Part shown: positions 1-64,000 of the stretch, one piece after another | Position numbering within the stretch: position 1 is the first letter of the stretch | Layout: every line of letters begins with the position of its first letter | NCBI RefSeq assembly: GCF_003335215.1 | Contig: NZ_QPGB01000001.1 | Coordinates: forward strand, 124,001-188,000 | Reading direction: 5' to 3' | Length of the DNA stretch: 64,000 nt | Source: Parvibium lacunae | GTDB taxonomy: Bacteria; Pseudomonadota; Gammaproteobacteria; Burkholderiales; Burkholderiaceae_D | Position numbers and translations under genes: made by a program | Notes under the pieces: model-generated | Databases searched by the model: none | What the model was told of the DNA's origin: nothing | Seen by the model: only the letters and a program-made list of their open reading frames with translations

Positions 1-671
1 CGAATGACATCATTCAAGGTTTCTATGCGGTCGGTGAGTGTTCATGCGTATCTGTGCACGGTGCGAACCGCCTGGGTACGAACTCCCTGCTGGACTTGGT
101 GGTGTTTGGTCGTGCGGCGGGTAACCACATTGTGGCGCAAAACCTCAAGCAACGTTCCCACAAAGAGTTACCGAAGGATGCGGCTGATTTTGCCTTATCA
201 CGCCTAGCCAAGCTGGATAACAGCACTTCTGGCGAATACGCGCAAGATGTGGCGAATGACATTCGCAAATCCATGCAAGCACATGCCGGCGTGTTCCGCA
301 CGCAAGCCATGCTGGATGAAGGCGTACAGAAGATTCTGGAACTGGATCAACGCGCCCAGAACATTCACCTCAAAGACAAGAGCAAGGTCTTCAACACTGC
401 ACGGATCGAAGCACTGGAAGTCTCTAACTTGATCGAGGCTGCCAAGGCAACGATTACTTCCGCCGCTGCGCGGAAAGAGTGTCGTGGGGCCCATACCGTG
501 GTGGATTATGAGCGCCCTGCGGATGATGCTGAGTGTGCCAATGGCCGTAACGACAAAGAGTGGATGAAGCACACGCTGTGGTACAGCGAGGGTAACCGCC
601 TGGATTACAAGCCAGTGCAACTCAAGCCCCTGACTGTGGACTCCGTGCCACCCAAACCTCGTAGCTTCTAA
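1..671 (+). CDS. sdhA: Succinate dehydrogenase flavoprotein subunit, C-terminal part (5' end outside window)
   Basis: The reading frame is open from base 3 and ends at TAA 669-671, giving 222 residues of a protein normally near 590. The visible start of the fragment carries the family motif VGECSCVSVHGANRLG, followed by LDLVVFGRAAG, part of the FAD and substrate domain; the rest is the helical and C-terminal domain of the fumarate reductase/succinate dehydrogenase flavoprotein family. It ends in the usual proline-rich, basic tail (PPKPRSF). SdhA oxidises succinate to fumarate at the inner membrane and passes electrons to SdhB. sdhB follows after 11 nt, so the two are co-transcribed. The N-terminal FAD-binding region and the His that carries FAD are not in the window. 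Confidence 0.97.
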   Translation, partial: NDIIQGFYAVGECSCVSVHGANRLGTNSLLDLVVFGRAAGNHIVAQNLKQRSHKELPKDAADFALSRLAKLDNSTSGEYAQDVANDIRKSMQAHAGVFRTQAMLDEGVQKILELDQRAQNIHLKDKSKVFNTARIEALEVSNLIEAAKATITSAAARKECRGAHTVVDYERPADDAECANGRNDKEWMKHTLWYSEGNRLDYKPVQLKPLTVDSVPPKPRSF

Positions 672-682
672 GGTGAAATGAG

Positions 683-1390
683 ATGAGCGATACCCGTATT
701 TTTGAAATTTACCGTTACGATCCGGATACCGACGAAAAACCCCGTATGCAGCGTTACGAAGTGACGCTCGACGCCGGCGACCGCATGTTGTTAGATGTGC
801 TAATGAAGCTCAAGAAAATGGATGAAACCCTGAGTTTCCGCCGTTCTTGCCGCGAAGGGATTTGTGGTTCTGATGCCATGAATATCAATGGTCGCAATGG
901 CTTGGCCTGTTTGACTAACATGCGCACCTTGCCGCAAACCATCGTGTTGCGTCCTTTGCCCGGTCTGCCAGTCGTACGTGATTTGATCGTCGATATGACG
1001 AACTTCTTCAAGCAGTATCATTCGATCAAGCCTTACTTGATTAACGATACCCCACCGCCTGAAAAAGAGCGTCTACAGTCTCCTGAAGAGCGCGAAGAAT
1101 TGAATGGCCTGTACGAATGTATTCTGTGTGCATGCTGCTCCACTTCTTGCCCGTCTTTCTGGTGGAACCCTGACAAGTTTGTTGGGCCAGCGGGTCTGCT
1201 CCAAGCCTATCGCTTTATTGCCGATAGCCGTGATCAGGCTGTGAACGAGCGTCTGGATAACCTCGAAGATCCGTATCGTTTGTTCCGCTGCCACACCATC
1301 ATGAACTGCGTGGATGTGTGTCCGAAAGGGCTGAACCCCACTCAAGCGATTGGCAAAATTAAGGAATTGATGGTGCGTCGCGCCGTCTAA
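683..1390 (+). CDS. sdhB: Succinate dehydrogenase iron-sulfur subunit
   Basis: This 235-residue protein has the length and all cluster motifs of SdhB. The N-terminal ferredoxin domain binds 2Fe-2S through CREGICGSDAMNINGRNGLAC-type spacing (Cys56, Cys61, Asp64, Cys76, the Asp variant also known in E. coli). The C-terminal domain has CILCACCSTSCP and CHTIMNCVDVCPKG for the 4Fe-4S and 3Fe-4S clusters. SdhB carries electrons from the FAD of SdhA to ubiquinone in the SdhCD membrane anchor. ATG 683 is preceded by AGGTGA. The gene ends the sdh operon: a palindromic element and a strong intrinsic terminator follow. Confidence 0.98.
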   Translation: MSDTRIFEIYRYDPDTDEKPRMQRYEVTLDAGDRMLLDVLMKLKKMDETLSFRRSCREGICGSDAMNINGRNGLACLTNMRTLPQTIVLRPLPGLPVVRDLIVDMTNFFKQYHSIKPYLINDTPPPEKERLQSPEEREELNGLYECILCACCSTSCPSFWWNPDKFVGPAGLLQAYRFIADSRDQAVNERLDNLEDPYRLFRCHTIMNCVDVCPKGLNPTQAIGKIKELMVRRAV

Positions 1391-1419
1391 AGCTTGTTTA
1401 ACCTACTGCGCGAGCCTGA

Positions 1420-1504
1420 TTTGGGCTTGTGCAGTACGCGCGATGCTCATGTACTTTAGTACACTCCGCTCGCTGTGTGCTGTACGCGCCCAACTGAGGC
1501 TCGC
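1420..1504. repeat. Long imperfect palindrome with GTAC-N4-GTAC centre
   Basis: The arms GCGAGCCT (1420-1427) and AGGCTCGC (1497-1504) bracket a largely complementary 85-bp element. Its centre is TGTACT-TT-AGTACA (1450-1463), and the inner arms contain matching GTACGCGC-type blocks. It begins about 30 nt after the sdhB stop. A second element of the same design lies just after carB (30071-30140). It could form a large hairpin at the end of the transcript. It is probably a dispersed intergenic repeat that acts in 3'-end processing or termination; the function is inferred. Confidence 0.6.
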
Positions 1505-1560
1505 TCGTAACGGTTCTACATCGGTTTATTAAACGTATATATGCACTTATTGTGTATGAC

Positions 1561-1583
1561 AGCGGATCCATCCGCTTTTTTTT
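1561..1583 (+). terminator. Intrinsic terminator of the sdh operon
   Basis: A perfect 6-bp stem AGCGGA/TCCGCT with the 4-nt loop TCCA is followed directly by seven T residues. It lies between sdhB and sdhE, so sdhE should have its own promoter or depend on read-through. Confidence 0.85.
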
Positions 1584-1663
1584 GAAATGTGTTTGGTGCG
1601 CTGCAAGATTGGGGTAAGCCTCAATAGGCAGGCTTAGACAAATCGTTAAGAATTGATCATATC

Positions 1664-1936
1664 GTGTCGTTAACAGAAGCGTTGCCCAATATTCATGACC
1701 GTCGTCGCCTGCGCTGGCGGGCGCGGCGTGGCATGCTGGAAAATGATATTTTGTTGACCCGGTTTCTGGATCGTTATGAGGAAACGCTCTCAGATGCTGA
1801 AGTCACTGCATTCGTTCAGTTATTGGAATTGGCCGATGGCGATTTGATGGATCTCTTAATGGCGCGCAAAGCGCCAATGGGTGAGCTGGCAACAGAGCAG
1901 GTAAGGGATTTGCTCGTTAAGATCAGCGCAAGCTGA
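1664..1936 (+). CDS. sdhE: Succinate dehydrogenase assembly factor SdhE (SDHAF2/CptB/YgfY family)
   Basis: The product is a 90-residue helical protein of the family's usual length. It carries the diagnostic RGMLEND motif (the RGxxE signature, about residues 22-28) needed to promote covalent attachment of FAD to SdhA. The frame starts with GTG at 1664; there is no ATG upstream in frame and only a poor ribosome binding site. Its place between sdhB and gltA matches the betaproteobacterial order sdhCDAB-sdhE-gltA. The sdh terminator at 1561-1583 separates it from sdhB, so translation or transcription may be independently set. It is cytoplasmic and acts on SdhA before complex assembly. Confidence 0.93.
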   Translation: MSLTEALPNIHDRRRLRWRARRGMLENDILLTRFLDRYEETLSDAEVTAFVQLLELADGDLMDLLMARKAPMGELATEQVRDLLVKISAS

Positions 1937-1954
1937 GTTGTTCATCATCATAAA

Positions 1955-1998
1955 TTTGAAGTGTTGGTTTAATTCAATCGATTGAACCAAGCTTCAAA
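1955..1998 (+). promoter_or_regulatory. Nested inverted repeat in the gltA leader
   Basis: TTTGAAG (1955-1961) pairs perfectly with CTTCAAA (1992-1998), and inside it TTGGTT (1964-1969) pairs with AACCAA (1985-1990). The core also contains a separate 14-bp perfect palindrome, TTCAATCGATTGAA (1973-1986), which competes with the outer pairing. No T run follows, so this is not a typical terminator. It lies 29 nt before the gltA start and could be an operator or an RNA structure that controls gltA. Confidence 0.55.
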
Positions 1999-2026
1999 TG
2001 ACATTGACTTGTGGAAAGGAAACACC

Positions 2027-3334
2027 ATGTCAGTAGAACAAAAAGCCACGCTTTCATTTTCAGATGGCAGCCCTAGCATTGAATTTCCGATTTACCAGGG
2101 TTCGGTTGGTCCGGATGTCATCGACATTCGCGCCCTGTATGGTAAAACCGGCAAGTTTACGTATGACCCTGGTTTTATGTCCACAGCAGCTTGTCGCTCT
2201 ACCATTACCTACATTGATGGCGACAAAGGTGAGTTGCTCTACCGCGGCTATCCGATTGAACAGTTGGCAGTAAACTGCGATTTTTTAGAAACCTGTTATT
2301 TGTTGCTCAAAGGTGAACTCCCTAACGCGACTCAAAAATCGGAGTTCGTGAATAAAGTCACCCGCCACACCATGGTTCACGAACAAATGAGCCGCTTTTT
2401 CCAAGGTTTCCGTCGCGATGCGCACCCGATGGCGGTATTGGTGGGGACGGTTGGCGCATTGTCAGCGTTCTATCATGATTCCCTCGATATTAACAATCCT
2501 GAGCACCGCGAAATCTCGGCGATTCGTTTGATTGCCAAGCTGCCAACATTGGTTGCCATGGCTTACAAATATACGGTTGGTCAGCCCTTTGTTTATCCGC
2601 GTAACGATCTGTCCTATACCGCCAACTTCATGCGCATGATGTTTGCGACACCCTGCGAAGAATACAAAGTGAATGATGTCCTGGTCCGTGCGATGGACCG
2701 CATTTTCATTTTGCACGCTGATCACGAACAAAATGCCTCGACCTCGACGGTACGTTTGGCGGGTTCTTCGGGCGCTAATCCATTTGCGTGTATTGCTTCT
2801 GGTATTGCCTGTTTGTGGGGCCCTGCCCATGGAGGCGCCAACGAAGCGTGCTTGGAAATGCTGGAAGATATCCAAGCGCAAGGTGGGGTCGCTAAGATTG
2901 GTGAATTTATTGCCAAGGTTAAAGACAAGAATAGCAGTGTCAAATTGATGGGCTTTGGCCATCGTGTTTATAAAAACTACGATCCTCGTGCAAAACTCAT
3001 GCGCGAAACCTGTCATGAAGTACTGGGTGAGCTTGGTTTGCAGGATGATCCGTTATTCAAGCTCGCGATGGCTTTGGAGAAGATTGCCCTGGAAGACGAC
3101 TACTTTGTTAGCCGTAAACTGTATCCGAATGTCGATTTTTACTCTGGTATCGTCCAGCGTGCGATCGGTATTCCCACAGAATTGTTTACAGCAATTTTTG
3201 CTTTGGCACGTACTGTTGGCTGGATTGCGCAATGGAATGAAATGATTTCTGATCCAGAGCAGAAAATTGGGCGTCCGCGTCAGTTGTTTACAGGCGAAAC
3301 CCAGCGTGACGTTAAGCCACTGCATCAACGTTGA
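2027..3334 (+). CDS. gltA: Citrate synthase (type II, hexameric)
   Basis: A 435-residue protein with the length and motifs of NADH-sensitive proteobacterial citrate synthase. Catalytic signatures are visible: [20 protein letters not shown] and the VDFYSG segment with the catalytic Asp. It condenses oxaloacetate and acetyl-CoA to citrate, the entry step of the TCA cycle. I chose ATG 2027 because AAGGAAA precedes it and the N terminus (MSVEQKATL) matches the family; the frame is open 15 codons further to a TTG inside the leader inverted repeat. A bidirectional terminator follows 13 nt after the stop and separates it from the convergent kup gene. Confidence 0.97.
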
Positions 3335-3347
3335 TCGGGTTCTATTA

Positions 3348-3388
3348 CCCTAATAAAAAAGGAGCCTGAGGCTCCTTTTTTATTAGGG
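3348..3388. terminator. Bidirectional intrinsic terminator between gltA and kup
   Basis: A perfect 19-bp inverted repeat (3348-3366 and 3370-3388) has a GGAGCC/GGCTCC core, a 3-nt loop TGA, an A run on the left and a T run on the right. It therefore works for both the plus-strand gltA and the minus-strand kup transcripts, which converge here. Confidence 0.93.
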
Positions 3389-3431
3389 CGGCTGTCGCTG
3401 TCGGCAGCGTTTCTCGCTAGGCCATGACCCG

Positions 3432-5312
3432 TTAGATATGAACGCGCGTTCCCAATTCAATCACTGCATTGCTTGGGATATTAAAGTAATCAACCACGCT
3501 ACCTGCATTACGTGACAAGGCCGCAAAGAGCTGTTCGCGCCAGCGTGCCATGCCCTTTTCTTTCGCATCAGGGACCACCGTTTCACGGCTTAAGAAATAT
3601 GAGGTGGTAAATGCATCTACCTCTATGCCATGGTTGGCCAGAAGCTCTAGTGCTTGGGGAATATGCGGTTTATCCATAAAGCCATAATGAACAGTCACTT
3701 GCCAGAAGCCTGCCGCCAAGCCTTTTACTTCAAGGCGATCTGCTGCAGGAACCCAGGGTACGTCGGCGTAGACGACCGTCATAATTAAATTTTTCTCGTG
3801 CAGCACCATGTTGTGTTTCAGGTTATGCAGCATCGCTTGAGGAACGGTATGCGGATCAGCGACGAGATAGACGGCAGTGCGTTCTGCACGCGGAAAATCA
3901 CTCTGCGCCACACTTTCCAGGAAAGGTTCAAGCTTGGGATCGCCTTCACGAATTTGATCAAGCAGTAATTCCCGTCCGCGTTTCCAAGTCAGCATAATTG
4001 TTAGCAATGACATCGCTAACAGTAGTGGGAACCAACCACCTTGTAGAAACTTGATGGTGCAAGAAGCAAAAAATAAAATATCCACCACGAAAAAGAATAA
4101 GGTAGAGGAAATAGAGAGCCAGAGTGGTAGGCCCCAACCATACCGAATGACGAAAAAAGTAAGGATAGTGGTGATAGTCATGGTGCCAGTAACTGCGATG
4201 CCATAGGCCGCCGCCAGTGCAGAAGAAGAGCCAAAGCCAATTGCCGCCAAAAGAACGGCAATTAACAACAGCCAATTCACGCCTGGGATATAAATCTGGC
4301 CAGCTTCGGTGGCTGAGGTGTGAATGATTTGCATGCGTGGAAAGAGTCCCAACTGAATGGCCTGTTGGGTCATTGAATAGGCCCCAGATATAACAGCCTG
4401 TGAAGCAATGATGGTCGCTAGGGTTGCCAATATGAGGGCAGGGACCAGCAGTGCGGGCGGGAAAGCGAGGTAGAAGGGATTCTTAACGGCGCTGGGATCA
4501 CTGAGCAGTAAGGCGCCTTGTCCCAAATAGTTCAGTGCTAGGCCGGGTAAAACTAAGCTGCACCATGCCAGTTGAATGGCCTTTTTACCAAAATGTCCCA
4601 TATCTGCATATAAGGCTTCTCCCCCGGTCAGAGCGAGCACAATCGCGCCTAACGCAAGAAAGACACCTAGACCGCGTGCTTGTAGAAAGTTAAACGCCAA
4701 GCGGGGATCAAGTGCGGCCAGTATCGCTGGATTCTGTATCACATGGTAAAGACCAATTGCCCCCAATGTAGTAAACCAAACCACAATGATTGGACCAAAT
4801 AGTTTGCCGACTGTTGCGGTCCCATGCCGTTGCATTAAAAACAGCCCAACTAGAATGACAAGGGTGGTTGGCAAAATGTAGGGGTGAAAGCTTGGGGCAA
4901 CCAGCTCAATGCCTTCGACTGCACTCAAAACTGAAATTGCGGGCGTGACAACTGTTTCGCCATAAAACAAAGAAGCCCCAAACGTTCCCAGCAGCAAAAG
5001 CCACTTTGTTTTTTTACTCGATTTCCCTACGCTTGACACGGCTAGCGCAAGTAATGCCATCGTCCCGCCTTCACCGCGGTTATCTGCACGTAGAACCAAG
5101 ATCACGTACTTTAAGGTAACGACCAGCATTAAGGCCCAGAAAATCGCAGACACCGTGCCAATAACGTTATCCGTTGTTAAGGCTATTCCTGTGTGAGGTG
5201 CGAAGACTTCTTTAATTGTATAAAGCGGACTGGTACCAATATCGCCGTAAACGACACCCAAGGCCCCTAATGCCAGGGCTGCTACACTTTGATTCTGTGT
5301 TCTGTGTTCCAT
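3432..5312 (-). CDS. kup: Low-affinity potassium uptake protein Kup (TrkD)
   Basis: A 626-residue K+ transporter of the KUP/HAK/KT family, close to E. coli Kup (622). The N-terminal motif [14 protein letters not shown] is the family signature, and about twelve hydrophobic segments fill roughly the first 440 residues. A soluble cytoplasmic C-terminal domain of about 190 residues follows. It imports K+ with protons across the inner membrane. The frame allows a start six codons earlier (5330), but the ATG at 5312 has a GCGGGAA ribosome binding site and gives the E. coli-like distance to the first motif. It lies 230 nt downstream of yejF on the same strand, a gap large enough for its own promoter. 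Confidence 0.96.
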
Positions 5313-5543
5313 GTTGTTCCCGCTCTGCATGACTGTTTTGAGGGCTGCTTACTGGCTGGTGCTGCCTTTGTTATGCTGTTTGGTGCGGCGCATCAAACTG
5401 TGTTGCAAATAGTACGTCAGATTAGAAAAATAGCTAGGTGAAAATGCATCTGATTTTCCTCGGTGCAGAAAAACTGCAACAAATTTGTATTAATCGGTTG
5501 TCGACTTTACTGGTATCCGCCGCGAAATTAACTTGGCAGGGCA

Positions 5544-7157
5544 TTAACGCATGGCGGCGTGGATCAGACTTTGGGTGTAAGGATGCAGCGGTTGGGTAAA
5601 AATCGTTTCTGTCGCACCGCGCTCCACGATTTTTCCTTTATGCATGACAATGACCTCATGGGCAATGGCGCGGATAACCGCTAAATCATGGCTGATAAAC
5701 AAGTAACTGGTGCCATATTTTTGCTGCAAGGTTACCAATAAGCGAAGGACTTGTTTTTGTACTGAGACGTCCAACGCACTCGTTGGCTCATCCAACACAA
5801 TCAGGCTTGGGCGCAAAATAATGGCACGCGCAATCGCAATGCGTTGACGTTGCCCGCCGGAGAATTCATGGGGGTAACGGTACAGGGCATCGGGGCTTAA
5901 GCCGACTTCGGCGAGGGTTTCACTGACCCGCTCACGGCACGCTACTTGGCTCAACTCGGGGTGGTGCAGTTGCAGCCCTTCTCCCACAATTTGTTCAATC
6001 GTCATGCGAGGCGACAGCGCAGAAAAAGGATCTTGGAAGACAACCTGTAATTTTGCGCGGTATTTTTTTTGTGCCGCTTTATCCAGTTGGTCAAGGTATT
6101 GACCGTCAAATTGAGTGCGGCCCCCGCTTGTGGCTTGGAGACCCAAGAGCGCCATGGCTAAGGTGGTTTTGCCCGATCCCGATTCCCCCACCAACCCCAG
6201 TGTTCGTTGTGGGGGGATATGAAGATCAACGGCATCAACAGCGCACTCGGTTTTGCGTTTAAACCAGCCAGCGGCGCTGCTAAAGCTGACGCTCAGTGCT
6301 TCGGTCACAAGCAAAGGCGGGGGAGCAGGGTGAGTAACACGGTCTTCTTCGATCAGTCGGCTAGGCTGTGCTGCGAGCAGTTCTGCCGTGTAAGGATGCT
6401 GCGGGTTTGCAAATAAGGATTGTGTGGATGCCAGCTCTCGTAATTGCCCTTGCTGCATGACCCCTACCCGAGTCGCAAAATTTTTCACTAAGTTGAGATC
6501 GTGCGTAATGAGTAAGATCGCCATGCCATATTCGGCTTGCAATTCTTCGAGTAGGCTCATGATCTGCGCGCGGATCGTGACATCAAGCGCGGTTGTCGGC
6601 TCATCGGCAATCAGAAGTTGTGGTCGACAAGCCAATGCCATTGCAATCATCGCCCGCTGTCGTTGCCCGCCAGATAATTGATGCGGATAGTGGCGCAAAC
6701 GTTGCGCCGCCGCTGGGATGCCCGTTCGTTCGAGCAGGGCTAAGGCGCGTGCCCAAGCGTCAGTTCGACTCAACGCCTCATGCTTCTCAAGGACCTCCGC
6801 AATTTGCTGCCCAATCGTCATCAACGGATTGAGCGCGCTCATTGGTTCTTGAAAGACCATGGCAATTTGTTTACCACGGAGTCGTCGCATCTGCCTTTCA
6901 TTGTAGGTGAGTAGTTCTTGCCCTTGCCAGCGCACCGAGCCAGAAAGCTGCGCGGGCAAGAGGCGCATGATGCTCTGGGCGGTGACACTCTTGCCTGAGC
7001 CGGATTCCCCGACCAAGGCAAATTTCTCCGCGGCATGTAATGTCAGAGAGAGTTCCTTTACAGTGGGTGCCGGTTGTCCGGGAAACTGAACGCTGAATTG
7101 TTCTAGTTCCAAGAGCGGGGCTGCTGGCAAAGCTGGGGGAGGGATAACAAGTGACAT
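5544..7157 (-). CDS. yejF: Peptide ABC importer, duplicated ATP-binding protein (YejF type)
   Basis: At 537 residues this holds two fused ABC ATPase cassettes, about residues 10-255 and 285-530, as in YejF. Both have Walker A (GESGSGKS and GESGSGKT), the ABC signature (LSGGQRQR and FSGGQRQR) and Walker B followed by DEPTTALD or DEPTSALD. It hydrolyses ATP to power oligopeptide import by the YejB-YejE pore. It is the last gene of the minus-strand cluster yejA-yejB-yejE-yejF, 14 nt after yejE. In E. coli the Yej system takes up microcin C and related peptides; the natural substrate here is unknown. Confidence 0.93.
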
Positions 7158-7171
7158 AATTTGCGTATGAA

Positions 7172-8287
7172 CTAATGCTGCTTTCTGGTATCGAGCGCAT
7201 CGCGCAGCGCCTCACCAATGAAAACCAGTAACAGGAGCGTGATAAAAAGGACGCTAAATGCGGTTAACCCAATCCACCAGGCATCTAAATTATCTTTGCC
7301 TTGCGCCAATAGTTCACCCAAGCTCGGGGTCGACGGGGGCACGCCTAAACCGAGGAAATCCAGGCTGGTTAGCGCTGTAATCGCGACGCTCATGCGAAAC
7401 GGTAAGAAGGTGACCACTGGGGTCAGGCTATTGGGCAAAATATGGCGCCACATGATTTGGCGGTTAGACAATCCCAGTGCGCGCGCCGCACGCACGTAAT
7501 CCAAGTTGCGGTTACGCAGAAACTCAGCCCGCACATAGTCAGCCAGCGTTAACCAGCCAAAGAGCGACAGCAAGAGTAATAGCAGCAAAACACTGGGTTG
7601 AAAAATGGAGGCAAAAATCAAGAGCAAGTAAAGCTCGGGCAGTGAGCCCCAAATTTCACTAAAACGTTGAATCCATAAATCGACCCAGCCCCCGAAATAC
7701 CCTTGAATAGCCCCAGCTAACACGCCTAGTAATACCCCGATCACGGTTAACGCCAGGCCAAATAAGACTGACAGACGAAATCCATAGAGTGCCCTTGCCA
7801 GAATATCGCGTCCGCGATCATCGGTTCCCAACCAATTGTCGAGAGAAGGTGCGGCGGGGTTGGGGGCACTCGCAAAATAATTGAGGGTGTCGTAGCGATA
7901 GCGATTTAACGGATTTAAAGCCCAATTACCCGGTTGTTCAAATTGCCTTTGAATAAAAGGATCAAGATAATCGGCAGGGGCAGGAAAGTCGCCTCCAAAG
8001 GTTTGTTCTGAATAATCTTTAAAGAGGGGAAAATACCATTCTCCTTGGTAGCGGATCAGCAATGGGCGATCATTTGAGAGGCACTCTGCGAATAAGCTAA
8101 GGCCAAACAAGACGCTAAAGATGATTAAGCTGTAATACCCAAGACGGTGTCGTTTAAAGCGCTGCCAGGCTTGTTGGCGCGGTGTTTGTGTTTGGCGTTT
8201 GTTCACTGTCACGACGGTAGTTGAGCCAAGGCTTGCTTGGTCGGTGTGGGGGTTTGCTGCCTGGTTGACCGGTGAAAGCGTACTCAT
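7172..8287 (-). CDS. yejE: Peptide ABC importer permease (YejE type)
   Basis: A 371-residue inner-membrane permease of the DppC/OppC class. A polar N-terminal stretch of about 45 residues precedes the first membrane segment. A periplasmic insertion (about 75-165) contains the DWLGTDDRGRDILARALYG motif typical of the family. The C-terminal half has about five membrane helices and the EAA-type loop (RAARALGLSNRQIMWRHILPN) that contacts the ATPase. The start ATG overlaps the yejB stop in an ATGA, showing translational coupling. With YejB it forms the pore. Confidence 0.94.
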   Translation of the reverse strand: MSTLSPVNQAANPHTDQASLGSTTVVTVNKRQTQTPRQQAWQRFKRHRLGYYSLIIFSVLFGLSLFAECLSNDRPLLIRYQGEWYFPLFKDYSEQTFGGDFPAPADYLDPFIQRQFEQPGNWALNPLNRYRYDTLNYFASAPNPAAPSLDNWLGTDDRGRDILARALYGFRLSVLFGLALTVIGVLLGVLAGAIQGYFGGWVDLWIQRFSEIWGSLPELYLLLIFASIFQPSVLLLLLLLSLFGWLTLADYVRAEFLRNRNLDYVRAARALGLSNRQIMWRHILPNSLTPVVTFLPFRMSVAITALTSLDFLGLGVPPSTPSLGELLAQGKDNLDAWWIGLTAFSVLFITLLLLVFIGEALRDALDTRKQH

Positions 8288-9339
8288 GCGCGCACCCCGT
8301 CGAATTTGACACGAGGGTCTGCAATGATGTACGACAGATCAGTAATCAGTTTGGCGAACAAGCTTGCCAGCGTGAAAATATAGAGCGTGCCCATGACGAC
8401 CGGATAATCACGTTGCATGATTGCGTTGTAGGAGAGCAAGCCTAACCCATCTAATGAAAACAGCGTCTCGATGAGTAAGCTGCCACTTAAAAACGCCCCA
8501 ATGAAGGCAGCAGGAAAGCCGGTTAAGATGGGTAAAAGCGCATTACGAAAAATATGCTTGTACAGCACTTCACGTTCAGAGAGCCCTTTGGCGCGGGCTG
8601 TGAGAACATATTGTTTGCGGATTTCTTCAATAAACGTGTTCTTGGTTAACAAGGTACTTACCGCGAAGCTGCCAACAACAGAGGCGGTGACAGGTAAGGT
8701 GATGTGCCACAAATAGTCAAGTACCTTACCAGTCCAACTGAGTGTTTCCCAATTATCGGAAGTCAAGCCACGCAGCGGGAATACCTGCCAGAAACTCCCG
8801 CCACCGAATAGCACCAGCAAAATAACGCCTAAGACAAAGCCCGGAATTGCATAGCCAGTTAGAATCAGCAGACTGGTTAAGGTATCAAAGCGGCTACCAT
8901 CGCGCACTGCCTTGGCAATCCCCAAGGGAATTGAGAGTAGATAACTTAAGACCAGCGTCCACATCCCGAGGGTGATCGAAACCGGCAGTTTTTCTTTCAC
9001 TAAAGCCCATACACTTTTATGGTGAAAGAAGCTGGTGCCTAATTCAAACCGGGAAAAATCTTTTAGCATTTGCCAAAAACGCACAGGTGCTGGTTTGTCA
9101 AACCCATAGAGAGCTTGAATCTCTTTAATTTTGTCGGCATCAACCCCTTGCTGGCCACGGTAGACGCTCTGGGCTGCGCCGCCAGCCTCACTGCCGCCAG
9201 CGCCTTTGCCCCGTAAATAACTAACCATTTGTTCGACTGGGCCACCTGGAACAAATTGAATCACGGTAAAGGTCAGTAGTAGCACCCCAATCAATGTCGG
9301 AATGATCAGTAGCAGTCGTTTTAATATATAGCGCAACAT
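8284..9339 (-). CDS. yejB: Peptide ABC importer permease (YejB type)
   Basis: A 351-residue permease of the DppB/OppB class: an N-terminal helix (YILKRLLLIIPTLIGVLLL), the PGGPVEQM motif, a periplasmic segment, then five helices with an EAA-type loop (LTARAKGLSEREVLYKHIFRN). I start it at ATG 9339, which gives the family N terminus MLRYILKRLL, rather than at a TTG two codons earlier. The ATG is 2 nt past the yejA stop, and the gene end overlaps yejE by 4 nt, so the whole cluster is one operon. Confidence 0.94.
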   Translation of the reverse strand: MLRYILKRLLLIIPTLIGVLLLTFTVIQFVPGGPVEQMVSYLRGKGAGGSEAGGAAQSVYRGQQGVDADKIKEIQALYGFDKPAPVRFWQMLKDFSRFELGTSFFHHKSVWALVKEKLPVSITLGMWTLVLSYLLSIPLGIAKAVRDGSRFDTLTSLLILTGYAIPGFVLGVILLVLFGGGSFWQVFPLRGLTSDNWETLSWTGKVLDYLWHITLPVTASVVGSFAVSTLLTKNTFIEEIRKQYVLTARAKGLSEREVLYKHIFRNALLPILTGFPAAFIGAFLSGSLLIETLFSLDGLGLLSYNAIMQRDYPVVMGTLYIFTLASLFAKLITDLSYIIADPRVKFDGVRA

Positions 9340-9341
9340 AA

Positions 9342-11297
9342 TCAAGGCGTGGCGGTTGATTGCTTATGCCACCAGGTTAACACCGACCATTCTTCAATAC
9401 GGTAATAACGTGGCAAGGCAGCGGGTTGGGCGAGACTTTGGCGAAAAGACACACGATGCACATTACTATAAAAATGAGGAACGATATAGTAACCATGGCG
9501 CAATACGCGGTCTAGCGCACGGCAGGCGGTGATAAGTTGAGTGCGGTTTTTGCTTTGCAGGACATGCTCAATCAGGGCATCGACAAGTTTGCTTTGCACC
9601 CCGATTAAATTACTTGAACCGGGTTGGAGTGCGCTACCGCTACCAAAGTTTGTGATCAATTCGCTCCCTGGGCTCTGTGAGCCTGCCATCGCGTCCCAGG
9701 TCATATCAAAGTCATAATTTTCCTGCCGACGCTGATATAGCGCTGCGTCAATGACGCGATAGCTCATGGTAATACCCAGTTTCTCCAGATTGCGGGCGTA
9801 GGGGGCCGAGGCTCGTTCTTGCATGCGGTCCGCCAGCATCATTTCAAATTTAAATGGCATACCCTCGGCGTTGCGCAGCGCGCCGTTCGAGTAACGCCAA
9901 CCTGCTTCCGCGAGCAGTTGTTTGGCTAAACGCAAATTATCACGCAGCGAGTTGGGGGCGAGGGTCGTGGGCGGGACAGGAACCGGGCTATTAAGTATCT
10001 GGGCAGCAAACTCCGCAGGAAATTGCTGTTGTAAAGGGCGCAGTAGCGCAATTTCTTCGGTGCTCGGCAAACCTTGTGCCGCGAGTTCTGTATTCGTAAA
10101 GTAACTGGGGCTACGTCGATAGAGGTTGAAAAATAATTGGCGGTTCATCCATTCAAAGTCCATCGCCAACCATAATGCTTGGCGGACTCGGATGTCTTGA
10201 AACAGCGGTCGCCGTTGATTCATCACAAAACCTTGCCAGCCAGCACTGTTACTGTGGGCGAATTCGGTTTTGATCAGTTCTCCACTACGCCATTTCGGCC
10301 CTTGATGTGAACGTGCCCAGTTTTTCGATGAATTCTCCTGGATGAGATCAATTTCGCCAGCTTTAAGGGCTTCCATCCGGGTCAAGGTGTCCTTGTAATA
10401 GCGATAGCGGATGCGTTCAAAGTTAAACATGCCCACCCGCGTTGGGTGTTGATTGCCCCAATAATTTGGGTTACGTCGATAGGTGACGGTTTTGCCAAGA
10501 TCATAGGATTCGATGAGATAAGGCCCGGAAGCAATCGGTAAATCTGTGATGATTTTGTCAAATGGTTTGCGGGCGAGTTTTGCGGTTTCGCCGCGCTCGG
10601 CGCTTTGCCCCCACTTCGCCGAAAACACCGGAATTTGGCAAATCGTCATTTTGAGTTCATGATTTTTGCGCTTGAAGTCGGCACGCAGGGTCAATGCATC
10701 GATTACCACGATTTGTTTTACATCGGCCCAAACTTGGCGGTAAATGGGCCCAGCTTGTTTACTGGTGATTTGTTCAAATGAGTATTTGACATCCTGTGCT
10801 GTGACGGGGTCGCCATTGGAAAAACGCGCGGCAGGGTTCAGTTGAAACGTCACAGACAGACCATCGGGGGCCGGAATAATGGCTTTGGCCAGCAAACCAT
10901 ATAAGGTATCGGGTTCATCCAATGCGGGCACCGCCAAGGTTTCAAAGACCAGGTAACCCAATCCATCCGCAGCCAAGCCTTTGAGGATAAAAGGGTTGAA
11001 TTTTTCATAGCTACCCAGTGCAGGTGCATTGAGTGTGCCCCCCATTGGTGCCTGCGGATTGACGTAATCGAAGTGGCGAAAATCGGGGCCATACTTTGGC
11101 GTGCCATAGAGTGAAATAGCATGTGTCGCAGCTGGGGTGGGTAATATGCCAGGTGTCTTCGCCATGCCCGGTGCGGCGTTGAATGCGATCACGCTTACCA
11201 ACCATAGTGGCCATTTTGGCCGTAAGGGTGGGCGCGGCATCAGCCCAGCCAGGAATGATCTCGTCAAAGACAGCAACGCGGTAATTTGATACCACAT
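9342..11297 (-). CDS. yejA: Periplasmic peptide-binding protein (YejA type, SBP_bac_5)
   Basis: A 651-residue extracellular solute-binding protein, family 5. The mature part begins with HAISLYGTPKYGPDFRHFDYVNP, very like YejA, and has the family's long two-lobed body with segments such as RQALWLAMDFEWMNRQLFFN. A hydrophobic export signal lies after basic residues (about 28-46, ending near GMAKT). ATG 11297 has an AGGGA ribosome binding site 7 nt upstream. An internal ATG at 11240 would give a more ordinary signal peptide (MPRPPLRPKWPLWLVSVIAF) and is a real alternative. It delivers peptides to YejBEF. It leads the operon. Confidence 0.92.
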   Translation of the reverse strand: MWYQITALLSLTRSFLAGLMPRPPLRPKWPLWLVSVIAFNAAPGMAKTPGILPTPAATHAISLYGTPKYGPDFRHFDYVNPQAPMGGTLNAPALGSYEKFNPFILKGLAADGLGYLVFETLAVPALDEPDTLYGLLAKAIIPAPDGLSVTFQLNPAARFSNGDPVTAQDVKYSFEQITSKQAGPIYRQVWADVKQIVVIDALTLRADFKRKNHELKMTICQIPVFSAKWGQSAERGETAKLARKPFDKIITDLPIASGPYLIESYDLGKTVTYRRNPNYWGNQHPTRVGMFNFERIRYRYYKDTLTRMEALKAGEIDLIQENSSKNWARSHQGPKWRSGELIKTEFAHSNSAGWQGFVMNQRRPLFQDIRVRQALWLAMDFEWMNRQLFFNLYRRSPSYFTNTELAAQGLPSTEEIALLRPLQQQFPAEFAAQILNSPVPVPPTTLAPNSLRDNLRLAKQLLAEAGWRYSNGALRNAEGMPFKFEMMLADRMQERASAPYARNLEKLGITMSYRVIDAALYQRRQENYDFDMTWDAMAGSQSPGSELITNFGSGSALQPGSSNLIGVQSKLVDALIEHVLQSKNRTQLITACRALDRVLRHGYYIVPHFYSNVHRVSFRQSLAQPAALPRYYRIEEWSVLTWWHKQSTATP

Positions 11298-11411
11298 AAA
11301 CAATTCCCTATATTGCTAAAAAGAGGACAGTGATCGAGCTGATGTCAGATTGCAATGGGGGGATGACATGGCAAAGTGACAATAAAGATAAATTCTACCT
11401 GTGCGAAATCG

Positions 11412-11417
11412 TATAAT
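11412..11417 (+). promoter_or_regulatory. Possible -10 element upstream of fabI
   Basis: A perfect TATAAT lies about 135 nt before the fabI ATG in the divergent yejA-fabI spacer. No good -35 hexamer is found at 16-18 bp, so this is only a candidate. Confidence 0.35.
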
Positions 11418-11551
11418 CCTTCCTTTACTCCGAATTCAAGCGATTTTCTCTGGTTGACCGGAGAGGCAGCGGCTGTTTAAGCGACGGTTTCGCGGGTGGT
11501 GTCTTAGCTGTGATCGGATTATTGTTACAGAAACACAGAAAAAGGATTGAT

Positions 11552-12349
11552 ATGGGTTTTCTAACAGGCAAACGAATTTTAATTACTGGGCTGTTATCCA
11601 ATCGCTCAATTGCGTATGGCATTGCGCACGCCTGTCGCCAGCAGGGAGCCGAATTGGCGTTTACCTATCAAGGCGAGCGCTTTGTTGACCGCATTCGTGA
11701 ATTCGCCGCCGAGTTTGGATCGGACCTGATTTTTCCATGCGATGTGGGCGATGATCAGCAGATTACCGATTTATTTGCCTTGTTGGGGCAGAAATGGCAG
11801 CGCTTGGATGGCATCGTCCATGCGATTGCTTATGCGCCACGGGAAGCGATTGCAGGAGACTTCTTGGAAGGATTCTCGCGCGAAGGTTTCCGTACCGCCC
11901 ATGAAATCTCTGCCTATAGTTTTGCAGCGATGGCGAAAGCAGCCTTGCCCTTGCTGCAGGGACCGGATGGGCAAAACCGGGCTGCTTTGCTAACCCTTAG
12001 CTACCTCGGTGCCATGCGTATGATTCCGAGCTACAACACGATGGGCTTAGCCAAAGCCAGCTTGGAAGCCAGTGTGCGCTATTTGGCCGAAAGCTTGGGG
12101 CACCGTGGGGTTCGAGTTAATGCAATCTCCGCCGGGCCAATCAAGACGCTGGCAGCCAGTGGGATCAAAGGCTTTGGCAAAATTCTTGATTTTGTTGAAC
12201 AAAATGCCCCATTACGGCGCAACGTGACGATTGAGGATGTCGGAAACGCGGCGGCATTCTTGCTCTCTGAATTGGCCAGCGGTGTCACCGCAGAGGTAAT
12301 GTATGTTGACGGCGGGTTTAGTCAGACTGTTGGTGGCATGCAGGAGTAA
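11552..12349 (+). CDS. fabI: Enoyl-[acyl-carrier-protein] reductase (NADH), FabI
   Basis: A 265-residue short-chain dehydrogenase-like enzyme of the FabI length. It has the N-terminal nucleotide-binding start [20 protein letters not shown], the catalytic Tyr-x6-Lys region ([19 protein letters not shown]) and the [18 protein letters not shown] segment that forms the triclosan and substrate pocket. It reduces trans-2-enoyl-ACP in the last step of each fatty acid elongation cycle. ATG 11552 follows AAAGGA; an upstream in-frame GTG at 11510 would add 14 non-conserved residues. It stands alone, followed by stem-loops. Confidence 0.97.
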
Positions 12350-12371
12350 ACCTCACTCTTTGCCCAATTAA

Positions 12372-12464
12372 CTGTGGCTAACGCCCTGGGCAGGCGTTAA
12401 GCCTTAGCCACAGTGGGGTGAGTGATTACCTCATTGATATGCCCATGCCGAACGGTGTGGGCAT
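12372..12464. terminator. Two stem-loops between convergent fabI and DUF218 gene
   Basis: The first structure pairs CTGTGGCTAACGCC with a matching arm ending GCCACAG at 12413, with a small bulge. The second pairs ATGCCCA (12439-12445) with TGGGCAT (12458-12464). Neither has a strong T run. Their place between converging genes suggests a termination or transcript-end role. Confidence 0.45.
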
Positions 12465-12495
12465 TACTCAGCCCTGCTGACATGACAGCATTGTG

Positions 12496-13281
12496 CTATT
12501 TCCCTCGTAACCACAGGCCCGCCAGGGCCAGCCATTCGTGTAAGGCGATCTGACTGTAGCGCATGCCAATTCCGCTTGGGATCCAATCTGTGGGCGCTGT
12601 TGGTTGCCCACGATAAAACTGTGTGGCTGCCGGAATCACCGTGAAGCCATATTCACGCGCATAGGGTGCCATCAGACGAAGGGCACGCGGCATGTGATAA
12701 GCGCTCGTGACGAGGGTGATTCGCTTAACGCCCGCTTGTGCTAGTAAGGGTGAGAGATACGCGATATTTTCGTCCGTGTTTCGTGACTTTTCTTCTAGCC
12801 ATTTTGCGTGGAGCTTGTAAGTGCTTTGCAATGCATATTGCATGGCAGCCGCTTCGCTTTCACGCTCGTTGAAGACCCGTCCCCCGCTTAATAGCAAGGG
12901 AGTTTGGGTTTGTCGATGTAACCATGCCCCGTAATGTAAGCGCACTAAAGAAGCGGGATTTGGCATGCCTGCCTGGTATTCAGGGCTGTATTCATGTTGT
13001 CCGCCGCCCAACACAACAATCACCTGGCTTTGTTTCACTGCCTGTAATTGGGATGGCGGAATCAAGTAGCGCGGGTCTTCAAGGCTACGCAGTAGTTGTT
13101 GGCCGACGTATGGCGTGCTCAAGGCCAGTTGCAGCAACAGCAGCAGCCCCGCTAGCGCTTGCCAGGTTCGCTGGCGCGCTGAGGTGATCATGCTCATGGC
13201 GAGGCAGAGTGCGACCAATAAAAGCAAACTGGCAGGAGGGAGCAGCAGACTGCCCAGCAGTTTATAGAGGCTAAAGCTCAA
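12496..13281 (-). CDS. DUF218/YdcF-family membrane protein (ElyC-like)
   Basis: A 261-residue protein with two N-terminal hydrophobic segments (about 5-30 and 40-60) followed by a soluble DUF218 domain. The domain has VIVVLGGGQ, the LLLSGGRVFNERESEAAAM active-site-like motif and ITLVTSAYHMPRAL, all typical of the YdcF/SanA/ElyC family. ElyC-type proteins act in the cell envelope and influence peptidoglycan or lipid-carrier metabolism in E. coli; the exact role here is not known. Its ATG overlaps the stop of the response regulator gene (ATGA), so the two are translated as a pair. Confidence 0.8.
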   Translation of the reverse strand: MSFSLYKLLGSLLLPPASLLLLVALCLAMSMITSARQRTWQALAGLLLLLQLALSTPYVGQQLLRSLEDPRYLIPPSQLQAVKQSQVIVVLGGGQHEYSPEYQAGMPNPASLVRLHYGAWLHRQTQTPLLLSGGRVFNERESEAAAMQYALQSTYKLHAKWLEEKSRNTDENIAYLSPLLAQAGVKRITLVTSAYHMPRALRLMAPYAREYGFTVIPAATQFYRGQPTAPTDWIPSGIGMRYSQIALHEWLALAGLWLRGK

Positions 13282-14396
13282 TGGAGTTGTTCAAAAAGTT
13301 GGAGAAGAGGGTGCAGTTCACGGCGCAATCGTTCCACATGAGGCAACACAAGACCGAGTTCGCCACCGTTAAGCAATTCTACCGCCTTCTCGGCGTTAAT
13401 AATCTGTGTCTCTAGGGCAGGGGGGAGCTCATGCTTGCCATTAGGCAGACTTTGGATTTGATTGCCCCCTAATTTCTGTGCTTCCTCAACCCGATCATGG
13501 GCCAGGGCTCGCAGCTCATAGAGGGTATTGACACGATCATGCCGGAGTGAGGCAATCCCAATACTGATCGATAAATTGACATCATTGCCGAATTTTTTCA
13601 GATCGGCCTTGGCCAGTGCATGTAAGAGCCGCTGCGCAAAGGCTTCTGCAGACTGCTGGGTAATCCCAGCTGCCGCAATATTGAATTCGCCCTCGGCGGT
13701 TCTGGCGACGCAGTCTTCTTTGCGCACGGTTTTCCCAAGGAGTTCACCAATCGCTACTTCCAATTTGCTGAATAAATTGTGGTTTTGGGCTTGCTGACCC
13801 AATGAGGGGCGATCAATTCGAATGCAGAGAAGGGCAATGTCGGTGTTGTGCCGGCGGGCAAAAGACCACATCATATCGAGCTGCATGTCGAGGAAATGCG
13901 GCGTCGCCATCTGCATGATTGGATCAAAGGCGGCATTTTTAGATAGCGCTTCGCGGCTCTCGCTCAGTGCGCGCTGGGTTCGCCCGAGTTCTAGCATGCT
14001 TTCCAAGCGTGCCAATAATTCTATCGCGCCCGCATTTTTAGAAACGAAATCATTCGCACCATGATCAACGGCCTCGAGCTGACTATTTTCATCATCATCG
14101 GCCCCGGAGATCACAATAAAGGGGATGGTGCGAATGCGTTTTACCTTCGATGAGCGAATCTTATCGAGCAAGGCATAGCCGTCCATAACTGGCATCATCA
14201 AATCACAGATGACAACCTGAATGCCTGGATCGAGTAAAAGCGCTTCCCAGCCTTGTTCGCCATTTTCTGCTTCACGCACGAGAAATCGATCTTTTAAATG
14301 CTTAGTCAGGCTGGCTCTAACGATCTTAGAGTCATCCACGATCAATACCCGCTTTTTATCCGTGTCGGCCTGAGTCATCGGTTTATTTGGACGCAT
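13278..14396 (-). CDS. Response regulator with degenerate GGDEF domain
   Basis: A 372-residue cytoplasmic protein. Residues 15-135 are a receiver domain with acidic Asp21/Asp22, phospho-acceptor Asp65 (VICDLMMPVMDG), the Ser of VISG and the Lys of VSKNAG. A helical linker leads to a GGDEF-like domain (about 165-320) in which the active-site GG(D/E)EF is replaced by AEGEF, while the C-terminal LSISIGIAS strand is kept. Loss of the Gly pair means diguanylate cyclase activity is unlikely; such domains often serve as GTP or protein-binding modules. The tail of about 50 residues is helical. It is coupled to the downstream DUF218 gene. The input kinase is not in the window. Confidence 0.82.
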   Translation of the reverse strand: MRPNKPMTQADTDKKRVLIVDDSKIVRASLTKHLKDRFLVREAENGEQGWEALLLDPGIQVVICDLMMPVMDGYALLDKIRSSKVKRIRTIPFIVISGADDDENSQLEAVDHGANDFVSKNAGAIELLARLESMLELGRTQRALSESREALSKNAAFDPIMQMATPHFLDMQLDMMWSFARRHNTDIALLCIRIDRPSLGQQAQNHNLFSKLEVAIGELLGKTVRKEDCVARTAEGEFNIAAAGITQQSAEAFAQRLLHALAKADLKKFGNDVNLSISIGIASLRHDRVNTLYELRALAHDRVEEAQKLGGNQIQSLPNGKHELPPALETQIINAEKAVELLNGGELGLVLPHVERLRRELHPLLQLFEQLH

Positions 14397-14533
14397 TTTG
14401 GTTAAATTAAGGGCTGGTATGAACGTAGCCCCTAAAGGCAGCCCCCTAAGGGCGTTTTACGGCAGTTCAGGGGAAAATAATAAGAAAAATGGTAAAAAAA
14501 GCCATGATTTGTTGATTTTATAATCAGTATTTT

Positions 14534-14562
14534 TTGACAATGTGGACTTTTTCACATAAATT
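14534..14562 (+). promoter_or_regulatory. Candidate sigma-70 promoter for the NlpC/P60 gene
   Basis: A perfect -35 TTGACA (14534-14539) is followed after 17 bp by TAAATT (14557-14562) as a 4-of-6 -10 box. The expected transcript would start near 14569, about 100 nt before the chosen ATG at 14667. Confidence 0.5.
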
Positions 14563-14666
14563 CGCGGCAGTTAATAAGGATGACATTAACTGCGGCAAAA
14601 CGAATTGTGAGCGGGCCAGCTGCCCGAACTCGCTATTTCCAATCTGTTATTTGTAGAAAGGTCGCT

Positions 14667-15281
14667 ATGCACGAAGTCGGGCAAGGTAACGTAGCCATTG
14701 TTCATCCTGCGCTGTTGCAGCGTCCTTGGCAACGCCAATTACTCTGTTCGTTATGTTGTGTTATCGCCCTTTCCCTTCCTGATGCGGCAAGCGCTGCTGA
14801 AGAGCCTGCTAAAGACCGTACCTATCTCCAGGAAGCAACCAGCCGCGTTGGCGATGTGTTGTTGCGGGCGATGTCTTTTCTGGGGTTGCCCTATCGCTCT
14901 GGTGGCAATACGCCTGAAACTGGCTTCGATTGCAGCGGGTTGGTGCGCTGGGTCTTTGGGGAAACGTTAGGCATGTCCTTACCCCGCCGCTCAGAAGAAA
15001 TAAGCCAGGTTGGCGCGCCAGTGGCGGTAGATCAGCTTAAACCGGGGGACTTGGTCTTTTTTAATACACTCCGCCGTACGTTTTCTCATGTCGGCATTTA
15101 TCTTGGCAACAATCGGTTCATTCATTCGCCATCCAGCGGCAGTAGTGTGCGGATTGAAGATATGACAACACCTTACTGGGAGCGTCGCTTTAATGGGGCG
15201 CGTCGTATCGTTCCTGCGGCAGCCAGTCAGGAGGAGGCAGCACGCGCTGCCGCCGCGCTCAATGGCTTTGAAACTCGCTAA
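14667..15281 (+). CDS. Secreted NlpC/P60 (C40) cell-wall peptidase
   Basis: A 204-residue exported protein. A long n-region precedes a hydrophobic signal (LLCSLCCVIALSLPDAASAAEE) with a likely cut after ASA. The C-terminal NlpC/P60 domain has the catalytic Cys in GFDCSGLVRWVF, the His in SHVGIYLGNNRFIH and a third polar residue nearby, as in Spr/MepS-type endopeptidases that cut D-Glu-meso-DAP bonds. I start at ATG 14667 because GAAAGG lies 5 nt upstream; an in-frame ATG at 14580 would add 29 residues and has a badly placed ribosome binding site. The gene is single and converges with the patatin gene 33 nt away. Confidence 0.9.
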   Translation: MHEVGQGNVAIVHPALLQRPWQRQLLCSLCCVIALSLPDAASAAEEPAKDRTYLQEATSRVGDVLLRAMSFLGLPYRSGGNTPETGFDCSGLVRWVFGETLGMSLPRRSEEISQVGAPVAVDQLKPGDLVFFNTLRRTFSHVGIYLGNNRFIHSPSSGSSVRIEDMTTPYWERRFNGARRIVPAAASQEEAARAAAALNGFETR

Positions 15282-15314
15282 GGTTGCTTCTGCAGGCTGC
15301 TTGAAGGTTGCTGA

Positions 15315-16241
15315 TTAAGGCCGCTGTCGCTTGGCTTGCAGTTTTTGCCGAAGTTCATTCAACGCCTGCTGTGTTGCTTTTTCACCTTCCAGAATATTAG
15401 TGTGACGAGCGTTAAAATCCGTTCCCGCACTGCGTAAGTTAGGCCGTAACACTAAATCGGCATCGGCGAGCTCGTATTGGCTGATTGACTGTCCCATAAT
15501 CGTAAAAGTCTGCAGTAGATTGGCCAATGACCCCCCTGTTTCGGCGTATTGTGGCTTTGAGGAAATGTCAACGGCGATGACAAAATCGGCCCCTAATTTA
15601 CGGGCCGCTCTGACAGGCACAGGACTAGTCAGGCCGCCATCGACATATTCTCTTCCTTGAATCATGACTGGCTGAAAAACCCCGGGGACAGCGCTGGAAG
15701 CACGAACCGCCATACCCGTGTTGCCGCGTTCAAAAATCACCATTTCACCGGTTTTCAGATCCGTAGCGACGGCCGCAAATGGTTTGCTCAGCTTTTCTAA
15801 GGGGCGCTGCTGAACTGCCTTGTTGATAAAGTTTTGTAAGGCCTCTCCCCGTAAAATACCCCGCAGGGAAAGTGTCCAGTCGCCGATTTCACTCTCCTCC
15901 ATTTGCAATGCAATTTTCTGCAACTCAAAGCCGCTATAGCCCCCTGCATACAGCGCGCCAACGACACTCCCCGCGCTTGTGCCGACGACGATATCTGGAA
16001 TGATTCCCTGTGCTTCGAGGGCTTTGATGACACCAATGTGGGCAAAGCCTCGGGCCGCGCCCCCGCCCAAGGCCAGCCCAATCTTAATGGGGCGTTCTAT
16101 CGTCGCCGTTGGCTTGGGCGGTGTTGAGGGCGGCGCTTGAACAGGCGTATTGGGACTTTGGCAGGCGGCGATAATCAGACAGGCGAAACAAAATAAGCTG
16201 AACTTACTTGCACGCAGCAGCGGAGCATAAAACATAAGCAT
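15315..16241 (-). CDS. Patatin-like phospholipase lipoprotein (RssA-like)
   Basis: A 308-residue patatin-family serine hydrolase carried as a lipoprotein. The N terminus is a lipoprotein signal with lipobox LIIAAC (Cys about residue 27), then a proline-rich linker. The patatin domain has the oxyanion motif GLALGGGAARGFAHIG, the nucleophile elbow GTSAGS and the DGG of the catalytic dyad (EYVDGGLTSPVPV). It should hydrolyse acyl chains of lipids at the envelope. Its ATG shares one base with the stop of the upstream coiled-coil gene (TGATG), so both are made together. RssA itself is cytosolic, so the lipidated form is a distinct subtype. Confidence 0.87.
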   Translation of the reverse strand: MLMFYAPLLRASKFSLFCFACLIIAACQSPNTPVQAPPSTPPKPTATIERPIKIGLALGGGAARGFAHIGVIKALEAQGIIPDIVVGTSAGSVVGALYAGGYSGFELQKIALQMEESEIGDWTLSLRGILRGEALQNFINKAVQQRPLEKLSKPFAAVATDLKTGEMVIFERGNTGMAVRASSAVPGVFQPVMIQGREYVDGGLTSPVPVRAARKLGADFVIAVDISSKPQYAETGGSLANLLQTFTIMGQSISQYELADADLVLRPNLRSAGTDFNARHTNILEGEKATQQALNELRQKLQAKRQRP

Positions 16242-17704
16242 CAGGGTTGCGTATCCGGCAATAGAAGTTTATTGGGCGGTGGTGGCGTCGTACCCGTCTT
16301 TTTGGGTGCTATTAATTTCTTTTGCGAAGCAGGGCTGAGCTCATAGGTGAGTTGTAATTCACCATTGAGAATCGGCGTTTCTGCTACTGCAGGCGTTGTT
16401 TGCACGACATCGGCGGGAGGTGGGTTGCCAGTGCCGAATAGGGGGAGCATGGACCGTTCAGGGAGTTGGTTAAACCAGAGGTAGAGTCCTGTTCCAAGGC
16501 ACAGCAACAGGATCAGACTACTCCCTATAATGCGGCGTGGAGTAATGATGGTTTGGCCCTCTTCAACGGCGGTTTGCAGGCTCTGTGTTTCGAGTTGCAA
16601 GGTCAATGGGCTGAAGATTTCGTCACTCTGCGACAGACGGCTCTGCTGATAATCGACATTGAGTTGTTGCTCGCTGGTTTGCGCCCGCAAGGTCGATAAA
16701 CGCTCTGCAAGTGTCTGTTGATGGGCTTCAAGCGTGTATTTTTCTTCTTCCTGTGATTCTATCTGTGCCTGTAAGGCGGCTAAGGTATCTTGCTGGGTGA
16801 GCAACACGGTTTGTTTTGCCTGCAGTGTGTCTTCAACAGTAAGGAGCTGGGCTTGCACTTGAGCCAGCTCTGCTTCTCGATTAGCTTGCAGTTGGGCGAG
16901 CGCTTGTTGTCGTTCTGCTGTTGCGGCCAGTGTTTGTTCTATCGCATCTAAGCTGGCTTGTTGCTGTTCGAGTTGCTGATTGAGCGTGAGTTGAGCCTGC
17001 GTGCTATCGTCAATTTGTTGATTCAGCGCAGAGAGCATCGCATCCAGTTCACTGAGCTTTTGTTGCAACTCATAACGCGCTCCTTGCTTTTGTTCCAATA
17101 ACTGGCGCAAAGGCTCAATATCGGCAAGGAGAGCTTGGCTTTCCGTGATCTGTTGCTCAAGGTGGGTAATGCTGTGATTAAGTTTATCTAGCTCTGCGCG
17201 TCGTTGTTCAATGCATTCAGTGCGCTCCGCATGAAGTTGCTCGCTGCGGTTTTGTAGCTGCATTAAAACGTTCTCTTGCTGTGCGACTGTCTGTTGCAGG
17301 TTCGCTATCTCAGTTTCGAGCTCTAGTTTCTGCGCTTTGGTCGTTTGGACTAACTCTTCTCGCTCTTGAAGCAAGCTAGTACGTCGTTCACCGAGATGCG
17401 TGATCACGGCTTTCAGGCGCTGAATTTCTTCACGCAGGCGCTTGGTTTGACTTTGTAAGTCTTTGCGTTCATCGACCAGGGCTAAGTTTTCAATATAAAC
17501 CGTATTTTCGATAATGCTATTGCCCCCCAGCTCAGGGATTTGGGGGTCAAACACGGTGTCATCTGTTGGCGCAGCGCCATGGCTTGGGTTACCCAAACCC
17601 ATGTCCCAATTTGGGCGACGCCGAATCCAGCGCGTCATTGCCGTGAAAAAATTGCTGGGTTTTTGAATCGCAGTGCGAGGCATGGGGCTAACAGAGACAG
17701 TCAT
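16241..17704 (-). CDS. Long coiled-coil protein with one C-terminal membrane segment
   Basis: I do not recognise this 487-residue protein as a named family. Residues about 75-370 are an uninterrupted Gln/Glu/Leu-rich heptad region (e.g. LEQQQASLDAIEQTLAATA), a long coiled coil. Near 396-413 is one hydrophobic helix (SSLILLLCLGTGLYLWF), followed by a proline-rich tail of about 75 residues. With no signal peptide, the coiled coil is probably cytoplasmic and the tail periplasmic. The N terminus has a basic stretch (RWIRRRP). It overlaps the patatin lipoprotein start by one base, which suggests a shared envelope task. Similar architectures occur in tethering and filament-like proteins, but no function can be assigned. 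Confidence 0.7.
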   Translation of the reverse strand: MTVSVSPMPRTAIQKPSNFFTAMTRWIRRRPNWDMGLGNPSHGAAPTDDTVFDPQIPELGGNSIIENTVYIENLALVDERKDLQSQTKRLREEIQRLKAVITHLGERRTSLLQEREELVQTTKAQKLELETEIANLQQTVAQQENVLMQLQNRSEQLHAERTECIEQRRAELDKLNHSITHLEQQITESQALLADIEPLRQLLEQKQGARYELQQKLSELDAMLSALNQQIDDSTQAQLTLNQQLEQQQASLDAIEQTLAATAERQQALAQLQANREAELAQVQAQLLTVEDTLQAKQTVLLTQQDTLAALQAQIESQEEEKYTLEAHQQTLAERLSTLRAQTSEQQLNVDYQQSRLSQSDEIFSPLTLQLETQSLQTAVEEGQTIITPRRIIGSSLILLLCLGTGLYLWFNQLPERSMLPLFGTGNPPPADVVQTTPAVAETPILNGELQLTYELSPASQKKLIAPKKTGTTPPPPNKLLLPDTQP

Positions 17705-17839
17705 CTTGGCGCAACATTAGCATGAAATGTCAACGATGCGTCTTTCCGAAAGAAGTGAAAGTTCTGATTCCCTTGGGCACGTGGTTTTTTAATCTAACGG
17801 TTTGACGTTCTCATGGCAATTAGATGGCGGACTGCCTAT

Positions 17840-19381
17840 TTAATTTGCAATTACAATCTGGTTTTTACCATTGATTTTGGCGGTGTACATAGCTTCATCA
17901 GAACGTTCAATCAGAGACTCAAATTCTTCATTTTCGTTGCGCGTTGCTATACCTGCAGAGAAGGTCATATAGAGAGATTGTTTTCCATAGACATTAAGAG
18001 GAGTTCCCTGTAATTTCTCGCGCGCTCTATTTATGATTTGAGCAGCCATGTGTGCATCCCCTCGAATCAGTACGATAAATTCTTCCCCACCATAGCGGGC
18101 CAGACGATCATTCGTTCGTAGAGAATTGCGGAGTGTCTTTGCGATCAATACCAAAGCTCTATCCCCAGTTGGATGACCGTATTTGTCATTAATTAATTTA
18201 AAGTTATCAATATCAATCAGGGCTAGCGATAAGAAACTATGTTCTCGCTTGCTAATGGCGAGTTCAATTTGATAGGTTTGAATAAGACCGCGCCGGTTTA
18301 GCGCATCAGTTAGCGGATCGTGTTGAATCAGCCGCGCAAACGTTTTTTGAAGAGCGCGACTACTACGTAAGGTCATATGGGTTAACATTGTCAGTGTTGC
18401 GCTAATAATTATCCCAATCAGTAGTATCCAATGTTCGCCATAAAATCCTCGTCTACTAGCAAGTACGGGACTCGGCGAAACCCGAATCGTCCAGGGGCGA
18501 TCACCTAAATCGATTGCTCGGTAAGCAAAAACTTGTCGCACTGGCAGGTAAAGCTCAGCTCTAACTAGAGTTAACTCTTCTTCTTTATGCGTACTGTAAA
18601 TGCTGGGAGGAAGTTGTCGTGAAAATTCTTCATCAAATAATTCAACGATAAATTTGCCATTGCTATTGTCCAACAAATTACTGAGCATTCCGGCAACCTC
18701 AAAGGTAAGGGCAATACCGTAAATGGCGGTTCGACGTGCCCCTGTTGGGGTCTGGGTCGACTTGAAGACCGGCAATATCATGACTGCGCCAGCGATAGCC
18801 TCTCCGGTGCCATAAGAGGTTGGTAGATCTAGACGGCCAGAAATAACAGGTTGCTGATTGAAGATGCTGCGTTCTAGCGTGTCTTTCCAAACAGGGTGAT
18901 GATTAAGCTGCTCACCAATTTGCCTAGCAGGAACGCCGTAGAAGCCATAACTTTGACTAACGCTAAAGTTACCATAGTTAATAAGTCCTTGATGCTCCCC
19001 TTGATTGGTAATGTCAATAATTTCAAAACGCCGTATGCCAGGGAAAAGCCGCTCTAGATCAAGCTGTTTGCAGTAAGTTGCCCAGATTGATTCTGTTAAT
19101 TGATTTTTGTCATTTAGCCAAGCGTTTGTGCTGCGTATTAATTGCTCAATCTGTTGCAGCCTTACCTTGGTTGATGTTTCGATTAGATTACTTTGTTCAT
19201 CAACTTTACGTTGTATTTCGTGGATCGTTTGTTGCCGAGTCCATTGCCAAGATAAGCCAGTTAGCGTAACGGAAACCAAGAAAATGATGAATGATAAACC
19301 CCAATGGGCCAAAATGGCCCAGCGTTGCGTCGTATGTTCTAGATGACTGGTTTTTTGTTTGAAGAATGAGAAAGACCGCAT
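17840..19381 (-). CDS. Membrane diguanylate cyclase with periplasmic CHASE-like sensor
   Basis: A 513-residue inner-membrane protein. A first helix (about 27-48) and a second (about 320-345) flank a periplasmic domain of about 270 residues whose segments (FPGIRRFEIIDI, ISGRLDLPTSYGTGEAIAGAVMILPVF) resemble a CHASE domain. The cytoplasmic GGDEF domain is complete: DPLTDALNRRGL, IDIDNFKLINDKYGH, active-site GGEEF at about 431-435, and the inhibitory I-site RTND five residues before it. It should make c-di-GMP from two GTP under product inhibition. Base composition is lower in G+C than its neighbours, which hints at later acquisition. The ribosome binding site is weak. Confidence 0.88.
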   Translation of the reverse strand: MRSFSFFKQKTSHLEHTTQRWAILAHWGLSFIIFLVSVTLTGLSWQWTRQQTIHEIQRKVDEQSNLIETSTKVRLQQIEQLIRSTNAWLNDKNQLTESIWATYCKQLDLERLFPGIRRFEIIDITNQGEHQGLINYGNFSVSQSYGFYGVPARQIGEQLNHHPVWKDTLERSIFNQQPVISGRLDLPTSYGTGEAIAGAVMILPVFKSTQTPTGARRTAIYGIALTFEVAGMLSNLLDNSNGKFIVELFDEEFSRQLPPSIYSTHKEEELTLVRAELYLPVRQVFAYRAIDLGDRPWTIRVSPSPVLASRRGFYGEHWILLIGIIISATLTMLTHMTLRSSRALQKTFARLIQHDPLTDALNRRGLIQTYQIELAISKREHSFLSLALIDIDNFKLINDKYGHPTGDRALVLIAKTLRNSLRTNDRLARYGGEEFIVLIRGDAHMAAQIINRAREKLQGTPLNVYGKQSLYMTFSAGIATRNENEEFESLIERSDEAMYTAKINGKNQIVIAN

Positions 19382-19546
19382 AGCTTAAATCCATTTTGAC
19401 TAATTAAATTAGCGGCATATTTAAAATAACCTTGAGTTTTTTGAGTAAAGGATGTTTTTGGGCTTAGGATTCAATTCAGTCATTTAAAATCAGAGTGCGC
19501 TGATCGTATACCATTCGTGGGTCAATGTTATAGGGAAACAAAGAAA

Positions 19547-19924
19547 ATGGAGAAAGTCGTTATCAATAGTCAGGGTGCTCCCGCCGCGATTGGGCCCTAC
19601 AGCCAAGCGATTCAAATTGGTACAACCCTTTATTCTTCCGGCCAAATTGGTCTGGACCCCGTGTCTGGGGAATTAGTGTCTGGGTTTGAGCAGCAGGTTC
19701 ACCGTGCTTTTCAGAATCTTCAAGCGGTAATCGAGCAAGCCGGTGGCTCGATGGCACAAGTGGTTAAATTTACCCTTTTTCTAACCGACTTAAGCCAATT
19801 TGGCGTCGTGAACAGTATCATGCAAACCTATGTGCCACAGCCTTATCCCGCTCGTTCAACCGTGGGGGTAGCCAGTTTGCCGCGTGGGGCTTTGTTTGAA
19901 GTAGAAGCCATCGCTGTGATTTAA
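19547..19924 (+). CDS. ridA: RidA family enamine/imine deaminase
   Basis: A 125-residue RidA (YjgF/YER057c) protein with the classic motifs AAIGPYSQAI, LYSSGQIGLDP and the C-terminal PARSTVGVASLPRGALFEVEAIA with the substrate-binding Arg. It hydrolyses reactive 2-aminoacrylate and other enamines released by PLP enzymes, protecting metabolism. ATG 19547 gives the family N terminus MEKVVINSQGAPAA; a further in-frame ATG at 19517 adds ten unlike residues. recG follows after 19 nt, so the two are probably one transcript. Confidence 0.95.
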   Translation: MEKVVINSQGAPAAIGPYSQAIQIGTTLYSSGQIGLDPVSGELVSGFEQQVHRAFQNLQAVIEQAGGSMAQVVKFTLFLTDLSQFGVVNSIMQTYVPQPYPARSTVGVASLPRGALFEVEAIAVI

Positions 19925-19943
19925 ATCGTGTCCTTGCTGGGCT

Positions 19944-22034
19944 GTGGCTACTCTTGACGCGCTTCTAGAAAAACTGGGGATCACGACACCGCAGGATTTA
20001 CTCTTGCATCTGCCTCTGCGCTATGCTGACTTCACCGAATTAACGCCTTTTTCTGCTTGGGGCGCGGGCGTCAGTGTGCAGGTACAAGGTGTGGTCATTG
20101 CATCGCAGATTCACTACAAACCTAAGCGACAGTTAATTGTTCAGGTCCAGCCATTGCTCCCTGCTTCATCAGAGGAATCAGGGGCATTTTCGCCTCCTCT
20201 GGTGCCTAGCTTACAGTTACGTTTTTTGTATTTCTATCCAAGCCAGCAAAAGCAGCTGGCAGTGGGGCGCCATATTCGCCTACACGGCGAGTTGAGATTG
20301 GCCTTTCCCGCGCAAGCAGGGCACTTTGAGTTAATCCATCCCCAAATTCTGCTGGCGGGTGATGCCGAGCAAGTCAGCAATGCGCCTTTGCCAAGCCATT
20401 TGACCCCGATTTATCCAACTACCGCTGGCTTGGGTCAAACCCGCCTGTGCCGTCTGATTGAGCAGGCTTTGGCGCAACACCTATCCGCTTATCCCGATAC
20501 GTTGCCACCGGCTATTCTGAAAAAAAATGGCTTATTACCTCTGCCGCAAGCCTTGTCGATCTTGCATCAGCCACCCGTTTCTATATCCCTTGCGCAGTTA
20601 TCAAACCGCGATCATCCCGCATGGCAGCGGGTGAAATTCGATGAGTTGTTAGCCCAACAGCTTTCGCTACAGCAAGCTCGCGTGCAACGGACAGCACAGC
20701 AGGCGCCCGCCTGTCAGGGGCCGCATTTATTGGTTAGGCAATTCCTTGAGCAGTTACCCTTTCGCTTAACCCAGGCACAACAGCGGGTATCGACTGAGAT
20801 TCATCAGGATTTAACTCAGACTCAACCAATGACGCGGCTGTTGCAAGGCGATGTGGGCAGTGGCAAAACAGTGGTGGCGGCCATGGCAATGTTGCAAGTC
20901 ATTGCGGCAGGGTATCAAGCGGCCTTAATGGCACCCACAGAAATTCTGGCCGAACAGCATTATCAAAAATTGTCGAGCTGGCTCGCGCCCTTGGGTGTGC
21001 GATTGGCCTGGTTGAGCGCCAGTATCAGCAAAAAAGAGCGTCAGCTAACGCTCGCAGCAATTGCTTCTGGCGATTACCATGCGGTGATTGGCACCCACGC
21101 CCTGATTCAGCAGGGGGTGGTTTTCCATAACTTGGGCTTGAACGTCATTGATGAGCAGCATCGCTTCGGGGTGGCCCAGCGCATGCATTGGTTGACCCGC
21201 CCCGATGGTTTATTTGTGCATCAACTATTGATGACAGCAACCCCGATCCCGCGGACGCTTGCGATGACTTTATATGCCGATTTTGATGTATCGACGTTGG
21301 ATGAATTGCCCCCAGGTAGGCAGCCGATTGTGACTAAATTGATTGAGTCGAGCCGTCGAGAGGCCGTGCTACAGCACATTCAACGTGAGGTTGAGGTAGG
21401 GCGTCAAGTTTACTGGGTTTGTCCCTTGATTGAAGAGAGTGAGCATCTTGACCTACAGACCGCCCTTGCCACGCAGGCTGAGTTAGCAGCGCGTTTTCCT
21501 ACATTGACTGTCGGCTTGCTGCATGGTCGCATGAGTTTGCCAGAGAAAGCGGCGGTGATGCAGGCCTTCCAGGCGAATCAACTCGCGGTGCTGGTTGCCA
21601 CGACGGTGATTGAGGTTGGCGTTGATGTCCCTAATGCCACTTTGATGGTGATTGAGCATGCGGAGCGATTTGGGCTGGCCCAGTTACACCAGTTGCGAGG
21701 ACGGGTAGGGCGCGGCGAACACGCCAGTGTTTGCGTTTTGTTGTACGAAAGCCCGCTGGGCGAGCAAGCAAAAGCACGGTTGCGAACTTTGTATGAGTTT
21801 CAAGATGGCTTTGAAATCGCCAATCAAGACCTTCTCATTCGTGGGCCTGGTGAATTTCTAGGCTGGCGTCAGGCAGGGGTGCCCTATCTTCGCTATGCCG
21901 ATTTGACCCAGGATCAGTCTTTGCTTGAGCTTGCCCGTCACGTTGCCGCAACAATGGTGGCTGAATATCCAGATGCTGTGCAATTACACCTTGACCGCTG
22001 GCTACCCAATCGCGCTAAACTTCTACATGCTTAA
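19944..22034 (+). CDS. recG: ATP-dependent DNA helicase RecG
   Basis: A 696-residue SF2 helicase, close to the E. coli RecG length of 693. The N-terminal wedge/OB domain (about 30-170) is followed by the helicase core with Walker A GDVGSGKT, the DExH-type box DEQHRFG, motif III TATPIPRTL, and motif V-VI segments ATTVIEVGVDVPNA and QLRGRVGRG. The C-terminal TRG-like region (QDGFEIANQDLLIRGPGE) is present. It remodels stalled replication forks and branched DNA. Translation appears to begin at GTG 19944, which gives the expected N terminus ATLDALLEKLGI. oxyR starts 108 nt after its end. Confidence 0.97.
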   Translation: MATLDALLEKLGITTPQDLLLHLPLRYADFTELTPFSAWGAGVSVQVQGVVIASQIHYKPKRQLIVQVQPLLPASSEESGAFSPPLVPSLQLRFLYFYPSQQKQLAVGRHIRLHGELRLAFPAQAGHFELIHPQILLAGDAEQVSNAPLPSHLTPIYPTTAGLGQTRLCRLIEQALAQHLSAYPDTLPPAILKKNGLLPLPQALSILHQPPVSISLAQLSNRDHPAWQRVKFDELLAQQLSLQQARVQRTAQQAPACQGPHLLVRQFLEQLPFRLTQAQQRVSTEIHQDLTQTQPMTRLLQGDVGSGKTVVAAMAMLQVIAAGYQAALMAPTEILAEQHYQKLSSWLAPLGVRLAWLSASISKKERQLTLAAIASGDYHAVIGTHALIQQGVVFHNLGLNVIDEQHRFGVAQRMHWLTRPDGLFVHQLLMTATPIPRTLAMTLYADFDVSTLDELPPGRQPIVTKLIESSRREAVLQHIQREVEVGRQVYWVCPLIEESEHLDLQTALATQAELAARFPTLTVGLLHGRMSLPEKAAVMQAFQANQLAVLVATTVIEVGVDVPNATLMVIEHAERFGLAQLHQLRGRVGRGEHASVCVLLYESPLGEQAKARLRTLYEFQDGFEIANQDLLIRGPGEFLGWRQAGVPYLRYADLTQDQSLLELARHVAATMVAEYPDAVQLHLDRWLPNRAKLLHA

Positions 22035-22142
22035 TTGTTGTGCAATTTGGCTATTCGTTTTACAAAATCAATAGATTCTCTGCATCGCCGGATATCAGCT
22101 GCGGTGATGCTAGCAGTGACGCTGGCGCTGAAAAAATTGGGT

Positions 22143-23096
22143 ATGACACTAACGGAATTAAAATATATCGTTGCAGTTGCACGTGAACGCCACTTCGGTC
22201 GAGCGGCGGAGGCTTGTTTTGTCAGTCAGCCAACGCTCTCTGTGGCGGTCAAAAAACTTGAAGACGAATTGGGTGTCCAGCTGTTTGAGCGTGGAAATAA
22301 CGAAGTTAGTGTCACCCTCTTGGGCCAGGCCATTATTGCCCAGGCGCAGCGGGTGTTGGAAGAGACGGCAGCCCTTAAAGAGCTGGCAAAACAGGGAGCA
22401 GATCCGTTAATCGGGCCGTTACGTCTGGGGGTCATTTATACCATCGGTCCCTATCTCTTGCCCGCACTGATGAAAATCATGATTGCACAGCATCCCGACA
22501 TGCCCCTGTTGTTGCAAGAAAATTTTACCCACAAGCTGTTAGAGCTGTTGCGCCAGGGCGAGATTGATGCAGCCCTGTTGGCGTTGCCGATTACTGACGC
22601 AGGCTTAGAAGTTCGCGAGCTCTACGATGAGCCTTTCATGGTTGCCGTCAGCCGCCACCACCCTTGGGCTCAGCGCGCGCCGCAGGCTGCAATTAATGCA
22701 AATGAATTGAAGAATGAAACAATGCTGCTGTTGGGGGCCGGACATTGCTTTCGAGACAACGTGCTTGAGGTGTGCCCAGAGTTGGCGCGCTATTCGCAAA
22801 CCACAGAAGGCATTCAAAAAACCTTTGAAGGAAGCTCATTAGAAACGATTCGGCACATGGTCGCTGCAGGGATCGGGGTCACCGTATTGCCCCAACTGGC
22901 GGTGAGTGCCGATGACCGTTCGCGTGAAGTGAGTGGTGGCGATTCTTTGTTGCGCTATTTGCCCTTCAAAGAGCCCGTCCCGGCACGTCGTGTAGCCCTT
23001 GTCTGGCGTCGCAGTTTTACCCGCCAAGCTGCCTTGGAAGCTTTGATTCTGGCTCTGAAAAATACCGATCTGCGACACATCAACTGGTTAGTTTGA
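22143..23096 (+). CDS. oxyR: Hydrogen-peroxide-sensing LysR regulator OxyR
   Basis: A 317-residue LysR-type regulator. The N-terminal winged helix (MTLTELKYIVAVARERHFGRAAEAC) is followed by a LysR substrate domain. In it GAGHCFRDNVLEVCPE contains both redox cysteines in the spacing of E. coli Cys199 and Cys208, which marks it as OxyR rather than another LysR. H2O2 forms a disulfide between them and switches on catalase and alkyl-hydroperoxidase genes. ATG 22143 gives the family N terminus; the open frame extends 36 codons upstream to the recG stop without similarity. Its neighbours do not include a peroxide-defence gene. Confidence 0.94.
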   Translation: MTLTELKYIVAVARERHFGRAAEACFVSQPTLSVAVKKLEDELGVQLFERGNNEVSVTLLGQAIIAQAQRVLEETAALKELAKQGADPLIGPLRLGVIYTIGPYLLPALMKIMIAQHPDMPLLLQENFTHKLLELLRQGEIDAALLALPITDAGLEVRELYDEPFMVAVSRHHPWAQRAPQAAINANELKNETMLLLGAGHCFRDNVLEVCPELARYSQTTEGIQKTFEGSSLETIRHMVAAGIGVTVLPQLAVSADDRSREVSGGDSLLRYLPFKEPVPARRVALVWRRSFTRQAALEALILALKNTDLRHINWLV

Positions 23097-23232
23097 AACT
23101 GAACTCGCCGACTTTTAGCGCAAATAAGGCGTTTTCTCTGCCAAAACCAGGTCAAGTTTTAATCTCCTCTGCCGTAAAAAAACTTAGGCCCAATAGCGGC
23201 TGCCGAGATAAATTACTGTGGAGGAAGAGAGC

Positions 23233-23823
23233 ATGCCCCAATTCAAATCATTACAAACGCAAAGTGTGCAGGCCGTTCAGGCTTGTGTTCGTGACGGCGT
23301 ATACGCCCCTAAACAGGTTGGCTTGAATTCACCTGCGACCAAGGTGATGACTGATTTTCATAACATCCCGCCAGTGACGATCCAAGCTGATGCGCAAATA
23401 GAGCAGTGTCACAAAGCCATGATTATGGCTGGTGTGAAGTCTCTCATTGTCGCAGACGGAAAAAATCAAATCCTGGGGCTGGTGACCGCTTATGATGTGA
23501 TGGGCGAGAAACCCATGCAAATGGTGCAGGAGCGGGGCGTGAAGTTTAACGAGTTAACCGTGCGTGATGTCATGCGTCCAGCCAGTGAATTACAAACCAT
23601 CAGTATGAGTGCCGTGGAAACCGCTGAAGTCGGTCACATTATTCAAACTTTGCAAGCGCTAGCTGTCCACTATTTGCTGGTGACCGAGATGGATGGAGCA
23701 GCGAACGTATTGCGCGGACTCTTTTCAGCGGCGCAAATCGGTCGTCAATTGAATATGCATGTTAACGTCGAATCTGGCGCGCAAACCTTCGCACAAATTG
23801 AGGCGGCTGTTGCTGCCGCTTAA
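23233..23823 (+). CDS. CBS-domain pair protein
   Basis: A 196-residue soluble protein with two CBS domains: the first about residues 35-90 (VKSLIVADGKNQILGLVTAYDVMG) and the second about 105-165 (VHYLLVTEMDGAANVLRGLFSAAQIG). CBS pairs bind adenosine nucleotides or other ligands and usually sense energy state; no catalytic domain is attached. ATG 23233 follows a strong GGAGGAAGAG ribosome binding site; a GTG five codons earlier lies inside that site. The partner or target is not evident from neighbours (oxyR upstream, tal convergent). Confidence 0.85.
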   Translation: MPQFKSLQTQSVQAVQACVRDGVYAPKQVGLNSPATKVMTDFHNIPPVTIQADAQIEQCHKAMIMAGVKSLIVADGKNQILGLVTAYDVMGEKPMQMVQERGVKFNELTVRDVMRPASELQTISMSAVETAEVGHIIQTLQALAVHYLLVTEMDGAANVLRGLFSAAQIGRQLNMHVNVESGAQTFAQIEAAVAAA

Positions 23824-23844
23824 GTCATCCGTCTGCGCAAGACA

Positions 23845-23872
23845 CTAGGCGCGGGCTTCGCCCGTGACCTAG
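23845..23872. terminator. Stem-loop between CBS gene and tal
   Basis: CTAGG...CGGGC-TTCG-GCCCG-type pairing forms a stable hairpin with a UUCG-like tetraloop, bracketed by CTAGG (23845-23849) and CCTAG (23868-23872). It overlaps the tal stop codon. No T run is present, so termination strength is uncertain. Confidence 0.5.
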
Positions 23873-24843
23873 GCTGCGAGCAAAGTGGCTAGTTTTTCTG
23901 TGTCAGCCACAAAAGCGCGGATGCCCTCTGCCAGTTTTTCACTCGCCATGGCGTTTTGATTCAACTGATAACGAAAACTTGCTTCATCGACAGCGACTTT
24001 AGCAGGCCGCTTCACTGTTGGTATTGTTGCTGCGGTAGTCATATCCAGTTGGCGAGTTACTTGACCGCTAGTACTTTGCAGTTGTTCGAGTAACTCCGGG
24101 CTGATGGTGAGTAGATCACATCCCGCTAAAGCTAGAATTTGTCCGGTGTGACGAAAACTGGCGCCCATGATTTCCGTTTTATAACCATAGGCTTTGAAAT
24201 AGGTGAAAATTTCCCGCACTGACAACACGCCAGGATCTGTTTCTGGCGGGTAATCTTGTCCGGTGTTCTTTTTATACCAATCCAAAATACGGCCGACAAA
24301 GGGCGAAATCAAAGTGACTTGGGCATCCGCACAGGCTACAGCTTGCCCCAGAGAAAAGAGTAGCGTCAGGTTGCAATGAATGCCTTCTTGTTCGAGTTGC
24401 CGCGCTGCTTGAATCCCTTCCCAGGTTGCTGCAATTTTGATAAGCACGCGGTCACGCGATACCCCTGCCTGCTCATACAGCTTGATTAATTGACGTGCTT
24501 TAGCCAAGGTGGCTTGCGTATCAAACGATAGCCGTGCATCCACCTCGGTAGAGACCCGACCGGGGATGATGCGCAGGATCTCATAGCCAAAAGTAACCAA
24601 GAGGTGATCAATCCAGCCTTCGACGCCGACATGGGGATAATCTTGTTTCACCTTATCAACCAGCGCCCGATATTCGGGTTTTTGTGCAGCCTTGAGAATC
24701 AGGGAAGGATTGGTCGTTGCATCTTGCGGTTGATAGCGTTGCATCAACTGAAAATCACCGGTATCTGCGACAACGGTTGTCAGCTGTTTAAGTTGATCTA
24801 GTAAAGAAAGCGCGGTAGCGGGTGGGGACGCGGTAAGGGTCAT
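23869..24843 (-). CDS. tal: Transaldolase
   Basis: A 324-residue class I transaldolase of the TalB size. Motifs include [30 protein letters not shown] with the Schiff-base Lys, and [11 protein letters not shown]. It moves a dihydroxyacetone unit between sugar phosphates in the non-oxidative pentose phosphate pathway. It converges with the CBS gene and diverges from carA; its ATG is only about 5 nt from the -10 box of the carA promoter, so transcription from the two may interfere. Confidence 0.96.
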
Positions 24844-24847
24844 ATTC

Positions 24848-24856
24848 TGTTATAAT
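24848..24856 (+). promoter_or_regulatory. Extended -10 promoter for carA
   Basis: TGTTATAAT combines an extended TGn with a perfect TATAAT (24851-24856). No strong -35 is seen, as is usual for extended -10 promoters. It gives a carA leader of about 115 nt. Confidence 0.55.
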
Positions 24857-24892
24857 TCAAAGGTTTATCTGCACGTATCCTGAGCGAGGCGG

Positions 24893-24928
24893 GCATGGCT
24901 TGTGAGTGTTGTGCTCAAGTTCCCATGC
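24893..24928 (+). promoter_or_regulatory. Hairpin in the carA leader
   Basis: GCATGG (24893-24898) pairs with CCATGC (24923-24928), and inside it CTTGTGAG pairs with CTCAAG with one bulge. No T run follows. It lies between the carA promoter and its ribosome binding site and may control carAB expression. Confidence 0.4.
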
Positions 24929-24980
24929 TCACGCCCCAATCGATCTACGATCAAGCAAAATCATAATCCAGGAGTTTACT

Positions 24981-26150
24981 TTGTTGCCGTCTTTTTTTAA
25001 TGCCTCAACAAAAGTCAAAGCAATGTTGGCTTTAGCAGACGGAACGGTATTTCACGGTTTTTCCATAGGGGCCACAGGCCAGACTGTCGGTGAGGTGGTG
25101 TTTAACACTGCCATCACGGGCTATCAGGAAATTCTGACCGATCCCAGCTATTCCCAACAAATCGTCACCCTTACTTACCCGCATATCGGCAATGTCGGCA
25201 TCAATGAAGAGGACGGTGAATCTAATCGTCCCCAAGCCATCAAGGTCCATGCAGCGGGTTTAGTCATTCGCGATTTACCCTTGCTCACTTCCAATTTCCG
25301 TTGCACCCAAACGTTGGATGCGTACCTGAAAGCGCAAAACATCGTGGCGATTGCGGGGATTGATACTCGCAAACTCACCCGTATTCTGCGTGAAAAAGGC
25401 GCGCAGAATGGCTGCATTTTGGTTGGCGACGATGCAGAAAAAGCGATTGCCCTCGCGCAAGGCTTCCCTGGCTTGGCCGGGATGGATTTGGCCAAAGTCG
25501 TGAGCTGCACGCAGTCCTACGAATGGACCGAAACCGAATGGACGCTCGGCGCAGGCTACGGTCAATTGAGCAATCCTAAATTCCACGTGGTCGCATTTGA
25601 TTACGGCGTGAAGCGTAACATCTTGCGTATGCTCGCCAGCCGGGGCTGTAAAGTGACCGTGCTGCCCGCGCAAGCCACGGCTGAACAAGCCTTGGCTTTA
25701 AAACCGGATGGGGTATTCCTTTCTAATGGCCCCGGCGATCCTGAACCTTGCGATTATGCGATCAACGCGATTCGCACCATTCTCGATACCACCAAGATTC
25801 CCGTGTTTGGCATTTGTTTGGGCCACCAGTTAATGGCCTTGGCCTCCGGTGCGAAAACGCTGAAGATGAAGTTTGGTCACCACGGTGCCAACCATCCGGT
25901 GCAAGATTTGGATACGCAGCAAGTGCTCATCACCAGCCAAAACCATGGCTTTGCGGTGAATCCTGATCACTTACCTGCGAACCTGCGGATCACGCACAAG
26001 TCGTTGTTTGATGGTTCGATTCAAGGCTTAGCGCGTACCGACCGTCCGGCGTTCTGTTTCCAGGGGCACCCGGAAGCCAGCCCGGGGCCCCATGATATTG
26101 CCTACTTGTTTGATCGCTTTATTCAGGCCATGCAGGCAATATCACGTTAG
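24981..26150 (+). CDS. carA: Carbamoyl-phosphate synthase, glutamine-hydrolysing small subunit
   Basis: A 389-residue CarA. The N-terminal half is the CPSase small-chain domain ([28 protein letters not shown]), and the C-terminal half is a class I glutamine amidotransferase with nucleophile Cys in [12 protein letters not shown] and His/Glu in [11 protein letters not shown]. It releases ammonia from glutamine and channels it to CarB. I place the start at TTG 24981: AGGAG lies 6 nt upstream and the resulting MLPSFF start resembles betaproteobacterial CarA. ATG 25023 (MLALADG) is an alternative with no ribosome binding site. leuE follows after 17 nt. Confidence 0.95.
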
Positions 26151-26167
26151 GCAAAGGACATCCGCGT

Positions 26168-26815
26168 ATGTTTGGTATCACCGATCTCTACACGTATGTT
26201 TTGGGCACGATAGTGATTATTTTACTGCCGGGGCCAAACTCCATGTATGTGCTCTCGGTTGCTGCGCAACGCGGGGTTAAGCTAGGGTTTGCTGGCGCCT
26301 GTGGCATCTTCGTGGGTGACACCATCTTAATGCTGCTGACTGTGATCGGTGCGGCCGGCATATTGAAAACTTTTCCCGCCCTGTTTGCGCTGGTCAAGTA
26401 TGCAGGGGCGGGCTATTTGGCTTGGCTTGGTCTAGGCATGCTGCGACGCGCCTGGCGCAGCTGGTCACACGCGCCTACTGTTGCCTTGCCTCGCATGGAG
26501 TCAGCGGATATGCGACAGCCATTTACACGGGCGCTGTTAATCAGTCTCATGAACCCCAAAGCGATTTTGTTTTTTGTGTCCTTTTTCGTGCAATTCGTTG
26601 ATCCTGCGTATCCTCATCCAGGGTTGACCTTCCTGGCGCTAGGCGGAATTGTGCAACTCTTCAGTGCAATGTACTTAACCGTTGTGATTATTGCTGGTGC
26701 GCGCTTGGCCAATGCCTTTCGTCGTCGTCAGCGGCTCTCTGCCAGCTTAAATGCAGGCGTTGGGTGTGTATTTTTAGGCTTCGGTGCCAAACTGGCTGCA
26801 GCCACCTTGGAATAA
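26168..26815 (+). CDS. leuE: LysE/RhtB-family amino acid exporter, LeuE-like
   Basis: A 215-residue inner-membrane protein with about six hydrophobic segments. The start (TIVIILLPGPNSMYVLS) and the ALLISLMNPKAILFFVSFFVQFVDPAYPHPG stretch align closely with E. coli LeuE (YeaS), a leucine exporter of the RhtB family, and less with other members. Substrate is therefore probably leucine or related amino acids, by proton exchange. It lies inside the carbamoyl-phosphate synthase operon, 17 nt after carA and 24 nt before carB. The reason for this placement is unknown; similar carA-exporter-carB layouts occur in betaproteobacteria, as I recall. Confidence 0.85.
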   Translation: MFGITDLYTYVLGTIVIILLPGPNSMYVLSVAAQRGVKLGFAGACGIFVGDTILMLLTVIGAAGILKTFPALFALVKYAGAGYLAWLGLGMLRRAWRSWSHAPTVALPRMESADMRQPFTRALLISLMNPKAILFFVSFFVQFVDPAYPHPGLTFLALGGIVQLFSAMYLTVVIIAGARLANAFRRRQRLSASLNAGVGCVFLGFGAKLAAATLE

Positions 26816-26839
26816 AAGTTCAAAGAATCGTAGGAAACC

Positions 26840-29800
26840 ATGCCAAAACGTAATGATATTAAAAGTATTCTGATTATTGGGGCCGGCCCCATCATCATCG
26901 GCCAAGCCTGTGAGTTTGATTACTCCGGTGCGCAAGCCTGTAAAGCTTTGAAGCAAGAAGGCTACAAAGTGATTTTGGTCAACAGCAATCCGGCCACGAT
27001 CATGACCGACCCTGAAACGGCCGATGTTACTTACATTGAGCCGATTACCTGGCAAGTGGTTGAGCGCATCATTGCCAAAGAGCGTCCCGATGCGATTCTA
27101 CCGACCATGGGTGGCCAAACCGCACTGAACTGCGCGCTAGATTTACACAAGCATGGCGTGTTAGAAAAATACGGTTGCGAACTGATTGGCGCGTCGCCTG
27201 AGGCGATTGATAAAGCCGAAGACCGCATGAAGTTTAAAGATGCCATGACCAAAATTGGTCTCGGTTCGGCCCGCTCTGGCATTGCACACACCATGGAAGA
27301 AGCGCTGGCCGTGCAAAAAACGGTAGGCTTCCCAGCGGTGATTCGCCCCAGTTTTACACTCGGTGGTTCGGGTGGTGGTATTGCGTACAACTACGAAGAG
27401 TTTGAAACCATCTGCAAGCGTGGCCTCGATTTATCGCCCACCAATGAGTTGTTGATTGAAGAATCGTTACTCGGTTGGAAAGAGTACGAGATGGAAGTGG
27501 TGCGCGACACCAAAGACAACTGCATTATCGTTTGCTCGATTGAAAACTTAGACCCGATGGGCGTGCACACCGGTGACTCGATTACCGTTGCTCCCGCACA
27601 AACACTGACCGATAAGGAATACCAAATTCTGCGTAACGCGTCGATTGCGGTGCTACGTGAAATTGGTGTGGACACCGGCGGTTCTAATGTGCAGTTCTCC
27701 ATCAATCCTAAAGATGGCCGCGTGATTGTGATTGAGATGAACCCACGGGTATCTCGTTCATCTGCCTTGGCTTCCAAGGCGACCGGCTTCCCGATTGCGA
27801 AAGTTGCTGCCAAACTTGCCGTGGGTTACACCTTGGACGAGTTGCGTAACGAAATTACCGGGGGTGCGACGCCCGCTTCGTTTGAGCCGACCATCGATTA
27901 TGTGGTCACCAAAGTGCCCCGTTTTGCCTTTGAGAAATTCCCGCAAGCCGATAGCCGCCTCACCACACAAATGAAATCGGTAGGCGAAGTGATGGCGATT
28001 GGCCGCACCTTCCAGGAATCTTTCCTGAAAGCCCTGCGCGGCTTGGAAGTCGGCGTGGATGGCCTGAATGAAAAAACCCAAGACCGTGAAGTGCTGGAAA
28101 AAGAGTTGGGTGAGCCTGGCCCCGAGCGCATCTGGTACGTGGGCGATGCCTTTGCCCAGGGCATGAGCTTGGAAGAAGTGCATAACCTGACCAAGATCGA
28201 CAACTGGTTCCTGGTGCAAATTCAAGAGATTGTGAACATCGAACTCGCGCTCGAAAAAATGAGCTTGAGCCAGATTGATGCGAACACCCTGCGCGAACTG
28301 AAACGCAAAGGTTTCTCCGATCGTCGCTTGGCTTACTTGCTGAAAACCAATGAAGCCGAGGTACGCAAACAGCGCCATGCGCTCAATGTGCGCCCCGTGT
28401 ACAAGCGCGTGGATACCTGCGCGGCGGAGTTTGCCACGAACACCGCGTATCTCTACTCCACCTATGAAGAAGAGTGCGAAGCTGTCCCAACCGACAAGAA
28501 AAAAATCATGGTACTGGGCGGTGGCCCGAACCGGATTGGCCAAGGCATTGAGTTTGACTACTGCTGTGTGCATGCCGCGTTGGCGCTGCGTGAAGATGGT
28601 TATGAAACCATCATGGTCAATTGCAACCCGGAAACTGTTTCGACTGACTACGACACGTCTGACCGTCTGTACTTCGAGCCACTGACACTGGAAGACGTGC
28701 TGGAAATCGTTGAAAAAGAAAAGCCTCTCGGTGTCATCGTGCAGTACGGTGGCCAAACCCCACTGAAACTCGCGAAAGCCTTGGAAGCTAACGGCGTACC
28801 GATTATTGGTACTTCGCCAGAAAGCATTGATATTGCGGAAGACCGCGAGCGTTTCCAAAAACTGCTGCAAGAACTCGGCCTGCGTCAGCCCCCGAACCGT
28901 ACCGCACGTGCCGAAGCCGAAGCGATTGCACTGGCCCAAGAAATTGGTTACCCCTTGGTTGTCCGTCCTAGCTATGTGCTGGGTGGCCGTGCGATGGAAA
29001 TCGTCCACGAACAACGCGACTTAGAGCGCTACATGCGCGAAGCGGTGAAAGTGTCGAACGATTCTCCTGTGTTGCTCGACCGTTTCTTGAACGATGCGAT
29101 TGAAGTCGATGTGGATTGTATTTTCGATGGCGAACGCGTCTTTATCGGTGGCGTGATGGAACACATCGAACAAGCAGGCGTGCACTCCGGTGACTCGGCT
29201 TGTTCCTTGCCACCGTACTCGCTCTCCGAAACTACGCAAGATGAAATCCGTCGCCAAACCGCAGCCATGGCTAAAGCCCTGAATGTGCGTGGTTTGATGA
29301 ACGTGCAGTTTGCGGTTCAGCAGAACGACGGTGTCGATACCGTGTTTGTGCTGGAAGTGAACCCCCGCGCTTCACGCACCGTGCCGTATGTGTCCAAAGC
29401 CACTGGCTTACAACTCGCCAAGATTGCTGCACGTTGTATGGCGGGTCAAAGCTTGGATAGTCAAGGCATCAAAGCGGAAGTGCGCCCTGAATACTATTCC
29501 GTCAAAGAAGCGGTATTCCCATTTGTGAAATTCCCCGGTGTGGATACGATTCTCGGCCCTGAGATGAAATCCACCGGTGAAGTCATGGGCGTGGGTAAAA
29601 CCTTTGGCGAAGCCTTTATCAAATCGCAACTGGGCGCTGGCGTGAAATTGCCTGCCGATGGCACTGTGTTTATCAGCGTGAAGAGTGGCGATAAACCCAA
29701 GGCCGTCGAAGTCGCGCAAGAGCTGCATGCTGCGGGCTTTAAGCTCGTGGCAACCCGTGGCACTGCCGCCGCGATTGAAGCGGCTGGCGTACCCGTGCAA

Positions 29801-30055
29801 GCCGTGAACAAAGTCACCGAAGGTCGTCCACATGTGGTGGATATGATCAAGAATGGCGACATCGCCTTGGTCATTAACACCGTGGAAGAAAAGCGTAACG
29901 CCATTACTGATTCTCGTTCTATCCGCACCAGCGCGCTCGGCGCGAAGGTGCCGGTGTATACCACCATTGCCGGGGCGAAAGCCGCGGTGGTGGGGATTCA
30001 TCACATGAATGAGATGGATGTGTATAGCGTTCAAGCGCTGCACGCTTCACTCTAA
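26840..30055 (+). CDS. carB: Carbamoyl-phosphate synthase large subunit
   Basis: A 1071-residue CarB with the full duplicated layout: the carboxyphosphate half (about 1-400, two-part ATP-grasp with [20 protein letters not shown]), an oligomerisation domain (about 400-550), the carbamoyl-phosphate half (about 550-935, [20 protein letters not shown]) and a C-terminal MGS-like allosteric domain (about 936-1071) where UMP and ornithine bind in E. coli. It uses bicarbonate, ammonia from CarA and two ATP to make carbamoyl phosphate for arginine and pyrimidines. TAGGAAACC precedes ATG 26840. A palindromic element follows the stop. Confidence 0.98.
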
Positions 30056-30070
30056 CAAGCCACTAAAAAC

Positions 30071-30140
30071 GCGGTGGGCGGTGTTGTGCCGCCTTGCTGT
30101 ACTAATGTACTATCTTCGTCGGCACGCCTAGCCCACCCCG
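30071..30140. repeat. Long imperfect palindrome after carB (same class as 1420-1504)
   Basis: Left arm GCGGTGGGCGGTGTTGTGCCG and right arm CGGCACGCCTAGCCCACCCCG pair over most of their length. The centre is GTAC-TAAT-GTAC (30099-30110), like the element after sdhB. It begins about 15 nt after the carB stop. The arm sequences differ between the two copies while the plan and centre are kept. It probably acts as a transcript-end structure. Confidence 0.6.
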
Positions 30141-30241
30141 TTTTAATTGACTTGTTGATTCGAGACTGAGCCAAAATCATTTCTGCTATTGTTGTTTCAG
30201 AAGGTCGTGTTTGATGAGTTAAAGCATGCCACTTGGCCTGC

Positions 30242-30271
30242 TTGTTCTTTATCAAAAATCACCCTTATAAT
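30242..30271 (+). promoter_or_regulatory. Sigma-70 promoter for greA
   Basis: TTGTTC (30242-30247), an 18-bp spacer and a perfect TATAAT (30266-30271) form a good sigma-70 promoter. Transcription should start near 30278, giving a leader of about 68 nt that holds a terminator-like hairpin. Confidence 0.7.
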
Positions 30272-30289
30272 GTGATCCATTCATGATTT

Positions 30290-30315
30290 GCCCTGGTAAC
30301 GAACCGGGGCTTTTT
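30290..30315 (+). terminator. Terminator-like hairpin in the greA leader
   Basis: GCCCTGG (30290-30296) pairs with CCGGGGC (30304-30310) through one G-T pair, with a 7-nt loop, and is followed at once by TTTTTATTT. It lies between the greA promoter and ATG, so it can end transcription early. E. coli greA is known to have leader termination that yields the short GraL RNAs; a similar arrangement is inferred here. Confidence 0.65.
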
Positions 30316-30345
30316 ATTTCTACTTTGTTTTTGTAGGTTAAGTCT

Positions 30346-30822
30346 ATGTCTACCATTCCTATTACCGTGCGCGGTGCTGAATTATTGAAAGAAGAATTGC
30401 ATCGCTTGAAAACGGTGGATCGTCCGAGCGTGATCAACGCGATTGCGGAGGCCCGTGCGCAAGGCGATTTATCTGAAAACGCCGAGTACGATGCTGCGAA
30501 AGAGCGCCAAGGTTTTATTGAAGGCCGAATTCAAGAGCTGGAAGGTAAACTCTCTAACGCACAAATTATTGATGCAAAAAGTTTGGATGCCGATGGTCGC
30601 GTGGTGTTTGCGGCGACGGTGGAGATGGAAGAACTGGAGTCCGGTGATAAAGCCACTTATCAGATCGTTGGGGATGATGAGGCTGATATCAAACAAGGCA
30701 AAATTTCCGTGAACTCGCCAATTGCGCGTGGGATGATTGGTAAATTTGCCGGTGATGTGGTCGAGATTCAAACCCCTGGTGGCGTACGTGAGTACGAAAT
30801 TCTGGATGTGAAGTACATTTAG
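30346..30822 (+). CDS. greA: Transcript cleavage factor GreA
   Basis: A 158-residue Gre factor of the standard length. The N-terminal coiled-coil hairpin has the tip [15 protein letters not shown] with the acidic pair (Asp, Glu) that enters the RNA polymerase secondary channel, and the C-terminal FKBP-like domain ends [23 protein letters not shown]. It stimulates cleavage of backtracked RNA and rescues stalled polymerase. The leader between its promoter and ATG contains a terminator-like hairpin. Two small genes follow in the same direction, the first after 27 nt. Confidence 0.97.
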
Positions 30823-30849
30823 TCGCCACATGCAAATTGGGGAGAGGGT

Positions 30850-31311
30850 ATGCAACCCGAAAAAGTTCAAGTTGAATCCTTTGTTGTCGCCGGTATTCAA
30901 ACGCGCACGACTAACGCGCAAGAGATGAACCCGCTCACCGCTAAAATCCCCGCGCTCTGGGGGCGGTTTATGAGCGAAGGGCATTACAACCGGATTCCGC
31001 AAGTGGTGGCCGATTCCCCCGTATATGGCGTATATGCCGATTTTGAGTCCGACGCAAATGGCGCTTATTCCCTGATTGCAGGGCGTGCTGTGAGTGCCGC
31101 AAGTAGTGAGACAGCGAGTGCGACGATTGCCGCTGGCACTTACCTCAAATTCGCTGCGCCCGGCCCGTGTCCGCAGGTGGTGATTTCAACCTGGATGGCG
31201 ATTTGGCAATATTTTCAGGCCAACCCACAAATTCAGCGTGCGTATGTGAGTGATTTTGAGCGCTATGAATCCCCTGAAGGCATTGAAATTTACATTGGTG
31301 TTCAAGGCTAA
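30850..31311 (+). CDS. GyrI-like small-molecule-binding (AraC effector-binding) domain protein
   Basis: A 153-residue stand-alone GyrI-like/AraC_E_bind domain: N-terminal VESFVVAGIQTRTTNAQE, the central LWGRFMSEG and VYGVYADFESD segments and the C-terminal ISTWMAIWQYF...FERYESPE with the conserved Glu. There is no DNA-binding domain. Family members bind or sequester hydrophobic or cationic drugs, and some hydrolyse cyclopropanoid toxins; the ligand here is unknown. GGGAGAGG precedes the ATG. Its TAA stop shares a base with the next ATG (TAATG), so it is coupled to the DUF4149 gene. Confidence 0.82.
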   Translation: MQPEKVQVESFVVAGIQTRTTNAQEMNPLTAKIPALWGRFMSEGHYNRIPQVVADSPVYGVYADFESDANGAYSLIAGRAVSAASSETASATIAAGTYLKFAAPGPCPQVVISTWMAIWQYFQANPQIQRAYVSDFERYESPEGIEIYIGVQG

Positions 31312-31811
31312 TGAGTAACCACACCAAATTTCAAATGCATCTACAAAGGCTACTGCAAGTGGCCTTTGTTTTATGGATTGGCAGCCTGTTCACCATTGGC
31401 GTGATTGTCGCCCCGATCCTTTTCGCCACCTTGCCCGACCGTGTGTTGGCCGGTACGCTAGCAGGGCGCTTTTTTTATATTGAAGCTTGGTTGTCGCTGG
31501 GGTTTGGATTGTTTTATACAGCGTACTTCTGGCGTGTGCAGCCATCGGTGAGTCGTTACCCCCGTTACACCGACTATGCCTGTTTAATGATTGCCATCTT
31601 GGCGGCGTTGCAGTTGTTTGGCTTACAGCCGGCAATCGTTGCGCTGCGTGAGCAAGCGGCTGCACTGGGCGGTTCGGTTGCACAAGCCCCCGAAGCCTTA
31701 CGGCAGCAGTTTGGTGTATTGCACGGTGCCTCTACCCTAATCTATTTGCTGCAACTGGGGTTGGGGTTATCTTTGTTGTGGCGTACTCACTTTATCAGGC
31801 TGAACCCTTAA
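31311..31811 (+). CDS. DUF4149 membrane protein
   Basis: A 166-residue protein with four hydrophobic helices (about 15-38, 55-70, 83-103, 137-156). The N terminus (LLQVAFVLWIGSLFTIGVIVAPILFATLPDR) fits DUF4149, a small membrane family frequently found between greA and yhbY in betaproteobacteria. The function is unknown. It is the last plus-strand gene before the convergent yhbY gene and is translationally coupled to the GyrI-like gene by TAATG. Confidence 0.8.
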   Translation: MSNHTKFQMHLQRLLQVAFVLWIGSLFTIGVIVAPILFATLPDRVLAGTLAGRFFYIEAWLSLGFGLFYTAYFWRVQPSVSRYPRYTDYACLMIAILAALQLFGLQPAIVALREQAAALGGSVAQAPEALRQQFGVLHGASTLIYLLQLGLGLSLLWRTHFIRLNP

Positions 31812-31855
31812 TTCAGGGTTTCCCTAGCCTAAAGCGCTCTTTTTGGCGCTTTTTT
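31803..31855 (+). terminator. Terminator of the greA operon
   Basis: Two hairpins follow each other: AACCCT/AGGGTT (31803-31820) over the DUF4149 stop, then AAGCGC/GCGCTT (31832-31851) with four more T residues. The second lies inside the 3' end of the convergent yhbY gene. Confidence 0.6.
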
Positions 31856-32339
31856 GCCGAACCTGTTTGACTCGACCACTATTCGATTTATCCACTGATC
31901 GTTTTTTTAATTGAATCAGTCCCCCTTTGCGCATTTTGGCGCGAGGACTCACGGCTTTGTCACCGTAGCTTTTGCTATTTGGGGTGCTGCTAGCAGTGCG
32001 ACGAGTTTGCTGCAGTTTGCGCTCTAAGGCACGCGGGGCGCGCTCTTCGGTGGCAGCAGATTCAGCGGTAGGGCGGAAAATAACGAGTAGCTTGCCAATG
32101 TGTTGAATGGGTGCTGCATTCAGGGTGTCGCAAATTTCTTCGTAAATCGCAATGCGGGCTTCGCGTTCGTCGCCGAAAACCCGTACTTTAATCAGGCCAT
32201 GCGATTTGAGCGCGCGGTCGATTTCTTTCATCACCGCAGGGGTCAGGCCATCGGCACCGATCAGAACAACGGGGTTGAGGGCGTGCGCATGTGAACGAAG
32301 CTCACTGCGCTCGGCGGAAGTTAACACTAAAGCAGGCAT
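31824..32339 (-). CDS. yhbY: CRS1-YhbY RNA-binding protein with long basic tail
   Basis: The first about 95 residues are a complete YhbY/CRM domain (LTSAERSELRSHAHALNPVVLIGADGLTPAVMKEIDRAL, then GLIKVRVFGDEREAR), a fold that binds pre-50S ribosomes in E. coli. A tail of about 75 residues, rich in Lys, Arg and Ser (KSYGDKAVSPRAKMRKGG, VKQVRQKSAKKSALG), roughly doubles the usual 97-residue length. I use ATG 32339; a GTG two codons earlier is possible. It is divergent from rlmE, the usual arrangement, and both act on the 50S subunit. Confidence 0.9.
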   Translation of the reverse strand: MPALVLTSAERSELRSHAHALNPVVLIGADGLTPAVMKEIDRALKSHGLIKVRVFGDEREARIAIYEEICDTLNAAPIQHIGKLLVIFRPTAESAATEERAPRALERKLQQTRRTASSTPNSKSYGDKAVSPRAKMRKGGLIQLKKRSVDKSNSGRVKQVRQKSAKKSALG

Positions 32340-32418
32340 AATCACTCTTTCTTATCAATTACCCGTATTATCCCAGTTTATTCAGGCTTAGGGAAACACA
32401 GATTACGCCGCACACAGC

Positions 32419-33069
32419 ATGTCAAAAAAACATAAATTCAATAAATCCTGGTTACATGACCATATCAATGACCCCTACGTCAAAATGGCGCAAGCCCAGG
32501 GCTATCGCGCCCGAGCGGCCTTCAAGCTAAAAGAAATTGATGAGCAAGACAAACTCATCAAGCCCGGAATGACAATCGTGGATTTGGGCTCTGCCCCCGG
32601 CAGTTGGAGCCAAGTCGTGCGCGAAAAACTCGCAGGGCCAGGGGGCCAGATCAATGGTCGAATTATTGCGATGGATATTTTGCCGATGGCCGAGATTGCA
32701 GGCGTGACCTTTCTACAGGGTGATTTTCGGGAAGATTCGGTCCTGGAGCAGCTCAATGAAATGGTCGGTGGTGAAAAAGTAGACCTTGTACTTTCCGATA
32801 TGGCCCCCAACTTGTCGGGGGTAGGTGTGGCCGATGCCGCACGGATGGAACATATCTGTGAGCTGGCGCTGGAATTTGCGCAAATGCACTTGAAACCGAA
32901 TGGCGCCTTGCTGGTCAAAGCTTTTCATGGCAGTGGTTACAGCCAAATTGTGCAGCAATTTAAAGCACAGTTTGCTGTGGTTGCGCCACGTAAGCCAAAG
33001 GCCTCACGCGATAAATCGGCAGAAACGTTTATTCTTGGACGTCATTTGAAGCGTTACGAGTCTGCCTAA
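32419..33069 (+). CDS. rlmE: 23S rRNA (U2552) 2'-O-ribose methyltransferase RlmE
   Basis: A 216-residue FtsJ/RrmJ methyltransferase. It has the N-terminal basic helix ([23 protein letters not shown], containing the first catalytic Lys), the SAM loop [10 protein letters not shown], the catalytic Asp in [11 protein letters not shown] and the Lys in LLVKAFHG. It methylates U2552 in the A loop of 23S rRNA late in 50S assembly using SAM. It precedes ftsH by 150 nt, the conserved rlmE-ftsH pair of proteobacteria. Confidence 0.96.
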
Positions 33070-33219
33070 GCGATGAAACGGGCGGCGAGCATCTGGGGGC
33101 CTGACTGTTACTTAAACAGAATCGCCCTGCAAAAAGGCCGCTGCCGCAGTACAATGTAAGCCTAGTAGTTAGGTAACCCGCTTGGTTCATGATGATGGCT
33201 GAGCATAAGGAGTGAGCAA

Positions 33220-35109
33220 TTGAATAGTCCTTTTTCCAAAGCAGCAATCTGGGTTGTCGTGGCCTTGATTTTATTTGGCGTCTTTCGCCAAATTGACTCC
33301 CGGGGGCCCGGTGGCGCAGATCAGGTAGCCTATTCTGATTTCCTTGAAGATATCAAGGATGGGCGCATCAAGAGCGCCGAACTGGATAACAAGCAAGTAG
33401 TTGCTGAGACCACCGATGGCCGGCGGATCAGAACGCCGATTACTTACCTAGATCGCGGCTTGATTGGAGATTTCATCAAATATGGGGTGAAATTTAAAAT
33501 CAAGCAGGAAGAAGAGCCTTCCCTGTTAGCCAGCTTATTCCTTTCCTCCTTTCCCGTCTTGTTGATTATTGGCGCTTGGCTCTATTTCATGCGGCAAATG
33601 CAAGGTGGGGGCAAAGGCGGTGCTTTCTCATTTGGCAAATCACGCGCCAAAATGCTCGATGAATCGAATAACAGCGTCACCTTTGCCGATGTTGCGGGTT
33701 GCGATGAAGCGAAGGAAGAAGTCCAGGAGTTAGTCGATTTCCTGCGCGACCCCAGCAAATTTCAAAAACTTGGCGGGCGCATCCCCCGTGGCGTACTAAT
33801 GGTCGGCTCCCCCGGTACGGGTAAAACATTACTGGCGAAAGCCATCGCAGGCGAAGCCAAGGTCCCTTTCTTTACCATTTCAGGCTCAGACTTTGTTGAA
33901 ATGTTTGTTGGGGTTGGCGCGTCTCGCGTCCGTGATATGTTCGAGACCGCTAAAAAACATGCCCCCTGCATTATTTTTATCGATGAGATTGATGCGGTCG
34001 GCCGCCAGCGTGGTGCTGGTTTGGGCGGCGGTAATGATGAGCGCGAACAAACCTTGAACCAGATGCTGGTCGAGATGGATGGCTTCGAAACTGGGCTTGG
34101 TGTGATTGTGATTGCGGCAACCAACCGTCCTGATGTGCTTGATCCTGCCCTGTTGCGGCCTGGCCGTTTTGATCGTCAAGTGGTGGTGTCATTGCCAGAT
34201 ATTCGCGGGCGTGAACAAATTTTGAAAGTCCACATGCGCAAAGTCCCTCTTGCGCCCGATGTTGAGGCTTCCGTTTTGGCGCGTGGTACCCCAGGCTTTT
34301 CCGGCGCTGATTTAGCTAACCTGGTCAATGAGGCTGCTCTGTTTGCAGCACGTCGTCATGGTCGTGTGGTGGATATGCATGACTTTGAGAAAGCCAAAGA
34401 TAAAATCATCATGGGCGCAGAGCGACGCTCTGTTGTTATGCCTGAAGAAGAACGCCGGGCCACGGCTTATCACGAGTCAGGTCATGCCATTATTGGTAAG
34501 CTCCTACCCAAATGTGACCCCGTACACAAAGTCACCATCATTCCGCGTGGTCGTGCGCTGGGTGTGACCATGAGTTTGCCAGAGCGTGATCGTTACGGCT
34601 ACGACAAAGAATTCATGCTGCAACAAATTGTGATGTTGTTCGGTGGTCGTGCTGCGGAAGAAGTCTTCCTTAACCAGATGACGACTGGCGCCAGTAATGA
34701 CTTTGAACGTGCCACGGCGTTGGCACGGGATATGGTAACGCGTTACGGCATGACAGAAGCGTTGGGTCCGATGGTCTATGCAGAAAATGAAAGCGAAGTG
34801 TTCCTGGGTCGTTCGGTGACTAAAACCACTAACACGTCAGAAGCCACCATGCAAAAGATCGATGCGGAAATTCGTCGGATTCTGGACGAGCAATATGCGC
34901 TGGCAATTAAATTACTGAATGAAAATCGCGATAAGGTCGAAGCGATGACCAATGCCTTGATGGAATTTGAAACCATCGATGCCGAACAGATTGACGATAT
35001 TATGCAAGGACGTCCAGTCCGCGCGCCCAAGGTAGACGATCGTCGTTCTTCAGGTGGAACACCCCCTAGCGGCGGCGCTGTCGAGCCTAATGCCCCTGCC
35101 GCAGCCTGA
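33220..35109 (+). CDS. ftsH: ATP-dependent zinc metalloprotease FtsH
   Basis: A 629-residue membrane-anchored AAA+ protease. Two membrane helices (about 5-22 and 101-120) enclose a periplasmic domain; the AAA module has Walker A GSPGTGKT (196-203), Walker [14 protein letters not shown] and the second region of homology ([20 protein letters not shown]); the protease has zinc motif HESGH (418-422). It degrades LpxC, misassembled membrane proteins and others. The start is TTG 33220 with AAGGAG eight nt upstream; no ATG is near. A strong terminator follows, which isolates it from the genes beyond. Confidence 0.97.
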
Positions 35110-35129
35110 TGCGATGGCATGTCGAGTAT

Positions 35130-35158
35130 AAAAAACCGGACCAAAAGTCCGGTTTTTT
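35130..35158. terminator. Bidirectional intrinsic terminator between ftsH and lysR
   Basis: AAAAAACCGGAC (35130-35141), the 5-nt loop CAAAA and GTCCGGTTTTTT (35147-35158) form a perfect 12-bp stem with A and T runs on both sides. It ends both the ftsH and the convergent lysR transcripts. Confidence 0.92.
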
Positions 35159-35172
35159 TATGGGCCATAGAA

Positions 35173-36099
35173 CTACGTTGGCATATCCAACACTTCAGCT
35201 TCACTACGGGCGAGCAGTTGTCGTAGCATCGGGTGTTGAAAATGCCGCTTCACGGTAATTGCATAGAAGTGCTCATACAGATTCGGCAGCCGATAAAACG
35301 CTTTTAATGCGCCGTCACGCAGTTCGTCGCGCACCACCACACTGGGTAGAACAGCAGCAGCAAGACCTTCCCGAGCCATCAGTCGCAGCATGGCCATGTC
35401 ATCCACCTCCGCCAAAATTTCAACCTGCAGGCGGTGTTGCTCGCACAGTAAATCAAATGCAGTCCTGATATCACTGGCGCGACTTGGCACGATTAAGGGG
35501 AGATCAGCCAATCCTTGGGGAAAAGCGAGGGGTTTCCGCTTGTTGGCTTGTTGAGTCTGTTGATAAATCGCCTTTGCGCCAACCAAACTCACTTGCTGGC
35601 GTGCAATACGTTGGCAGCGCCAGGGATTTTCGCTGTCGCCTTGTACCGCCCGGTTAGACAACACTAAATCAAGATTGTGTGCACTCAGGCGGGTGAGTAA
35701 CTCAGACAGCGATCCCGCTTGTAACACCAGTGAGAGCTCAGGGAGGCCTAGCAATGGCTTGATAAAACTCTCTTGCAGATTACGTGACAGGGTCGATACC
35801 GCCCCAATCCGTAGAGTTTGCCGTTCCCGATAATGGCCCTGGCTCATGGTCGCCAGGAGTTCGTGTCCAGTGGCAAAAATACTGTCTGCATAGTTTTTGG
35901 CGATTCGACCAGCCTCGGTCAAAATCAGATTTCGCCCTTGTCGTTGAAAGAGTGCCTGACCTAACTGGGCTTCCAGTTGCTTAATTTGGGCAGAGAGGGC
36001 GGACTGAGAGATATGGAGCTGCTCAGCCGTCCGGGTTAAATGACCATTCTCTGCGACGGCCCAAAAATAGTGAAGATGATGGTAATTCAGTCGATGCAT
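35173..36099 (-). CDS. LysR-type regulator divergent from dabBA (NhaR-like)
   Basis: A 308-residue LysR regulator. The N-terminal helix-turn-helix (LNYHHLHYFWAVAENGHLTRTAEQLHISQSALSAQI) is of the NhaR-like subgroup, followed by a LysR substrate-binding domain (about 90-300). A very good ribosome binding site, AGGAGG, lies 5 nt before the ATG. It diverges from dabB, and the shared spacer holds inverted repeats fitting LysR sites, so it is probably the activator of dabBA that senses a signal of low inorganic carbon. The ligand is not known. NhaR in E. coli answers to Na+, so ion or pH sensing is an alternative. Confidence 0.88.
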   Translation of the reverse strand: MHRLNYHHLHYFWAVAENGHLTRTAEQLHISQSALSAQIKQLEAQLGQALFQRQGRNLILTEAGRIAKNYADSIFATGHELLATMSQGHYRERQTLRIGAVSTLSRNLQESFIKPLLGLPELSLVLQAGSLSELLTRLSAHNLDLVLSNRAVQGDSENPWRCQRIARQQVSLVGAKAIYQQTQQANKRKPLAFPQGLADLPLIVPSRASDIRTAFDLLCEQHRLQVEILAEVDDMAMLRLMAREGLAAAVLPSVVVRDELRDGALKAFYRLPNLYEHFYAITVKRHFQHPMLRQLLARSEAEVLDMPT

Positions 36100-36117
36100 A
36101 GAGCCTCCTGAGAGGGA

Positions 36118-36174
36118 TTTATTATTCTAATAAACAGAACTAAAACAAACAAATAATGTATTTTACAGAATATT
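36118..36174. promoter_or_regulatory. LysR operator region of dab: two inverted repeats
   Basis: The first repeat is TTTATTA-TTC-TAATAAA (36118-36134), a perfect 7-bp inverted repeat of the T-N11-A kind. The second, AATAATGTA-TTT-TACAGAATATT (36152-36174), has a perfect TGTA/TACA core. Their centres are 36 bp apart and sit near -71 and -35 relative to the predicted dab start, matching the recognition-site and activation-site layout of LysR regulators. Confidence 0.6.
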
Positions 36175-36190
36175 ATGGCATGCAGATAAT
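36162..36190 (+). promoter_or_regulatory. Sigma-70 promoter for dabBA
   Basis: TTTACA (36162-36167), 17 bp, then GATAAT (36185-36190) match 5 of 6 bases at each hexamer. The -35 overlaps the second LysR inverted repeat. Start of transcription is expected near 36197, giving a 39-nt leader. Confidence 0.6.
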
Positions 36191-36235
36191 TCACCCTGTT
36201 GACCTTACGTCTCGACCAATTGATCAGGAGGGTTT

Positions 36236-37885
36236 ATGTTTCTTTCGCAAGCGCCAGCGCAGTGGGTTGGGCTCTATTTACTAATTCCACTGCTGTATTT
36301 GTTGCCCGCTGGTTTGGCTATCTGGCAGCGTTTGCCTGCCGCCTTTGCCTGGAGACTAGCTCAGCGTTACAGCGTCTATGCACTATCGGTCGCGCTCATT
36401 CAGACTGTTATTTATGCCTTGCTGGTTGGCACAGAGCCGGTGGTGAGACAATACCTCGGGGTGGCATACGGCAATCAACAGTGGATTGGATTAAGCATTC
36501 GCTTTGATGCCCTCACCGTGATGCTTTCCTTGCTGGTGACATTGATTGCATGGGTCATTATTCGTTATTCCGATAACTATCTGGCAGGGGACAAGGGACG
36601 TCAACGTTACCTAAGTTGGTTATTGCTAACGCTGGCTGCAGTGAGTTTACTGGTGCAGTTAAATAATCTGGTCTTCATTGCCGCAGCGTGGATTGCAACT
36701 AGTCTTTCTTTGCATCAGTTATTAATGTTTTACCGCGAGCGCCTACCCGCTGCAACGGCTGCTCATAAGAAATTCCTGATCAGTCGTCTGGCTGATATCA
36801 CCTTACTCGCTGCGCTTATTTTGCTCGGGCAGCACTATAGTTTCGAACTCGATGTGCTGGCGCAGCAGCTCAGCAGTAACGCGCACAGCAGCTCGTTACA
36901 GTGGGTCGCTGGCTTGTTAGCGCTGACCGCGATATTGAAATGTGCCCAGCTCCCTTTTCATGGCTGGTTGATTCAAGTGATGGAAGCGCCCACGCCAATT
37001 TCAGCACTGCTGCATGCGGGTATTGTGAATATCGGCGGGTTTGTCCTGATTCGTTGCGCCTCATTGCTAGATACCTCCGTGTGGGCTCAGGGCATTCTGG
37101 TGGTGTTTGGGAGCCTAACCGCTGTTGTCGCTGCGCTGGTGATGACAACTCGAATTAGCATCAAGGTTATGCTGGCTTGGTCCACCTGTGCGCAGATGGG
37201 TTTTATGCTCTTACAGTGTGGCTTGGGAGCATATGACTTAGCGCTGCTGCACCTGCTGGCCCATTCCCTGTACAAAGCCTACGCTTTCTTAAATGCAGGC
37301 GATACCGTCTACGAAACCCGCATCAAGAGTCAGGTCCCTGCGTTACCAGGTAAGCCCAGTCTCTGGTTGATTACCGCTCTGTTGTGCGTACTAGCAGGCA
37401 TCGTGACGGCGGGCTGGCTCTCGGGTTGGCCACTTGCCGGTCAGGTCAGTGACTTTACCTCCACCCACTTTTTCTATCTGGTCCTGGCGTTAGCATTGCC
37501 AAGTGCCCTGGTTCCTCGCCAGACGGTATCGGGTCTCAAATTGCTAGGGATTTGGGTGCTTGGCGTCGCCGCACTCATGGGGCTTTATACCCTGTGGCAT
37601 AGCCTCGTCGGTCACTGGGTTACCCCACGCACGGCAGCTTTGCCGGCTTGGCAGCTTATTTTGCTGGTGGGCTTATTTGGCGGGTTGTTTCTCGTCAACC
37701 TCGCCATCCAGTTACAAGCTCATACGCCTTTCATGCGCAAACTCTATCCGCATGTCTTCGCTGGTTTTTATCTGGATGAGTTATTCACCCGTTTGACCTT
37801 TCTGGTTTGGCCAATGCCAAAAGGTAAGCCAGTCACGTTGTCTCATCTGCCCGTCGCCCAATCTGCCGAAAAGAGTTCATCATGA
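36236..37885 (+). CDS. dabB: DabB, membrane subunit of the DAB inorganic-carbon pump
   Basis: A 549-residue polytopic membrane protein of the NuoL/MrpA proton-channel family (proton_antipo_M), with about thirteen hydrophobic segments. The core motif LPFHGWLIQVMEAPTPISALLHAGIVN is the broken-helix and Lys/His proton-path region shared with complex I antiporter-like subunits; AHSLYKAYAFLNAG is a second one. No other complex I gene is near, and dabA follows with a 4-nt ATGA overlap, so it is the DabB partner that couples cation or proton flow to DabA. AGGAGGG lies 4 nt before the ATG. A plain NADH dehydrogenase subunit is excluded by context. Confidence 0.93.
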   Translation: MFLSQAPAQWVGLYLLIPLLYLLPAGLAIWQRLPAAFAWRLAQRYSVYALSVALIQTVIYALLVGTEPVVRQYLGVAYGNQQWIGLSIRFDALTVMLSLLVTLIAWVIIRYSDNYLAGDKGRQRYLSWLLLTLAAVSLLVQLNNLVFIAAAWIATSLSLHQLLMFYRERLPAATAAHKKFLISRLADITLLAALILLGQHYSFELDVLAQQLSSNAHSSSLQWVAGLLALTAILKCAQLPFHGWLIQVMEAPTPISALLHAGIVNIGGFVLIRCASLLDTSVWAQGILVVFGSLTAVVAALVMTTRISIKVMLAWSTCAQMGFMLLQCGLGAYDLALLHLLAHSLYKAYAFLNAGDTVYETRIKSQVPALPGKPSLWLITALLCVLAGIVTAGWLSGWPLAGQVSDFTSTHFFYLVLALALPSALVPRQTVSGLKLLGIWVLGVAALMGLYTLWHSLVGHWVTPRTAALPAWQLILLVGLFGGLFLVNLAIQLQAHTPFMRKLYPHVFAGFYLDELFTRLTFLVWPMPKGKPVTLSHLPVAQSAEKSSS

Positions 37886-40518
37886 ATGCGATTACCCCTG
37901 ATTCTGTTTTAACAACATATCCCGCGTTTGAGCCGAGTGTGATTCAAGCTGCCATCACGCGCGCTTGTGGCCGCATTGCGCCAACCTGGCCATTGGATCA
38001 ATTTATTGCCGTGAATCCCTACTGGGGGTTTGTGGAGCAATCGCTACCGCAATTGGGCGGCACGCTGGCACGCTTGTCAGGCAGCCCACTATTGATGCCG
38101 CCAGCGTGGTATCAAGAAGCCTGGCGGGCGGGCAGTTTTAAGCTAGAAGATTTGCAGCGCGCATGTCAGTACACAACGGCTGGCGTCAGTGTACCGACGC
38201 TGCTCGGGTTATTAACGAGTGCCACCCCTACCCCTGCCTACACAACCCAACCCCGACTGCCGCTCTTAACACACCTGGCAGATGAGGCTGATTTGTCGCC
38301 TTACCACATGCCTTGGCGTGAATACGTGACCCAATCACTCAGCCAATGGTGCGGAGCCTATTACGACCAGCACCAAGCCCAATGGCATGCGGATAAAACA
38401 GCGGGTTTTTTCCCTTTCTGGTTAGCGGCTGCGCGGGAAGATCGCGGCCCCAGTCTGCAAATGGGGTTAACCAATGGAGCCAATGTGCTGGCGCAGCTCC
38501 CTGTTGACCCCGAGGCGGCTGTGATCTGGTTGCTGGGGCGCTTAGCGATTCCTGCGCCATTGTTGGAAGACTACTTGACTGCCGTGTTGTTGAGTTTGAA
38601 TGGGTGGGCTGCCTGGGCGGCTTATCAAGCATGGCAAGCACAGCTGCAACAGCAGTCGGCGACAGATGTTCTACACATTTTAGCGGCCCGGCTGACTTGG
38701 GAATATCTGTTGTTCCAAGGCTTACCGAGCCTGCCACATTGTTGGCGTCAGGCATTATCAAGCTATCAAAACCAGGTGCAAACCGAGACCCCCACAGAGG
38801 AAACCAGTGTGGCCTGGTGGACCATACAACACGCTTATGAATTGGCCTATCAGCGCACCTTATTGCAAGGGTTAAATCAGGAATTAGGGGCAACGACTAA
38901 ACCCCCAACCCCACGCCCGGCAGTGCAAGCCGCGTTTTGTATTGATGTTCGTTCAGAAATCATTCGGCGCGGCTTTGAAGCCTGCTCCCCGCAGATCGAA
39001 ACGCTCGGATTTGCCGGCTTTTTCGGCTTGCCGGTAGATTACATGCCACTGGCCAGCAAACTTGCCCGGCCCCAATTGCCAGGCTTGCTCGCCGCAAAGC
39101 TGCGTGTTACCGATCATGATCTCGGCAATTCAGCCAATGAGCTGACGCTATCGGCAGCGGTAAGCGCCGCTAAGGCTGCGTCAGCAGACGATTCCCTTGC
39201 CAAACTCGCGGACCAGCGCACACAGCGGCTTGGTTGGCGCGCCGCTTGGCAAGGCTTCAAGCGCCATGCAAATGCTGGTTTTAGTTTTGTCGAAACCTGC
39301 GGCTTGAGTTACGCGCCTAAGCTGGTGCAAGCCAGCTTTGGTACGAAACAGCAGGTGCTGCCAGAGCGGGTGGGCTTGTCAGCGCAAGAAGCTGCACGTT
39401 TACAACCGCGTATCGCTGGGGCAGCGACAGACGCCTCGACCCTGCCGCAGCCCCTGAGTTTTGTGTTGTCACAAAAAATTGAGCTTGCCCAAGGGGTCCT
39501 GGCAGCGATGTCGCTCGCACACCAAGCAGATCGTTTAGCGCGTTTGATTCTCCTGGTTGGCCACGGCAGCCAAACTGTCAATAACCCCCATGCAGCGGGT
39601 CTTGACTGCGGCGCTTGTTGTGGTCAGACCGGCGAGGTCAATGCCCGGGCGCTAGCCGCGTTACTCAATGAGCCAGCCGTGCGCAAAGGCTTGCAGGAAA
39701 AAGGACTGTCATTGCCTGACGATACCTGGTTTGTGCCCGCTTTGCATAATACGACGACCGATCAAATCACCCTGTTTGATACCACGGCAATGCCGGCAAG
39801 TCATGCTACCGACCTCCAGCAACTGCAAACCTGGCTACAACAAGCTCAGCATGCTACAAATTACGAACGCGCTGGGCGGCTTGATTTACCCGTCTCTACA
39901 AACGGCGGGCTGGATAAAGGGCAACAAACCCTGGCGATTACCGCGCGGGCCATGGATTGGTCGCAAGTCCGCCCCGAGTGGGCTTTGGCCGATAATGCTG
40001 CGTTTATTGTCGCGCCAAGGGCGCGTACCAAATCATTGGAATTGGCAGGCCGAACCTTCCTGCACGATTACCAGCATGAACATGACGATGGTTATGCCAT
40101 TCTTGAGCTGATTATGACCGCACCGATGGTGGTGGCCCATTGGATCAACATGCAGTACTACGCCTCCACGGTTGATAACCCGCGCTATGGCAGCGGTAAT
40201 AAAGTGCTGCATAACGTCGTCGGTGGCCATATTGGCGTGTTTGAAGGTAATGGCGGTGATTTACGGATTGGCCTGCCCCTGCAATCCCTGCACAACGGCG
40301 AACGCTGGATGCACACCCCCTTGCGGCTCACGGTATGTATTGAAGCGCCGCAAGCCCCGATGACCGCAATTATCGACAAACACCCGCTGGTGCGGCAGCT
40401 GCTCGACAATGGCTGGATTCACCTGTTTCAAATGGCCGCCGCCCCCAGTAAACCCGCGATTGCCCGGTACAATCAGGGCCAATGGCAACCTTGGGAGGAT
40501 TTCCCCCTTCCGCATTAA
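37882..40518 (+). CDS. dabA: DabA (DUF2309), zinc carbonic-anhydrase-like subunit of the DAB pump
   Basis: An 878-residue soluble DUF2309/UPF0753 protein. Residues Cys353 and Asp355 (FCIDVRSEIIRRG), His561 (LVGHGS) and Cys576 (LDCGACCG) have the relative spacing of the zinc ligands Cys351, Asp353, His524 and Cys539 of Halothiobacillus DabA (2 and 15 residues), so the beta-carbonic-anhydrase-like site looks intact; Arg357 fits the conserved active-site Arg. Coupled to DabB it hydrates CO2 to bicarbonate one way using membrane energy, so bicarbonate accumulates in the cytoplasm. The folP ATG is 2 nt past its stop, linking this operon to folP-glmM. Confidence 0.94.
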   Translation: MNAITPDSVLTTYPAFEPSVIQAAITRACGRIAPTWPLDQFIAVNPYWGFVEQSLPQLGGTLARLSGSPLLMPPAWYQEAWRAGSFKLEDLQRACQYTTAGVSVPTLLGLLTSATPTPAYTTQPRLPLLTHLADEADLSPYHMPWREYVTQSLSQWCGAYYDQHQAQWHADKTAGFFPFWLAAAREDRGPSLQMGLTNGANVLAQLPVDPEAAVIWLLGRLAIPAPLLEDYLTAVLLSLNGWAAWAAYQAWQAQLQQQSATDVLHILAARLTWEYLLFQGLPSLPHCWRQALSSYQNQVQTETPTEETSVAWWTIQHAYELAYQRTLLQGLNQELGATTKPPTPRPAVQAAFCIDVRSEIIRRGFEACSPQIETLGFAGFFGLPVDYMPLASKLARPQLPGLLAAKLRVTDHDLGNSANELTLSAAVSAAKAASADDSLAKLADQRTQRLGWRAAWQGFKRHANAGFSFVETCGLSYAPKLVQASFGTKQQVLPERVGLSAQEAARLQPRIAGAATDASTLPQPLSFVLSQKIELAQGVLAAMSLAHQADRLARLILLVGHGSQTVNNPHAAGLDCGACCGQTGEVNARALAALLNEPAVRKGLQEKGLSLPDDTWFVPALHNTTTDQITLFDTTAMPASHATDLQQLQTWLQQAQHATNYERAGRLDLPVSTNGGLDKGQQTLAITARAMDWSQVRPEWALADNAAFIVAPRARTKSLELAGRTFLHDYQHEHDDGYAILELIMTAPMVVAHWINMQYYASTVDNPRYGSGNKVLHNVVGGHIGVFEGNGGDLRIGLPLQSLHNGERWMHTPLRLTVCIEAPQAPMTAIIDKHPLVRQLLDNGWIHLFQMAAAPSKPAIARYNQGQWQPWEDFPLPH

Positions 40519-40520
40519 AC

Positions 40521-41360
40521 ATGCAGGCGCAGCAGCTCATTCAAACTTGGCAGACTCTCTCCCGGCCTTTGGTCATGGGGGTGGTCAATGTCACGCCGGA
40601 TTCTTTCTCCGATGGCGGGCAATTCTTTTCACCCCAAGCAGCACTTGACCACGCCGCCAAATTAGTGGGCGACGGAGCCGACATCCTGGATATCGGTGGT
40701 GAATCTTCCCGCCCCGGTGCGCCCGCGGTGAGCGAGGCTGAAGAGTTGCGCCGCGTGCTGCCCGTGGTTGAAGGCGCGCTCAAATTGGGTAAACCACTTT
40801 CGGTGGATACCACCAAAGCGGCGGTGATGCGTGTGGTGAGCGAACTCGGTGTCGCCATGCTCAATGATATTAGCGGCTTCCAGCATCCGGATACCTTTGC
40901 CGCTGCCGTCGAGAGCCAGTGCGCATTGTGTGTCATGCACATGCAGGGCGCGCCGCAAACCATGCAGGCCGACCCGCGCTATAGCGATGTGCTTGCTGAA
41001 GTCGAAGGGTTTCTACTCCAGCAAGCCCAAGCCCTTGAAGCGGCGGGGGTGGCGCGTGAACGCATCTGTCTCGACCCCGGTTTTGGTTTTGGCAAAACCT
41101 TGGCGCATAATCTCGATTTATTACATGGCTTGCCACGCTTGGCCGCTTTGGGTTATCCCCTCTTGATTGGCGTGTCGCGGAAGTCCATGATTGGGCAGCT
41201 TACAGGCAAGCCGGTGGCGCAGCGCGAAGCGGGTAGCTTGGCCGCGATGCTGGCCGCCGTGGCCCGTGGCGCGCGCATTGTGCGCGTGCATGACGTGGCT
41301 GCCACTGTGGATGCCCTCAAAGTCTGGGCAGCCATAGAAGAACCCTTCTCAGGAACATAG
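40521..41360 (+). CDS. folP: Dihydropteroate synthase
   Basis: A 279-residue TIM-barrel enzyme with the DHPS signatures [16 protein letters not shown] and [14 protein letters not shown], plus [10 protein letters not shown] and the C-terminal RVHDV. It joins p-aminobenzoate to dihydropterin pyrophosphate in folate synthesis and is the sulfonamide target. I use ATG 40521, 2 nt after the dabA stop; an in-frame ATG at 40482 inside dabA would add 13 residues. Neither has a good ribosome binding site, so translation probably couples to dabA. In many betaproteobacteria folP directly follows ftsH; here the dab genes intervene. The PABA-making pabB-pabC fusion is at 49.4-51.2 kb. Confidence 0.95.
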
Positions 41361-41382
41361 CAAGGATAGAACAAGGAAAATA

Positions 41383-42729
41383 ATGAGCAGAAAATATTTT
41401 GGTACTGATGGCGTGCGTGGTCGTGTCGGGCAATATCCAATTACCCCTGATTTCGTTTTACGTCTTGGTTATGCTGCCGGGAAAGTGCTGTTGAAACACA
41501 GCCCGAATGGTTCCCATCCGTCGGTGCTGATTGGCAAAGACACGCGGGTGTCGGGCTACATGATTGAAGCCGCGCTCGAAGCGGGCTTATCCGCCGCCGG
41601 GGTGGATGTGATGCTGGCTGGCCCCATGCCCACGCCCGCTGTCGCCTACCTCACGCGGGCACTGCGCCTATCGGCCGGGATTGTGGTGAGTGCCTCGCAC
41701 AACCCCTACGATGACAACGGCATTAAATTTTTCTCCGCCGCCGGTACCAAACTACCCGATGAAGTGGAGCTGGAAATTGAAGCCTACCTCGACCAGCCGA
41801 TGGGTTGTGCGGATTCCGATCACTTGGGCAAAGCCAAGCGCTTGGATGATGCGGCCGGCCGCTACATAGAATTTTGCAAAAGTACCTTCCCCAACAAGCT
41901 GGATTTGAAGGGCCTCAAAATTGTGGTGGATGCGGCGCATGGCGCGGGCTATCACATTGCCCCGCATGTATTCAGCGAACTCGGTGCCGAAGTGCATGCG
42001 ATTGGCGTGCAACCGAATGGTTTCAATATTAATGACCATGTGGGCGCAACCCATACCGAAGCGCTGGAAGTCGCGGTGCGCGCGAACCATGCCGATTTAG
42101 GCATTGCACTGGATGGCGATGGTGATCGTCTGATCATGGTCGATGGCGATGGCAAGCGCTTTGATGGCGACCAATTACTGTATGCCATGGTGAAAGAGCG
42201 CAAAGCCTCCGAACATGTCGGCGGTAAGGTCGATGGCGTCGTCGGTACCTTAATGAGTAACCTCGCTTTGGAACATCAGCTCGGCAAACTCGGTATTCCT
42301 TTTGAGCGCGCCAAAGTCGGCGATCGCTATGTCATGGAAAAGCTGCTCGAAAAAGGCTGGGTGCTGGGCGGTGAAAACTCTGGCCACTTGATTTGTCTGG
42401 ATCGGCATACCACGGGTGATGCCTTGGTCGCCGCCCTGCAAGTCTTGATTGGCGTGCGGCGTACCGGACTCAGCTTGGGTGAGCTCACGAAAGAACTCGT
42501 GCTGTACCCACAAAAATTGGTGAATGTCCGGATAGAAAAAGGCGCAGACTGGCAAAATAATGCGGCCCTCAAAGCCGCTACGGCGGAGGCTGAAAAAGAG
42601 TTGGGTGAGCATGGTCGCGTATTGATTCGCGCCAGTGGCACCGAGCCACTCGTGCGCGTGATGGTGGAATGCCCAGAGAGCGAACAAGCGACGCGACTGG
42701 CGAATGCGATTGCGGAGACTTTGCGGTAA
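41383..42729 (+). CDS. glmM: Phosphoglucosamine mutase
   Basis: A 448-residue alpha-phosphohexomutase of GlmM type. It begins [18 protein letters not shown], has the phospho-Ser loop [13 protein letters not shown], the metal loop [10 protein letters not shown], the sugar loop GGENSGHLI and the phosphate-binding [12 protein letters not shown]. It converts glucosamine-6-phosphate to glucosamine-1-phosphate for UDP-GlcNAc, hence peptidoglycan and LPS. AAGGAAAATA precedes the ATG. The folP-glmM order is conserved, 22 nt apart here. A biotin gene block starts 34 nt after it, so the transcript may run on into biotin synthesis. Confidence 0.97.
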
Positions 42730-42763
42730 TGAATTGTTCTCCACGGTTCAAGTTTTTATTTTA

Positions 42764-43504
42764 ATGACTGTCGCCAGATTTGATTTTTTAGTGTGCCATG
42801 GTTGGGGCCTCAGCCCAGCCAACCTACAGCCCTTGATGGGTGCGCTGCGTACCCATGCCCCCGATGCCAACTTTCATGCCGTGGACTTGGGCTTCTTTGG
42901 CTCGGCGCGCACGCCCGAATGGCATCGCCTCTCGCAGCCACTCATTGCCATCGGCCATTCGTACGGCTTCGCTTATCTTCAACGGTTACTTGCGCAACCA
43001 AATGCGCCTGCGGTTGCGGGCCACGTGAGTGTGTGCGGCTTCAATCGTTTTTGTTTCAGCCCGAGTAGCCCGCAAAAAAGCGGCACGCCCCTGCGGCTGC
43101 TGAATGCCATGTTGCAACGCTTGGCAGCGGACCCGGTGGCAACGCTCACCGATTTTTACGAGCGTGCGGGCCTGCCCGAAGTTGCGTATCCTGAAGCAGC
43201 CTATCCTGATTTATCAGCCTTGAATCTGGACGCGCTCACAACCCACCTTACATCTTTACGTGATACGAATTTTGCATTGCCTGCTGCGCCACTCTTGGCT
43301 TTAGCGGCAGCGGATGATGTGATTGTGCCGCCCGCTTTGAGTGAGGATTGCTTTAATACTTTGAGCATGACGAGCGGCACGCACGCGTTACCTTTGACTC
43401 ACGCGGATTGGTGTGCAGCGCAGATTGTGAATTGGCTCGGTCAATTAAACCCGGTTAGCTCAACCCATCAGGCGGTACGGCATGCAGTAGATAGCGCGAG
43501 GTAG
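42764..43504 (+). CDS. Alpha/beta hydrolase, probable pimeloyl-ACP methyl ester esterase (BioH-like)
   Basis: A 246-residue alpha/beta hydrolase with the HGWG oxyanion motif near the N terminus (FLVCHGWGLSPANL), the nucleophile elbow GHSYG, a probable acid in AAADDVIVPP and the His of LTHADWC. It directly precedes bioC, so it very likely releases pimeloyl-ACP from its methyl ester, the BioH step. The sequence is not close enough to E. coli BioH or to BioG for me to assign a symbol. ATG 42764 gives the family-like start; an upstream ATG at 42704 lies inside glmM. Confidence 0.78.
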   Translation: MTVARFDFLVCHGWGLSPANLQPLMGALRTHAPDANFHAVDLGFFGSARTPEWHRLSQPLIAIGHSYGFAYLQRLLAQPNAPAVAGHVSVCGFNRFCFSPSSPQKSGTPLRLLNAMLQRLAADPVATLTDFYERAGLPEVAYPEAAYPDLSALNLDALTTHLTSLRDTNFALPAAPLLALAAADDVIVPPALSEDCFNTLSMTSGTHALPLTHADWCAAQIVNWLGQLNPVSSTHQAVRHAVDSAR

Positions 43505-43513
43505 CGAAACAAG

Positions 43514-44302
43514 ATGACCGCCGCGACAGTGAATACCAATCCCGTGCAAACCGCCTTTAACGACGCAGCCGCCCAATACAGTGCGGCGGCCCAAGTGCAA
43601 CGGCAGGCGGCGCAGGTATTCGCAGATTGGTTGGCTGTGTTACCCATCTCGAATCCTACCCACATTAGCGAAATCGGCTGTGGCACGGGTTTCCTAACCG
43701 AACACCTGGCACCGCGCCATGCCGTGCCTTACTGTGCGACCGATCTTGCCCCCGCGATGTTGCAGCAAGCGCAAGCGCGTCTGCCCGATTTGGCAGCGCG
43801 TATTGATTGGCAAGTATGGGATGGTCAAAATGGGGTACCCAATTCGGGCGTTCCCAATATCGCCGCATCTACTGATTGGTTGGTGTCCGCGCTATGCGCG
43901 CAGTGGCTCCATCCATTGGACGAGGTGCTGGCCCGCTGGTTGGCGCAAAGTCATGTCGTGGCATTCAGTGTGGTACTGGATGATTCATTTAGCGCTTGGC
44001 GTAACGCGCATGCCCAGCTCGGTTTAAGCAGTGGCTTGCAGCCCTTGCCGAATTGGAGCCAACTGCAAGCGCAATGTCTAGGCTTGGGCGCACAGCAAGC
44101 GTTTTTCCAACACCTCACCTTGAATGAAACCCATGCCAATGCGCTGGCGTTTGCGCACAGTGTTAAAGCGATTGGTGCGCATGTGCCGCGTGCGGGGCAT
44201 CGCTCGGCGGGTTTGCGTAGTCCGCTGCGGCAAGTACTAAAAGCCTTGCCGCAGCCTTGCACGTTGAATTATGAAATTGGTTTCGTCTGCCTTGTAAAAT
44301 AA
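43514..44302 (+). CDS. bioC: Malonyl-[ACP] O-methyltransferase
   Basis: A 262-residue class I SAM methyltransferase. The N-terminal stretch TAFNDAAAQYSAAAQVQRQAA is the BioC signature, followed by the SAM loop ISEIGCGTGFLTEHLA and YCATDLAPAMLQQAQ. It methylates malonyl-ACP, disguising it so that the fatty acid enzymes can extend it to pimeloyl-ACP methyl ester. It is 9 nt after the BioH-like gene and 40 nt before bioD. The C-terminal half is rich in Leu and Gln and is less conserved. Confidence 0.93.
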   Translation: MTAATVNTNPVQTAFNDAAAQYSAAAQVQRQAAQVFADWLAVLPISNPTHISEIGCGTGFLTEHLAPRHAVPYCATDLAPAMLQQAQARLPDLAARIDWQVWDGQNGVPNSGVPNIAASTDWLVSALCAQWLHPLDEVLARWLAQSHVVAFSVVLDDSFSAWRNAHAQLGLSSGLQPLPNWSQLQAQCLGLGAQQAFFQHLTLNETHANALAFAHSVKAIGAHVPRAGHRSAGLRSPLRQVLKALPQPCTLNYEIGFVCLVK

Positions 44303-44342
44303 AGGCCGTCTTCATCAGCAAAAAATGGGATCAAAGTCAGCC

Positions 44343-44972
44343 ATGCCCGCAATTTTTGTTTCCGGTAGCGATACCAATGTTGGTAAAACAATCGTCAGTG
44401 CCTGGTTGGCCTATCACTGGCAAGCCACGTACTGGAAGCCCATTCAAAGTGGTCGCGATGAACAGGGCCATACCGATAGCCAGTGGGTCGCGCAACTTAC
44501 GGGCCGCCCCGTTGTGCCCGAAGCCTATGTGCTCACCCAGCCGCTGTCGCCGCATCAATCTGCTGCGTTGGATAATGTCGCCATTGATCTCGCCACCATT
44601 CTGCGTCCTGCGGCTGAGCGTCTCGTCGTAGAAGGGGCAGGGGGCTTACTGGTGCCACTCAATGAGCGTGAGCACATTGTCGATTTGATCGCACATCTGC
44701 AATTGCCCACGCTGCTCGTCGTGCGCAGTGGCTTGGGCACGATTAACCATACTTCGCTATCCGTTGAAGCCCTGCGTGCGCGTCGTTTACCCTTGCTCGG
44801 GGTGGTGATGGTGGGCGAGCCAAACCCGGCCAACCGCGCTGCCATCGAGCGCTATGCCCCCGCCCCGGTGCTGGCCGAGTTACCTTTATTCCCACAACTC
44901 AATCAGGCTGCGTTAGCCAGTGTGCCTTTACCTCCCCGCTTACAGCACGCGCTAGAAAGCCTAACGACATGA
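44343..44972 (+). CDS. bioD: Dethiobiotin synthetase
   Basis: A 209-residue P-loop enzyme with Walker A GSDTNVGKT, the CO2/DAPA-binding Lys in WKPIQSG and the EGAGGLLVPLNE loop. It closes the ureido ring of dethiobiotin using DAPA, CO2 and ATP. ATG 44343 gives the family N terminus (MPAIFVSGSD); an ATG six codons earlier at 44325 is also possible. Its end overlaps the next gene by 4 nt (ATGA). Since it consumes CO2, it is one of the enzymes that could profit from the dab system. Confidence 0.94.
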   Translation: MPAIFVSGSDTNVGKTIVSAWLAYHWQATYWKPIQSGRDEQGHTDSQWVAQLTGRPVVPEAYVLTQPLSPHQSAALDNVAIDLATILRPAAERLVVEGAGGLLVPLNEREHIVDLIAHLQLPTLLVVRSGLGTINHTSLSVEALRARRLPLLGVVMVGEPNPANRAAIERYAPAPVLAELPLFPQLNQAALASVPLPPRLQHALESLTT

Positions 44973-46207
44973 CAAGCTATTTACAGTGGGAAGACGGCGA
45001 CAACCTGCAACAAGCGCGCTGGCAGTGCGCCAACGGCATGCCCCAACCCAAACAAGTCTGGGTGGCCGACGATACTTTGAACGCCGATCAGGCCTACCGC
45101 ATGGTCTGTGAAGGTACGGGGCTACTCTGGCGCGGCGATTTTCATAACGCTAAACAACTGCTGCAAGCATTGGCGCGGCGCGTAGATAAAACCAGCCAAA
45201 ACAAAACCGCCCAAAAAACCAAACCCCCAAAAAATAAAACGAATCCCGATTCAGAACCCTTAGCCACAACTAAGGCCACAGCCAAGGCTAATCCGATTGA
45301 CCCACGTGCCTTGGTGTTCCATCAGCATCGGCAAAAGCAGGCGCAGCGGGCACGGGTGTTGAGCCTGCTGCTCATTGAAATTCAAGCGGATGGGGCGATC
45401 CCCCTGCGCCGTGCGCCAGATGTACGGCTGCCACTGACTGAAGCCTTTGGCAAATTAAGCGAATCCATCGTCATGCCGCTGCGTGAATTGCAGGGTTTAA
45501 TCGGCGCGCATGAGTGGCGCAAAAAAGGCGTCTTAGTGCCCGCACTGCAAGCGCCCATTCATCCCTACTACGGCGTGTTTTCGCCGGTGCGGGGAGAGTA
45601 TGTGGATTTGATTGCGCAAGCACCATTACCCACCGCACTCAGCCAATACCCCGCGCTGGATGTGGGCACCGGCACCGGCGTACTCGCGGCTATCCTCGCC
45701 CGTCGTGGCGTGGCGCACATCATCGCCACCGAGCAAAGCGAAGTCGCCTTGACTTGTGCACGCGCCAACTTAAAAAACTTAGGGTGTACCAAACAAGTTA
45801 AGGTGGTTGCAGCAGATTTATTCCCCGACACGGCTGAACAATATGGTCTGGTGGTGTGTAACCCGCCGTGGATTCCCGCCAAAGTGAACGCCCCCATTGA
45901 AGCGGCGATTTACGACCCCGACAGCCGCATGCTGCGGCAATTTCTGCTCGGTGTGCGCAGCCGCCTTGCACCGGGGGGCGAGGCCTGGTTGATTCTCTCC
46001 GACATTGCCGAGCACCTCGGTTTGCGTACACGTGAGGCCTTGCTCAGTTGGATCAGTGAGACAGGCTTGAAGGTTCACGCCAAAGACGATATCCGGCCAC
46101 GTCATGCCAAGGTACAAGACACGAGTGATCCACTGCATGCGGCTCGTGCCGCCGAGGTCACGAGTTTGTGGCGCTTAGCGATCAGTGATCAGCCAGCGAG
46201 GGCGTGA
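44969..46207 (+). CDS. Class I SAM-dependent methyltransferase with NPPW motif, unassigned
   Basis: A 412-residue protein. The first about 70 residues are a separate small domain, then a Lys/Thr/Asn-rich linker (about 72-105, probably disordered), a helical segment, and a Rossmann methyltransferase with SAM loop ALDVGTGTGVLAAILA, acidic ATEQSEVAL and catalytic NPPW (VVCNPPWIPAKV). NPPY/W is the mark of enzymes that methylate amide or amino nitrogen (Gln in release factors, adenine or guanine in RNA or DNA). The target is unknown. It is coupled to bioD (ATGA) and bioA (TGATG), so it is expressed with biotin synthesis, although no known biotin step needs such an enzyme. Confidence 0.8.
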   Translation: MTSYLQWEDGDNLQQARWQCANGMPQPKQVWVADDTLNADQAYRMVCEGTGLLWRGDFHNAKQLLQALARRVDKTSQNKTAQKTKPPKNKTNPDSEPLATTKATAKANPIDPRALVFHQHRQKQAQRARVLSLLLIEIQADGAIPLRRAPDVRLPLTEAFGKLSESIVMPLRELQGLIGAHEWRKKGVLVPALQAPIHPYYGVFSPVRGEYVDLIAQAPLPTALSQYPALDVGTGTGVLAAILARRGVAHIIATEQSEVALTCARANLKNLGCTKQVKVVAADLFPDTAEQYGLVVCNPPWIPAKVNAPIEAAIYDPDSRMLRQFLLGVRSRLAPGGEAWLILSDIAEHLGLRTREALLSWISETGLKVHAKDDIRPRHAKVQDTSDPLHAARAAEVTSLWRLAISDQPARA

Positions 46208-47577
46208 TGACTCGGCTTAAAACCGCTATCCCTAAATCTGAACTACTTGCGCAGGATCACCAACACTGCTGGCACCCTTTCACCCAAGCGCAAACCGCTG
46301 CGCCGCCCATTCCTATGGTGCGCGGCGAACGTGAATTCTTATTTGATGCCGATGGCAAGCGTTACTTTGATGGCGTCTCAAGCTGGTGGGTGAATTTGCA
46401 TGGCCATGCCCATCCGGTGATTGCGGAGGCGATTGCCCAGCAAGCCCGCACCTTAGAGCAAGTCATGTTTGCGGGCATTACCCATGCCCCCGCCGTGCAG
46501 CTGGCGCAAGCCCTGGTGCAGCGCGCTCCCGCTCCCTTGCAGCATGTGTTTTATACCGATAATGGCTCCACAGCGGTCGAGGTCGCCCTCAAAATGGCGG
46601 CGCAATACTGGCGTAATCAAGGCCAATTGCGGCAACGCTTTCTGGCGTTTGAAGGCGCGTATCACGGCGACACCTTTGGCGCGATGGCGGCGGGACGTTC
46701 ATCGGGCTTTTATACCCCATTTGAAGATTGGCTCTTTGCCGTGGATAGCTTGCCCTATCCGCACACCTGGCAAGGTCATGGCCCGAGCGCGGATGAAGCC
46801 GAGAGCTTAGCGTGGCTCGATCAATATTTACTGGAACATGGCAGCGAGCTGGTGGCTTTTATTGCCGAGCCATTGGTGCAAGGTGCGGCGGGTATGCGCA
46901 TGGTACGCCCCGCTTATCTGCGTGCCGTGGTCGAGCGGGTACAAGCGCAAGGCATCCCCGTAATCTTTGATGAAGTGATGACGGGCTTTGGCCGCACCGG
47001 CACTTTTTTCGCTAGCGAACAAGTGGGCGTCGCTCCCGATTTATTGTGTTTGTCTAAAGGCCTCACCGGCGGCTTTTTACCCATGGGTGCTACGCTCGCG
47101 CAGCCGCATATCTACCAAGCCTTTTTGAGTGACGATGTCGGCAAGGCCCTGCTGCACGGCCACTCCTACACCGCCAATCCTTTGGGCTGTGCAGCGGCAC
47201 TCGCATCGCTCCAGCTGTTTGAAGAGGAACAAACGCTCGCCCGCATTCAAGCGCAAGCCGCTGTGCATACTGAGCAGCTCGCCCGCCTAGCGCAACACCC
47301 ACGGGTGCAGCGCGTGCGCCAGAGCGGCACCATCGCCGCCTTTGATTTGCAAGTGAACGAACAAAATCAATACGGCGCTGGAGCGGGCACCTGGCTACGC
47401 GAACGGGCCGCACAGCAGGGCGTGTTATTACGCCCGCTGGGAAACTGCATCTACTTCATTGCCCCGTACTGCACGGCGAATGAAACGCTGATTCAAGCTT
47501 ACCAAGTGGTGAGCACGCTGCTGGATGAGTTGGCGGAGCGGCAGGGTGAGAGCCGCATTGCCAGTGACTTTTTCTAA
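46207..47577 (+). CDS. bioA: Adenosylmethionine-8-amino-7-oxononanoate aminotransferase
   Basis: A 456-residue class III PLP aminotransferase. HCWHPFTQ near the start and VSSWWVNLHGHAHP are BioA-specific; the PLP Lys is in LCLSKGLTGGFLPMG, and the DEVMTGFGRTG loop binds PLP. It transaminates KAPA to DAPA, with SAM as amino donor in most BioA. I use ATG 46207, which shares a base with the preceding stop and follows GAGGG; a GTG one codon earlier is possible. It closes the plus-strand biotin block; bioF is absent from the window. Confidence 0.96.
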   Translation: MTRLKTAIPKSELLAQDHQHCWHPFTQAQTAAPPIPMVRGEREFLFDADGKRYFDGVSSWWVNLHGHAHPVIAEAIAQQARTLEQVMFAGITHAPAVQLAQALVQRAPAPLQHVFYTDNGSTAVEVALKMAAQYWRNQGQLRQRFLAFEGAYHGDTFGAMAAGRSSGFYTPFEDWLFAVDSLPYPHTWQGHGPSADEAESLAWLDQYLLEHGSELVAFIAEPLVQGAAGMRMVRPAYLRAVVERVQAQGIPVIFDEVMTGFGRTGTFFASEQVGVAPDLLCLSKGLTGGFLPMGATLAQPHIYQAFLSDDVGKALLHGHSYTANPLGCAAALASLQLFEEEQTLARIQAQAAVHTEQLARLAQHPRVQRVRQSGTIAAFDLQVNEQNQYGAGAGTWLRERAAQQGVLLRPLGNCIYFIAPYCTANETLIQAYQVVSTLLDELAERQGESRIASDFF

Positions 47578-47623
47578 GTAGGTAGAGCTTCGTAGCTTGT
47601 TTAATGCTTGTGCTATATTGGTG

Positions 47624-47643
47624 TACCCTAAGCTGTTAGGGTA
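47624..47643 (+). terminator. Hairpin after bioA
   Basis: TACCCTAA (47624-47631), loop GCTG, TTAGGGTA (47636-47643) form a perfect 8-bp stem followed by TTTGG only. It is a probable but weak end of the biotin transcript. Confidence 0.5.
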
Positions 47644-47780
47644 TTTGGTACAGCAATTTAGGCGTTCAATTTTCTGGATTAAGAAATCCATTAGTTATGG
47701 GTTTAAAAACCGACTTGTATATTGATCAACACATTAAATATGTATCTGAAAGAGTGCATACTAGATTTTGGTAATAGAGG

Positions 47781-48137
47781 ATGAAGCAGCCACTTGCGCA
47801 ATCAAAAGCATGGACACTGCTAATTTGCAGTATTTTGCTGCCATGGTTAATAACCATAGGGTCAATTAATGCAATCGAGCTATGGCTGCCGGGTCAAATC
47901 AGAGTTGATTATTGGCGAAACCTTAGTTCTACATCGTTTATCCTCGGAACTGGCTTGGGTGTCTACGCTCTCTTAAATATTAACTTGAATTATGCCGCTA
48001 GAATTATCACTGCTACGGTTCTTATCATTATTGGCTTCTGGCTTGCCTTTATGCTTCAGATCAGCTCAAATTGCGGTGATGAACAGATCTACGTTGGGGA
48101 GTCAGGAAAAACTATAGCCTCATCATGCGAACAATAG
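47781..48137 (+). CDS. Small membrane protein of unknown function
   Basis: A 118-residue protein I do not recognise. Three hydrophobic helices (about 10-32, 50-66, 70-92) are followed by a short polar tail with two cysteines (NCGDEQIYVG, SCEQ). GAGG stands directly before the ATG, a tight spacing. The gene and its 200-nt upstream flank are clearly richer in A+T than their surroundings, so recent acquisition is possible. It converges with the pstS-like gene. No domain can be named. Confidence 0.55.
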   Translation: MKQPLAQSKAWTLLICSILLPWLITIGSINAIELWLPGQIRVDYWRNLSSTSFILGTGLGVYALLNINLNYAARIITATVLIIIGFWLAFMLQISSNCGDEQIYVGESGKTIASSCEQ

Positions 48138-48241
48138 AATCTTATAACTTGATCTCAAATCAGGTGGACCAGGTTCAATTTATTTCGCAGACCTCTTTAA
48201 TATTTTTTCTATTCAAGCAATTTAGCTGCGACCGTATATTT

Positions 48242-49387
48242 CTAGTTACTGCGACTTGTTGGAATACCTCCCACCTGACTAAGCTTGAGACCACGCGTTT
48301 CAGGATTGGCGATGACTTGCAAGCCAATCAACTGTCCTTGGCGATCCACGAGTTTCGCGAGCTCGGCATAGGCACGGGCTTGGACCAGATCAGGTAAAGC
48401 AACAAACTTGGCTTGTTTTGCCAGCGTGTCGCCGTGTAGGTAGCCCCAGGTAATAAACCGTAAAACTTCCAATGCTTTTCCGGTTTGGTCTTGGCGTGGC
48501 AGGGCGATAAATGTACCCATGGTGATGGGCCAGCTTTTCAAACCCTTGAGGTTCGTTAGGCTCGCGACAAAATTGCCTCGGCTAATCCATTCGCTATTGG
48601 CCACCGCTTCCCGAAAATTTTCTAGGCTTGGCTCAACAAACTTGCCATTCAGGTTTTGTAGCTGGGCATAGTTCAACTTATTTTCTTGCACGTAATTGAA
48701 ATCGACATAGCCAATGCTGCCCGGCGTACTGGCGACCGTTTTCGCGACTTCGCTGCTGCCCTTCACGGCGATAAATTCAGGGGGCCAGTCATATTTATTT
48801 TTGACGCCTTTGGTGGTTTTCCAGGTTTCGTTCACTTTGCCCAGGTAATCGGTAAAGTGGTAGGTGGTGCCAGAGCCATCTGCCCGCACCACAACTTTGA
48901 TCGGCTGTGCTGGTAGTTTCACTATGGGGTTTAGTCGCTTGATCGCGGGGTCTTGCCACTGTGTGATCTCGCCGAGAAAAATTTTGGCGAGAAGGTCACC
49001 TGTTAAGCGTAACTGGCCCGGCGCAAGGTTCGCCAAGTTAATGATGGGGGCTACGCCGGTTACGACTGTTGGCACCACAATCAGCCCATGCTGTTGAGCT
49101 TCAGCGGGTGACATGGCGATATCGGTTGCGCCAAAATCTACGCTGCGAGCCTTAATGCGTTTGGTGCCTTCACCCGAACCAACAGCATCATATTGCAGGG
49201 TTTTGCCTAAAGCCTGTTGATAATGCTCTCCCCACACTTTGTAGATGGGGGCGGCTGCGGTAGAACCAGCGCCAGCAATAGATTGGGCAGATACCCTGGG
49301 GACTACCCCCACCAGTAAAAATGCCAGCCCGAGCAAAGCGGAGAATTTGGATTGATGAAAAAAGTGATACACGCTGAACCCCCTCAT
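48242..49387 (-). CDS. Orphan PstS-like periplasmic phosphate-binding protein
   Basis: A 381-residue PstS-family protein. After a signal peptide (FSALLGLAFLLVGVVPRVSAQS) comes IAGAGSTAAAPIYKVWGEHY, the family start with Ser/Thr phosphate ligands, then YDAVGSGEGTKRI, VDFGATDIAMSP and VRADGSGTTYHFTDYL, all PstS hallmarks. It should bind phosphate for the PstCAB importer, but no pstC, pstA, pstB or phoU gene is near. ATG 49387 is preferred; a TTG ten codons upstream lies inside a Pho-box-like repeat and would not be transcribed. The signal and the Pho-box-like repeats upstream agree with induction by phosphate lack. Confidence 0.88.
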   Translation of the reverse strand: MRGFSVYHFFHQSKFSALLGLAFLLVGVVPRVSAQSIAGAGSTAAAPIYKVWGEHYQQALGKTLQYDAVGSGEGTKRIKARSVDFGATDIAMSPAEAQQHGLIVVPTVVTGVAPIINLANLAPGQLRLTGDLLAKIFLGEITQWQDPAIKRLNPIVKLPAQPIKVVVRADGSGTTYHFTDYLGKVNETWKTTKGVKNKYDWPPEFIAVKGSSEVAKTVASTPGSIGYVDFNYVQENKLNYAQLQNLNGKFVEPSLENFREAVANSEWISRGNFVASLTNLKGLKSWPITMGTFIALPRQDQTGKALEVLRFITWGYLHGDTLAKQAKFVALPDLVQARAYAELAKLVDRQGQLIGLQVIANPETRGLKLSQVGGIPTSRSN

Positions 49388-49407
49388 ATTTTTGTTCAGC
49401 GAAGTAT

Positions 49408-49436
49408 ATGAAATCAATATGACATGTCTGTGAAAG
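49408..49436 (-). promoter_or_regulatory. Three-repeat Pho-box-like site upstream of the pstS-like gene
   Basis: On the minus strand CTTTCAC-AGAC-ATGTCAT-ATTG-ATTTCAT holds three 7-mers, each 11 nt apart. They match CTGTCAT at 5, 6 and 5 of 7 positions. This is the spacing of PhoB sites. It ends 20 nt before the ATG, just after the pabB-pabC stop. Confidence 0.6.
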
Positions 49437-49444
49437 AGCCAGCG

Positions 49445-51235
49445 TTAGGCGCCTTCAAGTGACGTTTGAACCGCCAACCAGCCTCGCACGCTATTGATAA
49501 ACCACACTTTTTCAGCGCGGCGCAGATCGTCTTGGTAGAGCACCCGCTCTTGTAACTTTCCTTGTTGCAGCAGTTGTTGGCGCAAGCAGCCGGGTAGCAA
49601 ACCACTGCTGACTGGCGGGGTGTAGGCTTTGCCATTGATTTCCAGCACCAGATTACCCTTGGTGAATTCCGTGAGTTCGCCGCGTTCGTTCCACAATAGC
49701 GTATCGAAGTACGCTGGTGTGGTGGGTTGGAAGGGCGCATAGACCTCGCGCTGGGTGGTTTTGTGGCGCAGGAATTCGTGATCGCTTTCAATCGCGGTGT
49801 GGGCGAGCTGCACGCGGATGCTAGCCGGGTTGGGTTCCAGGGCAAAGGCTTCAGCGTGGCTCTGGCCATTGGCTTCTAACAGCAGCCGCACTCGCCAGGC
49901 ACCTTGTGGGTGGCGTTCAATGACGTCAGTGAGCGTGGTTTCTACTTGGGCCAGATCAAACACATAAGCAAAATGCGCGGCACTGTGTTGCAGGCGTTGC
50001 AGGTGTTCACTGAGTAGCCAGATCGTGCCGTTTTCAAGCTTGAGTGTTTCGAGCAGTGCAAAGGGTTGGGCCGCGCGGCCTAAAAAGCGTTGCTTGGCCC
50101 GGAACTCGCGCTGCTCGGCAGTGCAATCGGCATCCCAGGTAATACCGCTGCCAATGCCGCATTCGGCATCCCCTTGCCGGATCACCACAGTGCGAATCCC
50201 GACATTAAAGGTAGCCTGGATGCCCTTGCCCTTACCGTTAGCATGGGGCCGCACCACCCCCAGCGCGCCACAGTAGGCCCCGCGTGGGCTGCTTTCAAGG
50301 GTGCGAATCAGTTCCATTGCTTTTACCTTGGGCGCACCGGTGACAGAGCCACAAGGAAAGAGCGCCCGGAAAATATCGACCAAGCTGGTGTTGGGCCGGG
50401 TATGCGCGGTGATGGTGGAAGTCATTTGCCAGACGGTGGGCAGGGCTTGCAGTTCAAAGAGCTGCGGCACTTGCACGCTACCCGTTTGCGCAATACGGCC
50501 GAGGTCGTTACGCAGTAAATCGACAATCATCAAATTTTCTGCTTGTTCTTTACTGCTCTGGCGCAGGCGGGCGGCTTGGGTGGCATCGCTCGTGGCATCG
50601 TTGCCGCGTGCGGCGGTGCCTTTCATGGGCTGGGTGGTCAGGGTATAGCCGTCCCAGTCAAAAAACAATTCGGGCGAGACGGAACAAATCTGCCAATCAG
50701 GCGTATCAATGAACAGGCTGTAGCCATTGGGTTGCCCGCGATGTAGTGCTTGAAAATAGGCGAGGGCATCGCCCGCAAAGGTGCTTTTCAGGCGAGTGGT
50801 GTAGTTGATTTGGTAAGTATCGCCCCGCGCGATGGCGGCTTTGATCTCGGCGAAGTGTTCCGCAAAAGTCGCCGGGCTGGTTTGGTCTTGCCACACGTTG
50901 GTTTTGTAAGTGGCTGGTGTGGTTGATGAAGCCGATTGATTGGGCCAATCCGTGGCCTCATCAAATACCGCAAACCAGGCCAAAGGGAGTGATCCAGCCG
51001 CATGCGCTTCGTGGGTTTGTAAGACCGGGTCAAAGGCCGCAGCGGCTTCGTAGGCCACATAACCGACACACCATTGTCCGGCATGGGCAGCGGTCTCTAC
51101 GGCGGCAAGTACAGTACTGACTTCCGCTAAGTGATGTGCAATGAGTAGGCGTGTGGGTTGGGCAAATCGTTGGCGTATGCGTGGTGCACCGCTCGTATCT
51201 CTCTCGGTACAAGGAAAGTCGAGCCAGACCTGCAT
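49445..51235 (-). CDS. pabB: Aminodeoxychorismate synthase component I fused to aminodeoxychorismate lyase-like domain
   Basis: A 596-residue fusion. Residues about 1-350 are PabB: the Lys of QPMKGTAARG attacks chorismate C2, and SSKEQAENLMIVDLLRNDLGRI, CGSVTGAPKVKAMELIR and a C-terminal GIGSGITWDADCTAEQREF complete the chorismate-binding domain. Residues about 380-596 are a class IV aminotransferase-like domain of PabC type (LLWNERGELTEFTKGNLVLEI, VSSGLLPGCLRQQLL). Together they make 4-aminobenzoate from chorismate with ammonia from a PabA subunit not seen here. The start is 3 nt after the small membrane gene. The product feeds FolP (40.5 kb). Confidence 0.92.
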   Translation of the reverse strand: MQVWLDFPCTERDTSGAPRIRQRFAQPTRLLIAHHLAEVSTVLAAVETAAHAGQWCVGYVAYEAAAAFDPVLQTHEAHAAGSLPLAWFAVFDEATDWPNQSASSTTPATYKTNVWQDQTSPATFAEHFAEIKAAIARGDTYQINYTTRLKSTFAGDALAYFQALHRGQPNGYSLFIDTPDWQICSVSPELFFDWDGYTLTTQPMKGTAARGNDATSDATQAARLRQSSKEQAENLMIVDLLRNDLGRIAQTGSVQVPQLFELQALPTVWQMTSTITAHTRPNTSLVDIFRALFPCGSVTGAPKVKAMELIRTLESSPRGAYCGALGVVRPHANGKGKGIQATFNVGIRTVVIRQGDAECGIGSGITWDADCTAEQREFRAKQRFLGRAAQPFALLETLKLENGTIWLLSEHLQRLQHSAAHFAYVFDLAQVETTLTDVIERHPQGAWRVRLLLEANGQSHAEAFALEPNPASIRVQLAHTAIESDHEFLRHKTTQREVYAPFQPTTPAYFDTLLWNERGELTEFTKGNLVLEINGKAYTPPVSSGLLPGCLRQQLLQQGKLQERVLYQDDLRRAEKVWFINSVRGWLAVQTSLEGA

Positions 51236-51238
51236 GAC

Positions 51239-51667
51239 TTACAGTGGTCCAATTAAGCTGGCGTACAGCAGTAAGCCCATGAAAGTCAGTGAGGTCACTA
51301 CGCCGAGCATATTGCCGGCATAGACCAGTTTGCCGATTGGGCTGCCTCGTTTGCTTAAGCCGCGCTCTTCATGGGCTGCACCGAGCGTGAGCGAGAAGCA
51401 GAAAGCGTAGTTACACAGGGTGACGGCCCAGGCGATCAGTAAATTTAGGGTGAGATACGCAATGTCCGCAAAGACGGTGGCGAGTACCGCGGCAATCGCG
51501 TATCCCATTGCGGCACCGAGCGCGAGTGAGCTATGCGCCACGCGCCAACCATGAATCTTTGCGGCACTGGCTTGCTGGTTAATCGCTTTGCCATAAGGAA
51601 TGCCCGCAAACAAACTCACCGCTAGGGTGAGCGTGCTATTGAGCACAAGGAAATGGCTGGGACTCAT
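51239..51667 (-). CDS. Membrane protein of unknown function between bioB and pabB
   Basis: A 142-residue protein with four hydrophobic helices (about 5-22, 45-66, 70-92, 118-140) and small polar loops (EERGLSKRGSP). I do not recognise a named family. ATG 51667 lies 8 nt after the bioB stop and the gene ends 3 nt before pabB, so it belongs to the bioB-pabB operon. A role in moving a vitamin precursor is possible but there is no motif to support it. Confidence 0.7.
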   Translation of the reverse strand: MSPSHFLVLNSTLTLAVSLFAGIPYGKAINQQASAAKIHGWRVAHSSLALGAAMGYAIAAVLATVFADIAYLTLNLLIAWAVTLCNYAFCFSLTLGAAHEERGLSKRGSPIGKLVYAGNMLGVVTSLTFMGLLLYASLIGPL

Positions 51668-51675
51668 TACCAAGC

Positions 51676-52662
51676 TTAAACGCTCCGAATCCCTAGCTTG
51701 CTAAATAGCGTCGCATCTTTATCGGCTTCTGGATTGCTGGTGGTGAGCAAGCGGTCGCCGTAGAAAATGGAGTTGGCCCCCGCCAGGAAACACAGGGCTT
51801 GCATTTCATCGCTCATGGCTTCGCGGCCTGCGGAGAGGCGTACGTAGCTGGTAGGCATGGTGATACGGGCGGCAGCAATGGTGCGAATAAATTCAAAGGG
51901 ATCAAGCCGGTCGGTGCCCGCCAAGGGCGTGCCTTCTACTTGCACGAGATAGTTGATGGGCACAGATTCGGGTGGGGTGGGCATGTTGGCGAGCTCTTCG
52001 AGCAGGCCTGCGCGCTGGTCGCGGCTTTCACCCATGCCGACAATGCCACCGCAACATACATTTAGCCCGGCTTCGCGGACTTTATTAAGGGTGTCGATAC
52101 GGTCGCTAAAGTTACGGGTGCTAATGACTTCGCCGTAGTATTCCGGTGCGGTGTCGATATTATGGTTGTAGTAATCCAGCCCGGCTTCTTTGAGCTGCTC
52201 GGCTTGGCCTTCTTTGAGGAGGCCAAAGGTACCGCAGGTTTGCATGCCGAGATCGCGCACGGCGCGAATCATGGGCAATACTTTTTCCAGATCACGATCA
52301 TTCGGGCCGCGCCAAGCAGCACCCATGCAAAAACGCGAAGCACCAGCGGCTTTGGCTTGTTTGGCGGCATCCACCACTTCATCCAGTGCCATCACTTTGG
52401 TGGCTTCAACTTCGGTATCGAAGTGGGCAGATTGCGGACAGTAGCCACAGTTTTCTTCGCAGCCACCGGTTTTGATGGAGAGCAGCGTCGAGCGCTGGAC
52501 TTCATTCGCATTGAAGTGTTCGCGATGCACTTGCTGGGCGCGGAACATTAAATCGGCAAATGGGAGGCTGAACAATTCTAGAATTTGTTCACGTGACCAA
52601 CGCGCTACTTTCGTGGGCGCAGTTTGGGGCTTATGGAATTGGATGGGGGTGACTGCGTTCAT
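51676..52662 (-). CDS. bioB: Biotin synthase
   Basis: A 328-residue radical SAM enzyme. The 4Fe-4S/SAM cysteines are Cys68, Cys72 and Cys75 ([14 protein letters not shown]); further conserved blocks are [23 protein letters not shown] and [16 protein letters not shown], with a later Arg that holds the 2Fe-2S sulfur donor cluster. It inserts sulfur into dethiobiotin. It starts 1 nt after the aminotransferase stop. It is thus away from bioC-bioD-bioA and expressed from the opposite strand. Confidence 0.97.
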
Positions 52663-52663
52663 T

Positions 52664-53818
52664 TCATTTTCCTAATTGCTGCAATTTTTCGAGTGCTTGC
52701 TGCAAGGTGCTTTCCTTTTTAGCGAAGCAAAAGCGGACATGCTGGCGTTCCAGTGTTTGTTGATAAAACACGGAAAGCGGGATCGCAGCCACGCCAATTT
52801 CGGTGGTGAGCCAACGCGCAAACTCGACTTCCGGCAGGTCTGACAACGCGCTGTAATCCACGGTCTGGAAATAGGTGCCTTCACAGGGCAACAAGCGTAA
52901 ACCCGTTTGTGCGAGCCCTTGCCGGAACAAATCACGCTTGGCTTGGTAAAACGCCGATAAATCTTGCCAGGGGCGCGGGTCTTGCAGGTATTGGGTAATG
53001 CCGTATTGTACCGGGGTGTTGACGGTAAAGACGTTGAATTGATGGACTTTACGAAATTCGTTCATCAGAGCGCGTGGGGCGGCCACGTAGCCAATTTTCC
53101 AGCCGGTGACATGAAAGGTTTTACCAAACGACGACACCACAAAGCTACGCGCCGCCAGCGCCGAATAGGCGGCAACGCTGTGTTGGGGCTGGCCATCGAA
53201 GACCATGTGCTCATACACCTCATCGCTGATGATGAGTAGATTATGTTGTTCGGCTAGTGCGCTCAGGGTTTGTAGGTCCTCGGCACTGGCTACACGCCCG
53301 CTGGGATTGTGCGGGGTGTTGAGAATCAGGGCGCGGGTGCGTGGCGTAATCGCTGCGCGCACGGCCGGCCAGTCGATACGATAGTCTGCCGTCATCGCCA
53401 CGCCTACCGGAACGCCGCCGGCCAGTTGAATGGCGGGTACATAGCTGTCGTAAGCGGGTTCGAGGACAATTACCTCATCATCACGCTGAATGCAGCAGAG
53501 AATGGCCGTGAGTAAACCCTGCGTGCCGCCCGCGGTGATGGTGATTTCATCGGCGGGATCGTATGCTTGGCCGTATAAAGCCGCCATTTTTTGGCTGATG
53601 GCTTCACGCAGCGGCGCAATCCCGGCCATCGGTGGGTATTGGTTATGCCCGGCCCGCATGGCCGCGTTGACGGCATCCAGCAGCGCGGGATCGCAATCAA
53701 AATCAGGGAAACCTTGCCCTAAATTAACCGCGCCATGCTGCTGCGCCAACGCTGACATCACCGTAAATATGGTGGTGCCGACTTGGGGGAGTTTGCTGGT
53801 GAGTATCGGTATATTCAT
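52664..53818 (-). CDS. ybdL: Class I PLP aminotransferase, methionine aminotransferase-like (YbdL)
   Basis: A 384-residue fold-type I aminotransferase. It opens with [34 protein letters not shown], has NTPHNPSG, the PLP Asp/Tyr in [13 protein letters not shown] and the PLP Lys in [16 protein letters not shown]. This closely matches E. coli YbdL, which prefers methionine and aromatic amino acids; kynurenine aminotransferases are related, so the substrate is only probable. It leads the bioB operon with 1 nt between the two. It has no obvious role in biotin synthesis. Confidence 0.87.
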
Positions 53819-53860
53819 AGCGAGGATTATGCCGTAAAAGTCTAAATCACTAAGCGGGAT

Positions 53861-54298
53861 TTACCCTAGGTTTGAAATGGTAAAGCTGAGGTTAAACCGT
53901 CGCCGGGTATTGGCCCGGTTGAGTTCGAGCAGGCGTTTGTCTTTGCTGATCAGCCGCTGGGCGGCACAAGCTTGGGCGAGTTCGAGGAATTTTTGATCTT
54001 CTTTGTCGCGGCAACGGGGCAGGGTGCCTGGTGCGGCAGACGGGTGGTCGAGCACTTGGACGGCGCTGACATACCGTTGATAGAGCGCGGTCTGTGCCTC
54101 GGGCGTGAGCTTGAATTGCGGGTAGTTCAGTACCCGTTGCAGCTCATGCAGGGTGGCCGGGCTGGCATAGAGCGTGACTTGTTGAGCCGCCACGGCGTTG
54201 GCGAGCCCGTGGGTACGCCGGTCATGAAAATGCAGCCAATCCAAAATGATGTTGGTATCTAGGACCCATTTTTCAACCTGCGTTGAACACGGCGGCAT
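53861..54298 (-). CDS. PIN-domain protein (putative toxin component, PIN family)
   Basis: A 145-residue PIN-fold nuclease-like protein. Acidic metal ligands appear in WVLDTNIILDWLHF (first Asp), in the ATLHELQRVL Glu and in CRDKEDQKFLELAQA, with KDKRLLEL after it, as in the family annotated as toxin component of PIN toxin-antitoxin systems. No antitoxin gene is next to it. I use ATG 54298; an ATG at 54346 would overlap the divergent yaaA start and has a GGTGAGAG sequence upstream. The spacing to yaaA is only 46 nt. Confidence 0.8.
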   Translation of the reverse strand: MPPCSTQVEKWVLDTNIILDWLHFHDRRTHGLANAVAAQQVTLYASPATLHELQRVLNYPQFKLTPEAQTALYQRYVSAVQVLDHPSAAPGTLPRCRDKEDQKFLELAQACAAQRLISKDKRLLELNRANTRRRFNLSFTISNLG

Positions 54299-54344
54299 GA
54301 TCTCGGTACAATGCGCTGTTTGAGATTGCTCAGATTGAATGATC

Positions 54345-55121
54345 ATGATTTTTTTACTCTCACCCGCGAAAACATTAGATTTTGCCACGCCGTCTACGAC
54401 TAAGACTTTCAGTGAGCCTAGTTTCTTGGCGCACAGCGCTGAACTTATCACGCAACTGCGTGGCCTCAGCCCGCAAGCGGTGGCGAAACTGATGAGCGTG
54501 AGCGATAGCATTGCCGCCCTGAATGTGGCGCGCTTTGCCGAATGGCAACCGCCATTCACCGAACAAAACGCCAAGCAAGCGGTGCTGGCGTTTGCCGGTG
54601 ATGTGTATGAAGGCTTGGCGGCCCCCACCCTCAACCAGAAACAACTTCAGTATCTGCAAAAACATTTACGGATTTTGTCTGGCTTGTATGGTTATTTGCG
54701 GCCCTTGGACTTAATGCAAGCGTATCGCCTGGAAATGGGCACCAAGCTGGCCAATGTGCGGGGGAAAGATTTGTATGCTTTTTGGGGGGATGTCTTGACC
54801 CAAGCGCTGAATGCCGAGAATAAAAAACAAACGCCGATTATCAATTTAGCCTCAGAAGAGTATTTCAAAGTGATGCAGCCCAAGCAGGGCATAGGATTGA
54901 ATGCCCTAGTCATTACCCCCGTGTTTGAAGACTGGAAAAACGGCCAGTACAAAATCATCAGCTTCTACGCTAAGCGGGCGCGGGGCCTGATGGTGCGCTA
55001 CGCCGCGCTGAATGGCCTGACTGATCCGGCGCAGCTCAAAGGCTTTGATCTTGAGGGGTATGCCTTTGCACCCGATGTCTCTTCTGACGCTAGTTGGGTC
55101 TTTAGACGTCAAGAGAGTTAA
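54345..55121 (+). CDS. yaaA: Peroxide-stress protein YaaA (DUF328)
   Basis: A 258-residue YaaA/UPF0246 protein with the N-terminal [35 protein letters not shown] and the C-terminal [14 protein letters not shown] blocks. In E. coli YaaA lowers free iron and protects DNA from H2O2 under OxyR control; it also binds DNA. I use ATG 54345, which gives the family N terminus; ATG 54339 is two codons upstream. The M14 peptidase gene begins 2 nt after its stop. oxyR is also in this window at 22.1 kb. Confidence 0.92.
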
Positions 55122-55123
55122 CC

Positions 55124-56281
55124 GTGACTCAGCAGCGATTAACGATTAATGCGCAGTTCGATGGTGGTGCGATTACCGTTCTAGCCGCAGACCAGCCGCA
55201 AGCGATTCGTTTGGCACTGCGACCGGATCAGGGTGTAGAGGGGCCAGCCGAGTTCAAGCAATGGTTTTACTTTCGCGTCTGGCAGCCCGCCTGCGCGCCG
55301 CTGCACATCACGCTCGAGAATGCGGCGGAGGCCGCGTATCCGAGTGGTTGGCCCGGTTACCAAGCGGTGGCTAGCCATGATCGGGTGCATTGGTTCCGCG
55401 TACCGACGCGCTATGTGGATGGGCAGTTGGTTATAGACTACATGCCCGCGCAAGCGACGACTTACTTTGCGTATTTCGAGCCGTATAGCTGGGAACGACA
55501 TATGCAGCTTCTGGGCTGGGCGCAAGCGCAGCCGCAAGTACAACTGCACGACTTGGGCTTGAGTGTGCAAGGGCGGCCCATCAGCCTGTTACAGATAGGC
55601 GAGGCCAACCCCAGCAAGAAAAAAGTATGGGTGATTGCGCGTCAGCACCCCGGCGAAACCATGGCGGAGTGGTTTGTTGAGGGCTTATTGCAGCGTTTGT
55701 TGGACGTGGAGAGCGCTACTTCTACCGCGCTGGCTCAATGTGTCTGGTACGTTGTGCCCAATATGAACCCCGATGGCGCGTATTTAGGTAATTTGCGCAC
55801 CAATGCGGCGGGAGCTAACTTGAATCGGGAATGGTTAGCACCCAGCCTGCAACGCAGCCCGGAAGTGCTGTGCGTGCGCGAAGCCATTGCGCAAACTGGC
55901 GTCGATTTGTTTTTAGATGTGCATGGTGATGAAGGGCTGCCTTACGTGTTTATTGAGGGCGGGGATAGTCTGCCGAGCTTCAGCGAAGCGCAGCGGGCGG
56001 CGCAAGCCCGGTTTTTTGAGACTTTTTTAAACGCCAGCCCGGATTTCCAAACCGAGCAGGGCTATCCAACCGGCGCGGACACCAAAACCAACCTGAGCTT
56101 GGCTTCCAAGTACGTTGGTCATACCCATGGCTGTTTGGCCATGACCTTGGAAATGCCGTTTAAAGACAACGCTAATCGGCCCGATCCGCTGGTGGGTTGG
56201 AATGGTGCCCGTAGTCAGGCACTGGGGGCGGCGGTGATTGAGCCGATTTTGGCGGCCCTTGATCTGCCAACGACGAATTAA
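55124..56281 (+). CDS. M14-family zinc carboxypeptidase, cytosolic type
   Basis: A 385-residue protein without signal peptide. An N-terminal beta domain (about 1-125, with FKQWFYFRV and YSWERHMQLL) precedes an M14 carboxypeptidase domain. Zinc ligands are the His and Glu of ARQHPGETMAEW and the His of FLDVHGDEG; the catalytic Glu is in MTLEMPFKD, and the NPDGAYLGNLRTNAAGANLNREW block lines the site. This is the cytosolic carboxypeptidase-like branch (M14_PaCCP-like). Start is GTG 55124 with AAGAGAG before it. It is coupled to yaaA. Confidence 0.88.
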   Translation: MTQQRLTINAQFDGGAITVLAADQPQAIRLALRPDQGVEGPAEFKQWFYFRVWQPACAPLHITLENAAEAAYPSGWPGYQAVASHDRVHWFRVPTRYVDGQLVIDYMPAQATTYFAYFEPYSWERHMQLLGWAQAQPQVQLHDLGLSVQGRPISLLQIGEANPSKKKVWVIARQHPGETMAEWFVEGLLQRLLDVESATSTALAQCVWYVVPNMNPDGAYLGNLRTNAAGANLNREWLAPSLQRSPEVLCVREAIAQTGVDLFLDVHGDEGLPYVFIEGGDSLPSFSEAQRAAQARFFETFLNASPDFQTEQGYPTGADTKTNLSLASKYVGHTHGCLAMTLEMPFKDNANRPDPLVGWNGARSQALGAAVIEPILAALDLPTTN

Positions 56282-56283
56282 CC

Positions 56284-56430
56284 CTATTTCTGCTGAGTTT
56301 GTTCAGCCGGTGGATGACCGCCAGAGACGTCATGGGTTTCTCCGCTCATGCTGATATCGCCACCGGCATTCATGAGGAGATACATCGCGAGTGCGACGAC
56401 AATCACGACGGGGATCAGGATCTTGGCCAT
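56284..56430 (-). CDS. 48-residue single-helix membrane peptide
   Basis: On the minus strand a 48-codon frame begins at ATG 56430 and ends TAG 56284-56286. It has an AAAGG ribosome binding site 8 nt upstream. The product starts with a hydrophobic helix (MAKILIPVVIVVALAMYLLM), followed by a Gly/Ser/His-rich tail ending PPAEQTQQK. The gene converges with the M14 peptidase 2 nt away. I do not know a family for it. The good ribosome binding site and the membrane-like composition support a real gene. Confidence 0.6.
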   Translation of the reverse strand: MAKILIPVVIVVALAMYLLMNAGGDISMSGETHDVSGGHPPAEQTQQK

Positions 56431-56937
56431 GGGTAAACCTTTCTTCGCTGTTGTTTGCCATAGTTGTCAGCGTCGCGCTTTGCGCTGACAGAGGCCTTAC
56501 AGTGGCGTCGATTGGCAACGATGGTCATGCTTAGCGCTTGCTGCAGTTTTTGGGGTGGTTTGGGTGAAATTGGTGCAGTAAATCCAAGAAAATGCGCAAA
56601 GTACTTGCTTTTCAAAGTAAAAAACCCTTAAAATCTTAAGGCTTAGCAAAGTCGTCAGGTTAAGTGGCTGTCTCAACATACTTTATTGGGGTGGATTGCT
56701 TAACTGGTTCGAATTTGATTTATCGCTTTTGTAGCAAACGAGCCGTGTGCTTATGCTGGTAGGTCAAAAGCGTCAGAATACATAAAAATGGGCTGCAACA
56801 CAGCCCATTTTTTTTTATTTCCCGGTTGTTGATTAGGCTTGTTTAACTGTCAGCGCTGAATGGGGCTGGCTTGTGCAAGTGTTGTATTGCGTTATGGCAT
56901 GGGATGAGTGTGTTGGCATGGAAGATAAGGTAAGCGC
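56431..56937. other. 507-nt gene-free region before rimP
   Basis: No convincing protein gene fits here. It holds the upstream region of the 48-residue peptide gene (minus) and, near 56620-56640, the small hairpin-like CCTTAAAATCTTAAGG. A strong terminator lies at 56784-56812 with no plus-strand gene in front of it. The M14 gene ends 500 nt earlier. The layout would fit a small RNA ending at that terminator, but I cannot name it. The rimP operon promoter must lie between 56813 and 56937. Confidence 0.5.
56784..56812. terminator. Intrinsic terminator upstream of rimP
   Basis: AAAAATGGGCTG (56784-56795), loop CAACA, CAGCCCATTTTT (56801-56812) form a perfect 12-bp stem, followed by five more T. 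It is strong on the plus strand and possibly active on both strands. Confidence 0.88.
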
Positions 56938-57435
56938 ATGAGCAATATGCACGCGTTGATCGATGAAACAGTCGGCGGCCTCGGTTATGAGGTGGTTGAT
57001 GTTGAGTTCGCCGCCAATGGGTTGTTGCGTATCTATATTGATTTTCCATGGCAGGGGGTGTCTGAATCGACCCCGCGTTTGATTCGGATTGAGGATTGTG
57101 AGCTGGTCAGTCGCCAGTTAACCCGTGTATTTGAGGTTGAGGGGATTGATTACGCCCGCTTAGAGATTTCTTCGCCGGGTATGGATCGACCGCTCAAGAA
57201 GATAACCGATTACCAGCGCTTTGCAGGTTTAGAGGTCGCGCTCAAGCTCCGGGTTGCTTTCAATGGGCGCAAGCAGTATAGCGGTATTTTGCATGTGGAC
57301 GGTGAGGCTTCGGCGCCGGTGCTGAGTCTGCATTATTTGGCGCACCCCGATGTAAAAGGGAGTGATGTGTTGGTGCTAGGTTTTACGCTAGATGAAGTTG
57401 ATAAGGCACGTTTGGTGCCGAATTACAAATTTTGA
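56938..57435 (+). CDS. rimP: Ribosome maturation factor RimP
   Basis: A 165-residue RimP with the N-terminal domain (LGYEVVDVEFAANGLLRIYIDFP), the conserved VSRQLTRVFEVEGIDYARLEISSPGMDRPL segment and a C-terminal SH3-like domain (LGFTLDEVDKARLVPNYKF). It binds the free 30S subunit and aids its assembly. AAGG lies 6 nt before ATG 56938. It heads the conserved rimP-nusA-infB-rbfA-truB operon with nusA 9 nt away. Confidence 0.96.
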   Translation: MSNMHALIDETVGGLGYEVVDVEFAANGLLRIYIDFPWQGVSESTPRLIRIEDCELVSRQLTRVFEVEGIDYARLEISSPGMDRPLKKITDYQRFAGLEVALKLRVAFNGRKQYSGILHVDGEASAPVLSLHYLAHPDVKGSDVLVLGFTLDEVDKARLVPNYKF

Positions 57436-57444
57436 GGAGTTGCA

Positions 57445-58920
57445 ATGAGTCGCGAAATTCTGTTGCTGGTCGATGCTTTAGCCCGCGAAAAGAACGTGAA
57501 CAAAGAGGTCGTGTTCGGTGCTGTTGAGAGTGCGATTGCCTCGGCGATGAAGAAACGCTTCCCGGAAGGGGCGGATGTCCGGGTGAGTATCAATCAAGAT
57601 AACGGTGAGCATGAGGCATTCCGCCGTTGGCTAGTGGTGCCAGATGAGGCAGGCTTGCAAGAGCCTGAAGCGCAAGTGTTGTTGATGGACGCGCGTGACC
57701 AGATTGCAGATATCGAAGTCAATGATTACATTGAAGAGCCGCTAGAACCCATCGAATTTGGGCGTATTGGCGCGCAGGCAGCCAAGCAGGTGATTCTGCA
57801 AAAAATCCGTGATGCTGAGCGTGAGCAAATCCTCAGTGATTTCTTGGAACGCGGTGAGCGAATTTTAACCGGCACCGTGAAGCGTTTAGATCGTGGTAAC
57901 GCGATCATTGAAGCCGGTCGGGTTGAGGCTTTGCTTAAGCGTGACGTGATGTTGCCCAAAGAAAGCTTCCGACCGGGCGACCGTGCTCGCGCTTACGTAT
58001 TGACGGTGGATCGTCAGGCACGTGGCCCCCAGTTGATGCTTTCCCGCACGGCGCCTGAGTTCATTATTGAGTTATTCCGCTTAGAAGTACCAGAGATTGA
58101 GCAGGGCTTGTTAGAGATTAAGTCGGCGGCCCGTGACCCTGGTGTACGCGCCAAAATTGCGGTGCTCGCGCATGATCGTCGAATTGATCCGATTGGCACT
58201 TGCGTTGGGGTACGTGGCACGCGTGTGCAAGCGGTAACGCAGGAATTGGGTGGTGAGCGTGTTGATATTGTATTGTGGTCAGAAGACCCCGCGCAGTTTG
58301 TGATTGGTGCGCTTGCGCCTGCCAATGTTGAGTCGATCGTCGTTGATGAAGAAAAGCATGCGATGGATGTGGTGGTGGATGAGGCTGAGTTGGCTGTCGC
58401 GATCGGACGCAGCGGCCAGAATGTTCGCCTGGCCTCAGAACTCACGGGTTGGCAAATCAACATCATGACTCGTGACGAATCAGAACAGCGCCGCGCCAGC
58501 GAAGGCGAACGTTTGCGTAACATCTTCATGCAGAAATTAGATGTGGATGAAGAAGTGGCCAACATCCTGATTGAAGAGGGTTTCACCAATCTCGAAGAAG
58601 TGGCCTATGTGCCAATCAACGAAATGCTTGAAATCGATGGTTTCGATGAAGACGTGGTCAATGAGCTGCGGACTCGCGCCCGTGACGCGCTGCTTACTGA
58701 AGCGATTGCCCGCGAAGAGAAAGTGGAAACAGTGTCTCAAGACTTGCTCTCGTTAGAGGGAATCAATACCGAATTAGTCGCGAAGCTGGCTGATGGCGGG
58801 GTTCATACCCGTGATGACTTGGCTGAATTGGCGGTAGACGAGTTGGTTGAGATGACGGGTGTTGAGGAAGAGGCGGCTAAGGCCCTGATTATGAAAGCCC
58901 GTGCCCACTGGTTTAATTAA
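57445..58920 (+). CDS. nusA: Transcription termination/antitermination protein NusA
   Basis: A 491-residue NusA. In order: N-terminal RNA-polymerase-binding domain (1-125), S1 domain (about 135-200, [21 protein letters not shown]), two KH domains (about 205-345, [17 protein letters not shown] and [18 protein letters not shown]), and two C-terminal acidic repeats (about 360-490, [19 protein letters not shown] and [19 protein letters not shown]) as in E. coli. It controls pausing, termination and antitermination. GAGG precedes the ATG. It ends 110 nt before infB. Confidence 0.98.
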
Positions 58921-58958
58921 TCGCTGCAACGGTATCAAGTGACTGTAAAGACGATTTG

Positions 58959-58976
58959 ACCAGGGGAGCCCCTGGT
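58959..58976 (+). promoter_or_regulatory. GC-rich hairpin in the nusA-infB spacer
   Basis: ACCAGGGG (58959-58966) and CCCCTGGT (58969-58976) are perfectly complementary, giving a tight stem. No T run follows, so it is more likely a processing or pausing site than a terminator. Confidence 0.45.
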
Positions 58977-59030
58977 TCAGACAAATAGGATAGAACGGAT
59001 TCTCCGTGTTATCGAGCAAAAGAGGTTTGA

Positions 59031-61835
59031 ATGGCAAGTATGAATGTTGCGCAGTTTGCGAGTGAACTTAAGATGCCAGTGGAGGCATTGCTGGATCAGC
59101 TTAAGCAGGCGGGTGTAGAGAAGGGGTCCCCGGAAGATGTCTTGACTGAAGCAGACAAGGCAAAGCTGCTTGCTGCCTTGCGCAAGGCCCATGGTGCGCA
59201 AGAGGGTGAAAAGAAAAAAATCACCTTAACTCGCAAACAGACCAGTGAGATCAAACAAGCCGATGCGACTGGTAAGGCACGGACAATTCAGGTTGAAGTT
59301 CGCAAAAAGCGAGTCTTTGTGCAACGTGATGCGCAGGAAGGCGAACTAGCCGAGGCCCCAGCCGCGCCTGCGGCACCAGCCGTCTTGGATGAGCGTGAAC
59401 AAGCGGCCCGCGCGATTGAAGCGCAACGCCAAGCGGAACTCGCTGCGCGCCAAGAAGCCGAACTGAAAGCCAAGCAAGACCAAGCCGAGCAAGAACGCGC
59501 GCGTGCGCTGGAGCAAGCGCAAGCGGCTGCAGCAGAAGCAGCGCGCAAAGCAGCGGCATTGGAACAACAGGCGGCGCAAGAAGCCGCCAGTGCGGACGCC
59601 CACGCAGAAATTGCTAAACAAGATGCTGCATTGGCCAAGCAGGCGGCTGAAGCAGCCGCCGCCGAAGCAGCACGTATTGCACGCCAGCAAGAGGACGCGC
59701 GTCGGGCTGTCGAGGCGGAAGTCGCGGCGATTAATCAGTTGATGAGTGCGCCACGCCGAGTGGTGAAGGCCCCCGCGCCAGCAAAACCAGAAACTGCCGA
59801 GCAGAAAACGGGTACCTTGCATAAGGCCCCGCCAAAGCCAGGCGAGGTAGCCAAAAAAGACGATAAAAAAGAAGTCAAAAAAGACGATAAAAAAGATGAA
59901 AAACCCAAGCGTTTGGCAAAACCTGCTGGCGGTTGGCAAGATGAAGGACAAAAGAAACGCTCGATTAAAACACGCGGTGACGCTTCCGGCGGTATGGATA
60001 CCGGCTGGCGGGCCTCACCCAAGCATAAGCACAAACATCAGGATGAAGATGGTAGCTTCCAGGCGCCAACTGAACCGGTGGTGCGTGATGTTCATATACC
60101 CGAGACGATCTCAGTTGCCGACTTGGCGCACAAAATGTCGGTGAAAGCGGCCGAGGTGATTAAGGCGCTCATGAAAATGGGGCAAATGGTCACGATCAAT
60201 CAGGTACTGGATCAAGATACCGCGATGATTGTTGTAGAAGAATTGGGTCATAAGGCGATTGCCGCCAAACTGGATGACCCAGATGCCTTGTTGTTGGATG
60301 AAGGTGAAGCGCACTCGGATGCCGAGAAACTGCCTCGGCCTCCTGTGGTCACGGTGATGGGCCACGTTGACCACGGTAAGACGTCCTTGCTGGATTACAT
60401 TCGCCGAGCCAAAGTGGCTGCGGGGGAAGCCGGTGGGATTACCCAGCATATTGGCGCTTATCATGTGGAAACGCCACGCGGCATGATTACTTTTCTTGAT
60501 ACCCCTGGTCATGAGGCCTTCACGGCGATGCGTGCGCGCGGTGCGAAGGCAACTGATATCGTGATCTTGGTCGTAGCTGCTGATGATGGTGTGATGCCAC
60601 AAACACGTGAAGCCATTCACCATGCAAAAGCCGCTGGGGTGCCGCTGGTGGTGGCAATGAATAAAATTGATAAACCCGATGCCAACCCAGATCGCGTCAA
60701 GCAGGAGCTGGTTGCCGAGCAAGTCGTGCCAGAAGAATATGGTGGCGAATCGCCATTTATTCCTGTGTCCGCAAAAACAGGGCAAGGGATTGATGATTTG
60801 CTAGAGCATGTATTGCTGCAAGCCGAAGTGTTGGAATTAACGGCACCGGTAGCGGCCCCTGCGAAAGGATTGGTGATTGAGTCGCGCCTCGATAAAGGGC
60901 GTGGTCCTGTGGCAACGATTTTGGTCCAGTCTGGAACCTTGAGTAAAGGCGATGTGTTATTGGCTGGCTCAACCTACGGTCGGGTCCGTGCGATGCTGGA
61001 TGAAGTGGGTAAGCCTGTCTTGCAAGTTGGGCCATCGATGCCGGTTGAGATTCAAGGGTTGGCAGAGGTTCCGCCTGCTGGTGAAGAGGTGATGGTGATC
61101 ACCGATGAGCGTAAAGCGCGTGAGATTGCGTTATTCAGACAAGGTAAATTCCGCGATGTCAAATTGGCGAAACAACAGGCGGCTAAACTCGAAAATATGT
61201 TCGACAACATGGCCGAAGGGGCTAAGACTCTGCCTTTGATTATTAAGGCAGATGTGCAAGGTTCGCAGGAAGCATTGGCGCATGCGATGTTGAAGCTGAG
61301 TACCGATGAAGTCAAAGTGCAAATTGTGCATGCTGCTGTCGGTGGCATTAGTGAAACCGATGTGAACTTGGCGATTGCTTCTAAGGCTGTGATTATTGGC
61401 TTTAACACCCGTGCCGACCAGTCTGCCCGTAAGTCGGCAGAGAATAACGGGATTGATATTCGCTACTACAACATCATTTACGATGCGGTTGATGAAGTGA
61501 AAGCGGCGATGTCTGGGATGCTGACGCCGGAGAAGAAAGAAGAAATTCTTGGTTTGGTTGAAATTCGTCAAGTCTTCCGTGTGCCTAAAGTAGGTACAGT
61601 GGCGGGTTGTATGGTGCTCGACGGGCAGGTTAAACGGAACGCGATGGCGCGTTTGTTGCGCGATAACGTGGTGATTTGGACCGGTGAACTGGATTCCCTA
61701 AAACGCTTCAAGGATGATGTGAAAGAAGTCAAATCAGGGTTCGAGTGCGGCTTATCTTTGAAAAATTACAACGATATCGCAGAGCGCGATCAGCTTGAAA
61801 TCTTTGAGATCAAGGAAGTGGCGCGCACGCTCTAA
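59031..61835 (+). CDS. infB: Translation initiation factor IF-2
   Basis: A 934-residue IF-2. The N-terminal IF2_N domain (about 1-50) is followed by a long Ala/Glu/Gln-rich helical stretch (about 105-245), a Lys/Asp-rich part (about 274-292, [17 protein letters not shown]) and a second IF2_N motif (about 355-405). The G domain has [20 protein letters not shown] and NKID, then domains II, III and IV end the protein. It brings fMet-tRNA to the 30S subunit using GTP. Length is like E. coli IF2-alpha (890). An internal start for a shorter form is not visible. Confidence 0.98.
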
Positions 61836-61990
61836 GCTTGAGCTGGCTGGTGCCTGTTTTGCCTCATTAGTGACGTATAGGGTCGTCGCTCGCTTACGAT
61901 GATAGCGTGCAGAGGCCCTTTACCGCTTGGGTCGGTTAGTTTGTATGAGAACGATTATTTATCGTCATTGTGTAAGGATCAGTTTGTTTC

Positions 61991-62362
61991 ATGTCTCGCC
62001 ATAAACGTGCTACGCCCAATCGTAGTCTTAAAGTTGCTGATCAGATTCAGCGCGATTTGGCTGCATTAATTGCACGGGAAGTCCGTGATCCTAGAGTGAG
62101 TCTGGTGACATTGACTGGCGTAGAGGTAACCCCTGATTACGCACACGCGAAGGTTTTCTTTACAACATTAAATCCTGATGTTGCAGGTACTTCCGCTGGT
62201 TTGCAGGCCGCGGCTGGCCATCTTCGCCATTTTTTATTTAAGCGTTTGCATATTCATACCGTCCCTGAGCTCCATTTTGTTCACGATCAATCCGTTGGTC
62301 ATGGTATTGAGATGGCTCGCTTGATTGACCAAGCTAACGCGCACCGAGCTGTTGAGGACTGA
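61991..62362 (+). CDS. rbfA: Ribosome-binding factor A
   Basis: A 123-residue KH-fold protein of the RbfA length. It has the opening [48 protein letters not shown] and the C-terminal [18 protein letters not shown] motif. It binds 16S rRNA in the maturing 30S subunit and is needed at low temperature. It lies 155 nt after infB, a spacer holding an irregular stem (about 61880-61920), and 7 nt before truB. Confidence 0.96.
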
Positions 62363-62369
62363 GCTGTTC

Positions 62370-63299
62370 ATGCATGGTGTGTTGTTACTGGATAAACCCC
62401 TTGGTTTAAGTTCAAATCAGGCGCTGGGTAAAGCCAAGTTTTTATTGAAGATCAAAAAAGCGGGGCATACCGGCACGCTGGATCCTCTCGCAACGGGGTT
62501 GTTGCCATTGTGTTTTGGTGAGGCGACCAAGTTTTCTGCGGATTTATTAGAAGCAGATAAAACCTATGAAACCGTGGTCAAGTTGGGCATTACCACGACG
62601 ACGGGTGATGCCGAAGGGGAGGTCTTAACTCAGACAGACCACTTACCCAATTTGACACAAATTGAGGCGGTATTGCCGCAGTTTCGCGGGGAGATTGAAC
62701 AGGTCCCGCCTATGTATTCAGCGCTCAAGCACCAGGGCAAAGCGCTCTATGAATATGCGCGAAACGGCGTAGAAGTTGTTCGTGCCGCACGACGTGTAAC
62801 AATTCATCAATTGGATTGTTTGCGTTACGACGCGGTTGCAGGTTTGTTGGCTTTAAGAGTTCGTTGCAGTAAGGGAACTTATATACGGACGCTGGGTGAA
62901 GAAATTGGCCAAGCGTTGGGCTGTGGTGGGTATTTGCAGACATTACGCCGGCTGGCTGTGGGTGAACTAACGATTGCAGATGCGTTGACATTAGAGGTCT
63001 TATCGCAACGATTAGCGGATAAACAGCCAGTGCTTGCGCCGCTTGATACCTTGTTGCAGGGGTTGCCTAAGATTGCTTTGCAGGTTGAGTGGGCTCAGCG
63101 TTTTCGCCATGGGCAGCGCTTGGCGTTGCGCAGTGAGTCACACTATGCCGGGCAATTAGCCAGTCTTTTTACCTCGGCTCAACTCACTGAAGAAACGCGC
63201 TTGGTCCGTGTTTATGATGACCAAGCGCAATTGCTCGGTACGGCTGAATTAAATGCGAATGGGCGCTTGCAACCGCAGCGCCTAGTCAGTTTGAATTAA
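62370..63299 (+). CDS. truB: tRNA pseudouridine(55) synthase
   Basis: A 309-residue TruB. It begins HGVLLLDKPLGLSSNQALG; the catalytic Asp is in HTGTLDPLATGLLPLCFGEATKF; YEYARNGVEVVRAARRV and the RCSKGTYIRTLGEEIG motif contact tRNA; a C-terminal PUA-like domain (about 250-305) follows. It makes pseudouridine 55 in the T loop of elongator tRNAs. ATG 62370 is 7 nt after the rbfA stop; an earlier TTG in the frame lies inside rbfA. Confidence 0.96.
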   Translation: MHGVLLLDKPLGLSSNQALGKAKFLLKIKKAGHTGTLDPLATGLLPLCFGEATKFSADLLEADKTYETVVKLGITTTTGDAEGEVLTQTDHLPNLTQIEAVLPQFRGEIEQVPPMYSALKHQGKALYEYARNGVEVVRAARRVTIHQLDCLRYDAVAGLLALRVRCSKGTYIRTLGEEIGQALGCGGYLQTLRRLAVGELTIADALTLEVLSQRLADKQPVLAPLDTLLQGLPKIALQVEWAQRFRHGQRLALRSESHYAGQLASLFTSAQLTEETRLVRVYDDQAQLLGTAELNANGRLQPQRLVSLN

Positions 63300-63326
63300 A
63301 TTATTGAAAATGAGATTGGAATGAGT

Positions 63327-64000
63327 ATGAGTCGCGCTTTACGTAACATCGCCATTATTGCCCACGTGGACCACGGTAAAACCACCTTGGTGGATCAGTT
63401 ACTCCGTCAGTCGGGGACCTTCCGCGATAACCAGCAAGTGGCTGAGCGGGTGATGGATAGTAACGATCTGGAAAAAGAACGTGGTATTACGATTCTTTCC
63501 AAAAACTGTGCGGTGGAATACGAAGGCACCCACATCAACATCGTTGATACCCCCGGCCACGCGGACTTTGGTGGTGAAGTGGAACGTGTATTGTCGATGG
63601 TCGATGGTGTATTGCTGCTGGTGGATGCGGTAGAAGGTCCCATGCCACAAACCCGTTTTGTGACGAAAAAAGCGCTGGCGCTTGGTTTAAAACCAATTGT
63701 GGTGGTGAATAAAATTGACCGTCCGAGCGCACGTCCTGATTACGTGATTAATGCGACTTTCGATTTGTTCGACAAACTCGGTGCTACCGATGAACAGTTA
63801 GATTTTCCGATTGTGTACGCGTCCGGTTTAAGTGGTTTTGCTGGTTTAGAAGACACCGTGCGTGAAGGCACGATGGCCCCGCTGTTTGAGACCATTATCA
63901 AACATGTGCCAGTACGTGAAGATCGCAGCGATGAGCCTTTGCAGTTCCAAATTTCATCCCTGGACTACAACAGCTACGTTGGCAAAATCGGCGTGGGCCG
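63327..64000 (+). CDS. typA: GTPase TypA/BipA, N-terminal part (cut by window end)
   Basis: A translation-factor GTPase whose first about 225 codons are visible and remain open to base 64000. It has P loop [16 protein letters not shown], switch I region [16 protein letters not shown] and [13 protein letters not shown], with [15 protein letters not shown] specific to BipA. Full length is normally near 605. It binds the ribosome under stress and at low temperature and helps 50S assembly. Two ATG codons, 63321 and 63327, are possible; the second gives MSRALRNIA, closest to the family. It follows truB by 27 nt. Confidence 0.96.

Follow-up and report, generated by a model that had tools for sequence, protein, structure and literature searches.

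A lysR-dabB-dabA cassette of the DAB/DAC inorganic-carbon family between ftsH and folP in Parvibium lacunae, with a putative conserved LysR operator

Within the window (the whole 64-kb stretch of Parvibium lacunae DNA analysed here), positions 35173-40518 hold a cassette of lysR, dabB and dabA, flanked by ftsH on one side and by folP-glmM on the other (Table 1). All three genes are intact, and the last 4 nt of dabB also belong to dabA, leaving no gene in between. An earlier note, made from the letters alone, had read a full lysR-dabB-dabA set between ftsH and folP; the open reading frames lie where it placed them, and Pfam confirms each protein. No RNA family reached its gathering score in 30000-44000, and PADLOC gave no match for the LysR, DabB or DabA protein.

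Table 1. Features of the ftsH-glmM region, in positions of the window
Feature	Position	Strand	Remarks
ftsH	33220..35109	+	Upstream housekeeping neighbour; FtsH confirmed by Pfam
Hairpin flanked by an A run on one side and a T run on the other	35130..35159	.	Probably terminates both ftsH and lysR, one on each strand
lysR	35173..36099	-	LysR-type regulator divergent from dabB; Pfam HTH_1 and substrate domain
TTCT-N7-AGAAC (TTCTAATAAACAGAAC)	36125..36140	+	Proposed LysR recognition site
ATTTTAC element and predicted dabB promoter TTTACA-17-GATAAT (10/12)	36160..36190	+	
dabB	36236..37885	+	NuoL/Mrp-like membrane subunit; PF00361, 138 bits
dabA	37882..40518	+	Beta-CA-like cytoplasmic subunit; PF10070
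folP	40521..41360	+	Probable ATG start 2 nt past dabA stop; FolP confirmed by Pfam
glmM	41383..42729	+	Downstream of folP; GlmM confirmed by Pfam

DabA matches PF10070 over the entire profile (1-747 of 747; 860 bits, E 1.7e-258). In the PDB it has a single match at E <=1, the DabA2 subunit from Halothiobacillus neapolitanus (9rd0, E 3e-183), with 341 of 750 aligned residues identical when the final alignment block past residue 825 is left out, and the top PDB match of DabB is DabB2 (9rd0_B, E 1.9e-67). We chose 22 residues, 11 in each subunit, that are named or mutated in the accessible sections of the DAB2 cryo-EM paper (PMC13144422), and all 22 are identical here (DabA 11/11, DabB 11/11). 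In DabA, C353, H561, C576, D355 and R357 align with C351, H524, C539, D353 and R355 of DabA2 (9rd0), and the finger glutamate is conserved as Glu471 (E471); in DabB, the conserved proton-path and ion-pair residues are S256, H260, K310, S316, H339, H343, K347, K235, D187, R184 and I153. The same sections give C351, H524 and C539 as the zinc ligands of DabA2 and place D353 in an Asp-Arg dyad. The proposal that Cys353, Asp355, His561 and Cys576 of DabA are zinc ligands is therefore right in that all four align, but Asp355 is strictly a dyad residue and not a ligand. A full-length PF10070 protein, an adjacent NuoL-like subunit, the zinc site with its dyad, and the proton-path residues with the finger glutamate are thus all present, and by homology the complex is a complete, probably working member of the known DAB/DAC family.

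What such a complex would do differs somewhat from the energy-driven bicarbonate pump first proposed. DAB2 is described, in the sections seen of PMC13144422, as carrying out vectorial, one-way hydration of CO2, probably driven by the proton motive force, and not bicarbonate import; the assignment to a DAB/DAC-type complex stands by homology, while the import of bicarbonate gives way to hydration of CO2. Another coupling and substrate would apply if the complex were a Na+/HCO3- symporter, as proposed for MpsAB of Staphylococcus, serving pH or sodium balance no less than carbon supply. MpsAB is argued to use sodium (PMC13144422, in part), carbonic anhydrase is already encoded in the genome, and the best NCBIfam model of the regulator is NhaR, although its 147.9 bits lie under the cut-off of 219. 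Yet the seven DabB residues of the proton path that were mutated in DAB2 are conserved together with the open-state Ile, the DabA zinc site is intact, and DAB2 itself did not require sodium (PMC13144422, in part), so that we regard the symporter as quite improbable.

The closest known systems each differ from the locus in some respects. DAB2 of H. neapolitanus (DabA2/DabB2, 9rd0; PMC13144422, in part) shares the two-subunit make-up, near full-length homology and the full set of chosen residues; the locus here stands apart by its divergent LysR, by the lack of a RuBisCO match in its genome and by its ftsH-folP address. DAB1 of H. neapolitanus likewise combines PF10070 with a NuoL-like subunit, but has a third small membrane protein according to the sections seen of PMC13144422, unlike the overlapping dabB and dabA here. 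MpsAB of Staphylococcus aureus, a DAC homologue, supplies inorganic carbon in a heterotroph (PMC8552792 and PMC6689103, each in part); S. aureus is said to lack carbonic anhydrase (PMC8552792), in contrast to the two beta-carbonic anhydrases of this genome. The Clade A LysR-nuoL-ybcC operon of the 2017 COGNAT paper (PMC5700660) consists of the genes found here, LysR lying at the 5' end in the opposite direction, and its account, in the parts covered, holds no operator, no carbon-pump function and neither ftsH nor folP. The machine and the gene order are thus known; the ftsH-folP address is unusual, and the operator was not met in the literature searched.

The earlier note saw no RuBisCO or carboxysome gene in 64 kb, and we can extend this to the full genome, rated 100% complete: PF00016 (RuBisCO) has 0 matches, against control matches in 5/14, and PF00936 (microcompartment or carboxysome shell protein) has 0, against control matches in 2/14. 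The RuBisCO and carboxysome shell of a Calvin-cycle CO2-concentrating mechanism are therefore both missing among the matches in this genome. A lack of RuBisCO beside DAB genes is in itself no surprise, because DAB homologues in heterotrophs have already been published (PMC13144422 and PMC10880623, each in part). PEP carboxylase (PF00311) also has 0 matches in the genome, and PF02436 (PYC_OADA) has one, in a frame of 1170 aa whose inspected portion shows EAMKM, resembling a biotin site, so a pyruvate carboxylase is likely present. It would likely be a further user of bicarbonate beside CarAB and fatty acid synthesis, the sinks that the complex may feed.

The two beta-carbonic anhydrases (215 and 231 aa) have no obvious signal peptide by eye. 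Beta-carbonic anhydrase occurs in all 24 dab-bearing genomes of the family and matches in 182 of its 195 genomes overall; DabA is absent from each of the 13 genomes without a match, several of which are incomplete. These counts concern the beta class alone. We rejected the idea that DAB replaces carbonic anhydrase, which is unlikely because every dab-bearing family genome has at least one beta enzyme; since 182/195 genomes are positive, the data show no exclusion between the two systems, and no association either. For Firmicutes, the sections seen of PMC8552792 say that a DAB-type system and carbonic anhydrase rarely coexist, and that both together gave no growth benefit in Staphylococcus, whereas both are found in 24/24 dab-bearing genomes here. 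Bicarbonate supply at low CO2 is a plausible use; with carbonic anhydrases present, leakage is a real question for it. What the locus appears to encode is a well-supported energy-driven CO2-trapping complex in a cell that has no RuBisCO match and has its own beta-carbonic anhydrases.

To place the address of the cassette, we searched FtsH and FolP in 126 genomes of the family (that of the window and 125 others). Both were on the same contig and strand in 118/125 of the others, with gaps between the matches of 86-381 nt (median 151 nt with the window's genome counted in); in 3/125 FolP matched but FtsH did not on that contig and strand, and a FolP match was absent in 4/125. The gap in the window's genome is 5414 nt, against the short spacing in 118/118 assessable relatives, which upholds the claim of an insertion into a housekeeping locus. 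Nineteen other dab-bearing genomes among the 126 have ftsH-folP gaps of only 120-315 nt, which places their dab genes at other sites; four further dab-bearing family genomes fell outside this gap set. Nor was FtsH or FolP found near dabA at any of 80 dabA loci on GTDB contigs (the best 80 of 97 found), 76 of which extend 1 kb or more past the dabA match, 55 of these also reaching 6 kb or more before it. FolP was near dabA in 0/29 other order-level loci, whose flanks of ∼1.5 kb are too short to judge ftsH. The site between ftsH and folP is unique in the sets searched.

The hairpin behind ftsH has fold z scores of -3.65 on the + strand and -3.87 on the - strand, and lysR ends 13 nt past its T run; it probably serves as the terminator of ftsH in one direction and of lysR in the other. 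A simple terminator scan missed it, probably because the T run pairs with the A run. In the ftsH-folP stretches of 16 chosen relatives, a rule-based hairpin with T run was found in 14 (one of them within the ftsH frame), compared to a mean of 2.1 and a maximum of 5 in shuffles. The insertion point thus lies past the probable terminator of ftsH and before the start of folP. The chance that the junctions are an assembly error is remote: a single genome represents the genus, but the locus lies inside a long contig (C1, extending past 854 kb), the thresholds applied give one genomic match each for FtsH and FolP, and the hairpin between ftsH and the cassette is of the usual type. No direct repeat was found to bound the cassette exactly. 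Closest to one is a 15-nt pair (14/15) with one member at 35059 in ftsH and the other at 40313 in dabA; the folP start also has an 18-nt near-copy (17/18) at 36855 in dabB, and chance is possible for both. At 0.538, the GC content of the cassette is not out of line with the window (0.522 overall, 0.483-0.569 in 5.3-kb windows), nor is GC3, and composition therefore shows no trace of recent transfer.

DabA is present in 24/195 genomes of the family and in 91/399 of the order (the window's own genome and some family genomes counted in, and one of the 91 a weak short match). The best other order genome has 50% DabA identity, and GTDB contig L104 has 60% over a partial stretch of 336 residues. We inferred a FastTree DabA tree of 132 rows, with L017 and L115 (copies of the window's own gene) excluded along with rows L024, L026 and L090, and a mixture-model tree of 37 of these rows, 16 of them from the family; the reference throughout is the family label of the collection alone. 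Set against this label, the AU test rejects a single clade for the 16 family rows (p 3e-62), with 5 as the fewest label changes. The window's DabA falls outside the main family clade (p 0.0029, for a group picked after viewing the tree). It forms a long branch in the two trees (0.6 and 0.86 changes per column) and pairs with L008 in the FastTree tree and with another group in the mixture-model tree; holding it with L008 is not rejected (p 0.336). Because of the long branch and the disagreement on its placement, we draw nothing from its nearest kin. Named records from Noviherbaspirillum and Oxalobacteraceae match some of the family's DabA rows exactly, which suggests that the family is the broad GTDB Burkholderiaceae.

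The tree pattern fits repeated transfer, and old paralogy with loss could also give it. If the cassette were ancestral in the family, lost in most lineages and merely relocated to the ftsH-folP gap here, its scattered presence in family and order (again with one weak short match among the order genomes) and its ordinary GC would be accounted for. The failure of the 16 family rows to form one clade and the position of the window outside the main clade, in a group chosen after the tree was seen, speak against this history, even if old paralogy and losses could mimic both, and we consider it unlikely, though less so than the symporter. Entry of the cassette in this lineage would remain the better explanation, transfer being favored over differential loss.

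A divergent LysR relative occupies the same position at 41 of the best 80 of 97 dabA loci found, or at 40/67 when at least 1.4 kb before dabB is available (among the same best 80 of 97); the relatives share 46-63% identity. For spacing tests we used 41 loci with divergent LysR, the window counted in. In the relaxed test, a GAAC/T element and an A/T-rich box stand exactly 23 nt apart before lysR in 32/41 loci, when no single distance exceeded 5/41 in 200 shuffles; in the strict test, WGAAY and ATTWTAM are spaced at 24 nt in 18/41 loci, with a shuffle maximum of 1. These statistics come from shuffles that ignore kinship, some loci being close kin (Idiomarinaceae), and from patterns composed after viewing the sequences. 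Other distances also lie above the relaxed-test shuffle maximum of 5 (14 nt in 13 loci, 16 in 9, 19 in 7 and 18 in 6), so A/T-rich make-up or further structure contributes to the signal. In a first count, which used 25/29 loci, TTCW-N5-9-WGAA was found in 14 (shuffles mean 1.4, max 5) and ATTTTAC in 16 (mean 0.5, max 3); a badly written second box was found in 2 (mean 1.5, max 5). The operator between lysR and dabB is, on these patterns, well conserved among dab loci.

In the window, ATTTTAC at 36160 overlaps the predicted TTTACA-17-GATAAT promoter, which puts the center of the palindrome at about -65 from the predicted transcription start. The region around -65 is the usual recognition-site position of LysR-type activators. 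Most likely, LysR activates dabBA from this putative conserved site. When up to 2 mismatches are allowed, the operator pattern occurs once in the genome, at the site in the window; this says little, because the reversed control also occurs once. We met no description of the operator in the open literature on dab-linked LysR, although differently worded papers could escape such a search, and it is absent from the sections seen of PMC11439405. The conserved operator could serve as a handle on the signal that dab-linked LysR may sense.

Taking these lines together, we consider it highly probable that the locus encodes a LysR-regulated DAB/DAC inorganic-carbon complex whose cassette entered this lineage between the terminator of ftsH and the start of folP. 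Protons, or another ion, would pass through DabB down the membrane potential, and DabA would couple this flow, by its finger motif, to one-way hydration of CO2 to bicarbonate at the buried zinc site. The bicarbonate would go to the carboxylases of a cell lacking RuBisCO (pyruvate carboxylase, CarAB, acetyl-CoA carboxylase) when CO2 is scarce, with LysR activating dabBA from the site near -65. Regulator, operator, dabB and dabA would have entered the short ftsH-folP stretch as one cassette.

Such an entry may bear on the genes downstream. In one Burkholderia, folP lies behind ftsH and upstream of glmM, probably in the same operon (PMC5587915, in part). Here, only 2 nt separate dabA and folP, and so folP is likely co-transcribed with dabBA. 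A sigma-70 scan gave no + strand candidate between 36162 and 42533, a weak sign since its total (9) about equals that of shuffles (7.7). Relatives also carry a hairpin before folP, and how folP is transcribed there is not evident either. With ftsH cut off by the terminator and the divergent lysR, and folP starting so close to the dabA stop, folP and glmM may have been captured, so that most of their transcription would start at the LysR-controlled dab promoter and the supply of folate and cell-wall precursors would follow an inorganic-carbon signal; we put this forward tentatively and would sooner expect it to fail than to hold. If it were true, the conserved LysR operator would be a switch for dihydropteroate synthase and phosphoglucosamine mutase. 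The dabA-folP junction makes such promoter capture of housekeeping genes directly testable.

The predicted LysR-dabB operator is present in its strict form (WGAAY to ATTWTAM, 24 nt) at 18 of the 41 dabA loci with a divergent LysR, the window included, with Pseudomonadota and one Bacteroidetes MAG represented; the relaxed form (GAAC/T element and A/T-rich box, 23 nt apart) is found at 32 of the 41. Downstream, the probable folP start, which agrees with conserved FolP sequence, is the ATG at 40521; an additional in-frame ATG at 40482 is internal to dabA.

Automatic annotation would be misleading for the dab gene products: DabB scores 486 bits, above the cut-off of 380 for the NCBIfam equivalog "NADH-quinone oxidoreductase subunit L", and no NCBIfam model matches DabA.

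Two family genomes (G010 and G013) each carry two distinct dabA genes. Seven order relatives (G243, G274, G287, G352, G379, G415, and G473) have pairs of dabA-like genes separated by a few kb, and one gene of the pair belongs to an extended reading frame of 1061-1222 aa; L129 and L142 show an additional DabB match close by. Several kb ahead of dabB in L103 (uncultured proteobacterium) lies a CarB-like frame (40% identity over 1079 aligned aa, match beginning at position 628), which possibly ties dab to carbamoyl phosphate synthesis.

Features in the window and dabA loci of relatives
Feature	Window position	Loci	Remark
Predicted LysR-dabB operator and -35 region	36125-36190		kept at 18 (strict) or 32 (relaxed) of 41 loci
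DabB	36236-37885		
folP start region, two in-frame ATGs	40482-40523		within/just behind dabA
G010 dabA		L001, L025	
G013 dabA		L009, L026	
Order relatives, paired dabA-like genes		L129, L142	among others
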